Shown here: positions 1-57,916 of the stretch, in pieces
Layout: each line of letters opens with the position of its first letter
How positions within the stretch are numbered: the stretch's first letter is position 1
Virus record (IMG/VR): IMGVR_UViG_3300009285_002661
Location: 1-57,916 of that record
Length of the DNA stretch: 57,916 nt
Source: a virus
Reading direction: 5' to 3' (one strand)
Notes under the pieces: generated by a model
What the model was told of the DNA's origin: nothing
Databases searched by the model: none
What the model saw: the letters and a program-made list of their open reading frames with translations, nothing else
Made by a program: the position numbers and the translations under genes

Positions 1-2
1 GG

Positions 3-2069
3 TCGATCCCGGCCGGCGGCAACGTGGAGAAGGCTAGGGCCATCCAGAACCTGCTTGACGGCATGGGCGGGCCGGATGCATCGGCAGCGATGGCGAAGCG
101 GCTGGCTATCCTGGCGAAAGAGGGCACCCCTGCCGACGTGTCGAAATTCATCCGGCGGGGTTGGGGTGCCGCCTCGGTCGACGCCATAAAGGAGGTCTGG
201 ATCAACGGGCTTCTGTCGAGCCCCAAAACCCACATCGTGAACACGTCCTCCAACACGATGGTGGCGGTGCAACAGATCTACGAGCGCGCCGCGGCGCGCG
301 GCATTGCGTCCGTGCAGGGTGCAGAGGATTCGGTTGCCGCGGGCGAAGCGGCGGCCATGACCTACGGCATGGTGACCAGCCTTAAGGACGCCTTCCGGCT
401 TTCGTTCAAGGCGATGCGCAGCGGTGTCGGCGGGGCATCGCTCGGCAAGCTCGATCTGCCCAGGCAGAATGCGCTGTCGTCGCGGGCCATTGCCATCGAG
501 CGGGGGGCCAAGACGGAAGCGGACATTCAGGCATTTGCAGACTCCGCAGCGGGCCGCACCGTCGATGTGCTGGGCGAAGCCTTCCGCGTGCCGGGTCGGT
601 TGCTCGTGGCCGAAGACGAGTTTTTCAAGACCATCGGCTATCGCATGGAGCTTCACGCCCAGTCGGTGCGGCAGGCCACGGCCGATGTCCTGTCCGATCC
701 CAAGGTGGCGAGTCTCCCTGTCCAGGAGCGCAGCCGTCTCATTTCCCAAAAGGCGGCGGAGATCGTTGGAAATCCTCCGGAGCACATCCGCATCGCGTCC
801 GCCGATGCCGCGCTCTACAACACCTTCACCAACCAGACCGGAGATTTCGGGAAGCTGGTTCTGCGGGCACGAAATTACGAAAGCCCGCTCAACCCGCTGC
901 CGTTCATCCTGCCGTTCGTGCGGACCCCGGTGAACATCGCGCGCTACGCCTTCGAGCGGACGCCGCTTGCCCCATTGGTCGGGCAGTGGCGGGCCGATAT
1001 CGCGGCAGGAGGAGCGCGTCGGGACTTGGCCCTTGCCAGAATGTCGACGGGCACCACGGTCATGCTGCTTGCGGCCGATTATGCCGATAGCGGTCTGGTC
1101 TCCGGTCGCGGCCCCAAGGACCAGGGCGAGCGCGAGGCGATGATGCGCCAGGGCTGGCAGCCCTATTCCCTCAAGGTCGGCGACAGGTGGTATTCCTACA
1201 ATCGATCCGACCCGTTCGGCATGACGATGGGCTTCGCCGCGGACCTGGCGGAACTGACCAGACGCGGCGATATCGACCCCGACGATCTCGACGAGTGGCA
1301 GGAAGTCGTCGCCGGCGGGATCGCGGCTGTTTCCCAGGGCACGCTGAGCAAGACCTACCTGTCGGGAATGTCCGAGTTCGTCGAGATGATGTCGGACCCG
1401 ACGCGCTACTCCGCCTCTTACGTCAACGATTTCGTCGGCTCCTTCGTGCCCTATACCTCGCTTGTCGCGGCGGTGGAGACGGCGATCGATCCGACGTCCA
1501 GCGAGACCAACACGCCGATGGATGCCGTCCTGCGCCGCCTTCCGATGCTGTCGGAGCGGCTGACGCCGCGCCGCAATCTCTGGGGCGAGCCGATCCGGCA
1601 GGAAAGCGGCCTCGGGAGGATCTACGATTTCTTTTCCCCCGTCACATCAAGAGCGATCAAGGATAGTCCGATAGATGCAGAGATCGAGCGCCTTGCCGCG
1701 GACGTGCGGCGCATCGGGAAAAAGGCGACATTCGACGGGGTCGACGTCAACTTCCGCGACTGGCCGGAAGTCTACGACGAGTATATCCGCCTTTCCGGCA
1801 ATGCCCTGAAGCATCCGGCCTGGGATTTGGGAGCCAGGGATTTCCTGGATTCGGTTGTGAGCGGCGACCATCCTCTTTCGGAGGTCTACCAGATCAAGTC
1901 GGACGGCAAGGACGGCATGAAATCCGCCTTCATCCGCGGCGAAATACAGGGCTACCGTCGGCTGGCTCAGCAGCGTATCCTAGACGATCCCAAGTTCGCT
2001 GGGTTCGCCGCCCACATCGAGGGGCTGAAGTCCCAGGCGCGTGAGCGGAGGCTGCCCGTTTTACAGTGA
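3..2069 (+). CDS. Large internal virion protein, C-terminal part (5' incomplete)
   Basis: The frame is open from the window edge; the first in-frame start is GTG at 24, so the gene is probably cut by the edge. At least 681 residues. It resembles the C-terminal part of the very large internal virion (polyvalent) proteins of T7-like podoviruses. The motif WINGLLSSPKTHIVN near the N-terminus of the visible part matches a segment I recall from those proteins, and a hydrophobic stretch with TGTTVMLLAADY follows around residue 340. Its position after the internal virion genes at the right edge and before the fibre genes fits a gp16-like ejection protein. The upstream enzymatic part expected in the family is not present. 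Confidence 0.6.
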   Translation, partial: SIPAGGNVEKARAIQNLLDGMGGPDASAAMAKRLAILAKEGTPADVSKFIRRGWGAASVDAIKEVWINGLLSSPKTHIVNTSSNTMVAVQQIYERAAARGIASVQGAEDSVAAGEAAAMTYGMVTSLKDAFRLSFKAMRSGVGGASLGKLDLPRQNALSSRAIAIERGAKTEADIQAFADSAAGRTVDVLGEAFRVPGRLLVAEDEFFKTIGYRMELHAQSVRQATADVLSDPKVASLPVQERSRLISQKAAEIVGNPPEHIRIASADAALYNTFTNQTGDFGKLVLRARNYESPLNPLPFILPFVRTPVNIARYAFERTPLAPLVGQWRADIAAGGARRDLALARMSTGTTVMLLAADYADSGLVSGRGPKDQGEREAMMRQGWQPYSLKVGDRWYSYNRSDPFGMTMGFAADLAELTRRGDIDPDDLDEWQEVVAGGIAAVSQGTLSKTYLSGMSEFVEMMSDPTRYSASYVNDFVGSFVPYTSLVAAVETAIDPTSSETNTPMDAVLRRLPMLSERLTPRRNLWGEPIRQESGLGRIYDFFSPVTSRAIKDSPIDAEIERLAADVRRIGKKATFDGVDVNFRDWPEVYDEYIRLSGNALKHPAWDLGARDFLDSVVSGDHPLSEVYQIKSDGKDGMKSAFIRGEIQGYRRLAQQRILDDPKFAGFAAHIEGLKSQARERRLPVLQ

Positions 2070-2338
2070 TCCTGCGTGCGATATCCAGCCTTGTTTTTCT
2101 CATCGGATCGCTGGCGATCCTCGGCGCCGGCACCATCGCGTGGCTCTATATCGTGGTCGCCCTGGTCAAGAGCCTCGGCTGGCCCGCCGGGATGATCGCC
2201 TTCGTCGCGACGCTCTACGGCATCGTTCGGTTTGAATCCTACGTCAAGCTGCCGTGGCTCCTTTGGCTGGAGCTATGGAGCTGGGCCGACGCGAGAATAG
2301 CGACCCGGCCCGCGCCGCCGCCCGAGAGCAGCAGCTAA
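2066..2338 (+). CDS. Small membrane protein, holin-like candidate
   Basis: 90 residues, GTG start overlapping the stop of the virion gene (GTGA). Two hydrophobic segments (about residues 5-30 and 34-56) are followed by a short Trp-rich stretch and a Pro-rich tail. Its size and position between virion and fibre genes suit a holin or other small phage membrane protein, but no family motif is recognised. Confidence 0.5.
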   Translation: MILRAISSLVFLIGSLAILGAGTIAWLYIVVALVKSLGWPAGMIAFVATLYGIVRFESYVKLPWLLWLELWSWADARIATRPAPPPESSS

Positions 2339-2350
2339 CGACCCGGCCGG

Positions 2351-2366
2351 CGTGAGATAGCGCCTC
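2351..2366 (+). repeat. Leader motif CGTGAGATAGCGCCTC, copy 1
   Basis: The same motif with one extra base recurs at 5312-5327. Both copies lie just upstream of a hairpin terminator and a tail-fibre cassette, suggesting a duplicated leader with a regulatory role. The function is unknown. Confidence 0.4.
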
Positions 2367-2384
2367 CAACCATCGCTTCGACCC

Positions 2385-2406
2385 AAGGCCCTTCGGGGCC
2401 TTTTTT
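2385..2406 (+). terminator. Rho-independent terminator
   Basis: A perfect 7-bp stem AAGGCCC/GGGCCTT closes a TTCG tetraloop and runs into six T residues. It ends the transcript of the upstream virion/membrane genes, or attenuates entry into the first fibre cassette. Confidence 0.85.
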
Positions 2407-2421
2407 ATTGGGAACCCCGGA

Positions 2422-2904
2422 ATGACGCTTGATCCGAATTATTCGCAGGCAGACGTAAAAAGATTCTTTGCCAAGGTCGCCCCGGAACCGAATACGGGGT
2501 GTTGGCTGTGGGATGGCGCATGGCATCCCATCGGGCATGGCGAGTTTCGATACAAGGCGCGGCCGATTGGTGCCCACCGATTTTCATATCTGGTTTCGAA
2601 AGGCGAAGTCCCGGATGGACTTGAGCTTGACCATCTCTGCCGCGTGCCGTGCTGCGTCAATCCGAATCATTTGGAGCCGGTAACTCATGCGGAGAATGTC
2701 CGCCGCGGCCACGCCGGTCTAAAAACAGGCGCTCTCAACCGCAGCAAAACACACTGTCGGCACGGGCACCCGTACAGTGGGGACAATCTAATTCTCCAGG
2801 ACAACGGCTACCGCGTCTACCGCCAATGCCGTGAGTGTCGCCGTCAAATCAACCGTCGTAGCTGGCTCAAGAAAAAGCGAAATGCGTCGGGAGCGTTGCA
2901 ATGA
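2422..2904 (+). CDS. HNH homing endonuclease
   Basis: 160 residues. The centre carries the HNH core (ELDHLCRVPCCVNPNHLEPV) with paired Cys and His residues, and a second Cys/His cluster (THCRHGHPYSGDN) follows. This layout is typical of free-standing phage HNH homing endonucleases that cut intron-less or phage-specific targets. It sits between a terminator and tail fibre 1 and overlaps the fibre start by 4 bases. It is one of seven HNH-type genes here and is closely similar in motif order to the one at 26852. Confidence 0.85.
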   Translation: MTLDPNYSQADVKRFFAKVAPEPNTGCWLWDGAWHPIGHGEFRYKARPIGAHRFSYLVSKGEVPDGLELDHLCRVPCCVNPNHLEPVTHAENVRRGHAGLKTGALNRSKTHCRHGHPYSGDNLILQDNGYRVYRQCRECRRQINRRSWLKKKRNASGALQ

Positions 2905-3878
2905 CGATCAACTCATCCAATGCCAAGGTCCAATACTCGGGTGACGATTCCACGGTCGCGTTCCCGATCACGTTCGCATTCTGGGACAATACCGACATCA
3001 AGGCGATCCTCACGTCTGCGGCCGGTGTGGAAACGACGTGGGTTCTGAGCACGCAATATACGTTGTCGGGAGGAAGCGGCTCGACCGGAACGCTGACGGT
3101 CAGCACCACGCCGACGGACTACACCCCTGCGACGGGCGAGACCCTGACCATCAAATCCGTGCTGCCCTATACGCAGGGGACTTCTCTCCCCAAGGGCGGG
3201 GACTTTCCCACAACTTCTGTGGAGCAACAGTTCGACAAGGCCATCCGGCAAATCCAGCAGGTGAAGGAGATAGCGGATCGGGGCATCACCTTCACGGAAA
3301 CCACGCAGACCACGGGCGTCGTCTTTCCGGAGCCCAGCGCAAACAAGTACATCGGCTGGAACTCTGCCGCGGACGATCTCGAGAACAAGGCGGCGCCGAA
3401 CGTTGTCAGTGCGACGGCGAACACGCTGGGCGTCGGGGCGGCGGCGACGGCGTCGTTCAATGCGACGACGGGGGTTCTGACGCTCGGGATACCGACGGGG
3501 CCGCAAGGCGACACCTACGATACAGCCGTGACCGCCGGATTCAATTCCCTCATGGTCGCCGAGAATATCGCCGTTGCGACCTATTCCGAGTGGGTCATGG
3601 CGCGAACCGGGTCGTTCACCGGAGAAGCTGGATATATCGATGTTGCCCCGACTGGTGACGAAGCAATCGTCGACATCCTCAAGAACGGCACGACTATCTA
3701 CACGACGAAACCGCAATTTGCGATCGCCGCCAACACGTTGACGGCCGGCGTACTTAAAACGGACGGAACCGAGGATTTCGTTTCAGGGGACAGGATCACC
3801 TTCAAGGTGACGCAAATCGGCTCGACCGAGCCCGGTGAAGGACTCCGCTTCACCGTAAAAGCAACGATTACCGTCTGA
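2901..3878 (+). CDS. Tail fibre protein 1 (T7-like N-terminal domain)
   Basis: 325 residues. The first ~140 residues resemble the tail-attachment domain of T7-type fibres and are paralogous to the fibre at 5400, sharing AGVETTWV and PTDYTPATGETL. A helical linker with QQFDKAIRQIQQVKEIADR (coiled-coil-like) follows, then a short collagen-like GPQGDTYD and a beta-rich tip. ATG overlaps the HNH stop. The product should adsorb the phage to the cell surface; the next gene probably supplies a binding tip. Confidence 0.8.
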   Translation: MTINSSNAKVQYSGDDSTVAFPITFAFWDNTDIKAILTSAAGVETTWVLSTQYTLSGGSGSTGTLTVSTTPTDYTPATGETLTIKSVLPYTQGTSLPKGGDFPTTSVEQQFDKAIRQIQQVKEIADRGITFTETTQTTGVVFPEPSANKYIGWNSAADDLENKAAPNVVSATANTLGVGAAATASFNATTGVLTLGIPTGPQGDTYDTAVTAGFNSLMVAENIAVATYSEWVMARTGSFTGEAGYIDVAPTGDEAIVDILKNGTTIYTTKPQFAIAANTLTAGVLKTDGTEDFVSGDRITFKVTQIGSTEPGEGLRFTVKATITV

Positions 3879-4603
3879 TGTTGCTTCAGGTTTTCCAGAG
3901 ACCTAAATACAAAACGGTCGCCGTAAATTTCGATGGAACGAACGATTACGGGGATCTTGGGGGCGATCTGACCGGAGCCGCGGATGGAGATGAACTGACA
4001 TTTGTTTTTTCAGTAGATTTTACGGGCGGCGACGGCAACAACATAAAGTTTCTTGTCGGCTCTGGGAAGATTTTTGTATCGAAGGAAGGGGCCGGCATTA
4101 ATAAAATTAACATCAGCCTGAGTAATGCAGCATCAACCGTACTTACAGACCTGACTTCAACCACGACCTATACATCATCAGATGGTTGGAAGACATTTTT
4201 GTTTTCTAAGTCAGGAACAACACTACATTTGTATGAAAAAGATACAAACGTAGCAGACACTCCAGCCACTAACAGTGCTGGCGATATTGATATAACACCA
4301 GGGGGGTGGAGCATTACTACGACAGGTCAATTGTTGGAGGCGAATGTTGCTGATCTGTGGTTCGACGCTTCCTACATCGACTTCTCCGTTGAAGCCAACC
4401 GCCGCAAGTTTGTCGATTCAAATGGCCGGCCTGTCTACAAGGGCACCGATGGTTCGCTACCGACAGGAACGGCGCCGCTGATTTTTCTGCGTAGAGGAAT
4501 CGGCGACACCGCCGATAGTTTCCTGACGAACAAGGGAACCGGCGGCGGCTTCACGGTGAACGGTGCGCTGAGTGCGTCGACGAACGGCAATCCGACGGAC
4601 TAA
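3878..4603 (+). CDS. Lectin-like (LamG/concanavalin-type) fibre tip protein
   Basis: 241 residues, ATG overlapping the fibre stop (ATGA). The N-terminal NFDGTNDYGDLGG is the usual opening of LamG/jelly-roll domains (F-D-G-x-N-D-Y), and strands rich in Thr/Ser follow. This pairing of a fibre stalk with a lectin-like protein is repeated at 5400-7561. A carbohydrate-binding tip is inferred. Its 3' end meets the minus-strand gene tail-to-tail. Confidence 0.6.
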   Translation: MLLQVFQRPKYKTVAVNFDGTNDYGDLGGDLTGAADGDELTFVFSVDFTGGDGNNIKFLVGSGKIFVSKEGAGINKINISLSNAASTVLTDLTSTTTYTSSDGWKTFLFSKSGTTLHLYEKDTNVADTPATNSAGDIDITPGGWSITTTGQLLEANVADLWFDASYIDFSVEANRRKFVDSNGRPVYKGTDGSLPTGTAPLIFLRRGIGDTADSFLTNKGTGGGFTVNGALSASTNGNPTD

Positions 4604-5094
4604 TCCGTCACCAGCCCCACATACTTTGCCAGGACGTAATTCATCGGCACTTCATCGTCGTTGAACACCGGGAGATAGGCGACTCTTTCGGAAACCCCGT
4701 AGCCGACAAGCTGATCGAGAAACCACGACGTTCCTTCCTTGGTCGGCCCATCCAAATTTCTGACCGCGTGAATCAAGAATAGAGCATTTGGCCCGGCGGT
4801 TCTTTTCACCCCCGATGCGTAGACGAGAACGCAGGCGGAGAGGCACCACCCGGTTGAGTTCACCCGCGTATCGATCCCGTTGGCCCGAATGTATTTCGCA
4901 AGCCGGTGGGCGTCGCTCAAACTTCCGCCTTGCGAATTGAGCGCGAGCGTATCCCCCGGCCTCAATTTCGCCAGCGTGTAGTCGACGATCTGTGAATCGA
5001 TCGGCCCATCGAGATAGACGGTTCCCGCCCACACAGGAATCGGAAACGTCAACGCCGTAAAAACGACGCCGATCCTCAGCGTATGATTGAACAC
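4600..5094 (-). CDS. Secreted ClpP-like serine protease-type protein (COG3904-like)
   Basis: 164 residues on the opposite strand to its neighbours. An N-terminal signal peptide (MFNHTLRIGVVFTALTFPIP, probable cleavage after VWA) precedes a ClpP/SppA-like fold. The features are NSQGGSLSDA (oxyanion loop region), CLSACVLVYASG with a candidate nucleophile Ser flanked by two Cys, and FLIH with a candidate catalytic His. The family is made of small periplasmic ClpP-like proteins without well-defined substrates. Isolated and inverted between two fibre cassettes, it looks like a moron gene acting in the host periplasm. Confidence 0.65.
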   Translation of the reverse strand: MFNHTLRIGVVFTALTFPIPVWAGTVYLDGPIDSQIVDYTLAKLRPGDTLALNSQGGSLSDAHRLAKYIRANGIDTRVNSTGWCLSACVLVYASGVKRTAGPNALFLIHAVRNLDGPTKEGTSWFLDQLVGYGVSERVAYLPVFNDDEVPMNYVLAKYVGLVTD

Positions 5095-5250
5095 TCAGGC
5101 AGGCCCTTCAAAGCCTCACGCCATCCTTGGCGTCGGGAGGTTGAAAGCCTGCCTGAGAGACAGGTCGAGCGTATTCCCCAAAGAGGGTCTTTTATTCCGC
5201 CCGCCTCCCGACATGGAGGAGGGGCTTGGCTCTAACGGGCCATCATTGAA

Positions 5251-5283
5251 CGGCCAGCGGTTCCGATTCCCGGTCGCTGGCCG
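5251..5283. other. Hairpin in the 305-bp divergent intergenic region
   Basis: A perfect 9-bp inverted repeat CGGCCAGCG/CGCTGGCCG with a 15-nt loop. It lies upstream of the minus-strand protease gene and of fibre 2 and has no T run. It could be an operator or RNA structure. Apart from this, the leader repeat (5312) and the terminator (5360), I see nothing in 5095-5399. Confidence 0.45.
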
Positions 5284-5311
5284 TCTCTCAGGATGAGCTT
5301 TCACACTCAAC

Positions 5312-5327
5312 CGTGAGTATAGCGCCT
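5312..5327 (+). repeat. Leader motif CGTGAGTATAGCGCCTC-type, copy 2
   Basis: Near-identical to 2351-2366 and, like it, placed 30-35 bases before a terminator that precedes a fibre gene. Confidence 0.4.
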
Positions 5328-5359
5328 CGTTTCTCTACCCGGCAACCCGCCGCCACAAG

Positions 5360-5382
5360 CCCCTGCATCTGCGGGGGTTTTT
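5360..5382 (+). terminator. Rho-independent terminator/attenuator before fibre 2
   Basis: Stem CCCCTGC/GCGGGGG (7 bp with one T-G pair), loop ATCT, then five T residues, ending only 17 bases before the fibre 2 start codon. Its closeness to the start codon suggests attenuation or the end of an upstream transcript. Confidence 0.75.
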
Positions 5383-5399
5383 CATTTTGAGGTAACCCT

Positions 5400-6848
5400 G
5401 TGACCCTCGCCTCCACCACCGCGAAAACAAGCTATGCCGGGGATGACAGCACGGTTGCGTTCACCACCGGCTTTGCCTTTCAGAAGAACGCCGACGTGAC
5501 GGTGATCCTTCGTTCTTCGGCCGGGGTTGAGACAACCTGGGTCGAGGGCACGCAGTACACCTTGACCGGGGCTGGGGATGCGGTCGGCGGCACCGTCACC
5601 GTCGATACGTCGCCAACCGATTACACCCCGGCCACCGGGGAAACGCTGGTCATCAAGCGCATCCCGACGCTGACCCAGGATTCCTCCCTGCCGCTCGGCG
5701 GGCCGTTGCCGTCGGACGATGTGGAAGACGCGCTCGACCGCCTCGTCATGATAACGCAGTCCCTGGACGAGCGCCTGGACCGGGCCTTGACGTTTGCGTC
5801 GACGTCGACGGCTACCGCAACGACGTTTCCCGATCCCTCGGCGAGCAAAATACCGGCATGGAACGCGGCGGGGACGGCCCTGGTCAACACCGCGTTCGCC
5901 GACATCTCCGCTTTGATCGACGCCGTTTTCAGCGGGCTCGCGACCAACGATTTCATCCAGTACGACGGAACCAACTGGGTCAACAAGACGCCGGCCCAGG
6001 TTGCCACGGCTTTGGCGCTCGGCACGGGGGACTCGCCGCAGTTCACGGCGGTCAACATCGGTCACGCCACGGATACGACCTTGACCCGCGTGTCCGCCGG
6101 CGTTCTTGCCGTGGAGGGCGTCACGCTTGCCACGGTCGGGGCCAACAGCTTCACCGGCATCCAGTCCAATGCGGCGCAGGTCCGCTGGTCCAAAGGTGCC
6201 GACATCGCCTCCGCGTCTCCTTTGGTGCTCGGCACCGACGGCAACTACTTCGACGTGACCGGGACGACCGGCTTCTCGCAGATCACCTGCACCGCCGGCA
6301 CGCCCTTCATGCTGCAATTCGACGGCGCGCTCGTCATGACGGACGGCGCCAATCTTATTTTGCCGAACGACCGCGCCATCATGACGGCGGCCGGAGACCG
6401 AGGGATCTTCTTCGCCGAGGCCGCAAACACGCCGGCGCTGGTTGGCTACGTAAAAGCCAACGGCAACCCGCTGTGGATCGAGGAGACGCTGGTCATCGCG
6501 GTTTCCGACGAGACGACGGCAATTACCACAGGAACGGCCAAGGTGACGTTCCGGATGCCGTGGGCGCTCACGCTCTACACCGTGGCAAACGGAGGGGTGA
6601 AGGCGTCTCTGACGACAGCCTCGTCGTCCGGGCTCCCGGCCATCGACATCAACGAAGCCGGGGCATCGATTTTCTCGACCACGCTCACCATCGACGAGAG
6701 CGAGGAAACATCGACGACGGCGACGACGGCGGCCGTGCTGTCGGATACGGCGCTCGCCGACGATGCCGAGATCACTATTGATATCGACACAGCGGGAACC
6801 GGCGCCGCTGGGCTCAAGGTCACCTTGCGCGGATATCGCCCAGGATGA
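5400..6848 (+). CDS. Tail fibre protein 2
   Basis: 482 residues, GTG start preceded by a GAGG site. The N-terminal domain is paralogous to fibre 1 (YAGDDSTVAF, AGVETTWV, PTDYTPATGETL). A helical linker (LDRLVMITQSLDERLDR) and a long beta-rich shaft follow. The final ~120 residues (from about LWIEETLVIAVSDETTAI) form a separate capsid- or fibre-decoration-like beta domain. It probably acts in receptor binding, either alternatively to or together with fibre 1. Confidence 0.8.
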   Translation: MTLASTTAKTSYAGDDSTVAFTTGFAFQKNADVTVILRSSAGVETTWVEGTQYTLTGAGDAVGGTVTVDTSPTDYTPATGETLVIKRIPTLTQDSSLPLGGPLPSDDVEDALDRLVMITQSLDERLDRALTFASTSTATATTFPDPSASKIPAWNAAGTALVNTAFADISALIDAVFSGLATNDFIQYDGTNWVNKTPAQVATALALGTGDSPQFTAVNIGHATDTTLTRVSAGVLAVEGVTLATVGANSFTGIQSNAAQVRWSKGADIASASPLVLGTDGNYFDVTGTTGFSQITCTAGTPFMLQFDGALVMTDGANLILPNDRAIMTAAGDRGIFFAEAANTPALVGYVKANGNPLWIEETLVIAVSDETTAITTGTAKVTFRMPWALTLYTVANGGVKASLTTASSSGLPAIDINEAGASIFSTTLTIDESEETSTTATTAAVLSDTALADDAEITIDIDTAGTGAAGLKVTLRGYRPG

Positions 6849-7561
6849 GCACCGTCATCATAAATCCTTTTTTGCTTGGGGCGACCTACACGATCCCGTT
6901 CTCGGGCGATTTCAACGGGACGGACGGCTATCTTGCGTTCACCCCGGCGAGCGCGGGCAACCGGCAGGTGTGGACGTTCTCGACGTGGGCAAACCGCGAC
7001 GGCACCGGCCGCGATTCCATGTTCGGCGCGGGCGGCAGCGATACCGTGTTTCACTACATTCAATTCACGGCGGGCAACAAGCTGGACGTACACGAGGAAG
7101 GTGGCCCGACAATAGCCAAGGTATCGACCGCAACCTATACCGACACGACGAACTGGCACCATTGGGTGGTGCAGCGCAATTCCACCACCGTCCGGGTTTG
7201 GCTGGACGGTACGGAAATCACGGCATGGGACACGAACACAAATCCAACTGCCGTGGATGGCGCGGTGAACAACGCGGTGCAACAGGTGATCGGCGGCCAG
7301 TCCAACGTGGCCGTTTCGACCTTCTTCGACGGCCTCATGGCCGACGTTATCATGATCGACGGGACGGCGCTCGATTACACGTCGTTTGCCGAGGATGTGG
7401 GGGGTACGTGGACGCCGAAGAATCCCGCTGGCCTGACTTTCGGCGATCAGGGCTGGTGGATTTCAGACCCGTCCACCGGCGTGGATTCGTCGGGCAATGG
7501 CAACAATTTCACCAAGAGCGGGACCATCGCTCAATCGGCTTCGACGCCGACGAGCCCATGA
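6845..7561 (+). CDS. LamG-like lectin domain protein
   Basis: 238 residues, ATG overlapping the fibre 2 stop. Clear LamG/jelly-roll features: DFNGTDGYLAFTP, VWTFSTWANRDG, NWHHWVVQRNSTTVRVWLDG and a late DGLMADVIMIDG. These are usual in phage tail-tip and adhesin proteins that bind glycans. It is the second half of fibre cassette 2. Confidence 0.75.
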   Translation: MSTVIINPFLLGATYTIPFSGDFNGTDGYLAFTPASAGNRQVWTFSTWANRDGTGRDSMFGAGGSDTVFHYIQFTAGNKLDVHEEGGPTIAKVSTATYTDTTNWHHWVVQRNSTTVRVWLDGTEITAWDTNTNPTAVDGAVNNAVQQVIGGQSNVAVSTFFDGLMADVIMIDGTALDYTSFAEDVGGTWTPKNPAGLTFGDQGWWISDPSTGVDSSGNGNNFTKSGTIAQSASTPTSP

Positions 7562-7583
7562 TGAGCCAACAGCGGAGGCAGCA

Positions 7584-7898
7584 ATGCGAACCTTACTGGT
7601 TGCGACCCTTGGAGTCACGCTTATCGGCTCATCAGCAAATGTCCAGGCTCAGGGGGTAGTCCGGCAAATGGACATCATGTGCTACCCCTCGCTGTTCATG
7701 GAAAACGCCATGCTCTCCAGCGGGCTCACCGAGCGGCTGCAAGGGGCCTTCGACGACGGCGATCTTCTCCTCGTCTACAGGAACGATGCCGGCCGCTTCG
7801 TGGCCGGGTTTGCCACAGCCAACGGCATGACGTGTGTCCTGGGCTCCGGCACGGGATTGGAAATCGAGAAAGCCAAGCCCAAGGAGGAGGGGTCGTGA
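7584..7898 (+). CDS. Small secreted protein of unknown function
   Basis: 104 residues. ATG at 7584 follows an AGCGGAGGCAG site. The signal peptide (about residues 1-22, ending NVQA) predicts export. The mature part has two Cys (IMCYP, MTCVLG) that could form a disulfide. The next gene starts within its stop (GTGA) and encodes a membrane protein, so a lysis or envelope role is possible but unproven. Confidence 0.55.
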   Translation: MRTLLVATLGVTLIGSSANVQAQGVVRQMDIMCYPSLFMENAMLSSGLTERLQGAFDDGDLLLVYRNDAGRFVAGFATANGMTCVLGSGTGLEIEKAKPKEEGS

Positions 7899-8065
7899 GC
7901 ACCAAAATGGCCATTGACGGCACCATAGCGGTCGGAGCCGTCACCTCGCCCTTTTGGATGCAGGCGCTTCAAACAGGAGTCGGCGTATTTATGCTCCTGG
8001 GCGGCGCGTTCCTCCTGGGGCTGCGCATCTTGATTGCATGGCGCGAGTGGCGGGCGAATAAGTAG
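7895..8065 (+). CDS. Small single-span membrane protein, holin-like candidate
   Basis: 56 residues, GTG start with a strong AAGGAGGAG site. One transmembrane segment (LQTGVGVFMLLGGAFLLGLR) is followed by a charged tail. The size fits a small holin, and the secreted upstream partner is compatible with a lysis pair. Confidence 0.5.
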   Translation: MSTKMAIDGTIAVGAVTSPFWMQALQTGVGVFMLLGGAFLLGLRILIAWREWRANK

Positions 8066-8455
8066 ATGCCCGCGCCCAAATGCTCCGAGGCCGAGTTTAT
8101 CGAGATGTTTGAATCGCTCGGTGCCAAAGGAATAGCCGAGCGGTTGCGTATGTCGGAGCCGCATATTTACGCCCGCCGTAAGTCCATCGAGAGGCGACTT
8201 GGGCGTTCTATCAACGCGCCGAACGACACTTATCGCAAGAATCTCATTTACGACGGAGTTTCCCACCCTGGCCGCATCCATTTCGATATAGAGAACGGTA
8301 TCGCCCTCATCGGTTCTGATGCTCACTACTGGCCTGATATCGTGACCACGGCGCACCGTGCGTTCGTCAAGTTCTGCAAAGAGTTGGTAGTGGTACAGTT
8401 TGAATCGGCATCCCTCTCGCCTCCCGCGCCGTCCGGTGGCATACTGCCACGATGA
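8066..8455 (+). pseudogene. Metallophosphoesterase gene truncated by the IS1-like element
   Basis: Residues 1-107 look like the N-terminus of phage calcineurin-like phosphoesterases: an HTH-like start, then GIALIGSDAHYWPDI, where D-x-H is the first metal-binding motif. The match stops at FCKEL, exactly where the element's left inverted repeat begins (8386). The remaining codons to 8455 are element sequence. The metal-binding motifs GDxx, GNHD and GHTH are absent, so it cannot be active. No 3' remnant is found beyond the right end of the element. Confidence 0.75.
8386..8404 (+). repeat. Left terminal inverted repeat of IS1-like element
   Basis: GGTAGTGGTACAGTTTGAA. An exact reverse complement lies at 12025-12043. 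Confidence 0.9.
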
Positions 8456-8706
8456 CAGCAAAGCGTCTTAAACGCCCCCGCGATCCCGTCCAGCTAGGTA
8501 AGCTGATCGGCGATATCCTAACCGGCCAGGTCGAAGACCGCGCGCCGAATCGTCCCGAAGATTCGAACAAAGACCAAGCCGCCGTCGAGTTGGGCCGCAA
8601 GGGCGGCCTAAAGGGCGGGCGGGCGCGCGCCGATTCGCTCACACCAGCGCAGCGCAAGAAGATCGCCCAGGATGCCGCTAGGAAGCGTTGGGCAAAGCGG
8701 GATTAA
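8452..8706 (+). CDS. Small basic KGG-type protein (element cargo)
   Basis: 84 residues. ATG overlaps the stop of the truncated phosphoesterase frame. The C-terminal half has GRKGGLKGG and LTPAQRKKIAQDAARKRW, a widespread basic motif that also opens the P63C-like protein at 20491. Nucleic-acid binding is plausible from composition only. Confidence 0.6.
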   Translation: MTAKRLKRPRDPVQLGKLIGDILTGQVEDRAPNRPEDSNKDQAAVELGRKGGLKGGRARADSLTPAQRKKIAQDAARKRWAKRD

Positions 8707-8797
8707 CCTTGTCTTGTGTGGGTCGGTTCATCTTGGCACAAGAAACCACTTGATATGAAAGACAGGATGCCTTAACGGTATGGCATAGGAGTTTGCC

Positions 8798-9235
8798 ATG
8801 ACCGCCAAAAGTGAAATGATGCAAGCGCACGAAGCCATTGCCGCCGCGCTTGATGCCAAGATTGGGAATATGCCGGAATGGCGGGCTTTCCGTGCTGTTG
8901 ACCGGGCCTTGTTGGCACTGGAAGCGGAGACGCCGCCAGCGACCGCGACCACCCCACAAGCCGCGCGAAAGACGCGAATCAACGGTGCCCCGCCTTCCTA
9001 TATGAGTTTAGCCGATCAGGCTCTTGCCGAGACCGGGAAACCAATCACGACTGCTAAGCTCATGGAATTTATCGGCAAGCGGCGCACGTTCTCGGGCAAC
9101 CCCGCCAAGGCGAAGATCGTCGTTCAATCCTCTCTGAGTAAGGATCAGCGGTTCAAGAGCGTGCCTTGGGAGGGCGCTCGGGCGTGGTGGTACGCCGACA
9201 AGCCGGTCCCCAAAAAGGAAACGGCAGAACTGTAA
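8798..9235 (+). CDS. HARE-HTH-like protein (element cargo)
   Basis: 145 residues. The C-terminal half (about 65-135) reads as a winged-helix of the HARE-HTH type: LADQALAETGKPITTAKLME, then VVQSSLSKDQRFKSV and a final WWYADKPVP. Such domains are often coupled to DNA-modification or restriction enzymes, which fits the methyltransferase cargo of the same element. The role is inferred. Confidence 0.55.
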   Translation: MTAKSEMMQAHEAIAAALDAKIGNMPEWRAFRAVDRALLALEAETPPATATTPQAARKTRINGAPPSYMSLADQALAETGKPITTAKLMEFIGKRRTFSGNPAKAKIVVQSSLSKDQRFKSVPWEGARAWWYADKPVPKKETAEL

Positions 9236-9260
9236 TCCTGCCGTTGCCGAACCTGTATTT

Positions 9261-9391
9261 GTGGTTGGTGACCACTAACCGAGCCCTGCTGACACAGGGC
9301 GCAAACTTGGAAGGTGTGCTATGCGGTTTTTCGACCGCATGACATGTAGATAGGCAGTAGGTCGCGTCCTTGGAGTAACCGCCCTTGGGCG
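9261..9391 (+). other. Cluster of hairpins inside the IS1-like element
   Basis: In the 265-bp gap before the transposase there are four consecutive hairpins: GTGGT/ACCAC (9261-9275), GCCCTG/CAGGGC (9283-9300), ATGCGG/CCGCAT (9321-9340) and CGCCC/GGGCG (9380-9391). This may be a structured leader or a small RNA. No known family is recognised. Confidence 0.35.
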
Positions 9392-9500
9392 CGGCCTGCT
9401 GACCGTTTGGCTTGTAGCATCATTTCCCCATAAAGGGAATCCCCCTTAAACTGTGATATTATGCTTGACCGTTCGGGCATGATTGGCTATTATCATGCCT

Positions 9501-10352
9501 ATGAACAAACTCCCTCCCGAGAAGCGCGCCCAAGCACTGCAAATGATGGCCGAAGGCGTATCCCTGCGGGCTATCACCCGGTTGACCGGCATTAGCCGGA
9601 CCACGCTGCTCAAGCTCTTGGAAGATGCCGGGGAGGCGTTCTCAGAGTACCAAGATCGCGTGCTGGTGAACTTGCCTTGCAAGCGCGTACAGGTCGATGA
9701 GGCGTGGGCATTTTGCTACGCGAAGCAAAAGAACGTGCCGAGCGCGAAGGCTGCTCCCGAAGGTGCTGGCGATATCTGGACGTGGGTAGGGATCGATGCC
9801 GACACGAAACTTGTCGCCTCTTGGTACGTTGGCGCTCGCGACAGCGAAGCGGCCATGATGTTCATGGATGATTTAGCCCCGCGCCTTGCTTCTCGCGTCC
9901 AACTTACCAGCGACGGGCACAAGCCATATTTGGAAGCGATTGAAGGCGCGTTCGGTGGCGATATCGACTACGCGATGCTGGTGAAGGTTTACGGTGCAGC
10001 CCCGGAAGGCCAGCGCCGCTACAGCCCCGCTATCTGCACGGGAGCGCGCAAGTACCGCGTGGAAGGCAATCCCGACCCCATGCACGTCAGCACGTCCTTT
10101 GTAGAGCGCCAAAATCTGAATATCAGGATGGGCAACCGTCGCATGACGCGGCTCACGAATGCATTTTCAAAGAAAGCCGAGAACCACGCGCACATGATGG
10201 CTGTCTACTTCATGCACTACAATTTCGTGCGCATCCATCAGACGCTAAAGGTCACGCCCGCAATGGCGGCGGGGGTCATCAAAAAGCTTTGGGAAATGAG
10301 CGATATGGTGGCAGTCTTAGAAGAATGGGAATCGCGCAAGGGGCAAGCGTGA
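9501..10352 (+). CDS. IS1-like DDE transposase
   Basis: 283 residues from ATG 9501 (ATG 9495 is possible). An N-terminal HTH (VSLRAITRLTGISRTTLLKL) is followed by an RNase H-fold core. Candidate catalytic residues are D66 in VDEAW, D138 in LTSDGHKPY and E202 in SFVERQN. The C-terminal NAFSKKAENHAHMMAVYFMH and RIHQTLKVTPAMAAG are characteristic of the single-ORF IS1-type group found in many alphaproteobacteria. The frame is intact. It overlaps the methyltransferase start by 4 bases (GTGA). Confidence 0.85.
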   Translation: MNKLPPEKRAQALQMMAEGVSLRAITRLTGISRTTLLKLLEDAGEAFSEYQDRVLVNLPCKRVQVDEAWAFCYAKQKNVPSAKAAPEGAGDIWTWVGIDADTKLVASWYVGARDSEAAMMFMDDLAPRLASRVQLTSDGHKPYLEAIEGAFGGDIDYAMLVKVYGAAPEGQRRYSPAICTGARKYRVEGNPDPMHVSTSFVERQNLNIRMGNRRMTRLTNAFSKKAENHAHMMAVYFMHYNFVRIHQTLKVTPAMAAGVIKKLWEMSDMVAVLEEWESRKGQA

Positions 10353-12022
10353 ACGGGAACCTTAAAAAGATCATTTGCGGCGACAACTTAGCTGTTCTGA
10401 GGTCGGACGCAATCGACACTGCGAGCGTGGATGTCGTCTATCTTGATCCGCCGTTCAACTCCAAATCTGTTTACAATCTGCCCTTCCAGAAGCTTGGGAA
10501 GGATGCGGCAGCCGTCGAAGCATTCACTGATATTTGGCATTGGGACGACGAGACACGACATTTGGAACGCGAATTAAAAGATGGTTCGCGTTCTTTTGGT
10601 CTCTGGAACTACATACAGCATGTCAAAATCATTCGCGGGGGCGAGGACAGCCTGTCGGCCTATCTGGTCAATATGGCGATTCGCTTGAATGAATTGCCCA
10701 GGGTTATGAAGACGACCAGCGCCCTCTATCTACATTGCGATCCGACAGCGAGCCATTATCTTAAACTCTTGTTAGACGCTATTTTTGGCGCTGCGCATTT
10801 CCGCAGCGAGATCATTTGGAAGCGGACAAGTTCTCATAACAGTGCGCGCCGATGGGGGCCAATTCACGACACGATTCTGTTCGTGTCGAAATCTGATCGT
10901 TACAAGTGGAATCGCGTTCCGACTGACTATAATGAGCAGTATATAGAACGCTTCTATAAATACGTTGACGAGAGCGGGCGTCGATACAGATTGAGCGATC
11001 TTACCGGGGGCGGAATACGGCATGGCGAAAGCGGCGATCCATGGAACGGATTTAATCCTACGTCTTATAGCCGTCATTGGGCAGTGCCATCGGCCATCAA
11101 AGAAGATTTCCCGGAGCAGGCGAAAAAACTCACCCCCCATGAATGGCTCGATCTTTTCGATTCTCACGGATTGATTGAGATGACAGGAGAAGGAACAGGG
11201 TGGCCGCACGTTCGGCGCTATTTCGACCAAATGAAGGGACAGTCAATTCAGGATATCATTCTAGATATTCCGCCGCTATCAAAGCGACATGCTGAACGAT
11301 TGGGATATCCAACTCAAAAACCCATCGCACTGCTAGAGCGCATAATTTCTGCATCCTCTAATGAGGGCGATGTGATTCTTGACCCCTTCTGTGGATGCGG
11401 CACGGCACTGCACGCGGCCGAAACCTGTCGCCGTAATTGGATTGGGATAGACATAAGCAAGTTCTCGGTTGGCGTCGTTAAAAACAGGCTGGCCGAGAGT
11501 TTCGAGAAGGAAATTCTATCCCAAATCACCGTTAGTGGAATCCCCACTGACACCGATACCGCCCTGGCTCTTGCACGTGAAAATCCATGGGAATTTGAAA
11601 AGTGGGTCTGTGGACAGCTCGGCGCAAAGGGACTTTACAAACGCTTGGGGGCAAAGGGCGCGGACCAAGGGATCGACGGAGTGATAGAATTTTATGCCGA
11701 CCCGAGGCAAATATCCTATGCAATTGTTCAAGTGAAGGGCGGCCATGTCAGCGTAAATGACGTGAAGGCGCTCTATACCGATGTCGAGACAGAGCCGCTT
11801 GCTATGGCTGGTGTCTTTGTCTGCTTCGAAAGATATAAGCGAACGGCCGCTGGGGCAGCGCCCTCCAAAACATTTAAGGATAAGATCGCCGGCACTGCAT
11901 GGCCGATTATCCAGATTCTCACGGTCGAGGAAATGTTAGCAGGGGCCATGCCAAGGTTGCCGAACCAAGTCATCCAGCAAGGGTTCCGCACCCGCCGCAC
12001 CCACCAGCATCAATTGCTTTAA
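10349..12022 (+). CDS. DNA methyltransferase fused to Mrr-like nuclease domain
   Basis: 557 residues, GTG start overlapping the transposase stop. Motif IV DPPF (residues 33-36) precedes motif I DPFCGCGTAL (about 345-354), the beta-class order of N6-adenine/N4-cytosine methyltransferases. The C-terminal ~120 residues hold an Mrr-type restriction domain: GADQGIDGVIEF (catalytic Asp) and AIVQVKGG (Q-x-K). The protein could both modify and cleave DNA. It is the cargo of the IS1-like element and seems translationally coupled to the transposase. The target sequence is unknown. Confidence 0.85.
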   Translation: MNGNLKKIICGDNLAVLRSDAIDTASVDVVYLDPPFNSKSVYNLPFQKLGKDAAAVEAFTDIWHWDDETRHLERELKDGSRSFGLWNYIQHVKIIRGGEDSLSAYLVNMAIRLNELPRVMKTTSALYLHCDPTASHYLKLLLDAIFGAAHFRSEIIWKRTSSHNSARRWGPIHDTILFVSKSDRYKWNRVPTDYNEQYIERFYKYVDESGRRYRLSDLTGGGIRHGESGDPWNGFNPTSYSRHWAVPSAIKEDFPEQAKKLTPHEWLDLFDSHGLIEMTGEGTGWPHVRRYFDQMKGQSIQDIILDIPPLSKRHAERLGYPTQKPIALLERIISASSNEGDVILDPFCGCGTALHAAETCRRNWIGIDISKFSVGVVKNRLAESFEKEILSQITVSGIPTDTDTALALARENPWEFEKWVCGQLGAKGLYKRLGAKGADQGIDGVIEFYADPRQISYAIVQVKGGHVSVNDVKALYTDVETEPLAMAGVFVCFERYKRTAAGAAPSKTFKDKIAGTAWPIIQILTVEEMLAGAMPRLPNQVIQQGFRTRRTHQHQLL

Positions 12023-12024
12023 CT

Positions 12025-12043
12025 TTCAAACTGTACCACTACC
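12025..12043 (-). repeat. Right terminal inverted repeat of IS1-like element
   Basis: Exact reverse complement of 8386-8404, starting 2 bases after the methyltransferase stop codon. The adjoining 12044-12244 holds no gene that I can support. It includes GGTAAAGGTACAATTATA at 12121, which partly resembles the repeat. Confidence 0.9.
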
Positions 12044-12244
12044 GGTTTCCTCCTACCCTTTGTTACGCAACAGTGATATGGTGTGATTCGGTGCGGCGGT
12101 GTTGAAGGAAACACGTGGTTGGTAAAGGTACAATTATACTTCCCGTACCCAGGGATAGGAAATTGAGCTATGTTTGTTCATAGCCCCGTTTCCCAACTCG
12201 CGGACATGCTTAATGCCCGCGACAACCCTTGGAAGCCTCTCGCC

Positions 12245-13084
12245 ATGATCGATTGTCGCGCCTACTTCGATGACAGCGGAACACACCCAAGCTCGACCAT
12301 TACCGTCGTCGGCGGCTATGTCGCCACTAAGGACGATTGGCTGGAAGTAGAACGGCCTTGGGACGAGATAATGGCCCCGCTCAAGTCGAGGGGTATCGAT
12401 GCCTTCCATGCTACAGATTGTCTATGGCGACGGAAGAAGTACGTGAACCTAACAGAAACCGAGCGCCGCGACCTTTACGCCAAGATTTCGGACATTTTGG
12501 AGACGTCGAAGGTCCAGCCCATTTGCGCGGCGGTTAGGCCGGAAGATTGGAGAGCGGTAGTGGACGCCGCGCCCGACTTCGGAGAAGTGTATCGAACTCC
12601 GCTAGATTTCTGTGTGGATCGGATAATCCAACAAACAGTCAATTGGGCATCGAACAACGCTAGAGGAAGCAAGGTGCCAATTGTGATCGCGAGAAAAGAA
12701 TCAGATGAGGCGGACATGGACCGCACCGCCACCTCTTGGTTTAGGGTCGAACTAATCAAGGATCGCGTTGGGCCTCTATCGTTTGCATTTCCCTACGAGC
12801 TGACTCCAGTTCAATCGGCCGACATGCTCGCTCACGAGGTCTACCGACAGGAAGTCTGGCATTACAATATGGATAACGAACTGGCCGAGCCACCTGAAGC
12901 AATCTACCCGCGATGCCTCGATAAGATCATCCGTGGTCGGAGAATGGGGGGCAGCCGCTCGGTCGTTGCCGCGGCGAATCGCAGTAAAGTGGATGCGGAA
13001 GTAATTACCGGAGAAGGCGATGAGCGAGATGGTCGAGCGCGTGGCGCGGGCGATTTGTATAACGCGCGATCAAGACCCGGATGA
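12245..13084 (+). CDS. DUF3800 domain protein
   Basis: 279 residues from ATG 12245; ATG 12170 would add 25 residues. The N-terminal CRAYFDDSGTHPSS, VGGYVATKDDW, the FHATDCLW motif and the later TPVQSADMLAHEVYR match DUF3800, a family with RNase H-like acidic residues common in phages and mobile elements. The function is not established. Its 3' end overlaps the next gene by 65 bases, which suggests the end was altered. Confidence 0.7.
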   Translation: MIDCRAYFDDSGTHPSSTITVVGGYVATKDDWLEVERPWDEIMAPLKSRGIDAFHATDCLWRRKKYVNLTETERRDLYAKISDILETSKVQPICAAVRPEDWRAVVDAAPDFGEVYRTPLDFCVDRIIQQTVNWASNNARGSKVPIVIARKESDEADMDRTATSWFRVELIKDRVGPLSFAFPYELTPVQSADMLAHEVYRQEVWHYNMDNELAEPPEAIYPRCLDKIIRGRRMGGSRSVVAAANRSKVDAEVITGEGDERDGRARGAGDLYNARSRPG

Positions 13085-13412
13085 GCTTACCGGCTACACT
13101 TCGGATTCTGGCCGTGGCGCGGGCCATGATGTTAGGCGATGGGAGACATATCAGGGCGATGCTGTTGATATCATCAAGGCCATACATACCCACATTGCCG
13201 CAACGGTTCCTCGTCGAGCCATGATCCATTCCAGGAAAGCGTTTGCGCGCGACAGGGTAGCCTTCGCCAACTATAGCGACGGTCGCGCGGAATGCTATGA
13301 CGAGATCATGAAGATTCTCGCCACCGCACTTCCCCATGCTGGTATCACGATTTCCGGTGATGGTTCTGGTGAGCATGTGTTCATGGCCTATCGGTCGGGC
13401 GACAACACGTGA
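13020..13412 (+). CDS. Conserved small phage protein
   Basis: 130 residues. MSEMVERVARAIC at the start is a common opening of small phage proteins of unknown function, and AIHTHIAATVPRRAMI follows. ATG 13020 lies inside the DUF3800 gene. Confidence 0.55.
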   Translation: MSEMVERVARAICITRDQDPDELTGYTSDSGRGAGHDVRRWETYQGDAVDIIKAIHTHIAATVPRRAMIHSRKAFARDRVAFANYSDGRAECYDEIMKILATALPHAGITISGDGSGEHVFMAYRSGDNT

Positions 13413-13456
13413 ATGGAAGCGCCTGCCAAGCTTAACTTGCATGAGGATGGACATCT

Positions 13457-13801
13457 GTGACGACAGAAATAAGAGGACAAAAGGTTTGGCGCAGAACTAT
13501 TATGCTCGGGAGTCCGGGCTCATTTCAGAGGGCGGTGAACCAAAGTCGTCGGCCGGTATTCGGCCCGTCGCTCCCCATAGTTGAAGGATATGGCGGATGG
13601 CCAGTAGAAGAACCGACCCGCGAGGATTTGGCGGTTTTTCTGAAGTGTCTCTCCGAGGTGCCGTCTGAATATCTTAGCGGCTATAAAAATCCCTCTAGCC
13701 CGGATTATGGCACCCTCTATTTCTCGTGCAATATTGTCATACAATGGCTGGAGCTAATTAAAGACGCGGAATTACTTGCATCGAGTTCCGCCGAATTCTG
13801 A
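13457..13801 (+). CDS. Hypothetical protein
   Basis: 114 residues, GTG start. Contains PTREDLAVFLKCLSEVPSEY and an acidic C-terminus. No family recognised. It ends 3 bases before the next start. Confidence 0.45.
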   Translation: MTTEIRGQKVWRRTIMLGSPGSFQRAVNQSRRPVFGPSLPIVEGYGGWPVEEPTREDLAVFLKCLSEVPSEYLSGYKNPSSPDYGTLYFSCNIVIQWLELIKDAELLASSSAEF

Positions 13802-13804
13802 GCC

Positions 13805-14332
13805 GTGGAAGCGCCCCTCTGTAGACTCTGCACCCACCGCCACCACGCCTACGAACCTCATGTATGGGCGAGCAAGGACTTCAAGGTATTCGTGGATGAA
13901 GCCGCGCCCATCACCCCCGAACAGATTGAAACTCTCAAGGCTTTCAAGTCACCTCGCTCAAAGAGCACCAAATCCGGGCCTGTAGCTCAGTCGGGAGAGC
14001 GCCTGCCCTGCAAGCAGGAGGCCGCCGGTTCGATTCCGGCCGGGTCCACCATTACGCCCGTAGCTCAACGGATAGAGCACCAGCCTTCTAAGCTGGGGGT
14101 TGAAGGTTCGAATCCTTCCGGGCGTGCCACCAAAAACTCGTCGACCATGAAAAACATCGGAAATCCGCCAATTTTGGCACAAAACCCGCCAGAAACGGCC
14201 GATTCGTCGACCAGTGCCACCGCCAAATCACAGCGCGAGAAGAAATCCCGCTATCGCACCCCGGAGGCCGCCGAAGCCTACCGCGCTGCCGTGCGCAGGA
14301 GAATGGCGAAGCACCGCGCCCCGAAAGAGTAG
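13805..14332 (+). CDS. Hypothetical ORF containing two tRNA genes
   Basis: The frame (175 residues) has a plausible N-terminal domain with CRLCTHRHHAYEPHVW (Cys/His, perhaps metal-binding). It also has a basic C-terminus (REKKSRYRTPEAAEAYRAA). The middle 51 codons are the tRNA genes at 13976-14129 read as protein, which look non-natural. Either a gene was split by tRNA insertion or only the N-terminal part is real. Confidence 0.35.
   Translation: MEAPLCRLCTHRHHAYEPHVWASKDFKVFVDEAAPITPEQIETLKAFKSPRSKSTKSGPVAQSGERLPCKQEAAGSIPAGSTITPVAQRIEHQPSKLGVEGSNPSGRATKNSSTMKNIGNPPILAQNPPETADSSTSATAKSQREKKSRYRTPEAAEAYRAAVRRRMAKHRAPKE
13976..14051 (+). tRNA. tRNA-Ala (anticodon TGC)
   Basis: 76 nt with encoded CCA. 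The acceptor GGGCCTG pairs with CGGGTCC (G-T and T-G wobbles). D-arm AGCTC..GAGC, anticodon stem CCTGC/GCAGG with loop CCTGCAA, T-arm with GGTTCGATTCC. It supplies GCA codons. Confidence 0.95.
14054..14129 (+). tRNA. tRNA-Arg (anticodon TCT)
   Basis: 76 nt with encoded CCA, 2 bases after tRNA-Ala. The acceptor ACGCCCG/CGGGCGT pairs perfectly. Anticodon stem CCAGC/GCTGG, loop CTTCTAA, T-arm GGTTCGAATCC. It reads AGA, a rare codon in GC-rich hosts and so a usual phage-borne tRNA. Confidence 0.95.
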
Positions 14333-14349
14333 CGCGTTCCACAAAAATC

Positions 14350-14367
14350 CGCGTTAATATTAACGCG
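14350..14367. promoter_or_regulatory. Perfect 18-bp palindrome upstream of nusG-like gene
   Basis: CGCGTTAATATTAACGCG, 34 bases before the ATG at 14401, in an AT-richer stretch. A likely operator overlapping a promoter for the NusG-like gene. Confidence 0.5.
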
Positions 14368-14400
14368 AACTACTCAAACTCACTGTTATTATCCGTTCCC

Positions 14401-14949
14401 ATGAACGGGCGCGAGTCGTATCGTGTTAACCCCGGTGCGGATGCCGTTATGTGGTACGTGGTGATGGCGAATCCCCGTGCCGAGCGGCTGGCGGCATCGA
14501 CGATCGCCGAATTGGGCATCGAGGTTTTCCTTCCCGAGTATGTCATACGGGTCCGCCACGGCCGCAAGTCGCAGCTCGTTCATCGTCCCCTGTTCCCCGG
14601 CTACCTGTTTGCGGCCTACTCTTGGGACAATCCGAAGTGGCCCGAGATATTCTCTCGTAGGGGCGTGCGCGGGGTGCTTGTCGATTGGGCGCGGCGGCCG
14701 AAGCCCATCCCCGAAGATCAAATGGACATCGTTCGCGGCTTGGCGTCGGAATACGACGCCTTGGTGTGCGAGTCCGTTCCCCTCACCCCAGGTCAGGTCG
14801 TGAGAATCATCGACGGCGTGTTCAACGGCTTGCTGGCCAAGGTGAAGAAATCCGACGGCTCCCCCGATGTGGACGTTGAGCTGAAGATCTTCGGGCGCAC
14901 GACCAAGACGAGGGTGCCCAGAGAGTACATGGCGCCTGTGGGGGCGTGA
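14401..14949 (+). CDS. NusG/RfaH-like transcription factor
   Basis: 182 residues; ATG 14449 is an alternative start that would begin MWYVV, as in NusG. The NGN domain (WYVVMANPRAERLAA, HRPLFPGYLFAAYSW) precedes a KOW motif (LTPGQVVRIIDGVFNGLLAKV). The expected role is to bind host RNA polymerase as a processivity factor, possibly allowing read-through of the terminators in this genome. A palindromic operator precedes it. Confidence 0.85.
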   Translation: MNGRESYRVNPGADAVMWYVVMANPRAERLAASTIAELGIEVFLPEYVIRVRHGRKSQLVHRPLFPGYLFAAYSWDNPKWPEIFSRRGVRGVLVDWARRPKPIPEDQMDIVRGLASEYDALVCESVPLTPGQVVRIIDGVFNGLLAKVKKSDGSPDVDVELKIFGRTTKTRVPREYMAPVGA

Positions 14950-15167
14950 TGGCCGAGAAAATTCCTCCGAAAGATCGGGAGCGCCTTCTTTCGATGTCAC
15001 ATGGATGGCTGGCCTGCATGAAGGCGAAGGTCGCAAAAGAGTTGGAAGACGAGGCGATTGCAAGGTTGGATAAAATCACGCCGAGCGAATGGCGTGCCAT
15101 GGAAATTGTGCGAGCGGAACTGGACCGCATATGCGCCGAGCATCGGCGAGCAAGAGGACGACGATGA
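14949..15167 (+). CDS. Hypothetical protein, helical
   Basis: 72 residues. ATG 14949 overlaps the NusG-like stop; GTG 14946 is an alternative. Contains SHGWLACMKAKVAKELEDEA and a basic tail. Unknown function; it overlaps the next start. Confidence 0.5.
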   Translation: MAEKIPPKDRERLLSMSHGWLACMKAKVAKELEDEAIARLDKITPSEWRAMEIVRAELDRICAEHRRARGRR

Positions 15168-15493
15168 GAAAGCCTACAGCAAAACGAGTTATCAAGAAAG
15201 CATCGCGCGCAACGGCAGCAAAAGGGAAACCCATATCGCTGGACGAAGTTTTGCGCCGCCTAAAGAAATTGCCCCCCGAGACGATGGATGAGCTATCCGT
15301 CATCACGGCCGACATCCCGGACTACGATTTGCGCGACTACCTCAATGAAGCGCGCCGCCGTGCCATCGAGGGCGTTGAGAAGCCGCTGTTCTACCAGGGC
15401 CAAAATATTGCCACTTTGCGCGAATATTCGGATGGTCTCCTGGAATTTCTGATCAACCGCGCGGACGCCAAGATAAGAGCCAAGGAAGCGTAA
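15164..15493 (+). CDS. Small terminase C-terminal-like protein
   Basis: 109 residues, ATG 15164. The C-terminal half has GVEKPLFYQGQNIATLREYS, also found in the small terminase (16676) and in the protein at 45831. The N-terminal half is basic and differs. It may be a paralogous DNA-packaging accessory or a regulator built on the same domain. Confidence 0.5.
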   Translation: MRKPTAKRVIKKASRATAAKGKPISLDEVLRRLKKLPPETMDELSVITADIPDYDLRDYLNEARRRAIEGVEKPLFYQGQNIATLREYSDGLLEFLINRADAKIRAKEA

Positions 15494-15538
15494 CCCGTCC
15501 GCAGCCCAACAACAAACAGGGCGCGGCTTAATTCTAGC

Positions 15539-15964
15539 TTGGAGAGCGAGAAGGTGCTTCGCGAGTTATTGAGGTTTGTTGGTAACGACTGGTCGAAGGT
15601 CGTTCATACGGACGATTGCGAATATGCAGCCAAAATTCATCCCGACTATGTTGTGGCGTTCTCTGAACTTTACGATGCTGTGGGCCAGGAATTCCGGGAA
15701 TGTAACTGGTGTCTTGGGGACGGCAGAACGCGCGAGGTTGCTCGGCGAATAATAGCTACCGTGCGTTCGAATCAGCGCGGCGAGTGTCTGATTTGCGGAG
15801 AAACGCGAGGCGTCCAAGCAGCGCATATTACGCCCCGCCGCATGGGCGGCACCGCAACGATGCCGCTCTGCCCGAATCATCACTGGTTTTACGACCACGG
15901 CCTGTTGACTGCGGGTGATGTCTGTAAGGTTGAGGCGTATTTGTCTGAGAGACGCGTTGCGTGA
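15539..15964 (+). CDS. HNH nuclease-like protein
   Basis: 141 residues, TTG start. A C-terminal HNH fold: CLICGETRGVQAAHITPRR, then MPLCPNHHWFYDHGLL, with paired Cys and the H-N-H pattern. The N-terminal ~75 residues are of unknown type. Possibly another homing or defence nuclease. Confidence 0.6.
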   Translation: MESEKVLRELLRFVGNDWSKVVHTDDCEYAAKIHPDYVVAFSELYDAVGQEFRECNWCLGDGRTREVARRIIATVRSNQRGECLICGETRGVQAAHITPRRMGGTATMPLCPNHHWFYDHGLLTAGDVCKVEAYLSERRVA

Positions 15965-15969
15965 CGTGA

Positions 15970-16059
15970 ATTCACGCGGGTAGGGCCAGCGCCCCGTTCC
16001 GCTACGAGAAGGGTGATCCGTTGCACAAGCGCGGGTCGTGCAATAAGGCCAAGAGCTAA
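15970..16059 (+). pseudogene. Remnant resembling terminase-associated leader peptide
   Basis: The open stretch ends in APFRYEKGDPLHKRGSCN, similar to the FxKGxP.. segment that opens many phage packaging proteins (DUF5681-like). No ATG, GTG or TTG start gives the full stretch. Probably degraded. Confidence 0.3.
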
Positions 16060-16134
16060 GTCGCGCTTGGACGCCCACGCAAAACGACAGGCTTTGCCTT
16101 CAGCCGGTGTCGAGTCCGGCCCGCAGATACAATC

Positions 16135-16173
16135 CCCGCCGTGTGCGGGACAAGGGCCGATAAACTGTATCGG
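16135..16173 (+). other. Two adjacent hairpins
   Basis: CCCGC/GCGGG (16135-16149) and CCGATA/TATCGG (16157-16173) upstream of the Tat-signal gene. The rest of 16060-16243 shows nothing else. It may be a leader structure. Confidence 0.3.
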
Positions 16174-16243
16174 TCAGCGTGGGGCCGGGCGACTGCCATG
16201 CGCAGCCCCGGCCGCCACCGAATTGACGATGGAGTTCATCGGA

Positions 16244-16525
16244 ATGAACCTCACGCGCCGCAAATTCCTTTCCCTTGCGCCGGCCATTGCGGGGACGGCC
16301 GTTTTGGGGGTGCTGGTTGCAAAACAAACCGGCGCCCCCGTAGCAGCGCCGCCCTTGTTGGATGCCGCTACGTATGGGCGCATCAGCGAGGCCATGCTTA
16401 TTGCCGCTCAGCGCGTCGTTGATCCGCCGGTCATGCGCGAGTTCGTTTTCTCCACTGACCAAGTCTATACGGTTGAAGTTGGCGAGTGGTCAGGCGTCCT
16501 GTTTACGGATCGAACGAGGGCCTAG
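16244..16525 (+). CDS. Small protein with twin-arginine-like signal
   Basis: 93 residues from ATG 16244 (GGAG 9 bases upstream; ATG 16229 is possible). LTRRKFLSLAPAIAG plus a hydrophobic stretch is a Tat-type export signal. The exported part is short and Val-rich at its end (FVFSTDQVYTVEVGEW). Function unknown. Confidence 0.5.
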   Translation: MNLTRRKFLSLAPAIAGTAVLGVLVAKQTGAPVAAPPLLDAATYGRISEAMLIAAQRVVDPPVMREFVFSTDQVYTVEVGEWSGVLFTDRTRA

Positions 16526-16527
16526 TC

Positions 16528-16674
16528 ATGCCGCTCGCTAAAGGCAAATCCTCCGCCGTCGTGTCCAGGAACGTCAAGACACTCCTGGAGGAGGGGAAAC
16601 CGCGCGATCAAAGCATTGCCATCGCCTACTCCAAGGCGGGGATGCCGAAGAAAAAGAAGAAACCGGGGAAGTGA
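16528..16674 (+). CDS. Small basic phage protein
   Basis: 48 residues. The pattern KSSAVVSRNVKTLLEEGKP, then QSIAIAYSKAGMPKKKKK is frequent in phage genomes next to terminase genes. Function unknown. ATG 16528 follows the previous stop by 2 bases. Confidence 0.6.
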   Translation: MPLAKGKSSAVVSRNVKTLLEEGKPRDQSIAIAYSKAGMPKKKKKPGK

Positions 16675-16675
16675 C

Positions 16676-17203
16676 ATGGCCAAGCGCGGCGTCAATCTTT
16701 CGCAAGAACGGATCGATGCGTTCTTCGAGGTCTTCGTCGAAACGGGGAAGGTGACTGAGGGCGCTCGCGCTGCCGGGTTCTCAACTAGGTCAGCGTATAA
16801 CCTGAAGAACAAAAGCCCGGAGTTGAAGGAGCGTTGGGAAGAAGCCAACCAACAGGTTGACGACATGCTTGACGCAGAAATCTGGCGCCGCGGCCACGAC
16901 GGCATCGACAAGCCGATTTTCTATCAGGGCCGTGTCGTCGCCACGATCAAGGAATATTCCGACAAGATGCTTGAGCTGGCGGCCATCGGCCGGATGCCGC
17001 ACAAGTACGCCAGGCGCGCCGTCGAGATGACCGGCAAGGACGGCAAGGACTTGATCCCGCAAATGGACGATATCGAGGCTGCACGAAGGATGGCGTGGCT
17101 TTTGACTCAGGGCGCCGCCGCAAAGAAGAAACAGGACGCATCGCCACCCATCACCCTCGCGCCGATGCCGGATAAGGAAAATGAGTCAGGACGATCCGAA
17201 TAA
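16676..17203 (+). CDS. terS: Terminase small subunit
   Basis: 175 residues from ATG 16676. An N-terminal HTH (RIDAFFEVFVETGKVTEGAR, then AGFSTRSAYNLKNKSPELK) fits DNA recognition at the packaging site. The central EEANQQVDDMLDAEIWRRG and DKPIFYQGRVVATIKEYSD are typical of podoviral/siphoviral small terminases. It lies 21 kb from the large terminase, with the sugar cluster in between. It overlaps the next gene by 23 bases. Confidence 0.75.
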   Translation: MAKRGVNLSQERIDAFFEVFVETGKVTEGARAAGFSTRSAYNLKNKSPELKERWEEANQQVDDMLDAEIWRRGHDGIDKPIFYQGRVVATIKEYSDKMLELAAIGRMPHKYARRAVEMTGKDGKDLIPQMDDIEAARRMAWLLTQGAAAKKKQDASPPITLAPMPDKENESGRSE

Positions 17204-17342
17204 CCGAGCTTTGCTCCCCGACGTTCTCGTCCCGATGCAACCCACGGAGAATGTCGCCTTCTTCTGGAAGCACAACACGAGGCAAGAGTACGAGTGGGCA
17301 TGGTTCCTCGCGAGCTGGCTTCCATACGGGGGAGCGCATTGA
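17181..17342 (+). CDS. Small Trp-rich protein
   Basis: 53 residues, ATG 17181 with AAGGAAA upstream. Contains NVAFFWKHNTRQEYEWAWF. Its stop overlaps the TTG start of the epimerase (TTGA). Unknown function. Confidence 0.5.
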   Translation: MSQDDPNNRALLPDVLVPMQPTENVAFFWKHNTRQEYEWAWFLASWLPYGGAH

Positions 17343-18367
17343 AGATAGCCGCTGTCGTTTCAGGTAGAGCCGACGACGCCCCGATGGGGCCGGTGATTGC
17401 CGAACTCGCGGCGCGAAACGCAAATGTCGTCAAGTTGGATATGTCGGAGCGGCTTCTGGACGACTCGCCGCATTCATGCGTTCGCGCGTTGACCGATGGA
17501 ATGGAATTCGTCGCGCGGCAACTTGAGGACATCCGCCCCGACTTGGTTTTGCTTCTTGGGGACCGCTACGAAACCCTCGGTGCTGCACAGGTAGCCCATA
17601 TCTTCGGCATCCCCATCGCCCACATTCATGGGGGTGAGACAACGGAAGGCTCGTTCGACAATGAGTTTCGGCACGCGATCACATGCCTGGCGCATCGGCA
17701 TTTTGTTGTACACGATGAGGCGGCGGTACGTGTTTTTGATATCGTGCATGGCCGACATTACGGCGCTGGTGGGGGTGACGGCCTTTTACCCACTAACATT
17801 CACATCGTCGGCGCTCCCGGCCTGGACAACATCGTGGACTTGCCGCCCCAGGAATTCGAGCGGCCGTATTTTCTGGTGACGTATCATCCGGTGACGAAGG
17901 GCGAGACGCGCGGGCATACCGCGATTGTGAAGGCGCTGGAATCTTTCCCGAACTACGGCGTCATCTGGACAGGCGTGAACAACGACCCCGGTCGCGATGC
18001 CGTCCAAGCGACGTTTTTTAACGTCGGCAAGATGTGGGCGGGCATGGATAATCTGTCCCCCAAGCGTTACCTCTCCGCCATGAAATACGCGGCGTGCTGC
18101 ATCGGGAATTCCAGCTCGTTCCTGATCGAAGCGCCGGCACTTGGAGTCCCGACTGTGAATGTCGGGGATCGGCAAAAGGGCAGACTGCGCGGGCATAGTG
18201 TGATGGATGCCGTTGATGACGCCAAAGATATTGAATCGAAAATCCGCCTCGCATTCAAATACCGGGGCATTACGCCAAGCGGCCCATTCACCAACCCCTA
18301 CGGCTCCCCCGGCGCATCCAAGCGCATCGCGGAGATGCTGACATGCATCGTGGAAGATAGGATTTGA
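17339..18367 (+). CDS. neuC: NeuC/LegG-like hydrolysing UDP-N-acetylhexosamine 2-epimerase
   Basis: 342 residues, TTG start. The GT-B-like fold is visible in LVLLLGDRYETLGAAQ, IPIAHIHGGETTEGSFDNEF, the Asn/Ser-rich CCIGNSSSFLIEAPALGVP and NVGDRQKGR. In the family this enzyme releases UDP and 2-epimerises UDP-GlcNAc (NeuC) or UDP-diNAc-bacillosamine (LegG), giving the C6 sugar used by NeuB-type synthases. It is the first step in this window's nonulosonate operon. About 57 bp of its 3' end recur at 22330. Sequence alone does not show which substrate it uses. Confidence 0.85.
   Translation: MKIAAVVSGRADDAPMGPVIAELAARNANVVKLDMSERLLDDSPHSCVRALTDGMEFVARQLEDIRPDLVLLLGDRYETLGAAQVAHIFGIPIAHIHGGETTEGSFDNEFRHAITCLAHRHFVVHDEAAVRVFDIVHGRHYGAGGGDGLLPTNIHIVGAPGLDNIVDLPPQEFERPYFLVTYHPVTKGETRGHTAIVKALESFPNYGVIWTGVNNDPGRDAVQATFFNVGKMWAGMDNLSPKRYLSAMKYAACCIGNSSSFLIEAPALGVPTVNVGDRQKGRLRGHSVMDAVDDAKDIESKIRLAFKYRGITPSGPFTNPYGSPGASKRIAEMLTCIVEDRI
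18285..18344 (+). repeat. neuC 3'-end direct repeat, copy 1
   Basis: Encodes FTNPYGSPGASKRIAEML. The imperfect copy at 22330-22386 encodes FTNPYGTPGASKRIAEIL. The two bracket a 4-kb block with the minus-strand island. Confidence 0.75.
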
Positions 18368-18377
18368 AAGGTCGCTC

Positions 18378-18767
18378 ATGGCAGATATCCGTACTTGGAA
18401 AGATTTCGAACGGGTCACTCGCCCGGTTCACGTCGAACTACGCAGCTTGCCGGAAATCACCCATGAGATGATTGATGCGGGGGCGTGTCGTCTAATGAAT
18501 GAGACCGAGTTTTTCCCGGTGGGACATTATTCGGCGCGTTCGATTGCCGTCGCGGTCTATAGCGTCATGGCCCGCGCCAGACCAAAATCGAGCAAGCCCA
18601 TAAACGATTCTCCCGTGGCCGCGATTGAAACGTTAAATGGTCGCGTTCAGGTATCTAACGCCGGTACGGAAACCGTTGGGCTCTTGGTGGAGCGTGGCGG
18701 ATATTCAGCCGGAACTTTGCTCAGCCAAAAGGATGCGGAGCATTTGGCGAAACTGCTTTCGCGTTAA
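18378..18767 (+). CDS. Hypothetical protein
   Basis: 129 residues, ATG 18378. Contains LPEITHEMIDAGACRLMNE and a C-terminal beta-rich part (VERGGYSAGTLLSQKDAEHL). The first segment resembles an opening often seen in small phage proteins. No function assigned. It is the first gene after neuC, inside the bracketed block. Confidence 0.45.
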   Translation: MADIRTWKDFERVTRPVHVELRSLPEITHEMIDAGACRLMNETEFFPVGHYSARSIAVAVYSVMARARPKSSKPINDSPVAAIETLNGRVQVSNAGTETVGLLVERGGYSAGTLLSQKDAEHLAKLLSR

Positions 18768-18784
18768 TGTAGGCTTAAGTGAAG

Positions 18785-19039
18785 TTAGGGCAGTGATCGC
18801 TTTTTCCGCTTCTCGACGGCGTTTCCCACAAAGTCTGCTGCCCATACGTAAGATACAACAAAAGCGATAGCTGCAATGGTGGACATGGCAATCTGGTCTT
18901 CTCGCGGCAGGCCAAAGTTAGAAAGCGCCCACCGCGAAAGGGCGTAGATTACCAGACCGACAGGAATGAGTATTACGCTGAAGAGCAAAGCGGGAATGAT
19001 GGTCCAACTAACTAAGTTCTGATCGATCCATTCTCTCAT
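18785..19039 (-). CDS. Small two-span membrane protein
   Basis: 84 residues. Hydrophobic segments at about 12-35 (WTIIPALLFSVILIPVGLVI) and 50-70 (MSTIAAIAFVVSYVWAADFV), and a basic C-terminus. Last gene of the minus-strand island. Unknown function. Confidence 0.5.
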   Translation of the reverse strand: MREWIDQNLVSWTIIPALLFSVILIPVGLVIYALSRWALSNFGLPREDQIAMSTIAAIAFVVSYVWAADFVGNAVEKRKKRSLP

Positions 19040-19112
19040 TTCGGGAATGTGCGCGATTGCAAACCCAAGTCAATGACTAGGGACTCCCGCTGGTAACAGC
19101 GTTGTTAGGTGC

Positions 19113-19150
19113 TGTCCTAATTCGGGCAGTCGGGCTAGGAAATTAGGACA
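19113..19150. repeat. 10-bp inverted repeat
   Basis: TGTCCTAATT (19113-19122) and AATTAGGACA (19141-19150) are perfect inverted repeats separated by 18 bases, next to the terminator of the toxin-antitoxin operon. Confidence 0.5.
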
Positions 19151-19183
19151 AAAAAAGACCCGCGACCGGAGTCGCGAGTCTTT
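19150..19183 (-). terminator. Rho-independent terminator of the higBA operon
   Basis: On the minus strand the stem AAAGAC-x-CGCGAC/GTCGCG-x-GTCTTT (12 bp with one mismatch), loop TCCG, ends in seven T residues, 16 bases after the antitoxin stop. Confidence 0.8.
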
Positions 19184-19198
19184 CACTACAAAGAATTT

Positions 19199-19522
19199 CT
19201 AGCCAGCAGCTACAAGCTTTTCTGTTGATTCCTGACGTAACGCCTTTTCGACCGCCTCATGCTCGTGAGCAATCACGGTCAATAGTACCCTTGCCGAGCC
19301 GTCAGGATAACGACGCCCCTGCTCCCACTGCCGCAGTGTCCCCAAGCTAAAGCCGTACCGTAGCGCAAATTCTGCCTGACTCATGCTCAGGCGCTCCCTC
19401 ACCGCTCTGACATCGATGTTGTCTGGAACATTGATCCTCGTCACGCGGACTTGCGACGGCCCCCCCTTGGCATAGGAGATCGCTTCGCGCAGCCCTGCGA
19501 CGATCTTATGCCTCTTCGCCAT
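19199..19522 (-). CDS. higA: HigA-like antitoxin (XRE family)
   Basis: 107 residues. C-terminal HTH: VRAVRERLSMSQAEFALRYG, FSLGTLRQWEQGRRYPDG. In HigBA systems the antitoxin follows the toxin gene, binds and inactivates it, and represses the operon. That gene order is seen here, with a 37-base gap containing three to four CTAAC-type pentamers. Confidence 0.8.
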   Translation of the reverse strand: MAKRHKIVAGLREAISYAKGGPSQVRVTRINVPDNIDVRAVRERLSMSQAEFALRYGFSLGTLRQWEQGRRYPDGSARVLLTVIAHEHEAVEKALRQESTEKLVAAG

Positions 19523-19559
19523 CCGTATCTCCTTCCCTACCTAACCTAACCTAGCCTAA

Positions 19560-19898
19560 TTAACTTGCTGACTGATCTTTGATGATCCTCAGCCAATGCT
19601 CACTGTGGTACTTAACTAACTCGTCTACGAGATTCCGCATCTCTCTCCTTGTTGCCGCGTCGATGTCTAGTTTTTCGTTCTTTGCGTACAGGGCCAGCAT
19701 GTAGAGCGGCATGTTCAAATCACGAAAATAATAAATGACCCTCGCGCCGCCTCGCTTTCCCTTGCCCTTTAATCGCCATCGAATTTTCCGAACGCCACCA
19801 GTTCCCGGAATTACATCTCCAACCTCTGGATGGAAGGCCAAAAACTGCTTTAGTTCTTCATGCTCCTCTGCTTCAAAGAGCCTATCCGCATCCTTCAT
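19560..19898 (-). CDS. higB: HigB/RelE-like toxin
   Basis: 112 residues. ATG 19898 overlaps the upstream stop (ATGA). RelE/HigB-2-type features: GDVIPGTGGVRKIRW, then GGARVIYYFRDLNMPLYMLALYAKNEK and a Lys/Arg-rich surface. The family comprises ribosome-dependent mRNA interferases. It pairs with the XRE antitoxin downstream. Confidence 0.8.
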   Translation of the reverse strand: MKDADRLFEAEEHEELKQFLAFHPEVGDVIPGTGGVRKIRWRLKGKGKRGGARVIYYFRDLNMPLYMLALYAKNEKLDIDAATRREMRNLVDELVKYHSEHWLRIIKDQSAS

Positions 19899-20491
19899 AT
19901 ACGATCCCATTTGTCGCGGACTTCCTGATAGCCCGTCGCTTCGTCAACAAGCGCTATGATTCCAACGCGGGATAGTCCGCGCGTCAATATTTCGCATTGC
20001 TTAGCGATGGCGATCTGGGCGCTGATCAGCGCGCCGTGGTCTCTTGCCGACAAGTAGGTCTCGCAAATGAGCGGCAAAATTTCCGCTTTGAAGCCTTCGG
20101 CCCGTGCGCCATGGGGAGTGCGAAAATCCACGGGCGCGAGTACCGAGCCCAAGTCATTGGGAAGAAAGGGCTTTAGGTTGTTCGCCTCAAGAAAAACCGG
20201 CAATTGAGTACCGGCGTATTTGCGACCGCGCCACCTTCGCCCGAGGGACTTCATTATGCCGCGAGTGGATAGAACCCGTTCGCCGGTGTTCAAAACCCAA
20301 CACGGTATTTCCGCGTCCCCGATCTTCAAGGTGCCGTCATGCGTTGCCGAGGGCGACCCCTTAAGCCAGCGCGCCTCCGCAGCGCGAGATGCGATCTCCT
20401 TGCGGCGTTCCGGAGTAAGCGCCTCGGCCCGAGCGCGCCCGCCCACCGCTTTGCTCAAGTCCTTTTCTTCCTCGGCCATCCCGGACCCCAT
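19895..20491 (-). pseudogene. P63C-domain protein, C-terminally truncated
   Basis: 198 residues. A basic KGG-like start (LTPERRKEIASRAAEARW) is followed by P63C-type segments (GERVLSTRGIMKSLG, LPVFLEANNLKPFL, and a final ATGYQEVRD). P63C proteins continue for ~60 residues beyond the YQEVRD motif; here the frame stops after KWDRI, exactly at the toxin start. A toxin-antitoxin insertion seems to have replaced the 3' end while keeping translational coupling. It may still encode a shortened protein. ATG 20479 is an alternative start. Confidence 0.6.
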
Positions 20492-20492
20492 G

Positions 20493-20539
20493 CTTGCAAG
20501 TGAGATGCAAGAATAATGCTTGCATCTAAAAAATGCAAG
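20493..20539. promoter_or_regulatory. Operator-like array of CTTGCAT/ATGCAAG sites
   Basis: Four half-sites just upstream of the P63C start: CTTGCAAG (20493), ATGCAAG (20505), CTTGCAT (20519), ATGCAAG (20533). The last three are spaced exactly 14 bases and alternate in orientation. Probably an autoregulatory operator for the P63C-higB-higA operon. Confidence 0.55.
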
Positions 20540-20578
20540 TTGCCCTTCGAGGCTACGCAGGGCTATACACGGGAATCG

Positions 20579-20604
20579 TAACGCGGTATTATAATACCGC
20601 GTTA
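20579..20604. promoter_or_regulatory. Perfect 26-bp palindrome
   Basis: Two 13-base arms, TAACGCGGTATTA and its complement, with a TATAAT-like centre at 20588-20595. It lies between the Zn-ribbon gene and the P63C operon. It may be a repressor operator over a promoter, or a termination hairpin. Confidence 0.5.
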
Positions 20605-20659
20605 TGGAGTCCGCCTATGCTCAACGTTGACGCCCGCAACAAGAAAGCCGTTACGATAC

Positions 20660-20869
20660 TCAACGGCCTTTCAGAGCCTTCACCACGCCGTTTACCGTAT
20701 CGGTTTTCAAAGCAATTGGGTCCATCCCCACGCCAAGGATCGAGTGGCAGTGGGGGCAAAGATAAGAAACGCCGTGGTAGGCAGATTGGAAGCCCTGCTT
20801 GATATCTATCGTTTCGATGGAGACCGCCGTAAGCCGCTTCTCGCATTTTGGACACTTGCCGGTGTTCAT
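20660..20869 (-). CDS. Small zinc-ribbon protein
   Basis: 69 residues. CPKCEKRL near the N-terminus and YLCPHCHSILGVG form a four-Cys zinc ribbon, followed by MDPIALKTD. A widespread small accessory protein of unknown role. Confidence 0.65.
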   Translation of the reverse strand: MNTGKCPKCEKRLTAVSIETIDIKQGFQSAYHGVSYLCPHCHSILGVGMDPIALKTDTVNGVVKALKGR

Positions 20870-20961
20870 GATCGTCGCCTTGGAGTTCGAATGATGAAGT
20901 TCTTACGAGTTCGCCTGATCATGGCGATAGCGCGCGCGTTGCGCGTGCCGATCCAGGTACA

Positions 20962-21267
20962 TCAAACTTTCTTCGTAAAGGGCATGAGGCCGAAAATAGC
21001 CTCATAGTCGGGCACGCCGATCAGGCGCGTCGATTTAAATTCTGACATTCCAATTAGGACAATGTCTTTTCCCTTTGATGGATTGACTGCTGCCTTCGCA
21101 TTTACCGCTACTTGGTCAATGCCCAGGTCAGACTCAAACACGAAGAAGGAACTCGTATCAAACCACCACTGCGAACACATCGCATCGATTGCCTGATTGA
21201 GAGCCGTATAGCGTTCCGAGTATGTCGAATCCTCCGCCAGTCGAAATGAGAGCCAATAAACCGCCAT
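20962..21267 (-). CDS. Cas2/SinR-fold-like small protein
   Basis: 101 residues from ATG 21267 (strong GGGGGAGGG site; ATG 21282 is less likely). The pattern AVYWLSFRLAEDSTYSERYT, AIDAMCSQWWFDTSSFFVFE, then KDIVLIGMSEFKSTRLIG resembles ferredoxin-like SinR/Cas2-type small proteins seen in many mobile elements. There is no CRISPR context. Confidence 0.45.
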   Translation of the reverse strand: MAVYWLSFRLAEDSTYSERYTALNQAIDAMCSQWWFDTSSFFVFESDLGIDQVAVNAKAAVNPSKGKDIVLIGMSEFKSTRLIGVPDYEAIFGLMPFTKKV

Positions 21268-21306
21268 AGCACCCTCCCCCAAAGTGACGGGTGAGCGTGA
21301 CTCTCT

Positions 21307-21699
21307 TTACAACCGACAGTCAACAATGGTTAGCGCGAGCAAGACCCAAGCCTTAGATGTGGGTTTGCAATCGCGCACATTCCCCTCATTTCCCTCTCCC
21401 TGATTTGCGCCCGCGTCGCCGCGCAATTTGATGCGTTCCCTGGCGCGTTCGAGTTTGGCCAAAACATCCCCATCTTCATCCAAGAGCGACAGGAGGCTTG
21501 CGTCATCCTCGGGTGGCTTAGAGCGAACAACATCCGTCAAATGTTCGATCGCCACGCGAATGCTTGACGCGGCATCCTCATTTCGCCTCGTTAGAGCCTC
21601 CATATTGCGATCCATTCCGCCAGCGATGGCCCAGATCATGAAGGCAATCAAGGACAGCAACCCGAGCACGAGCCATTGGAAGATCGAAATGTCATCCAT
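21307..21699 (-). CDS. Membrane-anchored hypothetical protein
   Basis: 130 residues. One N-terminal transmembrane helix (FQWLVLGLLSLIAFMIWAIA), then a helical, charged cytoplasmic part (AIEHLTDVVRSK, LAKLERARERIKL). Unknown function. Confidence 0.5.
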   Translation of the reverse strand: MDDISIFQWLVLGLLSLIAFMIWAIAGGMDRNMEALTRRNEDAASSIRVAIEHLTDVVRSKPPEDDASLLSLLDEDGDVLAKLERARERIKLRGDAGANQGEGNEGNVRDCKPTSKAWVLLALTIVDCRL

Positions 21700-21751
21700 T
21701 GCGCGTTACCCCATGTTCCATAGGTGACAAATGCACGTTCAGCGGATGGTG

Positions 21752-21958
21752 CTACTCCCCGACGATTTCGATGTGGACGTTGACGGGTGTATGGGCCTCG
21801 CCACGGATCATGGCGTGGATCGCGCTGACTGGGCCGATCTTCTCAGAACATTTGCTGCAAACGGCGAGCGGGTCGTCGGATTTCTCGTCGGCTATGTCGA
21901 ACCCGACGTGCCCGCAGTTGCCGCAATGTATTTCGATGCTAAGGGAACCTTTTGGCAT
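21752..21958 (-). CDS. Small zinc-ribbon protein
   Basis: 68 residues, strong AAGGGGGG site. CGNCGHVGFD and VCSKCSEKIG form a zinc ribbon between beta strands. First gene of the minus-strand island. Confidence 0.6.
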   Translation of the reverse strand: MPKGSLSIEIHCGNCGHVGFDIADEKSDDPLAVCSKCSEKIGPVSAIHAMIRGEAHTPVNVHIEIVGE

Positions 21959-22026
21959 AGCGCCCCCCTTTTAGGTCCTGCGGCGCTTGAGACGTGCCGC
22001 AACTTCAGTATAGGTCAAGCTACAAA

Positions 22027-22221
22027 ATGACTCCGATCTACGCTTTGGCGTCCCTGATACTGGCGGGAAGTATCGCGGTAAGCGTCTTCTTTCTGTGGAA
22101 GATTGTTGGGAAACTATTGAGTATGTGGAGTCGGATGGAGACTCGCTTAAGCGAGTTGAACCCATCGGGCCTACGTAGTGCCAATGAAGTTCCCGATGAT
22201 TTGTCGGACTCAATACGCTGA
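22027..22221 (+). CDS. Small membrane-anchored protein
   Basis: 64 residues, ATG 22027. One N-terminal transmembrane helix (IYALASLILAGSIAVSVFFL) and a short helical tail. It opens the plus-strand genes after the island. Confidence 0.5.
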   Translation: MTPIYALASLILAGSIAVSVFFLWKIVGKLLSMWSRMETRLSELNPSGLRSANEVPDDLSDSIR

Positions 22222-22327
22222 TGGTAAGGCACTTTCAGCGCAGTCTTGTGTTCTGGCTTTGCATAGTTTGCTCCGATGTGGCCGCCGTTGTCGGCAATCA
22301 CGATGCCTAGTGGGGCAGCCGCCGCAC

Positions 22328-22510
22328 GATTTCACCAACCCCTACGGCACCCCCGGCGCATCCAAGAGGATAGCGGAGATACTGACGGATGGGCTGTGCG
22401 AGTTCTGTGGCGTTGATGCGCGTGGCTGGGTGACGTGCGCCGATTTGCCGACCGCTGGGGGGTGTCTCAATCACCAAAGGGCGGTGCAACGGAGCGCGGG
22501 GGCGGCATGA
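22328..22510 (+). pseudogene. neuC 3'-end remnant continuing into a Cys-rich tail
   Basis: Codons for FTNPYGTPGASKRIAEIL match the epimerase C-terminus at 18285, then GLCEFCGVDARGWVTCADLP follows. The frame's stop overlaps the next start (ATGA), as if this were once the end of a complete upstream gene in the operon. No complete second epimerase precedes it. The sequence 22222-22327 holds nothing else. Confidence 0.6.
22330..22386 (+). repeat. neuC 3'-end direct repeat, copy 2
   Basis: Imperfect copy of 18285-18344; see that entry. Confidence 0.75.
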
Positions 22511-22797
22511 CACGCAAGTACAAGGTGAGCCGCCCCGATCCAGCAAAGTTGCTGGAACGTATGCGCGATGCCGCCGCCATCATGCACTCATACGAGATCG
22601 AGATTCGGCAAACGGCGGCTGAGGCAAAGGCCCTTGTCGATGAAGCAAACGCCATGGTTGCCAAGCATCGGGAACGCATCGCCGAGATCGACCGGCAAAA
22701 CGCCGCCGCTAGAGAAAATCAGGCCAGAGCGCGGGAAGACTTTATGAAAGTCATGTTCGAGTCGCTTGCGGCGATAATCGAGGATGCATCGTCGTGA
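22507..22797 (+). CDS. Coiled-coil hypothetical protein
   Basis: 96 residues, ATG 22507. Almost wholly helical and charged (AEAKALVDEANAMVAKHRER, AARENQARAREDF), a likely coiled coil. Its stop overlaps the next start (GTGA). Unknown function. Confidence 0.5.
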   Translation: MTRKYKVSRPDPAKLLERMRDAAAIMHSYEIEIRQTAAEAKALVDEANAMVAKHRERIAEIDRQNAAARENQARAREDFMKVMFESLAAIIEDASS

Positions 22798-23291
22798 TCG
22801 TTATCCTCGGCAATGGCGGGCACGCGAAGGTTTTGGCGGACATCTATGGTCTTCGCTGCCTCGATTGCCAAATGATATTTGGTGAAGCGGAGCCGCCCGA
22901 AGGCGCTGCCCTGGTCATCGGCGTAGGCGATCTTGATTTGCGGCGTAGGCTGTTCCTGAAATTCACTGATCGGGTTATTCGCATAACGTTTCACCCGAAG
23001 GCGGTAATAGCGCGATCGTCAACGTATAAGACGGGCCTCCAACTCATGGCCGGTGCCATTATCCAGCCCGGCTGCAAGATCGGCAACAACGTCCTCATCA
23101 ACACCCGCGCTTCCGTGGACCACGACTGCATCATTGGGGATCACGTGCATGTCGCGCCCGGCGCAATCCTCTGTGGCAATGTGACAGTAGGTGAGGGCGC
23201 ATTTATCGGAGCGGGGGCGATTATACCGGAGGGACGGGTTGTTCCTGCGAGGGCATTTGTGAAAGCTGGAGAGGTTTTTCGTGGCGCATGA
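22794..23291 (+). CDS. neuD: NeuD/PglD-like sugar acetyltransferase
   Basis: 165 residues, GTG start. An N-terminal Rossmann-like part (VILGNGGHAKVLAD) is followed by a left-handed beta-helix with hexapeptide repeats (GAIIQPGCKIGNNVLINTRA, VHVAPGAILCGNVTVGEGAF). It includes the catalytic-type His in SVDHDCIIGD. Relatives O-acetylate sialic acid (NeuD) or N-acetylate 4-amino sugars (PglD/LegH). With a DegT aminotransferase in the same operon, an N-acetylation step towards a legionaminic-type sugar is plausible. The family is typically ~200 residues; this copy is compact. Confidence 0.8.
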   Translation: MIVILGNGGHAKVLADIYGLRCLDCQMIFGEAEPPEGAALVIGVGDLDLRRRLFLKFTDRVIRITFHPKAVIARSSTYKTGLQLMAGAIIQPGCKIGNNVLINTRASVDHDCIIGDHVHVAPGAILCGNVTVGEGAFIGAGAIIPEGRVVPARAFVKAGEVFRGA

Positions 23292-23508
23292 ACCCATATC
23301 GCGCAGTGATGCCATTGCGTCATTGGCGCTGGAAATACTTCAGAATAGGCATCCCGGGTTGTCTTGGGATGATTTTGGCAGAACTTTTCCGCTTCTTCAA
23401 AAAGAGTTTGTCCGCCAAGCGACGGTAATTATTTCTCATCTCGAAAAACCAATGGCTCTGAACCCAGCTAACGCCATCATTGATCAGGGACAGTTCCGTC
23501 TTAAGTAA
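23281..23508 (+). CDS. Small helical hypothetical protein
   Basis: 75 residues, GTG 23281 overlapping the end of the acetyltransferase. Contains AIASLALEILQNRHPGLSWD. No family recognised. Confidence 0.45.
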   Translation: MAHEPISRSDAIASLALEILQNRHPGLSWDDFGRTFPLLQKEFVRQATVIISHLEKPMALNPANAIIDQGQFRLK

Positions 23509-23546
23509 ATGAACCTCTTCGCCCAACACAGGAGCATGTTCAGGTA

Positions 23547-23678
23547 ATGGGAATGGCGGGTGCGTGGTGCATGGTCATTGGCACGCTTGTAATTGCATGG
23601 GCGCTGGGTGGTTGGGTCGCTACTGGCGGCCTTGCGCTAGTCTATGTTGGTCTCATGCTTGCTTCGAGTGAAATGTGA
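23547..23678 (+). CDS. Very small hydrophobic protein
   Basis: 43 residues, almost entirely two hydrophobic segments (GAWCMVIGTLVIAWALGGW, TGGLALVYVGLMLAS). Its stop overlaps the start of the remnant at 23675 (GTGA). Possibly a membrane microprotein. Confidence 0.4.
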   Translation: MGMAGAWCMVIGTLVIAWALGGWVATGGLALVYVGLMLASSEM

Positions 23679-23734
23679 ACCCCTTCGCCCCTTTCTACGC
23701 CCAACAGAATCATAACGGGCGCGTATTCGCGTGA
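23675..23734 (+). pseudogene. Duplicated 5' end of the radical SAM gene
   Basis: Encodes MNPFAPFYAQQNHNG then stops. The intact gene at 24113 begins MNPFAPLYAQQNTGT. The remnant keeps GTGA overlaps with both neighbours, so it sits like a coupling mini-gene. Confidence 0.65.
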
Positions 23735-23925
23735 TCTATTGGTCGTATCAGTTTTGCATGAAGTGCGGTCACGATTGGACCGAGCGGAATGTCGAGGACG
23801 TTTCGCCGGTTTGTCCATCTTGTGGTGATACATGCCCGATGCTTACGGCCGGGCAGGAAAGAGAGTTCGTCGAGGCGGCTAATGCGGGTCTGGCGGGGTC
23901 ACTGATTCAACTGGACATCGCGTGA
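23731..23925 (+). CDS. Small zinc-ribbon protein
   Basis: 64 residues, GTG start. CMKCGHDWTE and CPSCGDTCPM form a zinc ribbon, followed by a helical tail. Part of the two-gene block between the radical SAM remnant and the intact gene. Confidence 0.5.
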   Translation: MIYWSYQFCMKCGHDWTERNVEDVSPVCPSCGDTCPMLTAGQEREFVEAANAGLAGSLIQLDIA

Positions 23926-24116
23926 AAATGACGCCGTATCCTGGTTGGCAGTTTATTTTTGATCATACCGGCGCTGTGCATCACGTTCCAGAGTTCCAAA
24001 CTTTGAGGCTTATGTGCGAGGCGATAGCCGAAGCGCGCAAAACATGCGGCTGCGGCGGCATGAACTGCGTCGGCGCAAAGCATCTAAAGGAACTGTTGTC
24101 CAAGATTCCAGAATGA
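23922..24116 (+). CDS. Small Cys-containing hypothetical protein
   Basis: 64 residues, GTG start overlapping the previous stop. It ends with TCGCGGMNCVGAKHLKELLS, and its stop overlaps the radical SAM start (ATGA). No family recognised. Confidence 0.45.
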   Translation: MKMTPYPGWQFIFDHTGAVHHVPEFQTLRLMCEAIAEARKTCGCGGMNCVGAKHLKELLSKIPE

Positions 24117-25048
24117 ACCCCTTCGCCCCTCTCTATGCCCAGCAAAACACCGGCACCGCCGAGGACAAGCACGCGAACCTGCCGGACTTCCCCCGGCTCA
24201 TCGACATCGAGCCCGTTGGCCTGTGCAATTTCCGCTGTGTCTGCTGCCCGACTGGATTGCAGGCTGTCACCCGCCCCCAAGGCATGATGGACGAGCGGGT
24301 GTACTACGACATCGTTGCCCAATGCGCTCCTCACGATACGGCCATCCGCATGATCGGGTGGGGCGAGCCAACGCTGCACCCGAATATTGTTTCTTTCGTG
24401 CGCGCGGCGAACGATGCGGGCATCCTCACGCACATCAACACAAACGGCTCGAAAATCACTTGGGATTTGGCGGTCGATCTTGTCGATGCGGGACTCTCAA
24501 GCATCAAGTTCTCGTTCCAGGGCGTTGACCGGGAAACCTACAAGGAAACCCGCAAGGTCGATTTCTTCGACGGGATGCTTGAGGCCATCCAAACCATGCG
24601 GGAGGCGCGGGGCGAGCAGAGCACTCCTTTCATCGCCGCGTCCACGTCAACGACTTACGAAACCCCGGCGCAGATCGAATCCTTCCGCCACATGATGGAA
24701 CCGCTCGTGGATCACCTGTCCATCGGGAAAACTATTTTTGGCTTCATTGATTCCAGAGCCGTGCGGATCAACAAGGACGAGTTCGAGCGATTGAAGGCGC
24801 TGGCGACGACGGATTTGAAGCATCCCGACCCTTGCCCGGAAGTTTACGAGAAACTGTCAATCTCGTGGAATGGCGACATCAGGGTTTGTTGCAACGATCA
24901 TAACGCCACGACGAACCTTGGGAACGCGAGCGACGGAATCGCCAACGCATGGCATCACCCGACGATCAAGCAATACCGCGAGAAGCTGCTGGCCAAGAGA
25001 TACGTCGGCCCGCTTTGTTCTCAATGCTTCGAGTACCAGGAACACTGA
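24113..25048 (+). CDS. Radical SAM/SPASM-type protein
   Basis: 311 residues, ATG 24113. Radical SAM motif CNFRCVCC (C-x3-C-x2-C) at about residue 42, then the GWGEPTLHPN (GGE-like) motif and INTNGSKI. The C-terminal Cys set (CPEVYEKL, IRVCCNDHN, LCSQCFEYQEH) suggests auxiliary cluster ligands. Such proteins occur in O-antigen and nonulosonate clusters with undefined chemistry. It lies directly upstream, via three small genes, of the sugar amidotransferase, so it may modify the same sugar. Confidence 0.8.
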   Translation: MNPFAPLYAQQNTGTAEDKHANLPDFPRLIDIEPVGLCNFRCVCCPTGLQAVTRPQGMMDERVYYDIVAQCAPHDTAIRMIGWGEPTLHPNIVSFVRAANDAGILTHINTNGSKITWDLAVDLVDAGLSSIKFSFQGVDRETYKETRKVDFFDGMLEAIQTMREARGEQSTPFIAASTSTTYETPAQIESFRHMMEPLVDHLSIGKTIFGFIDSRAVRINKDEFERLKALATTDLKHPDPCPEVYEKLSISWNGDIRVCCNDHNATTNLGNASDGIANAWHHPTIKQYREKLLAKRYVGPLCSQCFEYQEH

Positions 25049-25197
25049 TGCCGCTCTATGACCTTGCTCTCTTTCTCCTGGGCATGGCGGTGATTGCCAT
25101 TGTGTACGTCACGGCGTGGTGCCACGGCCGGCGGCATCTGTGCAGGGAGATCGGGTTGACGGCAGAAGAATATAACAAGCGCAGGAAAGACGATTGA
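25048..25197 (+). CDS. Small single-span membrane protein
   Basis: 49 residues, ATG overlapping the radical SAM stop. The transmembrane helix LYDLALFLLGMAVIAIVYVT is followed by a basic tail (HGRRHLCREIG). Unknown role. Confidence 0.5.
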   Translation: MPLYDLALFLLGMAVIAIVYVTAWCHGRRHLCREIGLTAEEYNKRRKDD

Positions 25198-25373
25198 TGT
25201 CTGATGAAGCAATTTTGCTATTGCGGGAAATCCGCAATCTTTTGGAGTTCCAGATTCGCCATTCAAAGCCATTCAGCAACCGTCCCGTGCCGTCTGAAGG
25301 CGGCGCCTCGTGGGAGGATCAAGAACTATATATCGACGAGTGCATGAGGCGGGCGGCGCGAGAAGGCAAATGA
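25197..25373 (+). CDS. Small hypothetical protein
   Basis: 58 residues, ATG overlapping the previous stop and ending in an ATGA overlap with the next gene. Begins MSDEAILLLREIRNLLEFQ. No family recognised. Confidence 0.45.
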   Translation: MSDEAILLLREIRNLLEFQIRHSKPFSNRPVPSEGGASWEDQELYIDECMRRAAREGK

Positions 25374-25678
25374 TGCAGCCTGATTTTATCAGAGCGAGTC
25401 AGACCAATAGCCATTGGTACTACGTTCGTTCAACGCTTGGCCATCATGCGGAGATTTGGGAATTTCAATACGCGCGATATCCTGATGGTGCTTGGGAGGG
25501 CGACCCTATCCTTGACACCAACCGCTTTTGTTGCTGGATGCCCATTGCCGAAGCAATGAAGTGGACCGAAGTGCCAAAAGAAAAATACTGCTTTTCGGTT
25601 CCGTTGCGTGATGATCGCGGACAATTGGCGCGTTACTTGAGCGCGAAAGAGGCTGGCATTTTTGGGGATGCGGCTTGA
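25370..25678 (+). CDS. Hypothetical protein
   Basis: 102 residues; ATG ATG at 25370/25373. Trp/Tyr-rich (NSHWYYVRSTLGHHAEIWEF). Relationship unknown. It overlaps the amidotransferase start. Confidence 0.45.
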   Translation: MMQPDFIRASQTNSHWYYVRSTLGHHAEIWEFQYARYPDGAWEGDPILDTNRFCCWMPIAEAMKWTEVPKEKYCFSVPLRDDRGQLARYLSAKEAGIFGDAA

Positions 25679-26940
25679 TGCAACCCCTCTTCTCCGCCGA
25701 AGTTGAGAACCGCATCCGTGCCGAAGCCTATTCCCTGGACCAACAGGAGCGGCCCAAGGAAGTCGTCTACTGCAAAAAATGCGTGATCTCGAATCAGCGC
25801 CCGCGCATTGTTTTCGATGAAGAGGGCGTATGCTCCGCCTGCCGATTCATGGAGCAGTACCACAACGAGGTGGATTGGGCAGTCCGCGAGGCGCAACTGA
25901 AAAAGTTGTGCGACCGCTACCGCCGGGACGACAGGTGGGATTGCATTGTCCCGGCTTCGGGCGGGAAGGATTCATCGTCGGTCGCGTGGAAGCTGAAGCA
26001 CGACTTCAATATGAATCCTTTGTTGGTGAAGTTCGGCCCGTTCCTCTACACCGACATCGGGCAGAAGAATTGGGAGGCGGTGAACCTCGCGGGGTTCGAC
26101 ACGATGGAGTTTCGGCCGTCCGGGACCGGGCATCGCAAGCTTGCCAGACTGGCCTTCGAATACCTCGGCGATGCGTTCCAGCCTTTTGTCTACGGCCAGC
26201 TCGCGTATCCGATGCACATGGCGGTGAAGTTCGGCATACCGTTGGTCTTTGGCGCGGAGAATGCTGAAGCCTGTTACGGCGGCGACCCCTCCGCAAACCA
26301 CAAACCGCGTTGGGAACAGAATGATTGGGAGCGCATCTACCTGAAAGGCGCTGGCGTTGATCGGCTTTTGGCGGTCGGCCTTGATCTTGGGGTGTTCACC
26401 GAAGCGGACGTGAACCACCTCGCGCCGTTCTATCGGATGCCGGAACTGAACCCGAGTGCCGCTCTCGCGCCTGAGTATCACTGGCTTGCCTATTATCTGA
26501 AACATTGGCCGCAAGCCAACTACTACCTCGCGGCCGAGAAGTGCGGATTCCAGGCCAATCCGGAGCGGTCGGAATCGACGTTTTCGCGGTATGCCAGTTT
26601 GGACGATCGTTTAGACGGGGCACATTACTGGTTTTCTTGGCTGAAATTTGGCATTGGCCGCGCAGTCAGCGATGCCGCTCATGAGATCAGAGATCAAGAT
26701 CGCACTCGCGAGGAGGCGCTCGCCCTTGTGGAACGATACGATGGGGAGTTCCCAAGAAAATATCATGAGGAAATGCTGGAATATCTAGGCTTAGATGAAG
26801 AACAGTTTTGCCGAGTAGTCGAACGTTTCAACCACAGCGGAGTAGATTGGCGTGCCAAGATGGAACAAGGGCTTAGAAGAGCGGTTCCTAGACAAAATTC
26901 AGCGGGATCAGGAAACGGGTTGCTGGCTTTGGCAGGCTAA
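25678..26940 (+). CDS. N-acetyl sugar amidotransferase (PseA/WbpG-like)
   Basis: 420 residues; ATG 25678, or TTG 25675. An N-terminal zinc site (YCKKCVISNQRP, then VCSACRFME) precedes the PP-loop ATP-binding motif SGGKDSSSVAWKL. The family adenylates an N-acetyl group and converts it to acetamidino with ammonia supplied by a HisH/HisF-like pair, on pseudaminic/legionaminic precursors or Pseudomonas O-antigen sugars. The HisF-like partner is the next pathway gene; no HisH is seen. The last ~30 residues overlap the HNH gene and look altered (QNSAGSGNGLLALAG). Confidence 0.85.
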   Translation: MQPLFSAEVENRIRAEAYSLDQQERPKEVVYCKKCVISNQRPRIVFDEEGVCSACRFMEQYHNEVDWAVREAQLKKLCDRYRRDDRWDCIVPASGGKDSSSVAWKLKHDFNMNPLLVKFGPFLYTDIGQKNWEAVNLAGFDTMEFRPSGTGHRKLARLAFEYLGDAFQPFVYGQLAYPMHMAVKFGIPLVFGAENAEACYGGDPSANHKPRWEQNDWERIYLKGAGVDRLLAVGLDLGVFTEADVNHLAPFYRMPELNPSAALAPEYHWLAYYLKHWPQANYYLAAEKCGFQANPERSESTFSRYASLDDRLDGAHYWFSWLKFGIGRAVSDAAHEIRDQDRTREEALALVERYDGEFPRKYHEEMLEYLGLDEEQFCRVVERFNHSGVDWRAKMEQGLRRAVPRQNSAGSGNGLLALAG

Positions 26941-27463
26941 TCGCAATCGCGACGGTTACGGTGCGATCAAGGTTGATGGAAAATACCTTAAGGCACACAG
27001 AGTCGCCTACGAACTGTACCGAGGCCAGATACCAGATGGCCTCCACATTGACCACCTGTGTAGCAACCGCAGGTGCGTGAACCCATATCATCTTGAGCCC
27101 GTCACGATGAAAGAGAACCGGCGGCGCACCGTTGCGCGCGGGTTGGCTAGGAACGCAAACACCTACAAGACGCACTGTAAGCGGGGCCATGAGTTAGCCG
27201 GGGAGAACCTTCGTATTTACCCGAGTGGCGCGCGTATTTGCCGCGCTTGCCTAAAAATCCAATACGCTGCTCGCCAAGCCGCCAAGGGATATCGCGGCAA
27301 CTTCAACGCACAAAAAATGGTGTGCAAGCGCGGTCATGCGTTAGACGGCGAAAATCTTTATATCGGACCTGATGGCAAACGCCAGTGTCGGACCTGTATG
27401 CGAGATCGTCGTCTCGCAACGTGTCGTAGGCAGGAGCAGCGGGCGGAAGTTGCTCTGTTTTAG
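26852..27463 (+). CDS. HNH homing endonuclease
   Basis: 203 residues, GTG start inside the amidotransferase gene. HNH core HIDHLCSNRRCVNPYHLEPV, then two HCKRGHELAGEN-type clusters, the second CKRGHALDGEN. Close in design to the gene at 2422. It was inserted between amidotransferase and hisF-like genes, replacing the end of one and supplying the start region of the other. Confidence 0.85.
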   Translation: MPRWNKGLEERFLDKIQRDQETGCWLWQANRNRDGYGAIKVDGKYLKAHRVAYELYRGQIPDGLHIDHLCSNRRCVNPYHLEPVTMKENRRRTVARGLARNANTYKTHCKRGHELAGENLRIYPSGARICRACLKIQYAARQAAKGYRGNFNAQKMVCKRGHALDGENLYIGPDGKRQCRTCMRDRRLATCRRQEQRAEVALF

Positions 27464-28214
27464 GCTGATCGCCCGTCTTGACATCAAAGGCTCGCACCTC
27501 GTCAAGAGCATCAACCTTGAAGGCGTGCGCGTCGTGGGCGATCCACAGGAATACGCCCAGAAATACGATGCGATGGGGATCGACGAGATTGTCTACATCG
27601 ACACGGTTGCGAGCCTCTACCGGCGCAACTCCCTGGCGGACCTTGTGGCGCGAACTACGGATCATGTGTTCTGCCCCGTCACGGTCGCGGGGGGCATACG
27701 TTCTGTGGAAGACGCGAAGGCCCTTCTGAGGGCGGGGGCGGACAAGATCGCGATCAACACGGCGGCGGTCGAGCGGCCGGAACTCATAAGCGAAATTGCC
27801 AATAAATTTGGAGCGCAATGTTGTGTCCTGCAAATTGACGCGAAACTGGCTTTCGGACGGTACGAAGCTCGTTGTGACTGTGGACGGGAAGCCACTGGGA
27901 AGGAAGCCGTGGACTGGGCCGTTCAAGGACAGCTACTTGGTGCCGGAGAAATCCTCCTCACGTCGATCGACCAAGAAGGAACTCGTCGCGGACCCGACAC
28001 AGCGTTGGTTTCCGCCGTCGCCCAAGCGGTCACGATTCCAGTTGTCGCTTCGGGCGGTGTGGGCTCTCCGGCTGATGCTGTGCGGGCGGCTGCGTGCGGC
28101 GCTTCGGGTGTGGCGCTTGCGCACGTTCTCCACTACGGGACAGCAAGTTTGAGCGACATACGCAAGGCCCTGAGCGACGCGGGCGTGCGCGTGAGAACGA
28201 TGGAGATAACTTGA
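27450..28214 (+). CDS. HisF-like cyclase subunit for sugar amidation
   Basis: 254 residues from TTG 27450, which gives the usual short N-terminus LCFRLIARLDIKG. The TIM barrel has VTVAGGIRSVEDAKALLRAGADKIAINTAAV-type phosphate-binding loops (only parts quoted), LQIDAKL, TSIDQEGTRRG and VVASGGVGSPADAV. These include both HisF catalytic-type Asp residues. In WbpG/PseA-type clusters the HisF homologue channels ammonia to the amidotransferase rather than making histidine. The start lies within the HNH gene. Confidence 0.8.
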   Translation: MLCFRLIARLDIKGSHLVKSINLEGVRVVGDPQEYAQKYDAMGIDEIVYIDTVASLYRRNSLADLVARTTDHVFCPVTVAGGIRSVEDAKALLRAGADKIAINTAAVERPELISEIANKFGAQCCVLQIDAKLAFGRYEARCDCGREATGKEAVDWAVQGQLLGAGEILLTSIDQEGTRRGPDTALVSAVAQAVTIPVVASGGVGSPADAVRAAACGASGVALAHVLHYGTASLSDIRKALSDAGVRVRTMEIT

Positions 28215-29086
28215 TCCTCTCCCGCGAGCGCAAAATCGCCATCCTCGGTACGTCTCCAAGCTGGGAGCGTGCGCCGTTCGACGACCCCTCCTGGGAAATC
28301 TGGGCGTGCAATCAATTCGCCCTTGGGTTGGAACGGTGCGAGTACGTTTTCGAGATTCACCGCCGCTGGAATCTGGACGACAGGAAGAGCCCCGACAAGG
28401 GCTACATCGAACGGCTGAAAAAGGTCAAGCCGCCCACGAAGGTCGTTTCGATCATCCCCATCGGCGGCCCTGCGAACGTGGTTATGGACCGCGATGATCT
28501 GTTCAAGCGGTACGGCTCGTGGTGGTTCTCGTCTTCGTTCGGCTACATGATCGGGATGGCGATCGACGAGGGTGTCTCGGAAATCGGGTTCTGGGGCATC
28601 GACATGGAATCGCGTGAGGAATACGTGGTTCAACAGTGTGGTGTCTTGCACTTGATTGACGTTGCGCGGCGGCAAGGAATCAAGGTCCACATCCCGGATT
28701 ATTCGTTGCTCAATCGCGAGCCGCTTCCCTATCCGGACAGGTTCGAGACCGTGCAGGCCCTGACATTCGAGCGCAAGGCCGAGCGGATTCAGAATTTCAT
28801 CCGGCAACAGGAAGGCAAGCTCGAAAAGATGAAGCGGGACGCCTGCTGGCAAGAGGGGTGGCTTCACGCCAAGAAAAAGGATTTGGAGCCGGACACCTTG
28901 CAAGCGGAAACGCTGCTTACCGACACGCTCTTGAGCAACGTGGAAATCCTGAAAGCGAACGTCAATCGGCTCAAAGGCGAGCTGTGGGCCACGCAACATT
29001 ACAAGAGGCTGTTTGTGTGGAACGCCCTTCCCCCCGACATGGGGGAAGAAACCGACGCGGACGCGGATGATTGCGGGCCGGTGTGA
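28211..29086 (+). CDS. MptE/Maf-like (DUF115-like) protein, possible sugar transferase
   Basis: 291 residues, TTG start overlapping the hisF stop. It opens KIAILGTSPSWERAPFDD and later has WEIWACNQF, FEIHRRWN, WWFSSSFGYMIGMAI, IGFWGIDMESREEY. It is paralogous to the protein at 37196. The pattern resembles a phage family that I associate with MptE/DUF115 folds, related to the Maf proteins that put nonulosonates on flagellin. The long helical C-terminus (about 190-280) may be a coiled coil. Within this operon a nonulosonate transferase role is attractive but unproven. Confidence 0.5.
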   Translation: MILSRERKIAILGTSPSWERAPFDDPSWEIWACNQFALGLERCEYVFEIHRRWNLDDRKSPDKGYIERLKKVKPPTKVVSIIPIGGPANVVMDRDDLFKRYGSWWFSSSFGYMIGMAIDEGVSEIGFWGIDMESREEYVVQQCGVLHLIDVARRQGIKVHIPDYSLLNREPLPYPDRFETVQALTFERKAERIQNFIRQQEGKLEKMKRDACWQEGWLHAKKKDLEPDTLQAETLLTDTLLSNVEILKANVNRLKGELWATQHYKRLFVWNALPPDMGEETDADADDCGPV

Positions 29087-29244
29087 AGATTCTCGACCAA
29101 AAGGATGCCGATAAGTTTGCGAAAGACGCGGAACGCTACGCGAATCAGGCCACGGTATCCAAAAGGAAGGCGCGTCAAGTTTTGCGCTCGCTCGGTATTG
29201 ATCCCAATACGGGCGATGTGAAGCCCATGCGGTGCCATGATTGA
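29083..29244 (+). CDS. Small basic hypothetical protein
   Basis: 53 residues, GTG overlapping the previous stop. Helical and basic (DADKFAKDAERYANQATVSK), ending GDVKPMRCHD. No family recognised. Confidence 0.4.
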   Translation: MKILDQKDADKFAKDAERYANQATVSKRKARQVLRSLGIDPNTGDVKPMRCHD

Positions 29245-29425
29245 TACTTTGAAATGCGCGACCTGCCGTTGGTTCGAGCCTGAGCCGCGCAAGAGCACGG
29301 CGGATAATCTGGGCGAGTGCCGGATCAAGTGGCCAAGCGCCTCGGATGGCTGGCCCAAGGTTAATCCAGACGACTGGTGTGGCGATTGGAACGACATGAA
29401 ACAAACGGGGCGGCGGAAAGCATGA
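29237..29425 (+). CDS. Small Cys-rich protein
   Basis: 62 residues. LKCATCRWFEPEP, GECRIKWPS, DDWCGDWND give four Cys with conserved Trp, a pattern common in small phage metal-binding proteins. Confidence 0.5.
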   Translation: MIDTLKCATCRWFEPEPRKSTADNLGECRIKWPSASDGWPKVNPDDWCGDWNDMKQTGRRKA

Positions 29426-29790
29426 ATTATCGGGAATTCAGAATAGAAGAACTTTCGCGCCGACTGGAATCGTTACGACGTGAGCCGCAATCGCCATCAC
29501 GTGAGATGGCCAAATGGACGGTTCAATGCGAAATGAACGCATTGATTGCCGAGCGCACGCAGGAGGTCGAGCGAACAGCGCAATATCTATTCGATGCCTA
29601 CAAGCGAACGGGGCAAATGGTGGTTGCTATCCCCAGCGAAGTCTCTGTTGCGTCTGCCGATGTCCCGTTGCAAACCATTGACACGAATTACGTGTATGGC
29701 CGCCCTCACGTAACTGGTCGCCTCCTGCAAGATATTTGGAACGCGCAGAGCGAGGCATACAGACTTGCTGAGTTGAGGGCCAGGGTATGA
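29422..29790 (+). CDS. Hypothetical helical protein
   Basis: 122 residues, ATG overlapping the previous stop; its stop overlaps the cytidylyltransferase start. Helical N-terminal half (EELSRRLESLRREPQSP, NALIAERTQEVERTA). No family recognised. Confidence 0.45.
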   Translation: MNYREFRIEELSRRLESLRREPQSPSREMAKWTVQCEMNALIAERTQEVERTAQYLFDAYKRTGQMVVAIPSEVSVASADVPLQTIDTNYVYGRPHVTGRLLQDIWNAQSEAYRLAELRARV

Positions 29791-30467
29791 TCAACGGCCG
29801 CACGATCCTCGCAATCGTGCCCGCTCGTGGCGGATCGAAACGACTCCCAGGCAAAAACCTGAAAGACCTCTGCGGCAAGCCGATGATCCACTGGACCGTC
29901 GATGTCGCGAAGGAATCGAAGTACCTCGACAAGATCGTGGTGAGCACCGAGGACCAGCAAATCGTCCAGTCTGTGTCCAACAAGGGGATCGACATCGTGA
30001 CCCGTCCGGAGGAACTGGCTGGGGACAGGTCATCCGTCTACGACGCCATTTTCCATACTTTGGCCCAATATGAGCCGTTCGATTACGTGTGCCTTCTGCA
30101 AGTCACGTCGCCCCTCCGTTTGGTCGAGGACATCGACGGCTGTATCGAGAAGTGCATCGCCAAGAACGCGCCCGCGTGCATTTCAATTACCGAAGGGCGA
30201 CCCGATGCCAATGGGGCTGTGTACGTAGCGTGGACTTCCTGGCTGAGAGAGACACGCCTGTTCGATTCTGGCCGGGTGACGACCTACCCGATGCCGTCGA
30301 GTCGTTCGGTGGACGTGGACCGGATAACGGACTTCGAGGAAGCCGAATCGATCATGTCGTCTCGGCTGTCCGGGCGGTCTGCGGAGGACCGCAAAAGCTT
30401 CACGCGCCCTCGATTGGTGAGGGGGAACTACGATTTGTCTCAGCCAGTGTATCTGCCGGGGACGTAA
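29787..30467 (+). CDS. neuA: CMP-nonulosonate (NeuA/LegF-like) cytidylyltransferase
   Basis: 226 residues. The nucleotidyltransferase motif IVPARGGSKRLPGKNLKDLC at the N-terminus is diagnostic. ELAGDRSSVYDAI, LLQVTSPLRL and the final RSVDVDRITDFEEAE agree with NeuA/LegF. It would activate the nonulosonic acid as the CMP-sugar. The family normally ends near the EAESIMSSR segment (about 30370); the last ~30 residues overlap the aminotransferase gene in another frame and look like read-through. Confidence 0.85.
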   Translation: MINGRTILAIVPARGGSKRLPGKNLKDLCGKPMIHWTVDVAKESKYLDKIVVSTEDQQIVQSVSNKGIDIVTRPEELAGDRSSVYDAIFHTLAQYEPFDYVCLLQVTSPLRLVEDIDGCIEKCIAKNAPACISITEGRPDANGAVYVAWTSWLRETRLFDSGRVTTYPMPSSRSVDVDRITDFEEAESIMSSRLSGRSAEDRKSFTRPRLVRGNYDLSQPVYLPGT

Positions 30468-31396
30468 CGCATGGGCCGCACGTCGAGAGATTTGAGCGCG
30501 GGCTGGCGGATGTTGTTGGACTGGCGAACGTGGTTGCTGTTTCAAGCGGAACGGCAGCACTTCACTTGGCCCTTGTTGCTCTTGGTGTTGATCGCGGTGA
30601 CAGTGTTGTCGTCCCTGCTTTCACATTTGTAGCCACCGCCAACGCTGTAACCTACTGCGGAGCCACACCTAATTTTGTCGATTGCGACGAATACGGGGGC
30701 CTGTCGCCGGATGCTCTGGATCAATGGCTTTCGGAGCATCCGGTCAAGGCCGTGGTCGCGGTCCATTGCTTTGGTCATTTGTGCGACGTTGGCCGCCTGC
30801 TGGCTGTATGTAATCGACATAATGTTCCGCTGATCGAGGATGCTGCCCAGGCTTTGGGAACGCCAGGAGTTGCACAGTCAGGCTTAGTCTCCACGTTCAG
30901 TTTCAATGGAAACAAGATCATCACCACGGGGGGCGGCGGCGCGGTCGTGACTCGGGATAGAGGTCTGGCCGATAAGGTCCGCCGCCTCGCCAACGTCTCG
31001 AAGGTCGATATCCCGAACGCCTTCTGGCACACGGACGTAGGGTTCAACTACCGGATGCCGAACATGAATGCGGCTCTGGGGTGCGCGCAACTTGAAAGAC
31101 TGCCTGAGATTTTGCGAAGGAAATACGCGCTCCGCGATGCCTATCACAATGCGGGGCTGGAATTGCTGGCCCTTCCGCGTGCGGCGAATTGCTGGCTCAA
31201 CTCCGTGATCGTGGACGACGATATCCGGCACGACGTTGTGAAACAGTTGTCGGGCCACGGAATCGAATGCCGCCTGAGCTGGACCCCGCTGCACTTCTTT
31301 TCCATGTACCGCAAGAACCCGAGGGACGAATTGAGGAACACATTGGATTTGGCGTCAAGGATTGTGAACGTGCCGAGCGGGCCGGGGATTATATGA
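30395..31396 (+). CDS. DegT/DnrJ/EryC1-type aminotransferase (LegC-like)
   Basis: PLP-dependent sugar aminotransferase of about 333 residues: VVAVSSGTAALHLALVALGV, VVVPAFTFVATANAV, IEDAAQALG and STFSFNGNKIITTGGGG with the Schiff-base Lys. Such enzymes aminate 4-keto sugars (LegC, PseC, PglE). Homology begins at LHAPSIGEGE. A GGAGG site (30383-30387) is ideally placed for a start at 30395, but the codon there is AAG. No ATG, GTG or TTG is nearby in frame; the nearest is GTG around 30229, inside neuA. The true start is therefore unclear. Confidence 0.75.
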   Translation, partial: KLHAPSIGEGELRFVSASVSAGDVTHGPHVERFERGLADVVGLANVVAVSSGTAALHLALVALGVDRGDSVVVPAFTFVATANAVTYCGATPNFVDCDEYGGLSPDALDQWLSEHPVKAVVAVHCFGHLCDVGRLLAVCNRHNVPLIEDAAQALGTPGVAQSGLVSTFSFNGNKIITTGGGGAVVTRDRGLADKVRRLANVSKVDIPNAFWHTDVGFNYRMPNMNAALGCAQLERLPEILRRKYALRDAYHNAGLELLALPRAANCWLNSVIVDDDIRHDVVKQLSGHGIECRLSWTPLHFFSMYRKNPRDELRNTLDLASRIVNVPSGPGII

Positions 31397-31473
31397 AACC
31401 ACTGAAATGAGCCATTTCTACGCGGCTATCACAAGAATTATGAAGAGTTTCCGTCAGGGCCGAGGATTGTGCA

Positions 31474-31680
31474 ATGAACAATGAACTTGATTGGGGATGC
31501 GTTGCTCATAATCTAGTTGATCAAATTGCCCATCGGCAAGGGGTGGGTGCGATGAGCGGTTATGCAAAACTGATGCTCCATTTTAAAGCAGGGTTCCTGC
31601 ATAAGACGCGCCATGTGGAACTGGACATGGCTAAACTTCTAAAAGCTGCTGTAAATGCAACTAAGGCGGAGATGGATTGA
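31474..31680 (+). CDS. Small hypothetical protein
   Basis: 68 residues, ATG 31474. Contains CVAHNLVDQIAHRQGVGAMS; helical. Its stop overlaps the NeuB TTG start (TTGA). No family recognised. Confidence 0.45.
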   Translation: MNNELDWGCVAHNLVDQIAHRQGVGAMSGYAKLMLHFKAGFLHKTRHVELDMAKLLKAAVNATKAEMD

Positions 31681-32528
31681 CCACTTTTATCATCGCCGAG
31701 GCCGGCATTAATCACAACGGTGACATCGAGTTTGCCCACAAGCTGATCGACGCGGCCTACGAGTGCGGGGCCGATGCGTGTAAATTCCAGACGTTCGATT
31801 GCGAATACCTGGAGCCGCCAGGGGAGCGAAGGGAGATGTTGCGGGCTCTACAACTCTCCTTCGACGACTTCGCGCGGCTGAAGGAATACTGCGGTTCGCG
31901 AATCGAGTTTATGAGCACGCCGTTTCATCGCCCGGCACTTTGGTCCTTGGTCAATTTCGGTTTGGTCCGCCGGCTCAAGATTTCGTCCGGTCATCTGCGC
32001 GATAAGGAAATCCTAGAAGAGGCACGCCTTTCCGGCCTCCCCATCATCCTCTCCACCGGCATGGGTACGATGGACGATATCTACAGCGCGGTTGAAACGC
32101 TCGGCTTCGCCCGCCCATGGGACAAAGAGCAACCCATGACGCCGCCGGGATTGGCCAAGAACGGGCTCACCATTCTGCACTGCACGTCGGCCTACCCGAC
32201 TCCAATTGAAGACGTGAACCTACTGGCGATGGACCGAATACAAGCGAAGTTCGGCTGCAAGGTCGGCCTGTCGGATCACACGCTTTCGACGGTCATCCCC
32301 GCCGCCGCCGTTGCCCTCGGGGCTTCGGTCATCGAGAAGCACATCACGCTGGACAGGACCATGAAAGGCCCGGACCACGCCGCATCGTTGGAGCCGTTCG
32401 ATTTCAAGAGGATGGTGGTCGGAATCCGGGAAGTGGAAAAAGCATTGGGCGACGGAATCAAACGGCCCATGCCGAGCGAAGAAAAAACGATGGAGATCGT
32501 GAAGGAGCGGATGGAATGGGCGGCGTAA
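31677..32528 (+). CDS. neuB: NeuB/LegI-like nonulosonic acid synthase, lacking SAF domain
   Basis: 283 residues, TTG start. The TIM-barrel motifs are complete: IIAEAGINHNGDIEFAHKLI, CKFQTFD, FMSTPFHRPA, KISSGHL, ILSTGMGTMDDI, LHCTSAYPTP, VGLSDHTLST, SVIEKHITLDR. The enzyme condenses a C6 amino sugar with phosphoenolpyruvate. Typical NeuB/LegI/PseI proteins are ~335-350 residues with a C-terminal antifreeze-like (SAF) domain that completes the active site of the partner subunit; here the protein ends at the linker (MPSEEKTMEIVKERMEW). It is unfused to any SAF domain in the window. Confidence 0.85.
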   Translation: MTTFIIAEAGINHNGDIEFAHKLIDAAYECGADACKFQTFDCEYLEPPGERREMLRALQLSFDDFARLKEYCGSRIEFMSTPFHRPALWSLVNFGLVRRLKISSGHLRDKEILEEARLSGLPIILSTGMGTMDDIYSAVETLGFARPWDKEQPMTPPGLAKNGLTILHCTSAYPTPIEDVNLLAMDRIQAKFGCKVGLSDHTLSTVIPAAAVALGASVIEKHITLDRTMKGPDHAASLEPFDFKRMVVGIREVEKALGDGIKRPMPSEEKTMEIVKERMEWAA

Positions 32529-32578
32529 TCATGTGGTCCGCATAGTCGCTGTGGTTTCCTACTTTCGAGGGCCGCAAC

Positions 32579-32968
32579 ATGACAACCTCTGTAAACTATT
32601 CGTGGGCTGGCTGCACGGTGCTTATTGAGTGCGCCGATACAGTCCAGCCGGTAGAGAGCGATTGGGTTGTACTGATGGGGTTGGTAGATGCGTTATACAA
32701 GACGACGCCCCTCACAGAATTCAATGTTCACAAAATCTCAGGAACGAATCCGCAAGAGCATCATTACGGCTTTATCCTCCAAGACGGCCGTGAATGGTCC
32801 CAGATACTAAGGGTCAGCAATCAACATCCGCAAAATAACACGGTCATGAACTTCGCAATTCCCGATTTCTTCAGTCTTGACGAATTTCTTCCGCATCGTG
32901 CATTGAGAGATTATATCGTCAAATTGATTGCCATGCGCGGACTGGAGAAAATCGAGATTAGATGGTGA
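32579..32968 (+). CDS. Hypothetical protein
   Basis: 129 residues, ATG 32579. A beta-rich N-terminal part (VNYSWAGCTVLIECADT) and LRVSNQHPQNNTVMNF follow. Unknown. The preceding 50 bases contain an overlapping open stretch (32533-32628, VVSYFRGPQHDNLCKLF) that may be a gene fragment. Confidence 0.4.
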   Translation: MTTSVNYSWAGCTVLIECADTVQPVESDWVVLMGLVDALYKTTPLTEFNVHKISGTNPQEHHYGFILQDGREWSQILRVSNQHPQNNTVMNFAIPDFFSLDEFLPHRALRDYIVKLIAMRGLEKIEIRW

Positions 32969-33810
32969 TGCGTTTAACCAACGCGTTTATCTGCGCGGCA
33001 CGGTCGGCCTATTACGCGCTCACGGAGCCGGTGAAGCTGCGGTGGTTGCGACTCACGAACGAGCCGAAATACTGGCCGCCGCTATTTTTATGGGCGACGG
33101 GCGATAAATGGGAACCTCTCGTCTCGGTTTATGTGCCCTCCCATAATAGAGCCGCTCTTCTCATCGAGCGCGCCCTGAAAAGTATCTTGGCGCAGACCTA
33201 CACGAACCTCGAAATCATCGTGGTCGCGGACAACTGCAATCGCGATGCCTTGAACTACATTGCGGATTTCTGCGATCACGACAAGCGTCTGAAACTTATT
33301 GACCATCGTGGCCCAAAATCCTTTCCCCACAAGGCCGAGAACTACTGGTTTGCCGGCCGCGTCGATCCTTCCAATGTGGGATTGGAACATTGCAAAGGCT
33401 CATGGATAGCCACGGTCGATGATGACGACGTTTGGCTCCCGATGCACCTGGAACACCTTTTGAGATTCGCCCAGCACGGCGATTACGAGTTTGTCTCATC
33501 CGGTTCCGTCGTAAGGGGCGGCAGGAAGATCGCGCCGTATGAAGTCAACGGTGTGCTGATCGGTGGAATCCAGACATGGTTCTACCGCTCGTATCTCAAG
33601 ACCTTCAAGTTCAACCGGCAATGTTTTAGGAAACGCTGGAATAAAGTTTGTGATACCGAATTGCAGGACCGTTTTGTAAAAGCCGGTGTGCGTATGGGGT
33701 ACTTTCCCGAAACGACGGCAGAGATCGTCGCGCGCCCCGGAGAAACAAAAATAGGGCTCAAAGCCTACATGGCAGACGCAGAGAAGACGGAAAAACATTT
33801 CGCGTTCTGA
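32962..33810 (+). CDS. Family 2 glycosyltransferase
   Basis: 282 residues. GT-A fold with LVSVYVPSHNRAALLIERAL, ILAQTYTNLEIIVVADNC and the metal-binding DDDD in WIATVDDDDVWLP. A short N-terminal hydrophobic stretch (CAARSAYYALT) precedes. It is the last gene of the nonulosonate operon and could transfer a sugar to the phage or host surface. Donor and acceptor are unknown. Confidence 0.85.
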   Translation: MVMRLTNAFICAARSAYYALTEPVKLRWLRLTNEPKYWPPLFLWATGDKWEPLVSVYVPSHNRAALLIERALKSILAQTYTNLEIIVVADNCNRDALNYIADFCDHDKRLKLIDHRGPKSFPHKAENYWFAGRVDPSNVGLEHCKGSWIATVDDDDVWLPMHLEHLLRFAQHGDYEFVSSGSVVRGGRKIAPYEVNGVLIGGIQTWFYRSYLKTFKFNRQCFRKRWNKVCDTELQDRFVKAGVRMGYFPETTAEIVARPGETKIGLKAYMADAEKTEKHFAF

Positions 33811-33882
33811 TTCATAACCGGCGGGCCGCCGGGCAAGGCCCATCTCCCTCAAATCATTGAATTACATCAGCGGAGGACCGCC

Positions 33883-34383
33883 ATGGGCCACTATTACGCT
33901 GTCGGGTTCAGCTCGGCTGATTCTTCGGCTGTCGTCAAAGACATCTTCCAGATCAAGGGGAGCACGAAGGCGAACTTCCGCCTGCGCGAGATTCACCTTG
34001 GGAAGATCGCCGCTGCGCAGACCTCATCGGCCATTGAAACTCTGCCGGTGAGCATCTGGCGCGGCTCAACCCTTGACTCTGTGGGCGGAGCTACGGGGAC
34101 TGTGGTGAATTTGGACGGGCGCTACAGCGCGACCGGGACGTTCACAACGCTGGTCAACTCGTCTTCTCCCGGATCGTCCGGGCCTGCGGGTAAGCTTGTG
34201 TTTTCCCGCCCGTGGAATACTCAGAACGAATATGTCGTGAAATGGGGTGAGAAGGACGCCCCGACGTGCGTCCTTGGTCAGCGCCTTCAGGTCAGGATGG
34301 GCGCTCCGGCAGCGGCCATCGTCATCGGCGGAGACATGGTGATCGAGGAAGTGCCGCACGTTCCTGGCAGCACGGTCAGGTAA
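33883..34383 (+). CDS. Virion-associated beta-rich protein
   Basis: 166 residues, ATG 33883 with GGAGG upstream. Starts MGHYYAVGFSSADSSAVVKD; rich in Ser/Thr/Gly/Ala with VRMGAPAAAIVIGG near the end. Composition and company suggest a capsid- or tail-decoration protein. Confidence 0.45.
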   Translation: MGHYYAVGFSSADSSAVVKDIFQIKGSTKANFRLREIHLGKIAAAQTSSAIETLPVSIWRGSTLDSVGGATGTVVNLDGRYSATGTFTTLVNSSSPGSSGPAGKLVFSRPWNTQNEYVVKWGEKDAPTCVLGQRLQVRMGAPAAAIVIGGDMVIEEVPHVPGSTVR

Positions 34384-34389
34384 CGTAAC

Positions 34390-34890
34390 GTGGCCCTCCC
34401 CGTTCTAACTGCCGAAAGACTACGCGAGGTTTTGCATTACGATCCAGAAACTGGCGTGTTCACTTGGGCGCGTTCTAGAGGCTGGCGCGCTCCCTGCGGA
34501 GCGGTGGCTGGCGGGCCACATGCGCGCGGCTATCGTGACATTAGGGTCGATATGAAACGATATTTGCAGCATCGCTTGGTGTGGCTTTACGTGCACGGTC
34601 GTTGGCCGAAAGACCAAATTGACCACATCAACGGGAATCGTTCCGATAACCGTCTATGCAATCTTCGCGAGGCGACGTGTTCGCAGAATTTGATGAACGC
34701 CAGGGCACATAGCCACAATACTTCTGGCTTAAAGGGGGCTTGTAAACATGAGCCCGGATATTGGTCGTCTGTAATTCGCGTAAACGGCAAAAATAAGTAT
34801 CTCGGCCGATTTAAAAGTCCAGAAGAGGCCCATGCCGTCTATGCCTCTGCCGCGAAAAAATATTTCGGCGAATTCGCGAGGGCTGAATAA
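34390..34890 (+). CDS. HNH endonuclease with AP2 domain
   Basis: 166 residues, GTG start. HNH core QIDHINGNRSDNRLCNLREA is followed by an AP2-type DNA-binding domain (WSSVIRVNGKNKYLGRFKSP). A classic phage homing endonuclease. It sits between the decoration-like genes and ends in a TAATG overlap. Confidence 0.9.
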   Translation: MALPVLTAERLREVLHYDPETGVFTWARSRGWRAPCGAVAGGPHARGYRDIRVDMKRYLQHRLVWLYVHGRWPKDQIDHINGNRSDNRLCNLREATCSQNLMNARAHSHNTSGLKGACKHEPGYWSSVIRVNGKNKYLGRFKSPEEAHAVYASAAKKYFGEFARAE

Positions 34891-35351
34891 TGAGTAATCT
34901 GTTCACCCGATTAACCGGAATTCATGGCCGCCGTATCGCCATGAATTCCACTGGCGCGATCGTGGACAAGAACGGCTTCGGCGCCCTCATGGTGGATTCG
35001 TCGGGCGTCCTCCAGATGGTCGTCAAGTCCGCCGTGGAATTGATCTCCTCGTCCGGGGCCGAATTGGTCGCGCACGGCATGTCGTATTTTTCCTCCGGCA
35101 CGGCGACTTCGCGCAACTTCACCATCAAGGCCCCGTCATCCGGATTGGAGAAGTTCATCTTCTCTCTGTCGTCGGCCACCACGATTCTCATGGAGACCAC
35201 AGGCGCTACCATCACGTTCTACACAACCGGCACGTCGTCTTCCGCTCTGACGTTTTCCATCGGCGGCGGGGCCTACGGCGAAACAATCCACATGATGGGC
35301 CTGTCCGCGACGCGCTGGGCCGTTCTCAAGAAAACGGCGGCCGTCACGTAA
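34890..35351 (+). CDS. Virion decoration-like paralog 1
   Basis: 153 residues. Shares with the next two genes the opening LTGIHGRR and a late LSATRWAVLKKTAAV. Very rich in Ser, Thr and Gly, beta-rich. Probably a structural protein. Confidence 0.5.
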   Translation: MSNLFTRLTGIHGRRIAMNSTGAIVDKNGFGALMVDSSGVLQMVVKSAVELISSSGAELVAHGMSYFSSGTATSRNFTIKAPSSGLEKFIFSLSSATTILMETTGATITFYTTGTSSSALTFSIGGGAYGETIHMMGLSATRWAVLKKTAAVT

Positions 35352-35432
35352 TTCCGGATTATCCGGATAACCCCCCGTCGCCGGGGCAGGGCGGCACCTC
35401 CATAGCAACAGCACCCATAGGGAGTACGTATC

Positions 35433-35954
35433 ATGGCGTTCAATCGCATCCTGACTTCCATTCACGGCAAGCGTTTCGGGCTTTCCGCATCCGGGACTCC
35501 GGTGTTCCAGCCCACGACTTCGAGTGGCCTGAGCCACGTTGCCGAAATCTCTTCGGCCGGCGTGTTCAATTCCTCGATTTCGAGTTTCAACTCGACCATC
35601 ACGGAACTCATTGCCGCCAAATACAAGTCTGTCGTCGAATCCATCTCATCCTCGGCAGCCACCATGCTGAATTATGGCATCAGCATCATCGCGTCCGATG
35701 TGATCGAGGGGTCTGCCCTTACGCTCCCGGCTCCAGAGGCCGGACTGCATAAGACGATCTGGTTCGACACCAGTTCGTCCGGCGCGATCACCGTCGAAAC
35801 GACTGCCGCCACAATCCTGTTCGAGTCAACCTACCAATCGACTTCATCGGCCATCACGATGGGTTTCGCGGGCGGGCTCCGCGGTGCGTCGATTGAACTG
35901 TTCGGCCAAAGCACCACCCGCTGGTCTGTCATTCGCAAGACTGCGGTCGCCTAA
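35433..35954 (+). CDS. Virion decoration-like paralog 2
   Basis: 173 residues, nearly identical in its first ~100 residues to the next gene (LTSIHGKRFGLSASGTPVF, SSAATMLNYGISIIASDV). A recent tandem duplication that includes the leader (TAGCAA...CAGCACCCATA) and ribosome site. Ser/Thr-rich; a plausible acceptor for O-glycans. Confidence 0.55.
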   Translation: MAFNRILTSIHGKRFGLSASGTPVFQPTTSSGLSHVAEISSAGVFNSSISSFNSTITELIAAKYKSVVESISSSAATMLNYGISIIASDVIEGSALTLPAPEAGLHKTIWFDTSSSGAITVETTAATILFESTYQSTSSAITMGFAGGLRGASIELFGQSTTRWSVIRKTAVA

Positions 35955-36052
35955 CGATTGAGACGACGGGGATATTCCGATGGGCGGTCAGTCACAGGGC
36001 CGCTCAAATCACGTAACTCCGTAGCAATCCAGCACCCATAAAGGAGTGTGTC

Positions 36053-36574
36053 ATGTCTCTTAATCGCATTTTGACTTCCATCCATGGCAAGCGTTTCGGG
36101 CTCTCCGCCTCCGGGACTCCGGTGTTTCAGCCGACGACTTCGAGTGGCTTGAGTCACGTTGCCGAAATCTCTTCGGCTGGCGTGTTCAACAGCTCGATCA
36201 CGAGTTTCAACTCGACGATCACGGAACTCATCGTTGCAAAGTACAAGTCTGTTGTCGAGTCGATCTCGTCCTCGGCTGCGACGATGCTGAACTATGGCAT
36301 CAGCATCATCGCTTCTGACGTTATCACTGGCTCCGTCATGACGCTTCCTGCCCCGGAAGTTGGGCTGCACAAGCAAATCTGGTTCGACACCAGCGCGTCA
36401 GGCGCGATGACGGTCCAAACGACTGCCGCCTCGGTCATCTTTGAAGCGACATTCGGCTCGTCCTCGTCCTCGATCACGATGTCCGTCCCTGGTGGTCTCC
36501 GCGGCGCCAGGATTACGCTGTTCGGCCAAAGCGCCACCCGTTGGGCCGTCATTGCCAAGACTGCGGCTGCCTAA
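36053..36574 (+). CDS. Virion decoration-like paralog 3
   Basis: 173 residues. Same length and start as paralog 2, diverging mainly after residue 120. Ends FGQSATRWAVIAKTAAA. Confidence 0.55.
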   Translation: MSLNRILTSIHGKRFGLSASGTPVFQPTTSSGLSHVAEISSAGVFNSSITSFNSTITELIVAKYKSVVESISSSAATMLNYGISIIASDVITGSVMTLPAPEVGLHKQIWFDTSASGAMTVQTTAASVIFEATFGSSSSSITMSVPGGLRGARITLFGQSATRWAVIAKTAAA

Positions 36575-36587
36575 TGAACGACGACGC

Positions 36588-37208
36588 ATGATCGGTGTCA
36601 CCGCGCAAGTCACCATCAACGATGAACTGACCGATGCCGACCGTCGCGTTCTGACCGAGTTTGGAAAAAACGCGGCGGTCTCCATCGACATCGGGACATT
36701 CGTTGGAGGCTCTGCCGAGGCCATCCTTCTCGGTGGGGGGATTGTTTATACCATTGATAATTACGCCGGTCTGTACAATCAGACGGCGCGGGCCTGCCCT
36801 CCGGAGCTTTTGAAACATCTCGCAGCCGACCGCCTCGACCAATATGGCGAGCGCGTCGTTCTGTTGATCGGGGACAGCCTTTCCTTCGCACGTCTGTTCC
36901 CGGAGGCCAGCATCGATTTTGTATTCGTCGATGGCGGACACGATTTTACCAACGCGAAATCCGACATAGAGGCGTGGCTCCCGGCATTGAAGCCGAACGG
37001 GATCATGGCGGGACACGATCTTGATCGGAGCCTTCTGAAGGGAACGCTGCCGCCCAAAATCAACGACATGCTGGCCGACATGGATCGCGGCCCCGACAAC
37101 CGACACTACGGCGTCTTCAAGGCGCTCGTCGAAACCTTCACGCAATTTGAAACCGCAAAGGACATAGAGAGTTCAATATGGTGGGTGAAGCCGGAATGGA
37201 AGAAGTAA
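36588..37208 (+). CDS. Class I SAM-dependent methyltransferase
   Basis: 206 residues, ATG 36588. SAM-binding motif SIDIGTFVGGSAEAILLGGG, then DFVFVDGGHDFTNAKSDIEA and GIMAGHDLDR. This is the Methyltransf_24/CmcI-like type often acting on sugars. It lies between decoration-like genes and the second MptE-like protein, so O-methylation of a glycan is possible. Confidence 0.75.
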   Translation: MIGVTAQVTINDELTDADRRVLTEFGKNAAVSIDIGTFVGGSAEAILLGGGIVYTIDNYAGLYNQTARACPPELLKHLAADRLDQYGERVVLLIGDSLSFARLFPEASIDFVFVDGGHDFTNAKSDIEAWLPALKPNGIMAGHDLDRSLLKGTLPPKINDMLADMDRGPDNRHYGVFKALVETFTQFETAKDIESSIWWVKPEWKK

Positions 37209-38065
37209 CGACGCCCGAAGCAACGGAGACTGTTTTGGGTATCCCCGAAAAACGGGCGGTCATGAATCTGCCGCCCAAGAAAATCTGCATCCTCGGGACG
37301 TGCCCCTCGCGACTCTCCGCTCCCATTGGAGACCTTTCATGGGACGTGTGGACCATCGGGCCGGGCGGCAAGAACTCAAATCGCTGGAACGTCCTGTTCG
37401 AGATTCACGGCAACGGAACGTGGCCCGAGGGGTTTGCGGAATACCTGCATGAATTGAAGCAGGAGAAACCCCCGAAGAGGATTTATACCGAGGAGCCGAT
37501 GCCGGACTGGCCGGCAAACGTGGTGTTCCCCAAGGATCAGCTTTATAAGAAGTACGGCCGGGTATGGTTCACGTCATCGATCTCCTACGCTCTTGCGCTG
37601 GCGTTGGAGGAGAACGTCACCGACCTCGGGATTTTCGGCATCGATCTGGAATCCGGCGAGGAGTACAAGGGTCAATTCCTAGGGGCTAGGTACTTTATAG
37701 ACCTTGCCCATTTGTGCGGCGTCAACATTATCCTTCCGAAGGGCTGTGGACTCCTCCGCGATCCCCTTCCTTACCCGAACAGCTACGAATCGCACATCGC
37801 GCAGACCATCGATTCCAAGATCGCCTACCTGTCCCAAATCGCCGCCCAACTCAGGGAACAGCACGGGCAGATCGCCGCGCAGGTGAATCGTGTTGAGGGC
37901 GAGATCGGGGCCTTCAATTTCATGCGCCAACTCTACGTGATCGGCGGAGAGTCGGCCGACCGGCGCATCGAAGTCACGCAGAAGCCGAGCGACAGCGCCA
38001 AACTGGATATGCTCCTCGCGCTGGTCGGCAAGCACCCAAACGATGCGCTCAAGAAGTTGACCTAA
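37196..38065 (+). CDS. MptE/Maf-like (DUF115-like) protein, paralog 2
   Basis: 289 residues from ATG 37196; ATG 37178 is possible. KKICILGTCPSRLSAPIGD, DVWTIGPGG, FEIHGNG, WFTSSISYALALALEE and LGIFGIDLESGEEYKGQF align with the protein at 28211. The function is as uncertain as for that copy. It immediately precedes the large terminase, which starts right after its stop. Confidence 0.5.
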   Translation: MEEVTTPEATETVLGIPEKRAVMNLPPKKICILGTCPSRLSAPIGDLSWDVWTIGPGGKNSNRWNVLFEIHGNGTWPEGFAEYLHELKQEKPPKRIYTEEPMPDWPANVVFPKDQLYKKYGRVWFTSSISYALALALEENVTDLGIFGIDLESGEEYKGQFLGARYFIDLAHLCGVNIILPKGCGLLRDPLPYPNSYESHIAQTIDSKIAYLSQIAAQLREQHGQIAAQVNRVEGEIGAFNFMRQLYVIGGESADRRIEVTQKPSDSAKLDMLLALVGKHPNDALKKLT

Positions 38066-40621
38066 TTGCCGTCCCTCATCGACGAGCTACTTCAGCAAAT
38101 TCAGGGGATGGACGAAGCCTCGAAGGCCAACGCCAAGCGCGAGATTGCCGAGAGGACGAAAAACCTTGTGTGGGTTCCAAGTGATGGGCCTCAGAAACAG
38201 GCGTATCTTTGCGAGGCCGATGAACTTTTGTATGGAGGTTCTGCCGGGTCTGGGAAATCGGACTTGCTCGTCGGGCTTGCTCTAACTGCCCATAAACGCT
38301 CACTAATTCTCCGGAGATTCAACGATGACGCTCGCCGCCTTGCCGACAGGGCGGTGGAAATTCTTGGGCATTCGGACGGACTGAACCGGACGCTGATGGA
38401 ATGGCGGTTGAAAGACAAATTTATTGCGTTCGGTGGATGCCAACTTGAATCGGATAAGCACCGCTACAAAGGAAGCCCCTTTGACCTTTTGGGGATTGAT
38501 GAAGGCGCTGATTTTCTGAAAAGCCAATTCGAGTTCATTAAAATCTGGAATCGATCTGCCGACCCGAAACAGAGATGCCGTATTGTTATAGCAACCAACC
38601 CGCCGACGACGGCCGAGGGGCAATGGCTCACGGAAAGATGGGCCGCATGGCTTGATTCTAAGCATCCCAATCCCGCCAAGTCAGGCGAAATCCGATGGTA
38701 CGCCCAGGCGGATGATGATCGAGAGATCGAAGTCGATGGTCCTGGGCCGCATTTGGTACGCGGCGCTATGACTCGCGCTACATCACGGACGTTCATCCGC
38801 GGCAACCTAGAAGACAACCCTGACTACGCGCGATCTGGATATAAAGACCGTCTCCAACTTTTGCCGGAGGAACTTCGTAATATTTACAGTGGCGGCGACT
38901 TTTCGATCGGCATGAGGGACCAGCCCAATCAGGTGATCCCCACCGCTTGGATCGAAGCCGCCCAGAAACGCTGGACAAAGAATCCACCCCAGAATGTCCC
39001 GATGGTTGCCATTGGTGTGGACTGCTCAGGTGGCGGCAGCGATCCAATGATTATCGCCCCTCGGTACGATTACTGGTTCGCGCCGCTCATTGAGATTCCG
39101 GGGAAGCAGCTTCCCATGGACCGCTTGGGGAAATTCGGCGCGGCGGCGATTTTGACCGAGCGTAGGAACAAGGCGCTCGTGATCCTGGACATGGGCGGCG
39201 GGTACGGTCAGTCGATTTACGAGAACCTGAAGGAAAACGAGATCGAGGTCTTCAAGTACAACGGTAACGAAGCCACGGGGATGCGGACACGGGACCGGAT
39301 TTACGGCTTCTACAATGTGCGGTCTCACGCGATCTGGTCGTTTCGCGAGGCGTTGGACCCGGACCAGGATCAAGGCTCACCAATCGCGTTACCCCCGGAT
39401 CAGGTTCTCATGGCCGATCTCACGACCCCCACGTTCGAAGTCGGGCCAAGGGGAATCAAGGTCGAGACCAAAGAAAACATCGTCAAGCGATTGGGCCGGT
39501 CGCCCGACTGCCTCATCGCAGGGACGATGGTGTCCACCCCGACGGGCGACGTTCCTATTGAGCTTCTTGTGGAGGGGGATGCTGTCGTAACGCCTTACGG
39601 GACAAGGAGAATTGTCTGTGTGCACAGGCAATACTGTGATAATGTCGTGGAACTCCAACGGGGCGGGAAAGTGTTGCTGGCGGGCAAGCCGTCGCACCGC
39701 GTTTTCACCTGGGAAGATGGTTGGGTTCGGCTCGATAGAGTGACCGATACTCATACCTTGGAGAGATTCACAATCTGGAATTTGCTCGCATGGCGCCTTC
39801 AAAATCTGTTGTTTACAAAGGGCAGCGCTACCGGATTCAAACGTCTGGTCGATACTATCAATCGAACAACACCTCTGACACGGAGCGACTTCTTCACCGC
39901 CGCATCTGGAGCGATCATTACGGGCCGATCCCAGATGGCGTGCATATCCACCACGTTAATGGAGACTGGTCTGACAATCGGTTGGAGAATTTGGAACCGA
40001 TTGACGGCCGCGAGCATCGCCGCAAGCACATGGCTGAGCGAATGCAGAGCCAGGAATACCGACTGGCCCTTCTCGACTACTTGGCTGCGGGGCGGAAAAA
40101 GGCAGCATCGTGGCATTCATCGCCAGAAGGGATTGAGTGGCATCGAAAGCACGGTCGCGCATGTTGGGAAGGCCGCGAGCGCATTCGTAAGAACTGTGAG
40201 TCATGCGGCAATGTATTTGACGCCGCAATGGAAAGAGCCCGCTTTTGCTCAACGACATGTATCCAGCGTGCCAACGCGCCCGCGCTCAGAACTATGCCCG
40301 CCGTGTGCGTCTGCTGCGGGGCAGACTTCATGGCCAACAAGTATAAGCCCGCGGCCTGCTGTTCAAAGCCCTGCGCCAACATCCTCAGAGTGCGCAATCG
40401 TCTACGATCTGACGCTTGATCAGGACAACGCCTACTACGCAAACGGCGTCCTCGTTGAAAATTGCGGTGATGCCGTGATTATGTCCTACTACGCCGGTGC
40501 CAGTTCCTTACGTGGAATGGACATCAAGCCCAGGAACCGGCCCGTGGAAGTCGTGACCAAGCGCGGCACGCGCAGCAGCGGCTCTCAGGTCGTCATCACC
40601 AAGCGGATGCGGAGGCGATGA
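38066..40621 (+). CDS. terL: Terminase large subunit with intein
   Basis: 851-residue precursor, TTG start directly after the previous stop. ATPase: Walker A GGSAGSGKSD (57-66), Walker B LLGIDEGADF (about 141-150). Nuclease: GVDCSGGGSDPMII and VILDMGGGYG in the RNase H-like domain. At residue 482 an intein (318 residues) interrupts the conserved RSPD/CGDA nuclease-site segment; the exteins total 533 residues, the normal TerL length. The mature motor packages DNA into procapsids. The intein centre overlaps an HNH gene in another frame. Confidence 0.9.
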   Translation: MPSLIDELLQQIQGMDEASKANAKREIAERTKNLVWVPSDGPQKQAYLCEADELLYGGSAGSGKSDLLVGLALTAHKRSLILRRFNDDARRLADRAVEILGHSDGLNRTLMEWRLKDKFIAFGGCQLESDKHRYKGSPFDLLGIDEGADFLKSQFEFIKIWNRSADPKQRCRIVIATNPPTTAEGQWLTERWAAWLDSKHPNPAKSGEIRWYAQADDDREIEVDGPGPHLVRGAMTRATSRTFIRGNLEDNPDYARSGYKDRLQLLPEELRNIYSGGDFSIGMRDQPNQVIPTAWIEAAQKRWTKNPPQNVPMVAIGVDCSGGGSDPMIIAPRYDYWFAPLIEIPGKQLPMDRLGKFGAAAILTERRNKALVILDMGGGYGQSIYENLKENEIEVFKYNGNEATGMRTRDRIYGFYNVRSHAIWSFREALDPDQDQGSPIALPPDQVLMADLTTPTFEVGPRGIKVETKENIVKRLGRSPDCLIAGTMVSTPTGDVPIELLVEGDAVVTPYGTRRIVCVHRQYCDNVVELQRGGKVLLAGKPSHRVFTWEDGWVRLDRVTDTHTLERFTIWNLLAWRLQNLLFTKGSATGFKRLVDTINRTTPLTRSDFFTAASGAIITGRSQMACISTTLMETGLTIGWRIWNRLTAASIAASTWLSECRARNTDWPFSTTWLRGGKRQHRGIHRQKGLSGIESTVAHVGKAASAFVRTVSHAAMYLTPQWKEPAFAQRHVSSVPTRPRSELCPPCASAAGQTSWPTSISPRPAVQSPAPTSSECAIVYDLTLDQDNAYYANGVLVENCGDAVIMSYYAGASSLRGMDIKPRNRPVEVVTKRGTRSSGSQVVITKRMRRR
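39509..40462 (+). other. Intein coding region within terL
   Basis: Begins Cys1 (CLIAGTMVSTPTGDVPIELL, block A), with block B around AGKPSHRVFTW, and ends with block F/G VYDLTLDQDNAYYANGVLVE, Asn, followed by Cys as +1 residue. The penultimate residue is Glu instead of the common His. The middle (about 39790-40400) reads as non-natural protein in this frame because it encodes an HNH protein in another frame, yet it has no stop. Confidence 0.85.
39790..40419 (+). CDS. HNH endonuclease nested out of frame inside the terL intein
   Basis: 209 residues with its own ATG and TGA, in a frame different from terL. HNH core VHIHHVNGDWSDNRLENLEP, then two Cys-rich ribbons (CESCGNVFDAAMERARFCS, CVCCGADFMANKYKPAACC). 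This is the natural-looking protein in this interval. It would act as the homing endonuclease of the intein but as a separate polypeptide. Its 3' end overlaps intein block F coding. Confidence 0.8.
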   Translation: MAPSKSVVYKGQRYRIQTSGRYYQSNNTSDTERLLHRRIWSDHYGPIPDGVHIHHVNGDWSDNRLENLEPIDGREHRRKHMAERMQSQEYRLALLDYLAAGRKKAASWHSSPEGIEWHRKHGRACWEGRERIRKNCESCGNVFDAAMERARFCSTTCIQRANAPALRTMPAVCVCCGADFMANKYKPAACCSKPCANILRVRNRLRSDA

Positions 40622-40646
40622 TGGGGCTGGGGAATAGGAGGTAGGC

Positions 40647-40943
40647 ATGTCAGGTATTGAATCGGCACTTGCCACCAAAGTCATCGGTGATCTCACGCTT
40701 GGTTCCGCCCTCGCTATTGGCGGCGCGGGCATGAGCGCGATTGGCCTTGCGTCGTCACTGTCCGCCAAGCCGCCCAAAACCACGGCTCCTCCGGCCGTAG
40801 CAGCGCCAGCCGTCATGCCCATCCCGGACGATGCTGTTGCGGTTGCCGCGCGCAGGCGACAGCAGGTTGCCGCATCGAACCGTTCCGGCCGCGCATCTAC
40901 GCTACTGTCCCAAGGATCGGGAGAGAGCGATACGCTTGGCTAG
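40647..40943 (+). CDS. Small phage protein with RRRxQVAASNRSGRAST tail
   Basis: 98 residues. An N-terminal hydrophobic part (LGSALAIGGAGMSAIGLASS), a Pro/Ala linker, and a C-terminal motif ASNRSGRASTLLSQGSGESD shared with the gene at 41295. Common next to podoviral portal genes; probably a minor virion or membrane protein. Confidence 0.6.
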   Translation: MSGIESALATKVIGDLTLGSALAIGGAGMSAIGLASSLSAKPPKTTAPPAVAAPAVMPIPDDAVAVAARRRQQVAASNRSGRASTLLSQGSGESDTLG

Positions 40944-41298
40944 GGCGCTTGTTCTCTTTCAACACGACAGCAACCATCCACTTAGGCGTTTTCTCAAATC
41001 CGGCTTCCGCCACTGTGCCGTCGCGATTGAGGCCGGGGATTATTGGGTTCTCGTGGACCCGAGAAACGGGACTCCCAAAATAGAAGTCGTCGCCGGGACA
41101 ACCTTCAATCTCGCCGGGTTCTATCTGTCTTACGGCTACACGGTCGTCGAGACCCACGTCGTCGGGGCCAGGCTGATTTCGCCCTTCGCCATCACGAATT
41201 GCGTCGGTGCCGTCAAGGCGCTGCTCGGGTTGAGAAATCCCTTCGTCATCACTCCATACGGTTTGTTTAAATTCCTGAAAAAAGGGAAAAAGCCATGA
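40936..41298 (+). CDS. Papain-like (permuted NlpC/P60-type) cysteine peptidase candidate
   Basis: 120 residues, TTG start overlapping the previous stop. The order His (GFRHCAVAIEAGDYWVLVDP) before Cys (FAITNCVGAVKALLGL), followed by VITPYGLFKFLKK, fits permuted papain-fold phage proteins. It could act on a peptide or amide bond, for example in murein or prohead processing. Catalysis is not shown. Confidence 0.45.
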   Translation: MARALVLFQHDSNHPLRRFLKSGFRHCAVAIEAGDYWVLVDPRNGTPKIEVVAGTTFNLAGFYLSYGYTVVETHVVGARLISPFAITNCVGAVKALLGLRNPFVITPYGLFKFLKKGKKP

Positions 41299-41510
41299 TC
41301 GCATTCACCCTCCCCGGCGGTGGGCTCTTCTCCGCACCTGCCCCACCCCCGCCCCCGCCTCCTCCGCCTGTCGTTGATGACAGGAGACCCGTGGCCCTCC
41401 CGGAGCCGGACAACGCGGCGTCCCGTAGGCGCAAGGCGGTGGCTGACACCACATCAAACCGGGCGTCTACGGTCCTGGCCCAAGTCGGCGAAAACGAAAA
41501 GCTCGGCTAA
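41295..41510 (+). CDS. Small Pro-rich phage protein
   Basis: 71 residues. A nine-Pro run follows LPGGGLFSAPA, and the C-terminus DTTSNRASTVLAQVGENEKL is paralogous to that of 40647-40943. Confidence 0.55.
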   Translation: MIAFTLPGGGLFSAPAPPPPPPPPPVVDDRRPVALPEPDNAASRRRKAVADTTSNRASTVLAQVGENEKLG

Positions 41511-41514
41511 GTAA

Positions 41515-43188
41515 ATGCTCACCCGCGAGCATCATGATCTCATTGCGATCGGGGACAAGCTGTTCTCCGACCGTCAGGGGCTCGTGTCAACGTGGCAAGA
41601 GCTTGCGGATCATTTCTATCCCGAACGCGCAGACTTCACCCGCCCATTCGAGTCGGGTGGGGAATACGCATCGAATCTCGACACGTCGTATCCCATCACC
41701 GCACGCCGGGACTTGGCCGACTCGTTCGGGGCCATGCTCCGAAGACCGGGAACCAACTGGTTTCATATCGGGGTGAAGCGGGTCCAGGACATCGACGAGC
41801 CGGGCCGGAAATGGCTTGAGATGTCCGAGCGTGTCCTGAGACGCGCGCTGTACGATATCGACTCCAACTTCGTGCGCGCGACCAAGGAAGGCGACAACGA
41901 CTTCGCCACCTTCGGGCAATGCGTTCTTTCGTCCGAGTTGATTTTCCATCCGATTCGCGGAGCGATCCTTCTTCATCGGTGCTGGCACATCAAGGATGTG
42001 GTGTGGTGCATGGATGCCTTCGGGAAGATCGGGCATGTCCAGCGCAAATGGGAAGCGACGGCACGCGATCTTGTGGACACGTTCGGGGAGAAGCGAGTTC
42101 ACCCCTCGGTCGTGAAGTGCCTCGAAAGAGAGCCGTACAGGGTATTCGATGTCCGGCACATCCGCGTCTATTCGAAGGACTACGGCCGGAACAGCAGAAC
42201 CCCGTACACGTCGATTTTCATTGACGTAGAGAACCAGCATCTCATCGAGGAAGTCGGCCTGTGGACGCCGTACTACGTCATTCCCAGATGGAAAACCGTC
42301 TCGAATTCGCAGTACGCGCACTCTCCGGCCGCGATGTCCGCGCTCCCCGATGCCAGAATGCTCCAGCAAATGACCTACACCATCCTGACAGCGGGCGAAT
42401 ACGCAATCGAGCCCGCGATGGTCGGCTATCCGGAAGCGATCAAGGGGCCTGTCGAGGCGTTTCCCGGTGGGTTCACCGCCTTGGATGCGGCTTATGACGA
42501 GAAATTGGGAGAAGCCATCCGGCCTTTGATGAAGGGCGGGGAAAGAGCCATTCCGTTGGGTCTGAAGATGAACCAGGACACGCGGATGATGATCGCGGAT
42601 GCGTTCTATCTCACCAAGCTCGGCCTCCCCCAGGCTGGGCAGGGCGGCATGTCGCCCTACGAAGTGAAGATGCGGACCGATGAGTTCATTCGCGCAACCC
42701 TCCCGCTCTTCGAGCCGATGGAGTCCGAATACAACGGCGCGTACATGGAGCAGGATTTCGAGCTGCTTCTTCGTGGCGGCGCGATGGGCTCGCCGGATGT
42801 GATCCCGGACTCGTTGAAGGGCCAGGAGACGGAATTCCGCTTCGAATCTCCCCTGAGAGAATCCATCGAAAGCTTGAAGGGCCAGCAGTTCATTGCGGCG
42901 CTTCAACTTGCTTCCCAGGCCGCCCAGGCCGACCCGATGGCGCCCAAGCAGATCAATTGGGGACTCGGGCACAGGGATGCTCAGCACGGCATCGGCACGC
43001 CCGCTGCGTGGATGGTGGACGAGGAAGTCGTCGCTGCCCAGGCCCAGGCCATGATGAAAGAACAGCAGATGGCGGCGATGGCGCAGAAGGTCGCGACTGG
43101 AGCTGAGATCGCGCAGAAGGTCGGCGATGCGGGGCAGAGCGTGCGGCAAATGCTCACGCCTGATCAGCAGGCGGCAGAAGCCGCGTGA
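41515..43188 (+). CDS. Portal (head-tail connector) protein
   Basis: 557 residues. It matches the podoviral head-to-tail connector family: RQGLVSTWQELADHFYPERA near the N-terminus, LDTSYPITARRDLADSFGAM, and MLQQMTYTILTAGEYAIEPA. The C-terminus is Gln/Ala-rich and helical, as in T7 gp8. It forms the dodecameric DNA channel and motor dock. Confidence 0.9.
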   Translation: MLTREHHDLIAIGDKLFSDRQGLVSTWQELADHFYPERADFTRPFESGGEYASNLDTSYPITARRDLADSFGAMLRRPGTNWFHIGVKRVQDIDEPGRKWLEMSERVLRRALYDIDSNFVRATKEGDNDFATFGQCVLSSELIFHPIRGAILLHRCWHIKDVVWCMDAFGKIGHVQRKWEATARDLVDTFGEKRVHPSVVKCLEREPYRVFDVRHIRVYSKDYGRNSRTPYTSIFIDVENQHLIEEVGLWTPYYVIPRWKTVSNSQYAHSPAAMSALPDARMLQQMTYTILTAGEYAIEPAMVGYPEAIKGPVEAFPGGFTALDAAYDEKLGEAIRPLMKGGERAIPLGLKMNQDTRMMIADAFYLTKLGLPQAGQGGMSPYEVKMRTDEFIRATLPLFEPMESEYNGAYMEQDFELLLRGGAMGSPDVIPDSLKGQETEFRFESPLRESIESLKGQQFIAALQLASQAAQADPMAPKQINWGLGHRDAQHGIGTPAAWMVDEEVVAAQAQAMMKEQQMAAMAQKVATGAEIAQKVGDAGQSVRQMLTPDQQAAEAA

Positions 43189-43388
43189 GCATGAAGCCCC
43201 TGACGACGGCCGATCTAAAACGCGCCCTCGCACAAATGAAAGCCAACGAAGGCGGATGGAACGGCCCCGGACTCTACCGTCAGTGCATCGTCAAATCCGT
43301 GAGCGACGGCACCATGACGACCTATGAAGCTTTGAAGCGCCTGTGGAACTTTGGCTTCCGAGGGCGGGCGCTCGATCTGACGCGATGA
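43185..43388 (+). CDS. Small hypothetical protein
   Basis: 67 residues, GTG overlapping the portal stop (ATG 43191 is an alternative). Contains LKRALAQMKANEGGWNGPGL. Unknown function; part of the packaging/head operon. Confidence 0.5.
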   Translation: MSMKPLTTADLKRALAQMKANEGGWNGPGLYRQCIVKSVSDGTMTTYEALKRLWNFGFRGRALDLTR

Positions 43389-43708
43389 GCCGCCCCATCG
43401 AATTTCTCCCGGCCGACCAAGCCGATGCCTTCGCCATCAAGGCGGTCGCCGAAGGAACCGCCGACCTTCACATGCAGCAACGCGCCTTCAAGTGCATCGT
43501 GCAGGAACTGTGCGGCACCTACGAAATGACATTCGACCCGGAGAGTATACGGAAGTCGGATTTCAACGAGGGCCGTAGGCATATCGGCCGCGCACTTGTG
43601 GGCATCGTCAATCTTCCCTCGGAAGTTCTCAAACAGGGCTACGCGAATCTTGAGCGTCGCGATGTAGCCATCTCCAAAGTCACGAAAGGAAAACGCCATG
43701 TACGATGA
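43385..43708 (+). CDS. Bbp19-like phage protein
   Basis: 107 residues from ATG 43385. AFKCIVQELCGTYEMTFDPE, then KSDFNEGRRHIGRALVGIV matches the Bbp19-type family found near portal genes of podoviruses. Function unknown. Confidence 0.6.
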   Translation: MSRPIEFLPADQADAFAIKAVAEGTADLHMQQRAFKCIVQELCGTYEMTFDPESIRKSDFNEGRRHIGRALVGIVNLPSEVLKQGYANLERRDVAISKVTKGKRHVR

Positions 43709-43892
43709 GCCCGCCATGAAAGGCGACCACAAGAAAATGTCCGCCGAGGAAATGAAGATGCGCGGCAAGGCGGACCTTCACACCCTCGTTACCGCCGAGG
43801 AAATCAAGGCCGACAAGGAACGCATGAAGATGGCCATGGCGTGCCGGAAGGAACAGATGGAAGCAATGGAAAAGGTAAAAGCAAATGGCTGA
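43698..43892 (+). CDS. Small Met/Lys-rich helical protein
   Basis: 64 residues. Highly charged helix (KKMSAEEMKMRGKADLHTLV, ERMKMAMACRKEQMEAMEK). A common small gene between portal and scaffold in this phage type. Confidence 0.5.
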   Translation: MYDEPAMKGDHKKMSAEEMKMRGKADLHTLVTAEEIKADKERMKMAMACRKEQMEAMEKVKANG

Positions 43893-44937
43893 TGACCCCG
43901 CACCCCTGACCCTTGAACAGTTGAATATGGTGGCGGAACCCGCCCCCGAACCGGCTCCCGAGCCCGCGAAAGCGGAGCCCGTCCCGGAACCCGCCAAGGC
44001 GGCGGCCGAGCCCGTCAAAGAACCAGTCGCCGAACCGGCGAAGGCGGAGGATGGCGACAAGGCAAAGCCAGCCGAGCCGCCCAAGACCCTCCTGGCCGAA
44101 CCGGGCGAGGGCGAAGAAGCGAAAGGCGAGGGCGACAAGGCCCCGGCGTGGCCCGACGACTGGCGCGACAAGCTTGCCGGCGACGACAAGAAACTCCGTG
44201 CGCGGCTTGAGCGGTTCACCTCCCCAAAGGCCATCCTCGAATCGTATCTCAACATCGAGAAGACGGCCAAGCAGGCGCCCAAACCATTGGGCGATTTCCC
44301 GGCCGAAGGGACCGACGAGGAAAAGACCGCGTGGCGCACGGCGCAAGGCGTCCCTGTGGCTCCCAGCGATTACCTCAAGGATTTCTCCCTCTCGGACGGC
44401 CTTGTGATCGGCGACAACGACAAGCCAGCCATTGAGGAAGTTCTGTCCGTTCTGCATGAGGACAATGTCCCTGTGAAAAACGTCCAGAGCGCGATCAACG
44501 CCTACTACCAAATGCGCGAGAAGCAAATGCAGCAACTCAACACCAAGGACAGCACGGACATGCTGACCGCGCGTGACGAGCTAAGGGACGAGTTCGGCAA
44601 GGACTTCATGCGGAACATGACGGCGGCCTACACCGTCATCCCCGACGATATCCGTGGCGATCTCATGGAAGCGCGTATGCCGGACGGGACCAAGTTCGGC
44701 AACCACCCGCAAATTCTGCGCTGGCTCACGAAAGCAGCCTTGGAGATCAACCCGGCCGCGACGTTCGCCCCAGGCAACGCGGCCAGTTCGATCAAGGGTG
44801 TCGAAACACGAATCGCCGAGATCGAGGGCTACATGCGGACGGACGTGCAGAAATACCAGAGCAAGGATGTCCAGGACGAGTACGTCCAGCTCCTTGACCT
44901 GCGCGAAAAGATGCAGAGCAAGCAGAAAGCCGCATGA
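43885..44937 (+). CDS. Scaffold protein
   Basis: 350 residues. An acidic Pro/Glu/Ala-rich N-terminal third (EPAPEPAPEPAKAEPVPEPA) precedes WPDDWRDKLAGDDKKLRARL. Helical segments follow, including a final basic helix (YVQLLDLREKMQSKQKAA). Position between portal and capsid fits the T7 gp9-like scaffold. Confidence 0.8.
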   Translation: MADDPAPLTLEQLNMVAEPAPEPAPEPAKAEPVPEPAKAAAEPVKEPVAEPAKAEDGDKAKPAEPPKTLLAEPGEGEEAKGEGDKAPAWPDDWRDKLAGDDKKLRARLERFTSPKAILESYLNIEKTAKQAPKPLGDFPAEGTDEEKTAWRTAQGVPVAPSDYLKDFSLSDGLVIGDNDKPAIEEVLSVLHEDNVPVKNVQSAINAYYQMREKQMQQLNTKDSTDMLTARDELRDEFGKDFMRNMTAAYTVIPDDIRGDLMEARMPDGTKFGNHPQILRWLTKAALEINPAATFAPGNAASSIKGVETRIAEIEGYMRTDVQKYQSKDVQDEYVQLLDLREKMQSKQKAA

Positions 44938-45101
44938 TCCAGATCAGGATCATCTGCAACTTCTGTCGTTCGGATATCGTCCACGGCGCGAAAACCGTGG
45001 ACGGTGCCGAGTTCATCGTCAAGCAGAAGGGCGCAACGGCGGAGGACGACACGCACGTCTGCGCGGCCTGTCAGGCGAAATGCGAGCAGGTCGCGGCATG
45101 A
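44934..45101 (+). CDS. Small zinc-ribbon protein
   Basis: 55 residues. CNFCRSDIV near the N-terminus and VCAACQAKCEQ at the end give a four-Cys metal site. ATG overlaps the scaffold stop. Confidence 0.5.
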   Translation: MIQIRIICNFCRSDIVHGAKTVDGAEFIVKQKGATAEDDTHVCAACQAKCEQVAA

Positions 45102-45286
45102 GATTTGTGAAGGTCGAGATCGTTGACGCGGACACTGTCGAGGAGGCGGACAAGAAATTCGCCGACAAGACGGATTTGAAAGTCTGGCGCAAGACGGGCC
45201 AGATCGACGGCGAAGTCACCCCCGCCCGCGTCACCGACACCATCAACGCAATCTCGCTACGGTACAAGACGGAGAAAGCAACGTGA
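45098..45286 (+). CDS. Small hypothetical protein
   Basis: 62 residues, ATG overlapping the previous stop. Contains VEIVDADTVEEADKKFADKT. Unknown. Confidence 0.45.
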   Translation: MRFVKVEIVDADTVEEADKKFADKTDLKVWRKTGQIDGEVTPARVTDTINAISLRYKTEKAT

Positions 45287-45546
45287 GGCTCTATTTCTTT
45301 GAAAGACTGGTCGAGGAGCCGATCAGCGAGCATGAGACATGGCCTCGGCTTCGGCCCGGACTCGTCATTCGTTGCGGCTACGATGATGAATGTGACGAAT
45401 ATTCTCTGCACATTTATTGGAAGCTGACGCCGCGAACGGCAGTGGGCCTGCTTTACAAGCACTACATCCGGGTTGGGTTTATCCCTGTCAGGCTCCGCAA
45501 ATCGCGGTTTAGCCTGCCGTTCCGTTTTTTTGCGAGGTGGCGATGA
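45283..45546 (+). CDS. Hypothetical protein
   Basis: 87 residues, GTG overlapping the previous stop. Aromatic- and Arg-rich C-terminus (LRKSRFSLPFRFFARWR). Unknown. Confidence 0.4.
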   Translation: MRLYFFERLVEEPISEHETWPRLRPGLVIRCGYDDECDEYSLHIYWKLTPRTAVGLLYKHYIRVGFIPVRLRKSRFSLPFRFFARWR

Positions 45547-45821
45547 GCGCCGGAACCCTCGCCAAGAAACTGTGGGACGTGATCGTGATGCACCACAACC
45601 AGGGCGGCAGGACCAAGGTCGATGTCCACGCCGATGCCGATGATATCCTCCTGGCTCTCTGTTGCATCGCGGGGAACGTGATTTCCAACGTGCCAAGCTC
45701 GGCCGACCGGGAGCGGCTTCTCCGGACGCTCGGGCCGCAGACGGACCACTTCGTCAACAAGATACGCAAGCGGCCCAGCATCCATATTCCGTCGAAGTCG
45801 CCGTTAATATTACCAAACTGA
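45543..45821 (+). CDS. Hypothetical protein
   Basis: 92 residues, ATG 45543 with GAGG upstream. Contains LWDVIVMHHNQGGRTKVDVH and a CC pair. Helical; no family recognised. Confidence 0.45.
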   Translation: MSAGTLAKKLWDVIVMHHNQGGRTKVDVHADADDILLALCCIAGNVISNVPSSADRERLLRTLGPQTDHFVNKIRKRPSIHIPSKSPLILPN

Positions 45822-45830
45822 GGACAGAAC

Positions 45831-46028
45831 ATGACCAAATATCAGCGTAGCAAAATTCGTAAGGAAGCATGGCGTCGTGCCGTTGAAGGTGTTGAACGGC
45901 CAATCTTCTATCAAGGCGAGTTGATCGGTGCCGTGAAGGAATACGACAACGGCCTGTTGCGGGAATTGCTTGCTATCGCCGAAGCCGAACGCCGGGACCG
46001 CCGTCAATACTCGACTGTTCAAAAGTAA
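45831..46028 (+). CDS. Small terminase C-terminal-like protein
   Basis: 65 residues, ATG 45831. GVERPIFYQGELIGAVKEYD aligns with the central part of the small terminase (16676) and with the protein at 15164. It lacks the HTH. Pentamer array A1 begins 2 bases after its stop. Confidence 0.55.
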   Translation: MTKYQRSKIRKEAWRRAVEGVERPIFYQGELIGAVKEYDNGLLRELLAIAEAERRDRRQYSTVQK

Positions 46029-46030
46029 TT

Positions 46031-46110
46031 CGTTGCGTTGCGATGAGTTGCGCCGCGTCGCGGAGCGATGAGCGGTGCGGCGATGCGGTACGTCACGATG
46101 CGTAGCGGCA
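46031..46110 (+). repeat. CGNNR pentamer array A1 (16 units)
   Basis: Units read CGTTG CGTTG CGATG AGTTG and so on; 13 of 16 begin CG and all 16 end in a purine. Three weaker pentamers (GTAAA TGACA TAACA) lead to array A2. Confidence 0.85.
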
Positions 46111-46129
46111 GTAAATGACATAACAAATT

Positions 46130-46214
46130 CGTTGCGATGCGAAGCGGCGCGACGCGCGGCGGAACGATACAAAACAGAGCGATGTGGCGCGCAACGCCAC
46201 GTAGAGGCACGCGG
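46130..46214 (+). repeat. CGNNR pentamer array A2 (17 units)
   Basis: Starts CGTTG CGATG CGAAG and ends 2 bases before the stop of the minus-strand regulator. 13 of 17 units begin CG and all end in a purine. Confidence 0.85.
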
Positions 46215-46216
46215 GA

Positions 46217-46402
46217 TTAATGGATATGCTTTCTCATCTCGCATGTCACGGCCTTGATAGCCATATCAATGCTCTTGGGAATGTTGTTGGTCCCCGCCTC
46301 CCATTTCTGGATGCTGCGGCGTGAGCAGCCGATATGATCGGCCGCCTGTTGTTGAGAGAGTTTGTAGCGGGTGCGCCAGAGCTTGAGCTGCCGTGGGGTC
46401 AT
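46217..46402 (-). CDS. XRE-family small DNA-binding regulator
   Basis: 61 residues from ATG 46402. HTH: TRYKLSQQQAADHIGCSRRS, then IQKWEAGTNNIPKSIDMAI, similar to host XRE/YiaG-like regulators. It is enclosed by arrays A2 and B and may regulate this block. Confidence 0.75.
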   Translation of the reverse strand: MTPRQLKLWRTRYKLSQQQAADHIGCSRRSIQKWEAGTNNIPKSIDMAIKAVTCEMRKHIH

Positions 46403-46415
46403 GGAGAGGCCAGTT

Positions 46416-46545
46416 CGTTGCGATGTGTTGCAGTGCGGTACGGTACGGTACTTAGCGAAGCGATGCGGAACGCGGCGACGCGAAACGAAACAAAACGCTG
46501 CGGAGCGCAGAGTTACGATGCGCCACGCTGCGGCACGGCGTGGAA
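46416..46545 (+). repeat. CGNNR pentamer array B (26 units)
   Basis: Starts CGTTG CGATG TGTTG 13 bases from the regulator start and ends 2 bases before the neighbouring gene's stop. 20 of 26 units begin CG and all 26 end in a purine. Confidence 0.9.
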
Positions 46546-46547
46546 AC

Positions 46548-47069
46548 CTAATACTCTGCGGCCTTCCCGTTCGTCCGCATCTTCTTGAACAATCCCATCG
46601 TCTGCTTGATGGGGATCGGGCCATCGACTGTATTGGCGGCCATGACAATCTGATTACGCAACGCCTTGCGGGTGGCCTGTTCGATGGCCCCCAGGACGGC
46701 GCGGCCGACATAGAACGCCTCGCGCTGTTCGGAGGTCAGGTTCTGGACGTTCACCGAACGCTGGCGCTTCTTCGCTATCCTGGTGATGCGCTTGGTCTTG
46801 GCGATTGGAATGTCGGTCGAAAGCGAGGCGATTTGAGTGTCGGTGGCCCGGCGGATACCCTTGCCGGTTTCGACCACGAACACGGTGCCTTCGCGTTCGA
46901 GACGGCGGCGGGCCGATTGCAGGATATAGCGGTCGGCACCAGAAACATCGCGCCCCGTGGCGGTTGCGATGGCGGCGTAGGTAATCAGGCCCTTGTCGCG
47001 ATGCTGGCGCAGAAACTCGACGCAGGTATCCACGTCGGGGGAAGCTGAGAAACGGGGCTTGGTGGTCAT
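46548..47069 (-). CDS. Winged-helix-like DNA-binding phage protein
   Basis: 173 residues, AAAGGA site. The N-terminal ~75 residues look like a winged helix (VEFLRQHRDKGLITYAAIAT, SARRRLEREGTVFVV). The rest is basic, with QREAFYVGRAVLGAIEQATR. A type often seen in phages next to recombination or regulatory genes. It lies between arrays B and C. Confidence 0.5.
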   Translation of the reverse strand: MTTKPRFSASPDVDTCVEFLRQHRDKGLITYAAIATATGRDVSGADRYILQSARRRLEREGTVFVVETGKGIRRATDTQIASLSTDIPIAKTKRITRIAKKRQRSVNVQNLTSEQREAFYVGRAVLGAIEQATRKALRNQIVMAANTVDGPIPIKQTMGLFKKMRTNGKAAEY

Positions 47070-47094
47070 TGGGTTGGTTTCCTTTGTGATAGAT

Positions 47095-47209
47095 CGTTGC
47101 GAAGCGATGCGCGGCGCTGCGTGGAGACGCGAAGCGATACGTTACCGAGCGTAGCGCTGCGGTACGGCGCGGTGCAAAGTGACGCGGTGCGGCGCGTTAC
47201 GTTACAAGG
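47095..47209 (+). repeat. CGNNR pentamer array C (23 units)
   Basis: Starts CGTTG CGAAG CGATG and ends 2 bases before the stop of the RAMP-like gene. 18 of 23 units begin CG and all end in a purine. Confidence 0.9.
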
Positions 47210-47211
47210 CA

Positions 47212-47793
47212 TCAATTCTCCTTGATGCTTACCACGTTGAACCGGCCATAGAAGCCGTTATTGCGTGGACGGAAGCGGCCAAGGCCGATGAACTGCCCGG
47301 CACCCTCCAGAACGTCCTGGAACACGGTGCGGGTCTTGTCCTTAGCCGATGTTTGCAGAACGGTTTCGTCGAGGATCACGAATTCAGCCTCGGTCTCCCA
47401 TTCTGGAATGATCGGGTAGTACTTCATGACGCGCTTCGGGCCACCCCGGCGACCGTCTGACGGCAGGAACAACGCCTCCATTTCGACTTCATCCCGGTTG
47501 ATGCCGAGCGATGCCGGTGTGGCGACCATGACGCCCGCCTCGAAATTCTTGGTGTAGGTCGCCTTGCCCTTGCCGGGCACGGAGATGCTCAGAAACTTGG
47601 CCGCTTCCGAGAGGCAGTTCTTGAGCGAGTTGGGCGGGATGAACACGACGCCGTTCTTGTCGGCGTGCAGATGGTTCCGCCACGTGCGGCGGTAGTTGTC
47701 GTCCTGGGATTCGCCCTGGTCCAGTTCGCGGATGTAGTAGCGCGACTGGGAATAGGGAGAGACGCTGTGGAGTTTAACAGTCAGGGTTTTCAT
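47212..47793 (-). CDS. RAMP/Cas7-like phage protein
   Basis: 193 residues, AAAGGA site 6 bases upstream. The start TLTVKLHSVSPYSQSRYYIR, then VVFIPPNSLKNCLSEAAKF (compare IPGSSLKG of RAMP proteins), and the end QFIGLGRFRPRNNGFYGRFN (Gly-rich loop) suggest a RAMP/ferredoxin-like RNA-binding fold. I recall related uncharacterised phage proteins. No cas genes or CRISPR are present. It lies between arrays C and D; the arrays are candidate ligands. Fold assignment is inference. Confidence 0.45.
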   Translation of the reverse strand: MKTLTVKLHSVSPYSQSRYYIRELDQGESQDDNYRRTWRNHLHADKNGVVFIPPNSLKNCLSEAAKFLSISVPGKGKATYTKNFEAGVMVATPASLGINRDEVEMEALFLPSDGRRGGPKRVMKYYPIIPEWETEAEFVILDETVLQTSAKDKTRTVFQDVLEGAGQFIGLGRFRPRNNGFYGRFNVVSIKEN

Positions 47794-47804
47794 AGGAGTC
47801 CTTT

Positions 47805-47914
47805 CGTTGCGGTGTGTTGCGGAACGTCACGGCGCGTTGCGGTGCGGCACGTCACGATGCGGTGCGAAGCGAAACGTCGCCCCGCGACGCACCGCGGGGC
47901 GTGGCGCGGTGGCG
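47805..47914 (+). repeat. CGNNR pentamer array D (22 units)
   Basis: Starts CGTTG CGGTG TGTTG next to the ribosome site of the RAMP-like gene. 18 of 22 units begin CG and all end in a purine. A 14-bp palindrome follows at once. Confidence 0.9.
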
Positions 47915-47928
47915 TATATGCGCATATA
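47915..47928. promoter_or_regulatory. 14-bp palindrome TATATGCGCATATA
   Basis: A perfect palindrome between array D and the radical SAM gene, in the only AT-rich spot of the intergenic region. A candidate operator or promoter element for the divergent genes. Confidence 0.45.
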
Positions 47929-47988
47929 TACGCTAGGCGAATAAGTGCGCTTCTGTCAATCGTTATTTTCAACCCGGTAAGGAATTAA

Positions 47989-48876
47989 ATGCGTTCAATC
48001 AGTGCAAACAGCGTAATTCAGGTTGATGTGTCGCATGGCGCTTGCCATCTCAAGTGCGCCCACTGCACACGAAGCATCGGCCACCACCGCCATCCGCAGT
48101 TCATGTCCCTCGATATGGTCCGTCAGGCCATCGATTCGCTGGAAGGCTTCGACGGCGAGATCGGCTGCATGGGCGGCGAACCGGCACTGCATCCGCGATT
48201 CCGCGAAGTGTTGGCGATTTGGCGGGAGATGGTCCCCGACAGACGAAAGCGTTCCCTGTGGACAAGCGGCTGGAAATGGGACGAGTACCGCGACGACATC
48301 TATCTGACGTTCGACAAAGACCTGATCCACTACAACGACCACACTCAAACGACGGGGCGGCATCAGCCGCTTTTGGTCGCAATTGATGAAGTCGTTGACG
48401 ACCCCGAGCTTCGCGAACTGTTCATCCAGAACTGCCCGTTCCAAAGCCATTGGTCGGCCGCGATCACGCCCTTGGGCTGTTATTTTTGCGAAATCGCGGC
48501 GGGCATGGGCGCGATCTTTGGCATCCCCGGATACCCGATTGAAAAGGGCTGGTGGCGCAAAACTCCGAGCGAATTCCAGGATCAGGTATCGCAGTTCTGC
48601 CATTCGTGTTCCGGCGCGATCCCGTTGCCGAGTTTCTCGGACGGGCGGGGTGGACGGGACGGCCCGACCATCGACATGGTTTCCCCCGGCAATCTCGAAA
48701 GGCTTCTCGCTGTGGGCTCGCCAAAGGCCAAGAGCGGCCACGTCAAGGTGTGGGACCGAAAATTGACGCGAGAAGAAATCGAGGAAGCGCGCAAGACATG
48801 GAAGCCACGACAATTCAGGCCATTCGAAGCGCATAGCCCAGAAGACGTAGCCAAGACCCTGGTAGAACCGGCGTGA
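47989..48876 (+). CDS. Radical SAM protein
   Basis: 295 residues, ATG with AAGGA. Radical SAM motif CHLKCAHC (about residues 19-26), GCMGGEPALHPRF (GGE motif) and SLWTSGWKWDEY. Extra Cys groups (LGCYFCEIAAGMG, FCHSCSG) could bind auxiliary iron-sulfur clusters. It is transcribed away from the array block. Substrate unknown; it differs from the SPASM protein at 24113. Confidence 0.8.
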   Translation: MRSISANSVIQVDVSHGACHLKCAHCTRSIGHHRHPQFMSLDMVRQAIDSLEGFDGEIGCMGGEPALHPRFREVLAIWREMVPDRRKRSLWTSGWKWDEYRDDIYLTFDKDLIHYNDHTQTTGRHQPLLVAIDEVVDDPELRELFIQNCPFQSHWSAAITPLGCYFCEIAAGMGAIFGIPGYPIEKGWWRKTPSEFQDQVSQFCHSCSGAIPLPSFSDGRGGRDGPTIDMVSPGNLERLLAVGSPKAKSGHVKVWDRKLTREEIEEARKTWKPRQFRPFEAHSPEDVAKTLVEPA

Positions 48877-48913
48877 TTGCCGAAAATGGCGGAAAACCGC
48901 CAAAACAAACCCC

Positions 48914-48941
48914 TTGCAATTAACTGAAATCCGGTTAAAAT
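48914..48941 (+). promoter_or_regulatory. Sigma70-like promoter upstream of capsid gene
   Basis: TTGCAA (-35-like) and TAAAAT (-10-like) with a 16-base spacer, in the 291-bp gap before the capsid gene. Confidence 0.4.
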
Positions 48942-48977
48942 AAAGATGTACGGTCAACCCGATTCGTCGGCACCGTG

Positions 48978-48999
48978 CGGATGTTTTGTACAGCATCCG
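48978..48999 (+). other. Hairpin in capsid leader
   Basis: CGGATG/CATCCG with a 10-base loop. Together with the promoter, it is the only structure noted in 48877-49167. Confidence 0.35.
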
Positions 49000-49167
49000 G
49001 CCAACCCGCGTCAGCGGCCCCGGAGAAGCGCACTAAAAACTTAGTCTGCAAAGCGGCATCCTAGAGGTCGCGGCGGCCTCCCCTCTCCGGGGGAACAACC
49101 CAGCCACACCATACAGGAATAACCCGTCGAGCGGTTTTCATTAACCCGCAACCGATGAGGTATTCTT

Positions 49168-50025
49168 ATGGCCGAGACTGCATTAGTTACCCGGTACAGG
49201 AACGAATATATCGCGGTGTTCGAGGACAAGCAGTCCCGCCTGCGCTATACGACTGTGACCGAGGCGGATGTCCAAGGCAATGCGGCGGTATTTATGACCG
49301 CCGGTTCCGGCTCCGCATCCGCAGTGACCCGTGGCGCGAACGGCTTGATCACGGCCCGCGCCGATTCGCTCACCCAGACCACGGCGACTCTCGCAGAGTG
49401 GCACGACCTGGACCGCAAGACCCGCTTCAACATCTACGCGGGCCAGGCGAACCAGCGCCGCATCATGCAGGAAACGTCCGTCGGCACGCTGAATCGCAAG
49501 ATCGACAGCGACATCATCGCCACGCTCGACACCTTCACGAACGACACGGGAACGTCTCTCCCGGCCGATCTGAAGATGATCGTTCATGCGCAGGCGGTGC
49601 TGGGCGACAACTTCGTCGATACGTCCGACGAGGACAATATGTTCGCCATCGTGTCCCCGAGCTTCATGGGCTATCTGTCGATGGTCAAGGAATACGGCTC
49701 GGCGGATTATGTCGATGTGAAGCCTTTGACGGCTGGCCCGCCCAAGAAGTTCAGGCGGTTCATGGGCGTCAACTGGATTCAGCACCCGCGTCTCACCGGC
49801 TCGGTGGGTGCAGGTGGGGCCGGCACCACGGAACAGTGCTTCATGTATCACCGTTTCGCCGTGGGCCACGCCTTCGACAAGGATCGGCTCAACATCTCGG
49901 TCGGCTACAACGACGAGCAGGACTACTACTACGCTCGTGCGTCGGCCTTCTTCGGCAGCGCCCTTCTTCAGAACGCCGGTGGCGTGATGATGAATCACGA
50001 TGCCTCCGCCTTCGCGGCCTCTTAA
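49168..50025 (+). CDS. Major capsid protein
   Basis: 285 residues, ATG with GAGG. It is placed after the scaffold and before the tail tubular genes. FEDKQSRLRYTTVTEADVQG, then MVKEYGSADYVDVKPLTAGP, FMYHRFAVGHAF and DEQDYYYARASAFFGSALLQ look like HK97-fold podoviral coat proteins. Preceded by its own promoter candidate and followed by a small virion gene and a strong terminator, as expected for the most expressed gene. Confidence 0.8.
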   Translation: MAETALVTRYRNEYIAVFEDKQSRLRYTTVTEADVQGNAAVFMTAGSGSASAVTRGANGLITARADSLTQTTATLAEWHDLDRKTRFNIYAGQANQRRIMQETSVGTLNRKIDSDIIATLDTFTNDTGTSLPADLKMIVHAQAVLGDNFVDTSDEDNMFAIVSPSFMGYLSMVKEYGSADYVDVKPLTAGPPKKFRRFMGVNWIQHPRLTGSVGAGGAGTTEQCFMYHRFAVGHAFDKDRLNISVGYNDEQDYYYARASAFFGSALLQNAGGVMMNHDASAFAAS

Positions 50026-50038
50026 GGAGGATTGAAAA

Positions 50039-50347
50039 ATGGCATATAGCACCTCGAATCCTCCGGTCCTCGCTGGCGACCAGCCGATCGCAGGCCCCAA
50101 GCACTGGCTCTTCGGCGCGACCGAAACCGCGCTGGTGGTCCAATCGTCCACCCACATCACGGACGGACAGGCTCGTGGCATGAAAGCCGGCGACCGTGTG
50201 ACGTACTTCCTGGTCAACGCATCGGGCGGCACGCTCACCACGCTCTCGACGGCGATTATCCAGATTTCGGAGCACTACGTCACCAGGATCGCCGCGACCT
50301 CACTGAACCTGAGCACCGGCGTCACCGTTTCGTCCGCTACCGGCTAA
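50039..50347 (+). CDS. Small virion protein downstream of capsid
   Basis: 102 residues with a consensus AAGGAGG site. Thr/Ser/Ala-rich, beta-type (PKHWLFGATETALVVQSSTH). Probably a head decoration or stabilisation protein co-transcribed with the capsid. Confidence 0.5.
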   Translation: MAYSTSNPPVLAGDQPIAGPKHWLFGATETALVVQSSTHITDGQARGMKAGDRVTYFLVNASGGTLTTLSTAIIQISEHYVTRIAATSLNLSTGVTVSSATG

Positions 50348-50382
50348 GCTTCGTAACCGTTCTCCTCGTCTCCAACCAACTC

Positions 50383-50414
50383 GGCGGCTCCCCAAAAGGG
50401 GGCCGCCACCTTTT
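50383..50414 (+). terminator. Strong terminator after the capsid operon
   Basis: GGCGGC-T-CCCC / GGGG-GCCGCC stem (10 bp with a single-base bulge), AAAA loop, then ACCTTTT. Confidence 0.75.
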
Positions 50415-50439
50415 CCCAACATCTTCGAAAGGACACCTG

Positions 50440-50979
50440 ATGTCTCAGGAACCTCAGACTATGCCTAAAGACAAGACCGCCTCTGCCGGGGCGACTCCTC
50501 CGGCCCCTCCCACGGATGGGAAAGTCGTTCCCATCAAAAAGGGCAAGAGAATTCTGGAGCCGGATTTCATGCTCAACGTCGCCGGTCAAGCATATCAAAC
50601 ATATCTGGCGAACGTGGCGGTCGGCGTGACCGACCAAGACTGCCTTGAGCCGTTGTTCTGGGCCAATGTCGCCCGGAAGGTAAAACCAATGGATCGAATC
50701 GAGGTATGGGCCAAGGACGGCGTATGGTTCGGCGAGTTCCGCGTGGTCTTCGCCGACAACACGGCGGTTCGCTTGCAGAAAGTGCAGCGGGCGGACATCG
50801 ACGCCAGCCTGACGACCGATCTTTCGGACGATTCCGATTACACCGCCGGGTGGATCGCGCCCCCGCTGAAGTACGGGGTACGGCGCAAGAGCGACAAGGA
50901 AGTCGTGGCCTCGAACTTCGAGACTCTGTTCGACGCCCACCAGTGGATTTCGCGAAGAACCCATTCGGCTCGCGCGTAA
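50440..50979 (+). CDS. Hypothetical virion-region protein
   Basis: 179 residues with AAAGGA. A disordered Ala/Pro/Lys N-terminus (SAGATPPAPPTDGKVVPIKK) precedes a folded part (PLFWANVARKVKPMDRIEVW, FRVVFADNTAVRLQKVQ). Found between capsid and tail tubular A; probably a head-completion or structural protein. Confidence 0.5.
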   Translation: MSQEPQTMPKDKTASAGATPPAPPTDGKVVPIKKGKRILEPDFMLNVAGQAYQTYLANVAVGVTDQDCLEPLFWANVARKVKPMDRIEVWAKDGVWFGEFRVVFADNTAVRLQKVQRADIDASLTTDLSDDSDYTAGWIAPPLKYGVRRKSDKEVVASNFETLFDAHQWISRRTHSARA

Positions 50980-51031
50980 CCGTTTCCAAACAGAACCGGG
51001 AGGCGGCGCCTAAACAGCGCCGGACAACGCC

Positions 51032-51685
51032 ATTTCGACGAGTGCCTTAACGCTCTACAACGGCGCGCTCCGCATCCTGGGCCAGCCGAAGCTGACCGCC
51101 CTCTCGGATACGGACGAAAACCGCTATGCGCTGGACGGCGTATGGGACGAGAACGCGCGGGACTATTGCCTTGAGCAGGGCAACTGGAACTTCGCGACCC
51201 GGACCATCAAGTCCGAATACGATACCTCCGTCTCGGAACCTGACTTCGGTTTTCGCAAGGCGTTCACCAAGCCCACCGACTGGCTGAAGACGGTCCAGTT
51301 GGCATCGGACGAATATTTCCAGTGTCCCATTCCGGACCTGGGGTATTCGGACGAGCAGGGCTATTGGTGGGCCGATCTCGAAACCATTTATGTCAGGTAC
51401 GTCTCAAACGACACGTCCTACGGCTACGACCTTTCGCTATGGCCGCAGGGGTTCTGCCGGTACGTCGAGTATTACCTCGCGTTTTCCATTGCTCCCCGGC
51501 TTATCCAGACCAAGGCCGCGATCGACAATATCGAACGCAAGCTGAAGGCCGTCCACATGGATGCGCTGTCCAAGGACGCCCTTAACGAGGGGGTGAAGCA
51601 GTTCCCCGGCGGAACCTGGACGCGGGCGCGGAATCGCGGCGGGTGGTCCAGCGATCTCGGCTCACGACGCAGACTGACGGGCTGA
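51032..51685 (+). CDS. Tail tubular protein A (gp11-like)
   Basis: About 217 residues. ALTLYNGALRILGQPKLTAL, RYALDGVWDENARDYCLEQG and FTKPTDWLKTVQLASDEYFQ are typical of T7-like tail tubular protein A. The frame is open from 51014, but no ATG, GTG or TTG occurs before TTG 51299, which is in the middle of the conserved domain. The best-placed codon is ATT at 51032; a GGGAGG site and a hairpin (CGGCGC/GCGCCG) lie upstream. A non-canonical start or a frameshift is implied. Confidence 0.75.
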   Translation: MSTSALTLYNGALRILGQPKLTALSDTDENRYALDGVWDENARDYCLEQGNWNFATRTIKSEYDTSVSEPDFGFRKAFTKPTDWLKTVQLASDEYFQCPIPDLGYSDEQGYWWADLETIYVRYVSNDTSYGYDLSLWPQGFCRYVEYYLAFSIAPRLIQTKAAIDNIERKLKAVHMDALSKDALNEGVKQFPGGTWTRARNRGGWSSDLGSRRRLTG

Positions 51686-52342
51686 TTAAACCGGCAGACC
51701 GCGTGATCGTCGGAGGTGGGGGACAATAGGCGGCGTTCTAACTGCCTCCTCAACGGTCCATACTCGCTGGTCGTTCTTGGTTTTCCTAATCAGTCTTGCG
51801 CGAAGGAGTTCCTTCGAAACGCCAGTGTAGCGGGCAAGCTCTGCGAGCGTGAAGTCTTGCCCCACAAAATTAAGACGAATGTTCGTATTCCGATTGTTGG
51901 CCTGTTCTGTTTTGGTGGCCCAGCGGCAATTCCCCGGCTTGTAATCTCCGTTGTTGTCGGGCCAGCGATCCAAGGAATAAGCGGCGCCAGGACGTTCGCC
52001 CATATCGGCGAGGAAGTTCTCGAATTTGCGCCACCGCTTACAGACTTTTATGCCGCGCGCCTTGTATTGCTTAAAGGATGGGTAGGACGGATTGGTAATC
52101 CGGGAAATCATATTTATCCAAGACGAATAAGTTAGGGACAGCTTCCCGCCGCTTGCGTGGCCATGTTTTTTTCGTTTGCACCCGCAAGAACCAGAACGCC
52201 CGCCCACAAGATACGTTGAGGTTCGCTTCTTCTCCGCGCCGCATTCGCAGCGACATAGCCAAAGAGCCATGTTTCTGAGAGAGCCTGCGCGTTCAATCAC
52301 TGTCCATCGGCCGAATGTCTTGCCAAGGAGATCGTGTGTCAT
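51686..52342 (-). CDS. HNH homing endonuclease (minus strand)
   Basis: 218 residues from ATG 52342. LWLCRCECGAEKKRTSTYL, then SGSCGCKRKKHGHASGGKL, YSLDRWPDNNGDYKPGNCRW and an HTH-like end (TLAELARYTGVSKELLRARL). A known phage HNH layout. It is inserted on the opposite strand between the tail tubular A and B genes. Confidence 0.8.
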   Translation of the reverse strand: MTHDLLGKTFGRWTVIERAGSLRNMALWLCRCECGAEKKRTSTYLVGGRSGSCGCKRKKHGHASGGKLSLTYSSWINMISRITNPSYPSFKQYKARGIKVCKRWRKFENFLADMGERPGAAYSLDRWPDNNGDYKPGNCRWATKTEQANNRNTNIRLNFVGQDFTLAELARYTGVSKELLRARLIRKTKNDQRVWTVEEAVRTPPIVPHLRRSRGLPV

Positions 52343-52379
52343 GAGCGTCTCCGCAATCAATGATACCGCGTAGAGTATA

Positions 52380-55094
52380 ATGACTGTTACTAATTTTGCG
52401 CAAGCGATTTTTAACAGGGGCGTGATTGACCCCCGTGCCCTTGCGCGCGTGGACATCAAACGCGTGGCCATGTCGGCGGAGACGCAGACGAACTACATCC
52501 CGCGCACCTTGGGGGCCATGACGCTCCGCCCCGGCCTGGAATACATCGACTCCACGTACAACGACGGCGAAGCGATCCACATCCCGTTCATCTTCTCCAT
52601 TGACGACACGGCGATCATCGAATTTACCGATTCGATCATGAGAGTCAGGGTGGACGAAGCGGTTCTTCAAAGGAACAGCGTTTCTTCGGCGATAACGAAC
52701 GGAACATTTACATCGAATATCACGAGCTGGACGGACGCCGATGAGACAGGAGCGACATCGGCATGGGCGACGGGCGGCTATGCGTCCCTCATCGGCACGC
52801 GGTTCAACGCGGCCATCCTGAGACAGCAGGTTACTGTTATCGCTGCGGATCGGAACGTCGAGCACGGGCTGAAGATCGTCGTCGAGCGGGGCATGGTAAC
52901 GCTCAAGGTCGGGTCTTCTGCGGGCGCTTCGGACTTCATCGCCGAGAGGCAATTGGGCGCGGGGGTTTATTCCTTGGCGTTCACTCCCACGGGCGACTTC
53001 CACATCGAGTTCTCAAACCGCTCTGAATACGCGGCGTATGTCGATTCCATCGCGGTGGAATCCTCCGGCGACATGACCATCGCCGTGCCGTGGCAAACGG
53101 GCGACCTTGAGAACCTGAGATGGGATACCTCGGCCGACGTTATCTACGTCGCGGCCGACGGATACCAGCAACGGAAAATCCTCCGTCTTGCCACAAGGTC
53201 GTGGGGCGTCATCAAATACCAGCCCGAGGACGGCCCGTTTCGGACGGTCAACACCACGACATTGACCATGACATCGGCTGCGTTGACGGGGGACACCACT
53301 CTTACCGCGTCAAGAGCGTATTTCAATTCAAATCACGTTGGGGCGCTGTTCGAGCTGACCACGCGAGGCCAGAAGGTCTCGGTCACGCTGACCGATGAAG
53401 CGCAGTTCAGCGATTCGATCCGGGTCGTGGGCGTGGGCTCGTCGCGTATTTTCGACTTGGACATCACGGGAACGTGGGTTGCGACTGTCACGCTCCAGAG
53501 ATCGTTCGACGACGAATCCTCTTGGACGGACGTGACCACCTACACGACCAACCAGAACACGACGGTCAACGATGGGTTGGACAACGAAATCGTCTACTAC
53601 CGGATCGGAATAGATACCGGGGATTTCACATCCGGAACGGCCGTGGCAACCTTGGAATGGTCGGGTGGGGGAATCACCGGGCATTGCCGAGTGACGGCCT
53701 ATACTTCCGCAACAGTCGTCAACATCGCCATCCTGGACCACATCGGCCAGACGACGGCGACGGATAACTGGTCGGAAGGGTTGTGGTCGGACTACCGGGG
53801 CTGGCCGACCGTTGTCGCTCTGTATGAGGGCCGGCTGTTCTGGGCCGGTTCGGATTGGGTCGTAGGGTCCGTTTCGGATGCGTTCGAGAGCTTCGACGAT
53901 GAGGTCGAGGGGGATTCCGGGCCGATCATCCGTTCTATCGGTACGGGGCCGATTGATTTCATCAACTGGCTCCTGCCCGTTCAACGATTGCTGATCGGCA
54001 CGCAAACGTCCGAGATTTCCGCCCGCGCATCGTCGCAGGATGAAGTGTTGACGCCGACGAACTTCAACATCAAGGCCGCTTCGACTCAAGGGTCTGCGCG
54101 GGTTAATGCCGTCCGGGCGGATTCCGACGCCATCTACGTTCAACGCTCTGAGCTTAGGCTTTATCAGGCCAAGATGGACATAACCGCGGGCGACTATGTT
54201 TCGACGGACCTGACCGTTTTGGTTCCCGAGATCGGCGATCCTGGGATCGTCCGCATGGCCATCCAGAGACAGCCGGACACACGCCTCCACTGCGTTCTAT
54301 CGGACGGAACCGTGGCGATGCTGGTATTCAACCCTGCCGAAGACGTGAAGGCGTGGGTCAAGATCGAAACGGACGGCGATGTGGAAGATGTGTTCGTCAT
54401 GCCGGGCGACCTAGAGGACGTGGTCTACTACTGCGTGAACAGAACCATCAACAGCGAGACCAAGCGCTATCTCGAAAAGTGGGCGCTGGAATCGGACTGT
54501 GTAGGAGGCGACCCGTTCAACGAGCAGGCCGACTGCTTCGCGATGTTCATCAACAACCCCGCGAGCGCGACAGTTACTGGATTGGATCATCTGGAGGCTG
54601 CGTCGGTCGTGGCATGGGTGGATGGAAAGTGCTTGAGAGATTCTAGTGGGGATATCGCGACGTTCACGGTCTCGTCGGGCTCGATCACATTGACCAATGC
54701 CGGCAGCTCGTATTCCGGGACAAGGGGCATCGTCGGGCTTCCGTACACGGCACAGTTCAAATCGGCCAAGCTTCCGTATGCGGCGAGCCTCGGGACGCCG
54801 TTGAGCCAGAAGCAGAGAATCAGCCAGATCGGCTTGATTCTCGTGGATACGCATAATCAGGGCTTGGAAGCAGGCCGGAGCTTCACCAGCGGCGAGCTGT
54901 TCAATCTCAACAAGACCTACCAGGGAACAACGGTCGATCCGGATGACGTTCATTCTTTCCGCGACGACGGCATGGTGACGTTCCCCGGCAAGTCTACCAC
55001 GGACGCCCGGCTGTGCCTGCAAAGCAAGGCCCCGCGTCCCTGTACGGTAGCGGCGGCTGTGCTGGGGATTTCCACGTATGAGCACGATTCATAG
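52380..55094 (+). CDS. Tail tubular protein B (gp12-like)
   Basis: 904 residues. Starts FAQAIFNRGVIDPRALARVD, then TNYIPRTLGAMTLRPGLEYI, and later LLIGTQTSEISARASSQDEV, all typical of podoviral tail tubular B proteins that form the tail tube tip. C-terminal beta domain with HNQGLEAGRSFTSGELFNLN. It overlaps the next gene by 17 bases. Confidence 0.85.
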   Translation: MTVTNFAQAIFNRGVIDPRALARVDIKRVAMSAETQTNYIPRTLGAMTLRPGLEYIDSTYNDGEAIHIPFIFSIDDTAIIEFTDSIMRVRVDEAVLQRNSVSSAITNGTFTSNITSWTDADETGATSAWATGGYASLIGTRFNAAILRQQVTVIAADRNVEHGLKIVVERGMVTLKVGSSAGASDFIAERQLGAGVYSLAFTPTGDFHIEFSNRSEYAAYVDSIAVESSGDMTIAVPWQTGDLENLRWDTSADVIYVAADGYQQRKILRLATRSWGVIKYQPEDGPFRTVNTTTLTMTSAALTGDTTLTASRAYFNSNHVGALFELTTRGQKVSVTLTDEAQFSDSIRVVGVGSSRIFDLDITGTWVATVTLQRSFDDESSWTDVTTYTTNQNTTVNDGLDNEIVYYRIGIDTGDFTSGTAVATLEWSGGGITGHCRVTAYTSATVVNIAILDHIGQTTATDNWSEGLWSDYRGWPTVVALYEGRLFWAGSDWVVGSVSDAFESFDDEVEGDSGPIIRSIGTGPIDFINWLLPVQRLLIGTQTSEISARASSQDEVLTPTNFNIKAASTQGSARVNAVRADSDAIYVQRSELRLYQAKMDITAGDYVSTDLTVLVPEIGDPGIVRMAIQRQPDTRLHCVLSDGTVAMLVFNPAEDVKAWVKIETDGDVEDVFVMPGDLEDVVYYCVNRTINSETKRYLEKWALESDCVGGDPFNEQADCFAMFINNPASATVTGLDHLEAASVVAWVDGKCLRDSSGDIATFTVSSGSITLTNAGSSYSGTRGIVGLPYTAQFKSAKLPYAASLGTPLSQKQRISQIGLILVDTHNQGLEAGRSFTSGELFNLNKTYQGTTVDPDDVHSFRDDGMVTFPGKSTTDARLCLQSKAPRPCTVAAAVLGISTYEHDS

Positions 55095-55620
55095 CGATAT
55101 TGCCTCATCCGGGTCTGAAGCGCGTACGCGTGAGCGAGCCCGTTATTTCACAGGGCGACCGTGCAAAAGAGGCCACATTTCAGAGCGGTATAGTTTTGGC
55201 GGGTGCGTTGAATGCGACAACGAGCGTAAGCGAGCGTGGATTGGCCAAAACCGCAAACTTTTTAATAAAAGAATGCGCATAAATCACAGCGAAAGACGTT
55301 TGCGAAATCCTCTTAAGCAACTGTACGTCGGTGCTCGCCGACGCGCTCATGACAATGGGATAGAATTCTCAATACAAGAATCGGACCTTTCTTTGCCAGA
55401 GAGATGCCCCTGTTGTGGCAAAAGAATCGTTATAACCACGAAGCGTTGGAGCCCAGACACCGCATCTCTTGATCGGGTTGACAGTTCAAAAGGGTATATA
55501 CCCGGAAACGTCGCGGTCATTTGTTGGCATTACAACATGCTCAAGAAAGACGGGACCGCTGCGGAGCATCGAACGATAGCCGCATATATAGATGCGTTTT
55601 TATCGGGCCAATCCACCTGA
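55078..55620 (+). CDS. HNH/endonuclease VII-like homing endonuclease
   Basis: 180 residues. CKRGHISERYSFGGCVECDN and RCPCCGKRIVI provide metal-binding Cys. SLDRVDSSKGYIPGNVAVIC with the final CWHYNMLKKDGTAAE is the His-Me/HNH core. Inserted between tail tubular B and the GNAT-like gene. Confidence 0.75.
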   Translation: MSTIHSDIASSGSEARTRERARYFTGRPCKRGHISERYSFGGCVECDNERKRAWIGQNRKLFNKRMRINHSERRLRNPLKQLYVGARRRAHDNGIEFSIQESDLSLPERCPCCGKRIVITTKRWSPDTASLDRVDSSKGYIPGNVAVICWHYNMLKKDGTAAEHRTIAAYIDAFLSGQST

Positions 55621-55976
55621 TGGGGATAACCTTCGTCCCCGCAACCCGTAAAGACATAGAAGTTTTCTACGGCCCGAATTGCAAATGGACATTCCGTGCC
55701 TTTGCGGCCCGGTTGGGGGATGAGACTTTAGGCGTAGGCGGGATTTACTACGAAGGCCCGCACATCATCGCCTTTTCGAGCTTCAAGCCTGAAATGGACA
55801 ACTACCCTGTGGCCAAGGTCCGGGGAATAAAAAAGATCATGAGCATCATCGGGGATCGCGAAGTGTACGCGATTGCCAGCGAGCAATATCCTGGCTCGCA
55901 CGAACTCCTCAAGCGGCTTGGCTTCGAGCACATCGGAGGGCGGCTATTCAGATGGCAGCAGCAGCACCATACCTGA
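55620..55976 (+). CDS. GNAT-like internal virion-region protein
   Basis: 118 residues. ITFVPATRKDIEVFYGPNCK, LGVGGIYYEGPHIIAFSSFK, and a GNAT-type end (HELLKRLGFEHIGGRLFRW). In T7-like phages an acetyltransferase-fold protein sits here (gp13 position). Activity unknown. Confidence 0.6.
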   Translation: MGITFVPATRKDIEVFYGPNCKWTFRAFAARLGDETLGVGGIYYEGPHIIAFSSFKPEMDNYPVAKVRGIKKIMSIIGDREVYAIASEQYPGSHELLKRLGFEHIGGRLFRWQQQHHT

Positions 55977-56542
55977 TGATCGGGGGCACGGCCCTGTCCG
56001 CCTACAACCAGTACGGCGCGGGCAAGGCGGCTGCGGCCGAAGGCAAGGCGATCCAATCGGCCAAGGAATTCGAAGCCCAGCAGATGCTCGTGAATGCGGG
56101 GCAGGCGCGGGCCACGTCACAACGCAAAGCCTTGGCTCAGCAGAAACAAACGAAGCTTGTCCAGTCCGCCCTTCAAGCCAGAGCCGCAGCGTCCGGCGGG
56201 GGCGCGCTCGATCCGACCGTCATGGATTTGGCGGGCGATATCGCGGCGGAAGGGGATTACCGGAGGCGTGTGGCGTTGTACGAGGGCGACGATGCCTCGC
56301 GCACGCTCAACGCCGGGGCCGGGATGCGGCGATGGGAAGGCGAGCAGGCTGTGCGAGCGGGCAAGATCAAGCAGCGGTCGGCCAACATCGGCGCGGGAGC
56401 GACATTGCTTTCGGGTATCGGCATGGCGACGGCGTTCTCGAAATGGGGCGAGCCCGGCACTCTCAATCCGAAAGATTACTGGCAAGCCGACCTCGCTCCG
56501 GACTACGCCTTCTATGGGAAAAACGGGATAAGGCCGTATTGA
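55952..56542 (+). CDS. Internal virion protein (gp14-like)
   Basis: 196 residues, ATG 55952 within the previous gene. Ala/Gln-rich helical (FEAQQMLVNAGQARATSQRK), then ASGGGALDPTVMDLAGDIAA and YRRRVALYEGDDASR, a pattern characteristic of podoviral internal core/ejection proteins. Confidence 0.7.
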   Translation: MAAAAPYLMIGGTALSAYNQYGAGKAAAAEGKAIQSAKEFEAQQMLVNAGQARATSQRKALAQQKQTKLVQSALQARAAASGGGALDPTVMDLAGDIAAEGDYRRRVALYEGDDASRTLNAGAGMRRWEGEQAVRAGKIKQRSANIGAGATLLSGIGMATAFSKWGEPGTLNPKDYWQADLAPDYAFYGKNGIRPY

Positions 56543-56543
56543 A

Positions 56544-57878
56544 ATGGTGAAGCTCCCGAACGTGCAATCGCTTGGCGAAAGCCCGGTCCCTCAATCGAGG
56601 GCGCCGATCCTGTCGCCGTCCAATCCGGGCGTGGCGGAACGCGCGGCGCAACAGACGAGTCCTGCATTGGATCAGGCCATCGCCCAAACCATGTCGGTCA
56701 TCGACAAGCAGGCTTCCCTACAGGAGGGGGCCGACCGCCTCGCGCGACTTCGTGATTTTCGGGAGAAGGCGAACACGGAAACCAACCGCGTCCTGACCCA
56801 GGAGGACATCGCATCCCCGGAAGTCACGCGCGCCTACGGCATGTATATGAATCAGCTTGAGCAGGAAACGCTCAAGAGCCACGGGGGCCGTCCCGAAAGC
56901 ATGGCCAAGCTCGGCGAGCTTCTATTCTCGACCAAGGCCGGCCTTGTCGAGAACGTCTCCAAAAAGGGCGCAGAGGCCCTGTACAAGAAATCCGTCACTG
57001 CGCTTGGCGAGGAAGCCAATTTCGGGGCGCAAAGAATCTCGGCCAACCCGTACAGTTGGCGAAACGAGTGGGCTGATTTTTCCAAGATCGCCGATATGGC
57101 GCAACTTTCTCCGGAAGCGCGGCGCGAGCAGAAGAGCACGGCCTTGGCCTACTACGCCGAGCAAGCCGCCATCAGCATGATTCTCAAACGCGATACCGAC
57201 ACAGCGACCGATATCCTTGGTGATGAGGAAATCGCCCGCGCCATGCCGGAAGCGCGGCGCACGAGACTTTTGAAGGCCATCGACGCGGCGAACAAGCCAA
57301 TGGACCCGAAAGACCGATATATGGTTGCGGGCGACCGAGTGATTGATCTCGCCGCGCCGGGCGGTGCTCCAAAGGTCGTAATCAACGCGCCGCCGAAAGA
57401 CGACCGCACCGACATTCAAAAGGACGCTGACGACCTTGGATTGAAAGGCGCGGAGCGGGAGCAATTCATCCGCGATTACCGGAACAAGCCAGGCGTGTCG
57501 ATTGACATGAAAGGCGAGGGTTCTTTTACCAGCACTCTGGGCGATATTGACGCAAAAAAACTGGCGCAGCTCCGAGATAATGCTGAACTGGCCCACTCAA
57601 AGCTGGTCAACATCCGGGTCATTCAGGAATCAATTGAGGGAGGGACATTCAAGGTAGGCACATTGGGCGAGTACCGTTCCGTCCTTGCCAGGGCCGCAGA
57701 ATTTATCGGAGTCCCGGACAATATCAAAAAGGTAATCGGTGCCGCAGAAACTGCCGACGCCATTGATTCAGCCGCGAAAATGCTGGCCATCAATGAAGTC
57801 CCGAACAACCTGGTCACGCAGGGCCTTCAAGGTCTGCTGAAAACAGCGTTCGCACCAAAGAAGCGACCCGGCACCTAG
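56544..57878 (+). CDS. Internal virion protein (gp15-like), 3' end atypical
   Basis: 444 residues. Helical, with TSPALDQAIAQTMSVIDKQA and AQLRDNAELAHSKLVNIRVI, then GTLGEYRSVLARAAEFIGVP. Its place after the gp14-like gene fits gp15. The last ~25 residues (LQGLLKTAFAPKKRPGT) look unlike a natural family end. The following 38 bases, in another frame, join the frame of the gene at base 3. A truncation or a join artefact at the window edge is likely. Confidence 0.6.
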   Translation: MVKLPNVQSLGESPVPQSRAPILSPSNPGVAERAAQQTSPALDQAIAQTMSVIDKQASLQEGADRLARLRDFREKANTETNRVLTQEDIASPEVTRAYGMYMNQLEQETLKSHGGRPESMAKLGELLFSTKAGLVENVSKKGAEALYKKSVTALGEEANFGAQRISANPYSWRNEWADFSKIADMAQLSPEARREQKSTALAYYAEQAAISMILKRDTDTATDILGDEEIARAMPEARRTRLLKAIDAANKPMDPKDRYMVAGDRVIDLAAPGGAPKVVINAPPKDDRTDIQKDADDLGLKGAEREQFIRDYRNKPGVSIDMKGEGSFTSTLGDIDAKKLAQLRDNAELAHSKLVNIRVIQESIEGGTFKVGTLGEYRSVLARAAEFIGVPDNIKKVIGAAETADAIDSAAKMLAINEVPNNLVTQGLQGLLKTAFAPKKRPGT

Positions 57879-57916
57879 ACGTACCCTAGACAAACTGGCC
57901 GACCAGGCGGTAGGCT

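Follow-up and report, generated by a model that had tools for sequence, protein, structure and literature searches.

Five CGNNR arrays in a phage contig as probable guide RNAs of a VIPR locus on a C scaffold

Arrays and genes of the cassette

The window, by which we mean the whole 57,916-nt stretch of phage DNA analysed here, carries, between the genes for the portal (41515-43188) and the major capsid protein (49168-50025), a cassette of minus-strand genes whose intergenic gaps are CGNNR arrays (Table 1). Direct reading and unit counting yielded 104 five-base units in five blocks, whose starts and unit counts all agree with those given in the first-pass annotation. Its tallies of a purine at position 5 (104/104) and of CG in both positions 1-2 (82/104) proved exact on recount as well; taken singly, C is found in 92 and G in 94 units. 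Positions 3 and 4, which had been said to vary freely, are indeed variable but not quite free, with G at position 4 in only 11 of the 104 units. Each array opens with CGTTG immediately preceded by T or TT, again as described before. Lag-5 autocorrelation reaches 0.52-0.61 per array, compared with 0.1-0.4 for lags not divisible by 5, and the sequence logo that had been proposed as a check is strong. When both strands of the full window were scanned for runs of 12 units with a score of 29/36 or more, the five array places and no others came up on the plus strand; on the minus strand there were two places, both of them known arrays in reverse.

Table 1. Features of the cassette in window coordinates.
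Feature	Position	Strand	Remarks
vrRNA-like array 5	47805..47914	-	22 YNNCG units; vipr leader; ends CAACG just before ribosome-binding site
vipr, putative 193-aa RAMP-fold protein with G-loop GLGRFRPRNNGFYGRF	47212..47793	-	profile matches to 36pp and SUSP1 agp039; AlphaFold; Foldseek
vrRNA-like array 4	47095..47209	-	23 YNNCG units; between vipr and vap
vap, putative 173-aa protein	46548..47069	-	family adjoins vipr, same strand; matches SUSP1 agp038
vrRNA-like array 3	46416..46545	-	26 YNNCG units; between vap and HTH gene
61-aa helix-turn-helix (HTH) protein	46217..46402	-	Pfam HTH_3, E 6.5e-8
vrRNA-like array 2	46130..46214	-	17 YNNCG units
Short AT-rich 3' tail / spacer AATTTGTTATGTCATTTAC	46111..46129	-	between arrays 2 and 1
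vrRNA-like array 1	46031..46110	-	16 YNNCG units; ends CAACGCAACG
AT-rich near-palindrome TATATGCGCATATA	47915..47935		between array 5 and divergent radical-SAM gene; direct reading

Because the neighbouring genes run on the minus strand, the functional reading of the repeat is taken to be its reverse complement, YNNCG, which on the coding strand amounts to a constant CGY triplet alternating with a variable NN dinucleotide. By transcription the order is array 5, the 193-aa gene, array 4, the 173-aa gene, array 3, the 61-aa HTH gene, array 2, a 19-nt AT-rich spacer and array 1, and as far as array 5 the cassette has hardly any non-coding DNA outside the arrays. The near-palindrome TATATGCGCATATA is possibly the promoter or operator of the cassette; no sigma-70 promoter was matched in the cassette, the near-palindrome region included, and no Rfam family was matched there. 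Adjoining array 1 is a 65-aa protein (45831-46028) with a weak terminase-small-subunit match, and two longer paralogous ORFs lie at 15074-15490 and 16526-17200. The contig furthermore carries radical-SAM genes at 47989-48876 and 24014-25048, one of them divergent from the cassette, and two adjacent tRNA genes at 13976-14126.

Profile searches and structure prediction identify the putative product of the 193-aa gene as Vipr, a RAMP homologue. A PDB search with its family alignment profile returned 36pp, 'SUSP1 Vipr protein', as the sole match (E 7.2e-11), and an HMM built from the protein and its viral-contig homologues matched SUSP1 agp039 (E 1.1e-16), which is the protein of PDB 36pp (E 2e-130). 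The Vipr-family HMM also matches proteins in a Felixounavirus phage, LESphi2 and DSL-LC04, all of which adjoin YNNGG arrays, and the nearest relative in a cellular genome collection stems from a Rhodospirillales MAG. With a 40-row alignment, AlphaFold modelled the protein at pLDDT 94.4 and pTM 0.88, compared with pLDDT 33 from the single sequence alone, and the best Foldseek matches of the model in the PDB were type VII and type III CRISPR RAMP complexes (Cas7/Csm subunits, E from 1.9e-7). The 173-aa gene was taken as vap because its family adjoins vipr on the same strand and includes the SUSP1 vipr neighbour: the family is present in 116 of 138 vipr loci, in all 116 on the strand of vipr, and its profile matches SUSP1 agp038, the neighbour of SUSP1 vipr, with E 1.4e-18. 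The 61-aa HTH protein is possibly a regulator of the cassette; its gene is not kept in related loci, of which about 120 yielded 1 weak relative.

Relation to known systems and the C-scaffold class

The VIPR preprint describes a phage-encoded RAMP protein, Vipr, together with a vap gene and guide RNAs (vrRNA) in which YNNGG is repeated 9-16 times and the NN dinucleotides read DNA, skipping one base between pairs (PMC13142463). The repeats are given there as 'GGY/NN or a related consensus', and the system is presented as CRISPR-like silencing of rival viruses, with satellites and prophages as most of its natural targets (PMC13142463). SUSP1 VIPR, whose Vipr structure is 36pp, is assigned to type II, a type marked by a conserved structured 3' tail (pseudoknot) (PMC13142463). 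The form of the arrays, for which the first-pass annotation had known of no named family, was reported in 2026 for the vrRNA of VIPR, with YNNGG repeats (PMC13142463), and the free dinucleotide, which it had regarded as a spacing filler, is in the published system the guide itself (PMC13142463).

The window locus resembles SUSP1 VIPR in its homologous Vipr and neighbour gene, in its ~100-nt arrays occupying the gaps next to vipr, in a unit composed of a pyrimidine, NN and a fixed pair, and in being phage-encoded. It differs in that its repeats are CGY instead of GGY and its arrays contain 16-26 instead of 9-16 units, so that the strict GGY repeats in 9-16 copies typical of type II are not seen here, and in that its arrays are placed both between and outside the genes. 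A long structured 3' tail as in SUSP1 is not apparent in the window, which instead has a terminal CAACG and, between arrays 2 and 1 only, a short AT-rich tail; tandem guides in relatives are set apart in the same manner. CAACG is the terminal unit in 106 of 214 arrays, and ATTNNTTTTGGCATTT-like AT-rich tails follow it in L042, L019, L017, L089, L163 and L071. With GG-scaffold VIPR loci of viral contigs, for example L149, L151 and L173, the window shares the Vipr family (44-57% identity), mostly the Vap family, the strand logic and the tandem NN design, whereas in those loci scaffold base 4 is G and Vipr has V/F where the window protein has L110/Y126. Class 1 CRISPR-Cas RAMP complexes (types VII and III) are similar in their RAMP fold with a G-loop and in a guide bound by repeated subunits, but the window contains neither CRISPR repeats and spacers nor a cas operon, its guide would be noncontiguous, and its Vipr is shorter than 200 aa with one RRM-like core. 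The identical repeats, contiguous unique spacers and nearby cas genes of a CRISPR array are absent, and the earlier statement that the arrays are neither a microsatellite nor a CRISPR is borne out.

By its Vipr and Vap homology, its form and the code found in its relatives, the locus is thus classed from sequence as a member of VIPR, and as a variant in scaffold, guide length and, apparently, tail; it falls outside the SUSP1 (type II) clade, whose definition requires strict GGY repeats. The VIPR traits present comprise a small RAMP protein with an RRM core and G-loop, vipr and vap with long intergenic stretches, a phage location between portal and capsid genes, as VIPR is carried mainly by phages or proviruses, and a fixed triplet alternating with hypervariable NN as the related consensus CGY/NN; base skipping was found with guides of relatives, mostly on a C scaffold, and not with the five guides of the window. 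The CGY class may already figure among the 'related consensus' forms in fig. S17 of the VIPR preprint (PMC13142463).

An IMG/VR scan with eight CGNNR units gave at least 120 stretches. Among the matches listed, Vipr was found in 63 of 85 loci with diverse CGNNR arrays (the window included in the 85), compared with 4 of 36 loci with only low-diversity repeats, and the array strand equals the Vipr strand in 249 of 263 arrays; the co-occurrence check in viral contigs that had been suggested thus does not point to a pattern scattered at random in GC-rich DNA. About 5,000 units in the arrays of the matches listed show strong conservation at the positions of the pyrimidine, C and G, and a mixture of bases at both N positions. 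A second search by the Vipr protein alone, with the repeat unused, yielded 65 relatives, nearly all with arrays, mostly YNNGG and otherwise YNNCG. The closest Viprs (60-81% identity) have YNNCG arrays in all cases, and those 44-57% identical to the window's have mostly G-scaffold arrays. L141, L202 and L210 (80-81% Vipr identity) share the scaffold and the terminal CAACG with the window, and their NN are entirely different. The C scaffold is hence a real, recurring class within VIPR, and its NN dinucleotides are hypervariable between close relatives.

Several loci of this class deserve separate mention. Among the matches listed, 22 diverse C-scaffold loci have no Vipr in the examined stretch (L098, L109, L112, L127, L133 and others), and many of their arrays lie near an end of that stretch. 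L103, L107 and L115 hold about ten or more arrays per contig, far more guides than SUSP1, and the L107 arrays, which reach 40-57 units, may be overlapping or fused guides. In L063, nine short C-scaffold arrays (5392-5969) and a distant Vipr homologue lie on opposite strands, and these arrays are either served by another Vipr or an exception to the orientation rule.

On a tree of 95 Vipr rows the scaffold base needs 7 changes, and starred branches force 3. V110/F126 (window numbering) occurs in 34 G-scaffold proteins and 1 C-scaffold protein, L110/Y126, the genotype of the window protein, in 13 C-scaffold proteins, and A110/F126 in 33 C-scaffold proteins; on the window side of the tree every separate C group departs from V/F. 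The SUSP1-like proteins are too distant for comparison at positions 110/126. Since a single C origin on the window side was not rejected by the AU test (p-AU 0.13-0.19), the covariation with V110/F126 is offered only as a hypothesis, and convergent switching of the scaffold base, considered as an established result, was discarded, as these values are compatible with a single C origin.

Guide code and candidate targets

For the skip code, 454 guides (317 on C and 137 on G scaffold) were compared with 1.73 Mb of sequence, with loci fetched by guide patterns excluded and arrays masked. Matches with a local score of at least 18 numbered 2, 15, 0 and 0 at skips of 0, 1, 2 and 3, against 0-0.7 for shuffled guides, and those with a score of at least 20 numbered 0, 8, 0 and 0. 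Many of the 15 top 1-skip matches are one guide against many homologous vipr genes, so that the independent events are about four or five. In codon-space decoding, ten real guides exceed the best of 410 shuffled ones. The 1-nt-skip code thus holds in relatives of mostly C scaffold. An earlier cross-target test with a fixed 10-unit window and a smaller sequence set gave no excess, and the seeded search was used instead. The signal from NN composition relative to codon positions 1-2 was weak (z 3.9 vs 2.2 and 2.5 for the other frames), and we do not take it as proof.

Three guides decode to conserved Vipr peptides, which makes rival vipr genes likely targets of C-scaffold guides at the sequence level: L141 guide 3586, adjoining vipr, decodes to FRPRNNGYYGRF, the Vipr G-loop, L103 guide 1356 to the conserved peptide RFRSENGGLNG, and L171 guide 586 to the conserved motif AKFLSIQIPGKGKSTYTKH. 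In L141 the locus's own vipr mismatches the guide at all three Arg codons by a CGN/AGR swap, and in L103 at a Ser codon by a TCN/AGY swap. These two cases are suggestive of self-protection by codon swap, although the best-matching foreign vipr genes are also partly mismatched. Two L103 guides also match a related phage contig, L045. In addition, a G-scaffold guide of L193 (4126) decodes antisense to part of a serine-recombinase-like peptide, GIYARVSTSDQ, on the same contig (4794).

Exact 8- or 9-unit 1-skip IMG/VR scans with the window's five guides returned 4, 18, 36, 10 and 26 stretches, whose extended matches were at chance level except L273. This contig matches guide 2 at 27 of 34 NN positions, with the skipped base on the wobble position of a small phage protein (phrog_15261); with a chance expectation of roughly 0.03-0.2 given the matches screened, it is only a candidate target. 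A protein scan for relatives of the L273 protein found the same contig only. The decoded window peptides had no match in cultured phages. A search of 385 genomes, all from the class to which the host of the nearest relative belongs, gave no match to guide 2 at up to 3 mismatches, and none of the five guides rose above background against the window itself.

Interpretation of the locus

We conclude, with a probability of about 0.93, that the window contains a phage VIPR locus whose five arrays are guide RNAs on a C scaffold. This reading is based on the repeat anatomy, the homology of both Vipr and Vap to their SUSP1 counterparts, the RAMP fold, the linkage and orientation of arrays and vipr, the hypervariable NN, and the 1-nt-skip code in C-scaffold relatives. 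By analogy with the published system, we infer guide expression, a ribonucleoprotein, DNA binding and repression at the window locus. The minus-strand cassette would be transcribed and its five YNNCG tracts would give rise to guide RNAs (vrRNAs), either cut out or transcribed as such. Each guide would be covered by copies of Vipr that hold the constant CGY triplets and leave NN exposed; the NN would pair with double-stranded DNA while one target base, usually the codon wobble position, is skipped between successive pairs. The complex, presumably assisted by Vap, would keep genes of rival phages, satellites or other VIPR elements from being transcribed. The periodic two-part protein contact proposed in the first-pass annotation agrees with this strict triplet and free dinucleotide, whereas the half helical turn of DNA invoked as the reason for the spacing is not supported; and of the DNA- or RNA-binding reader it left open, RNA is the likely carrier.

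A tandem five-base periodicity would also be expected of a pentanucleotide microsatellite decaying after replication slippage, to which we give practically no credence: decay would not fully spare one position, yet a purine occupies position 5 in every unit beside near-random positions, and the same constraint holds in relatives across the units counted above, while the low-diversity repeats of other contigs lack the Vipr link. The position counts thus refute this candidate. It is also exceedingly unlikely that the arrays are operator DNA bound in register by the 61-aa HTH protein, as its gene, despite lying inside the cassette, is not conserved with the arrays, whereas Vipr and Vap are. Three of the five arrays stop immediately before the ribosome-binding site of a minus-strand gene, which would suit cis-acting leaders or spacers governing how downstream genes are translated or transcribed; the arrays would then not be guides, and their link to Vipr would be regulatory. 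However, arrays 1 and 2 lead to no gene, relatives have up to nine or more consecutive arrays in non-coding DNA, the NN vary between close relatives and guides decode to Vipr peptides, and we hold such a role to be very improbable.

A further alternative accepts a real VIPR locus but makes the host or the phage itself, and not rivals, the main object of the guides, through vipr autoregulation or phage gene timing. The peptides decoded from the L141 and L103 guides do occur in their own vipr as well, and some top matches lie in the guide's own contig (L112, L148, L038, L193). Against this, own vipr is mismatched exactly at six-fold-degenerate Arg or Ser codons, the two L103 guides match another phage contig, and the preprint places most natural targets in satellites and prophages (PMC13142463). 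We consider a mainly self- or host-directed action unlikely, and retain the reading of a phage VIPR locus directed at rivals.

Taking the Vipr residues and the decoded guides together, we tentatively speculate, at somewhat less than even odds, that the scaffold base is a switchable specificity: CGY- and GGY-reading Viprs would differ at few positions (L110/Y126 vs V110/F126), C and G systems would be orthogonal, and VIPR elements would target each other's vipr while sparing their own by Arg CGN/AGR and Ser TCN/AGY swaps. If so, six-fold-degenerate swaps would be the main synonymous changes visible to a wobble-skipping guide. VIPR is a newly reported RNA-guided system and a proposed ancestor of CRISPR RAMPs, and the C-scaffold class indicates that the scaffold can change inside one Vipr family. 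The class supplies natural G/C pairs that may help to find the scaffold-reading residues, and it could become a source of orthogonal programmable DNA binders; guides apparently aimed at vipr offer a direct and testable picture of VIPR elements fighting each other, with self-protection under a wobble-blind code.
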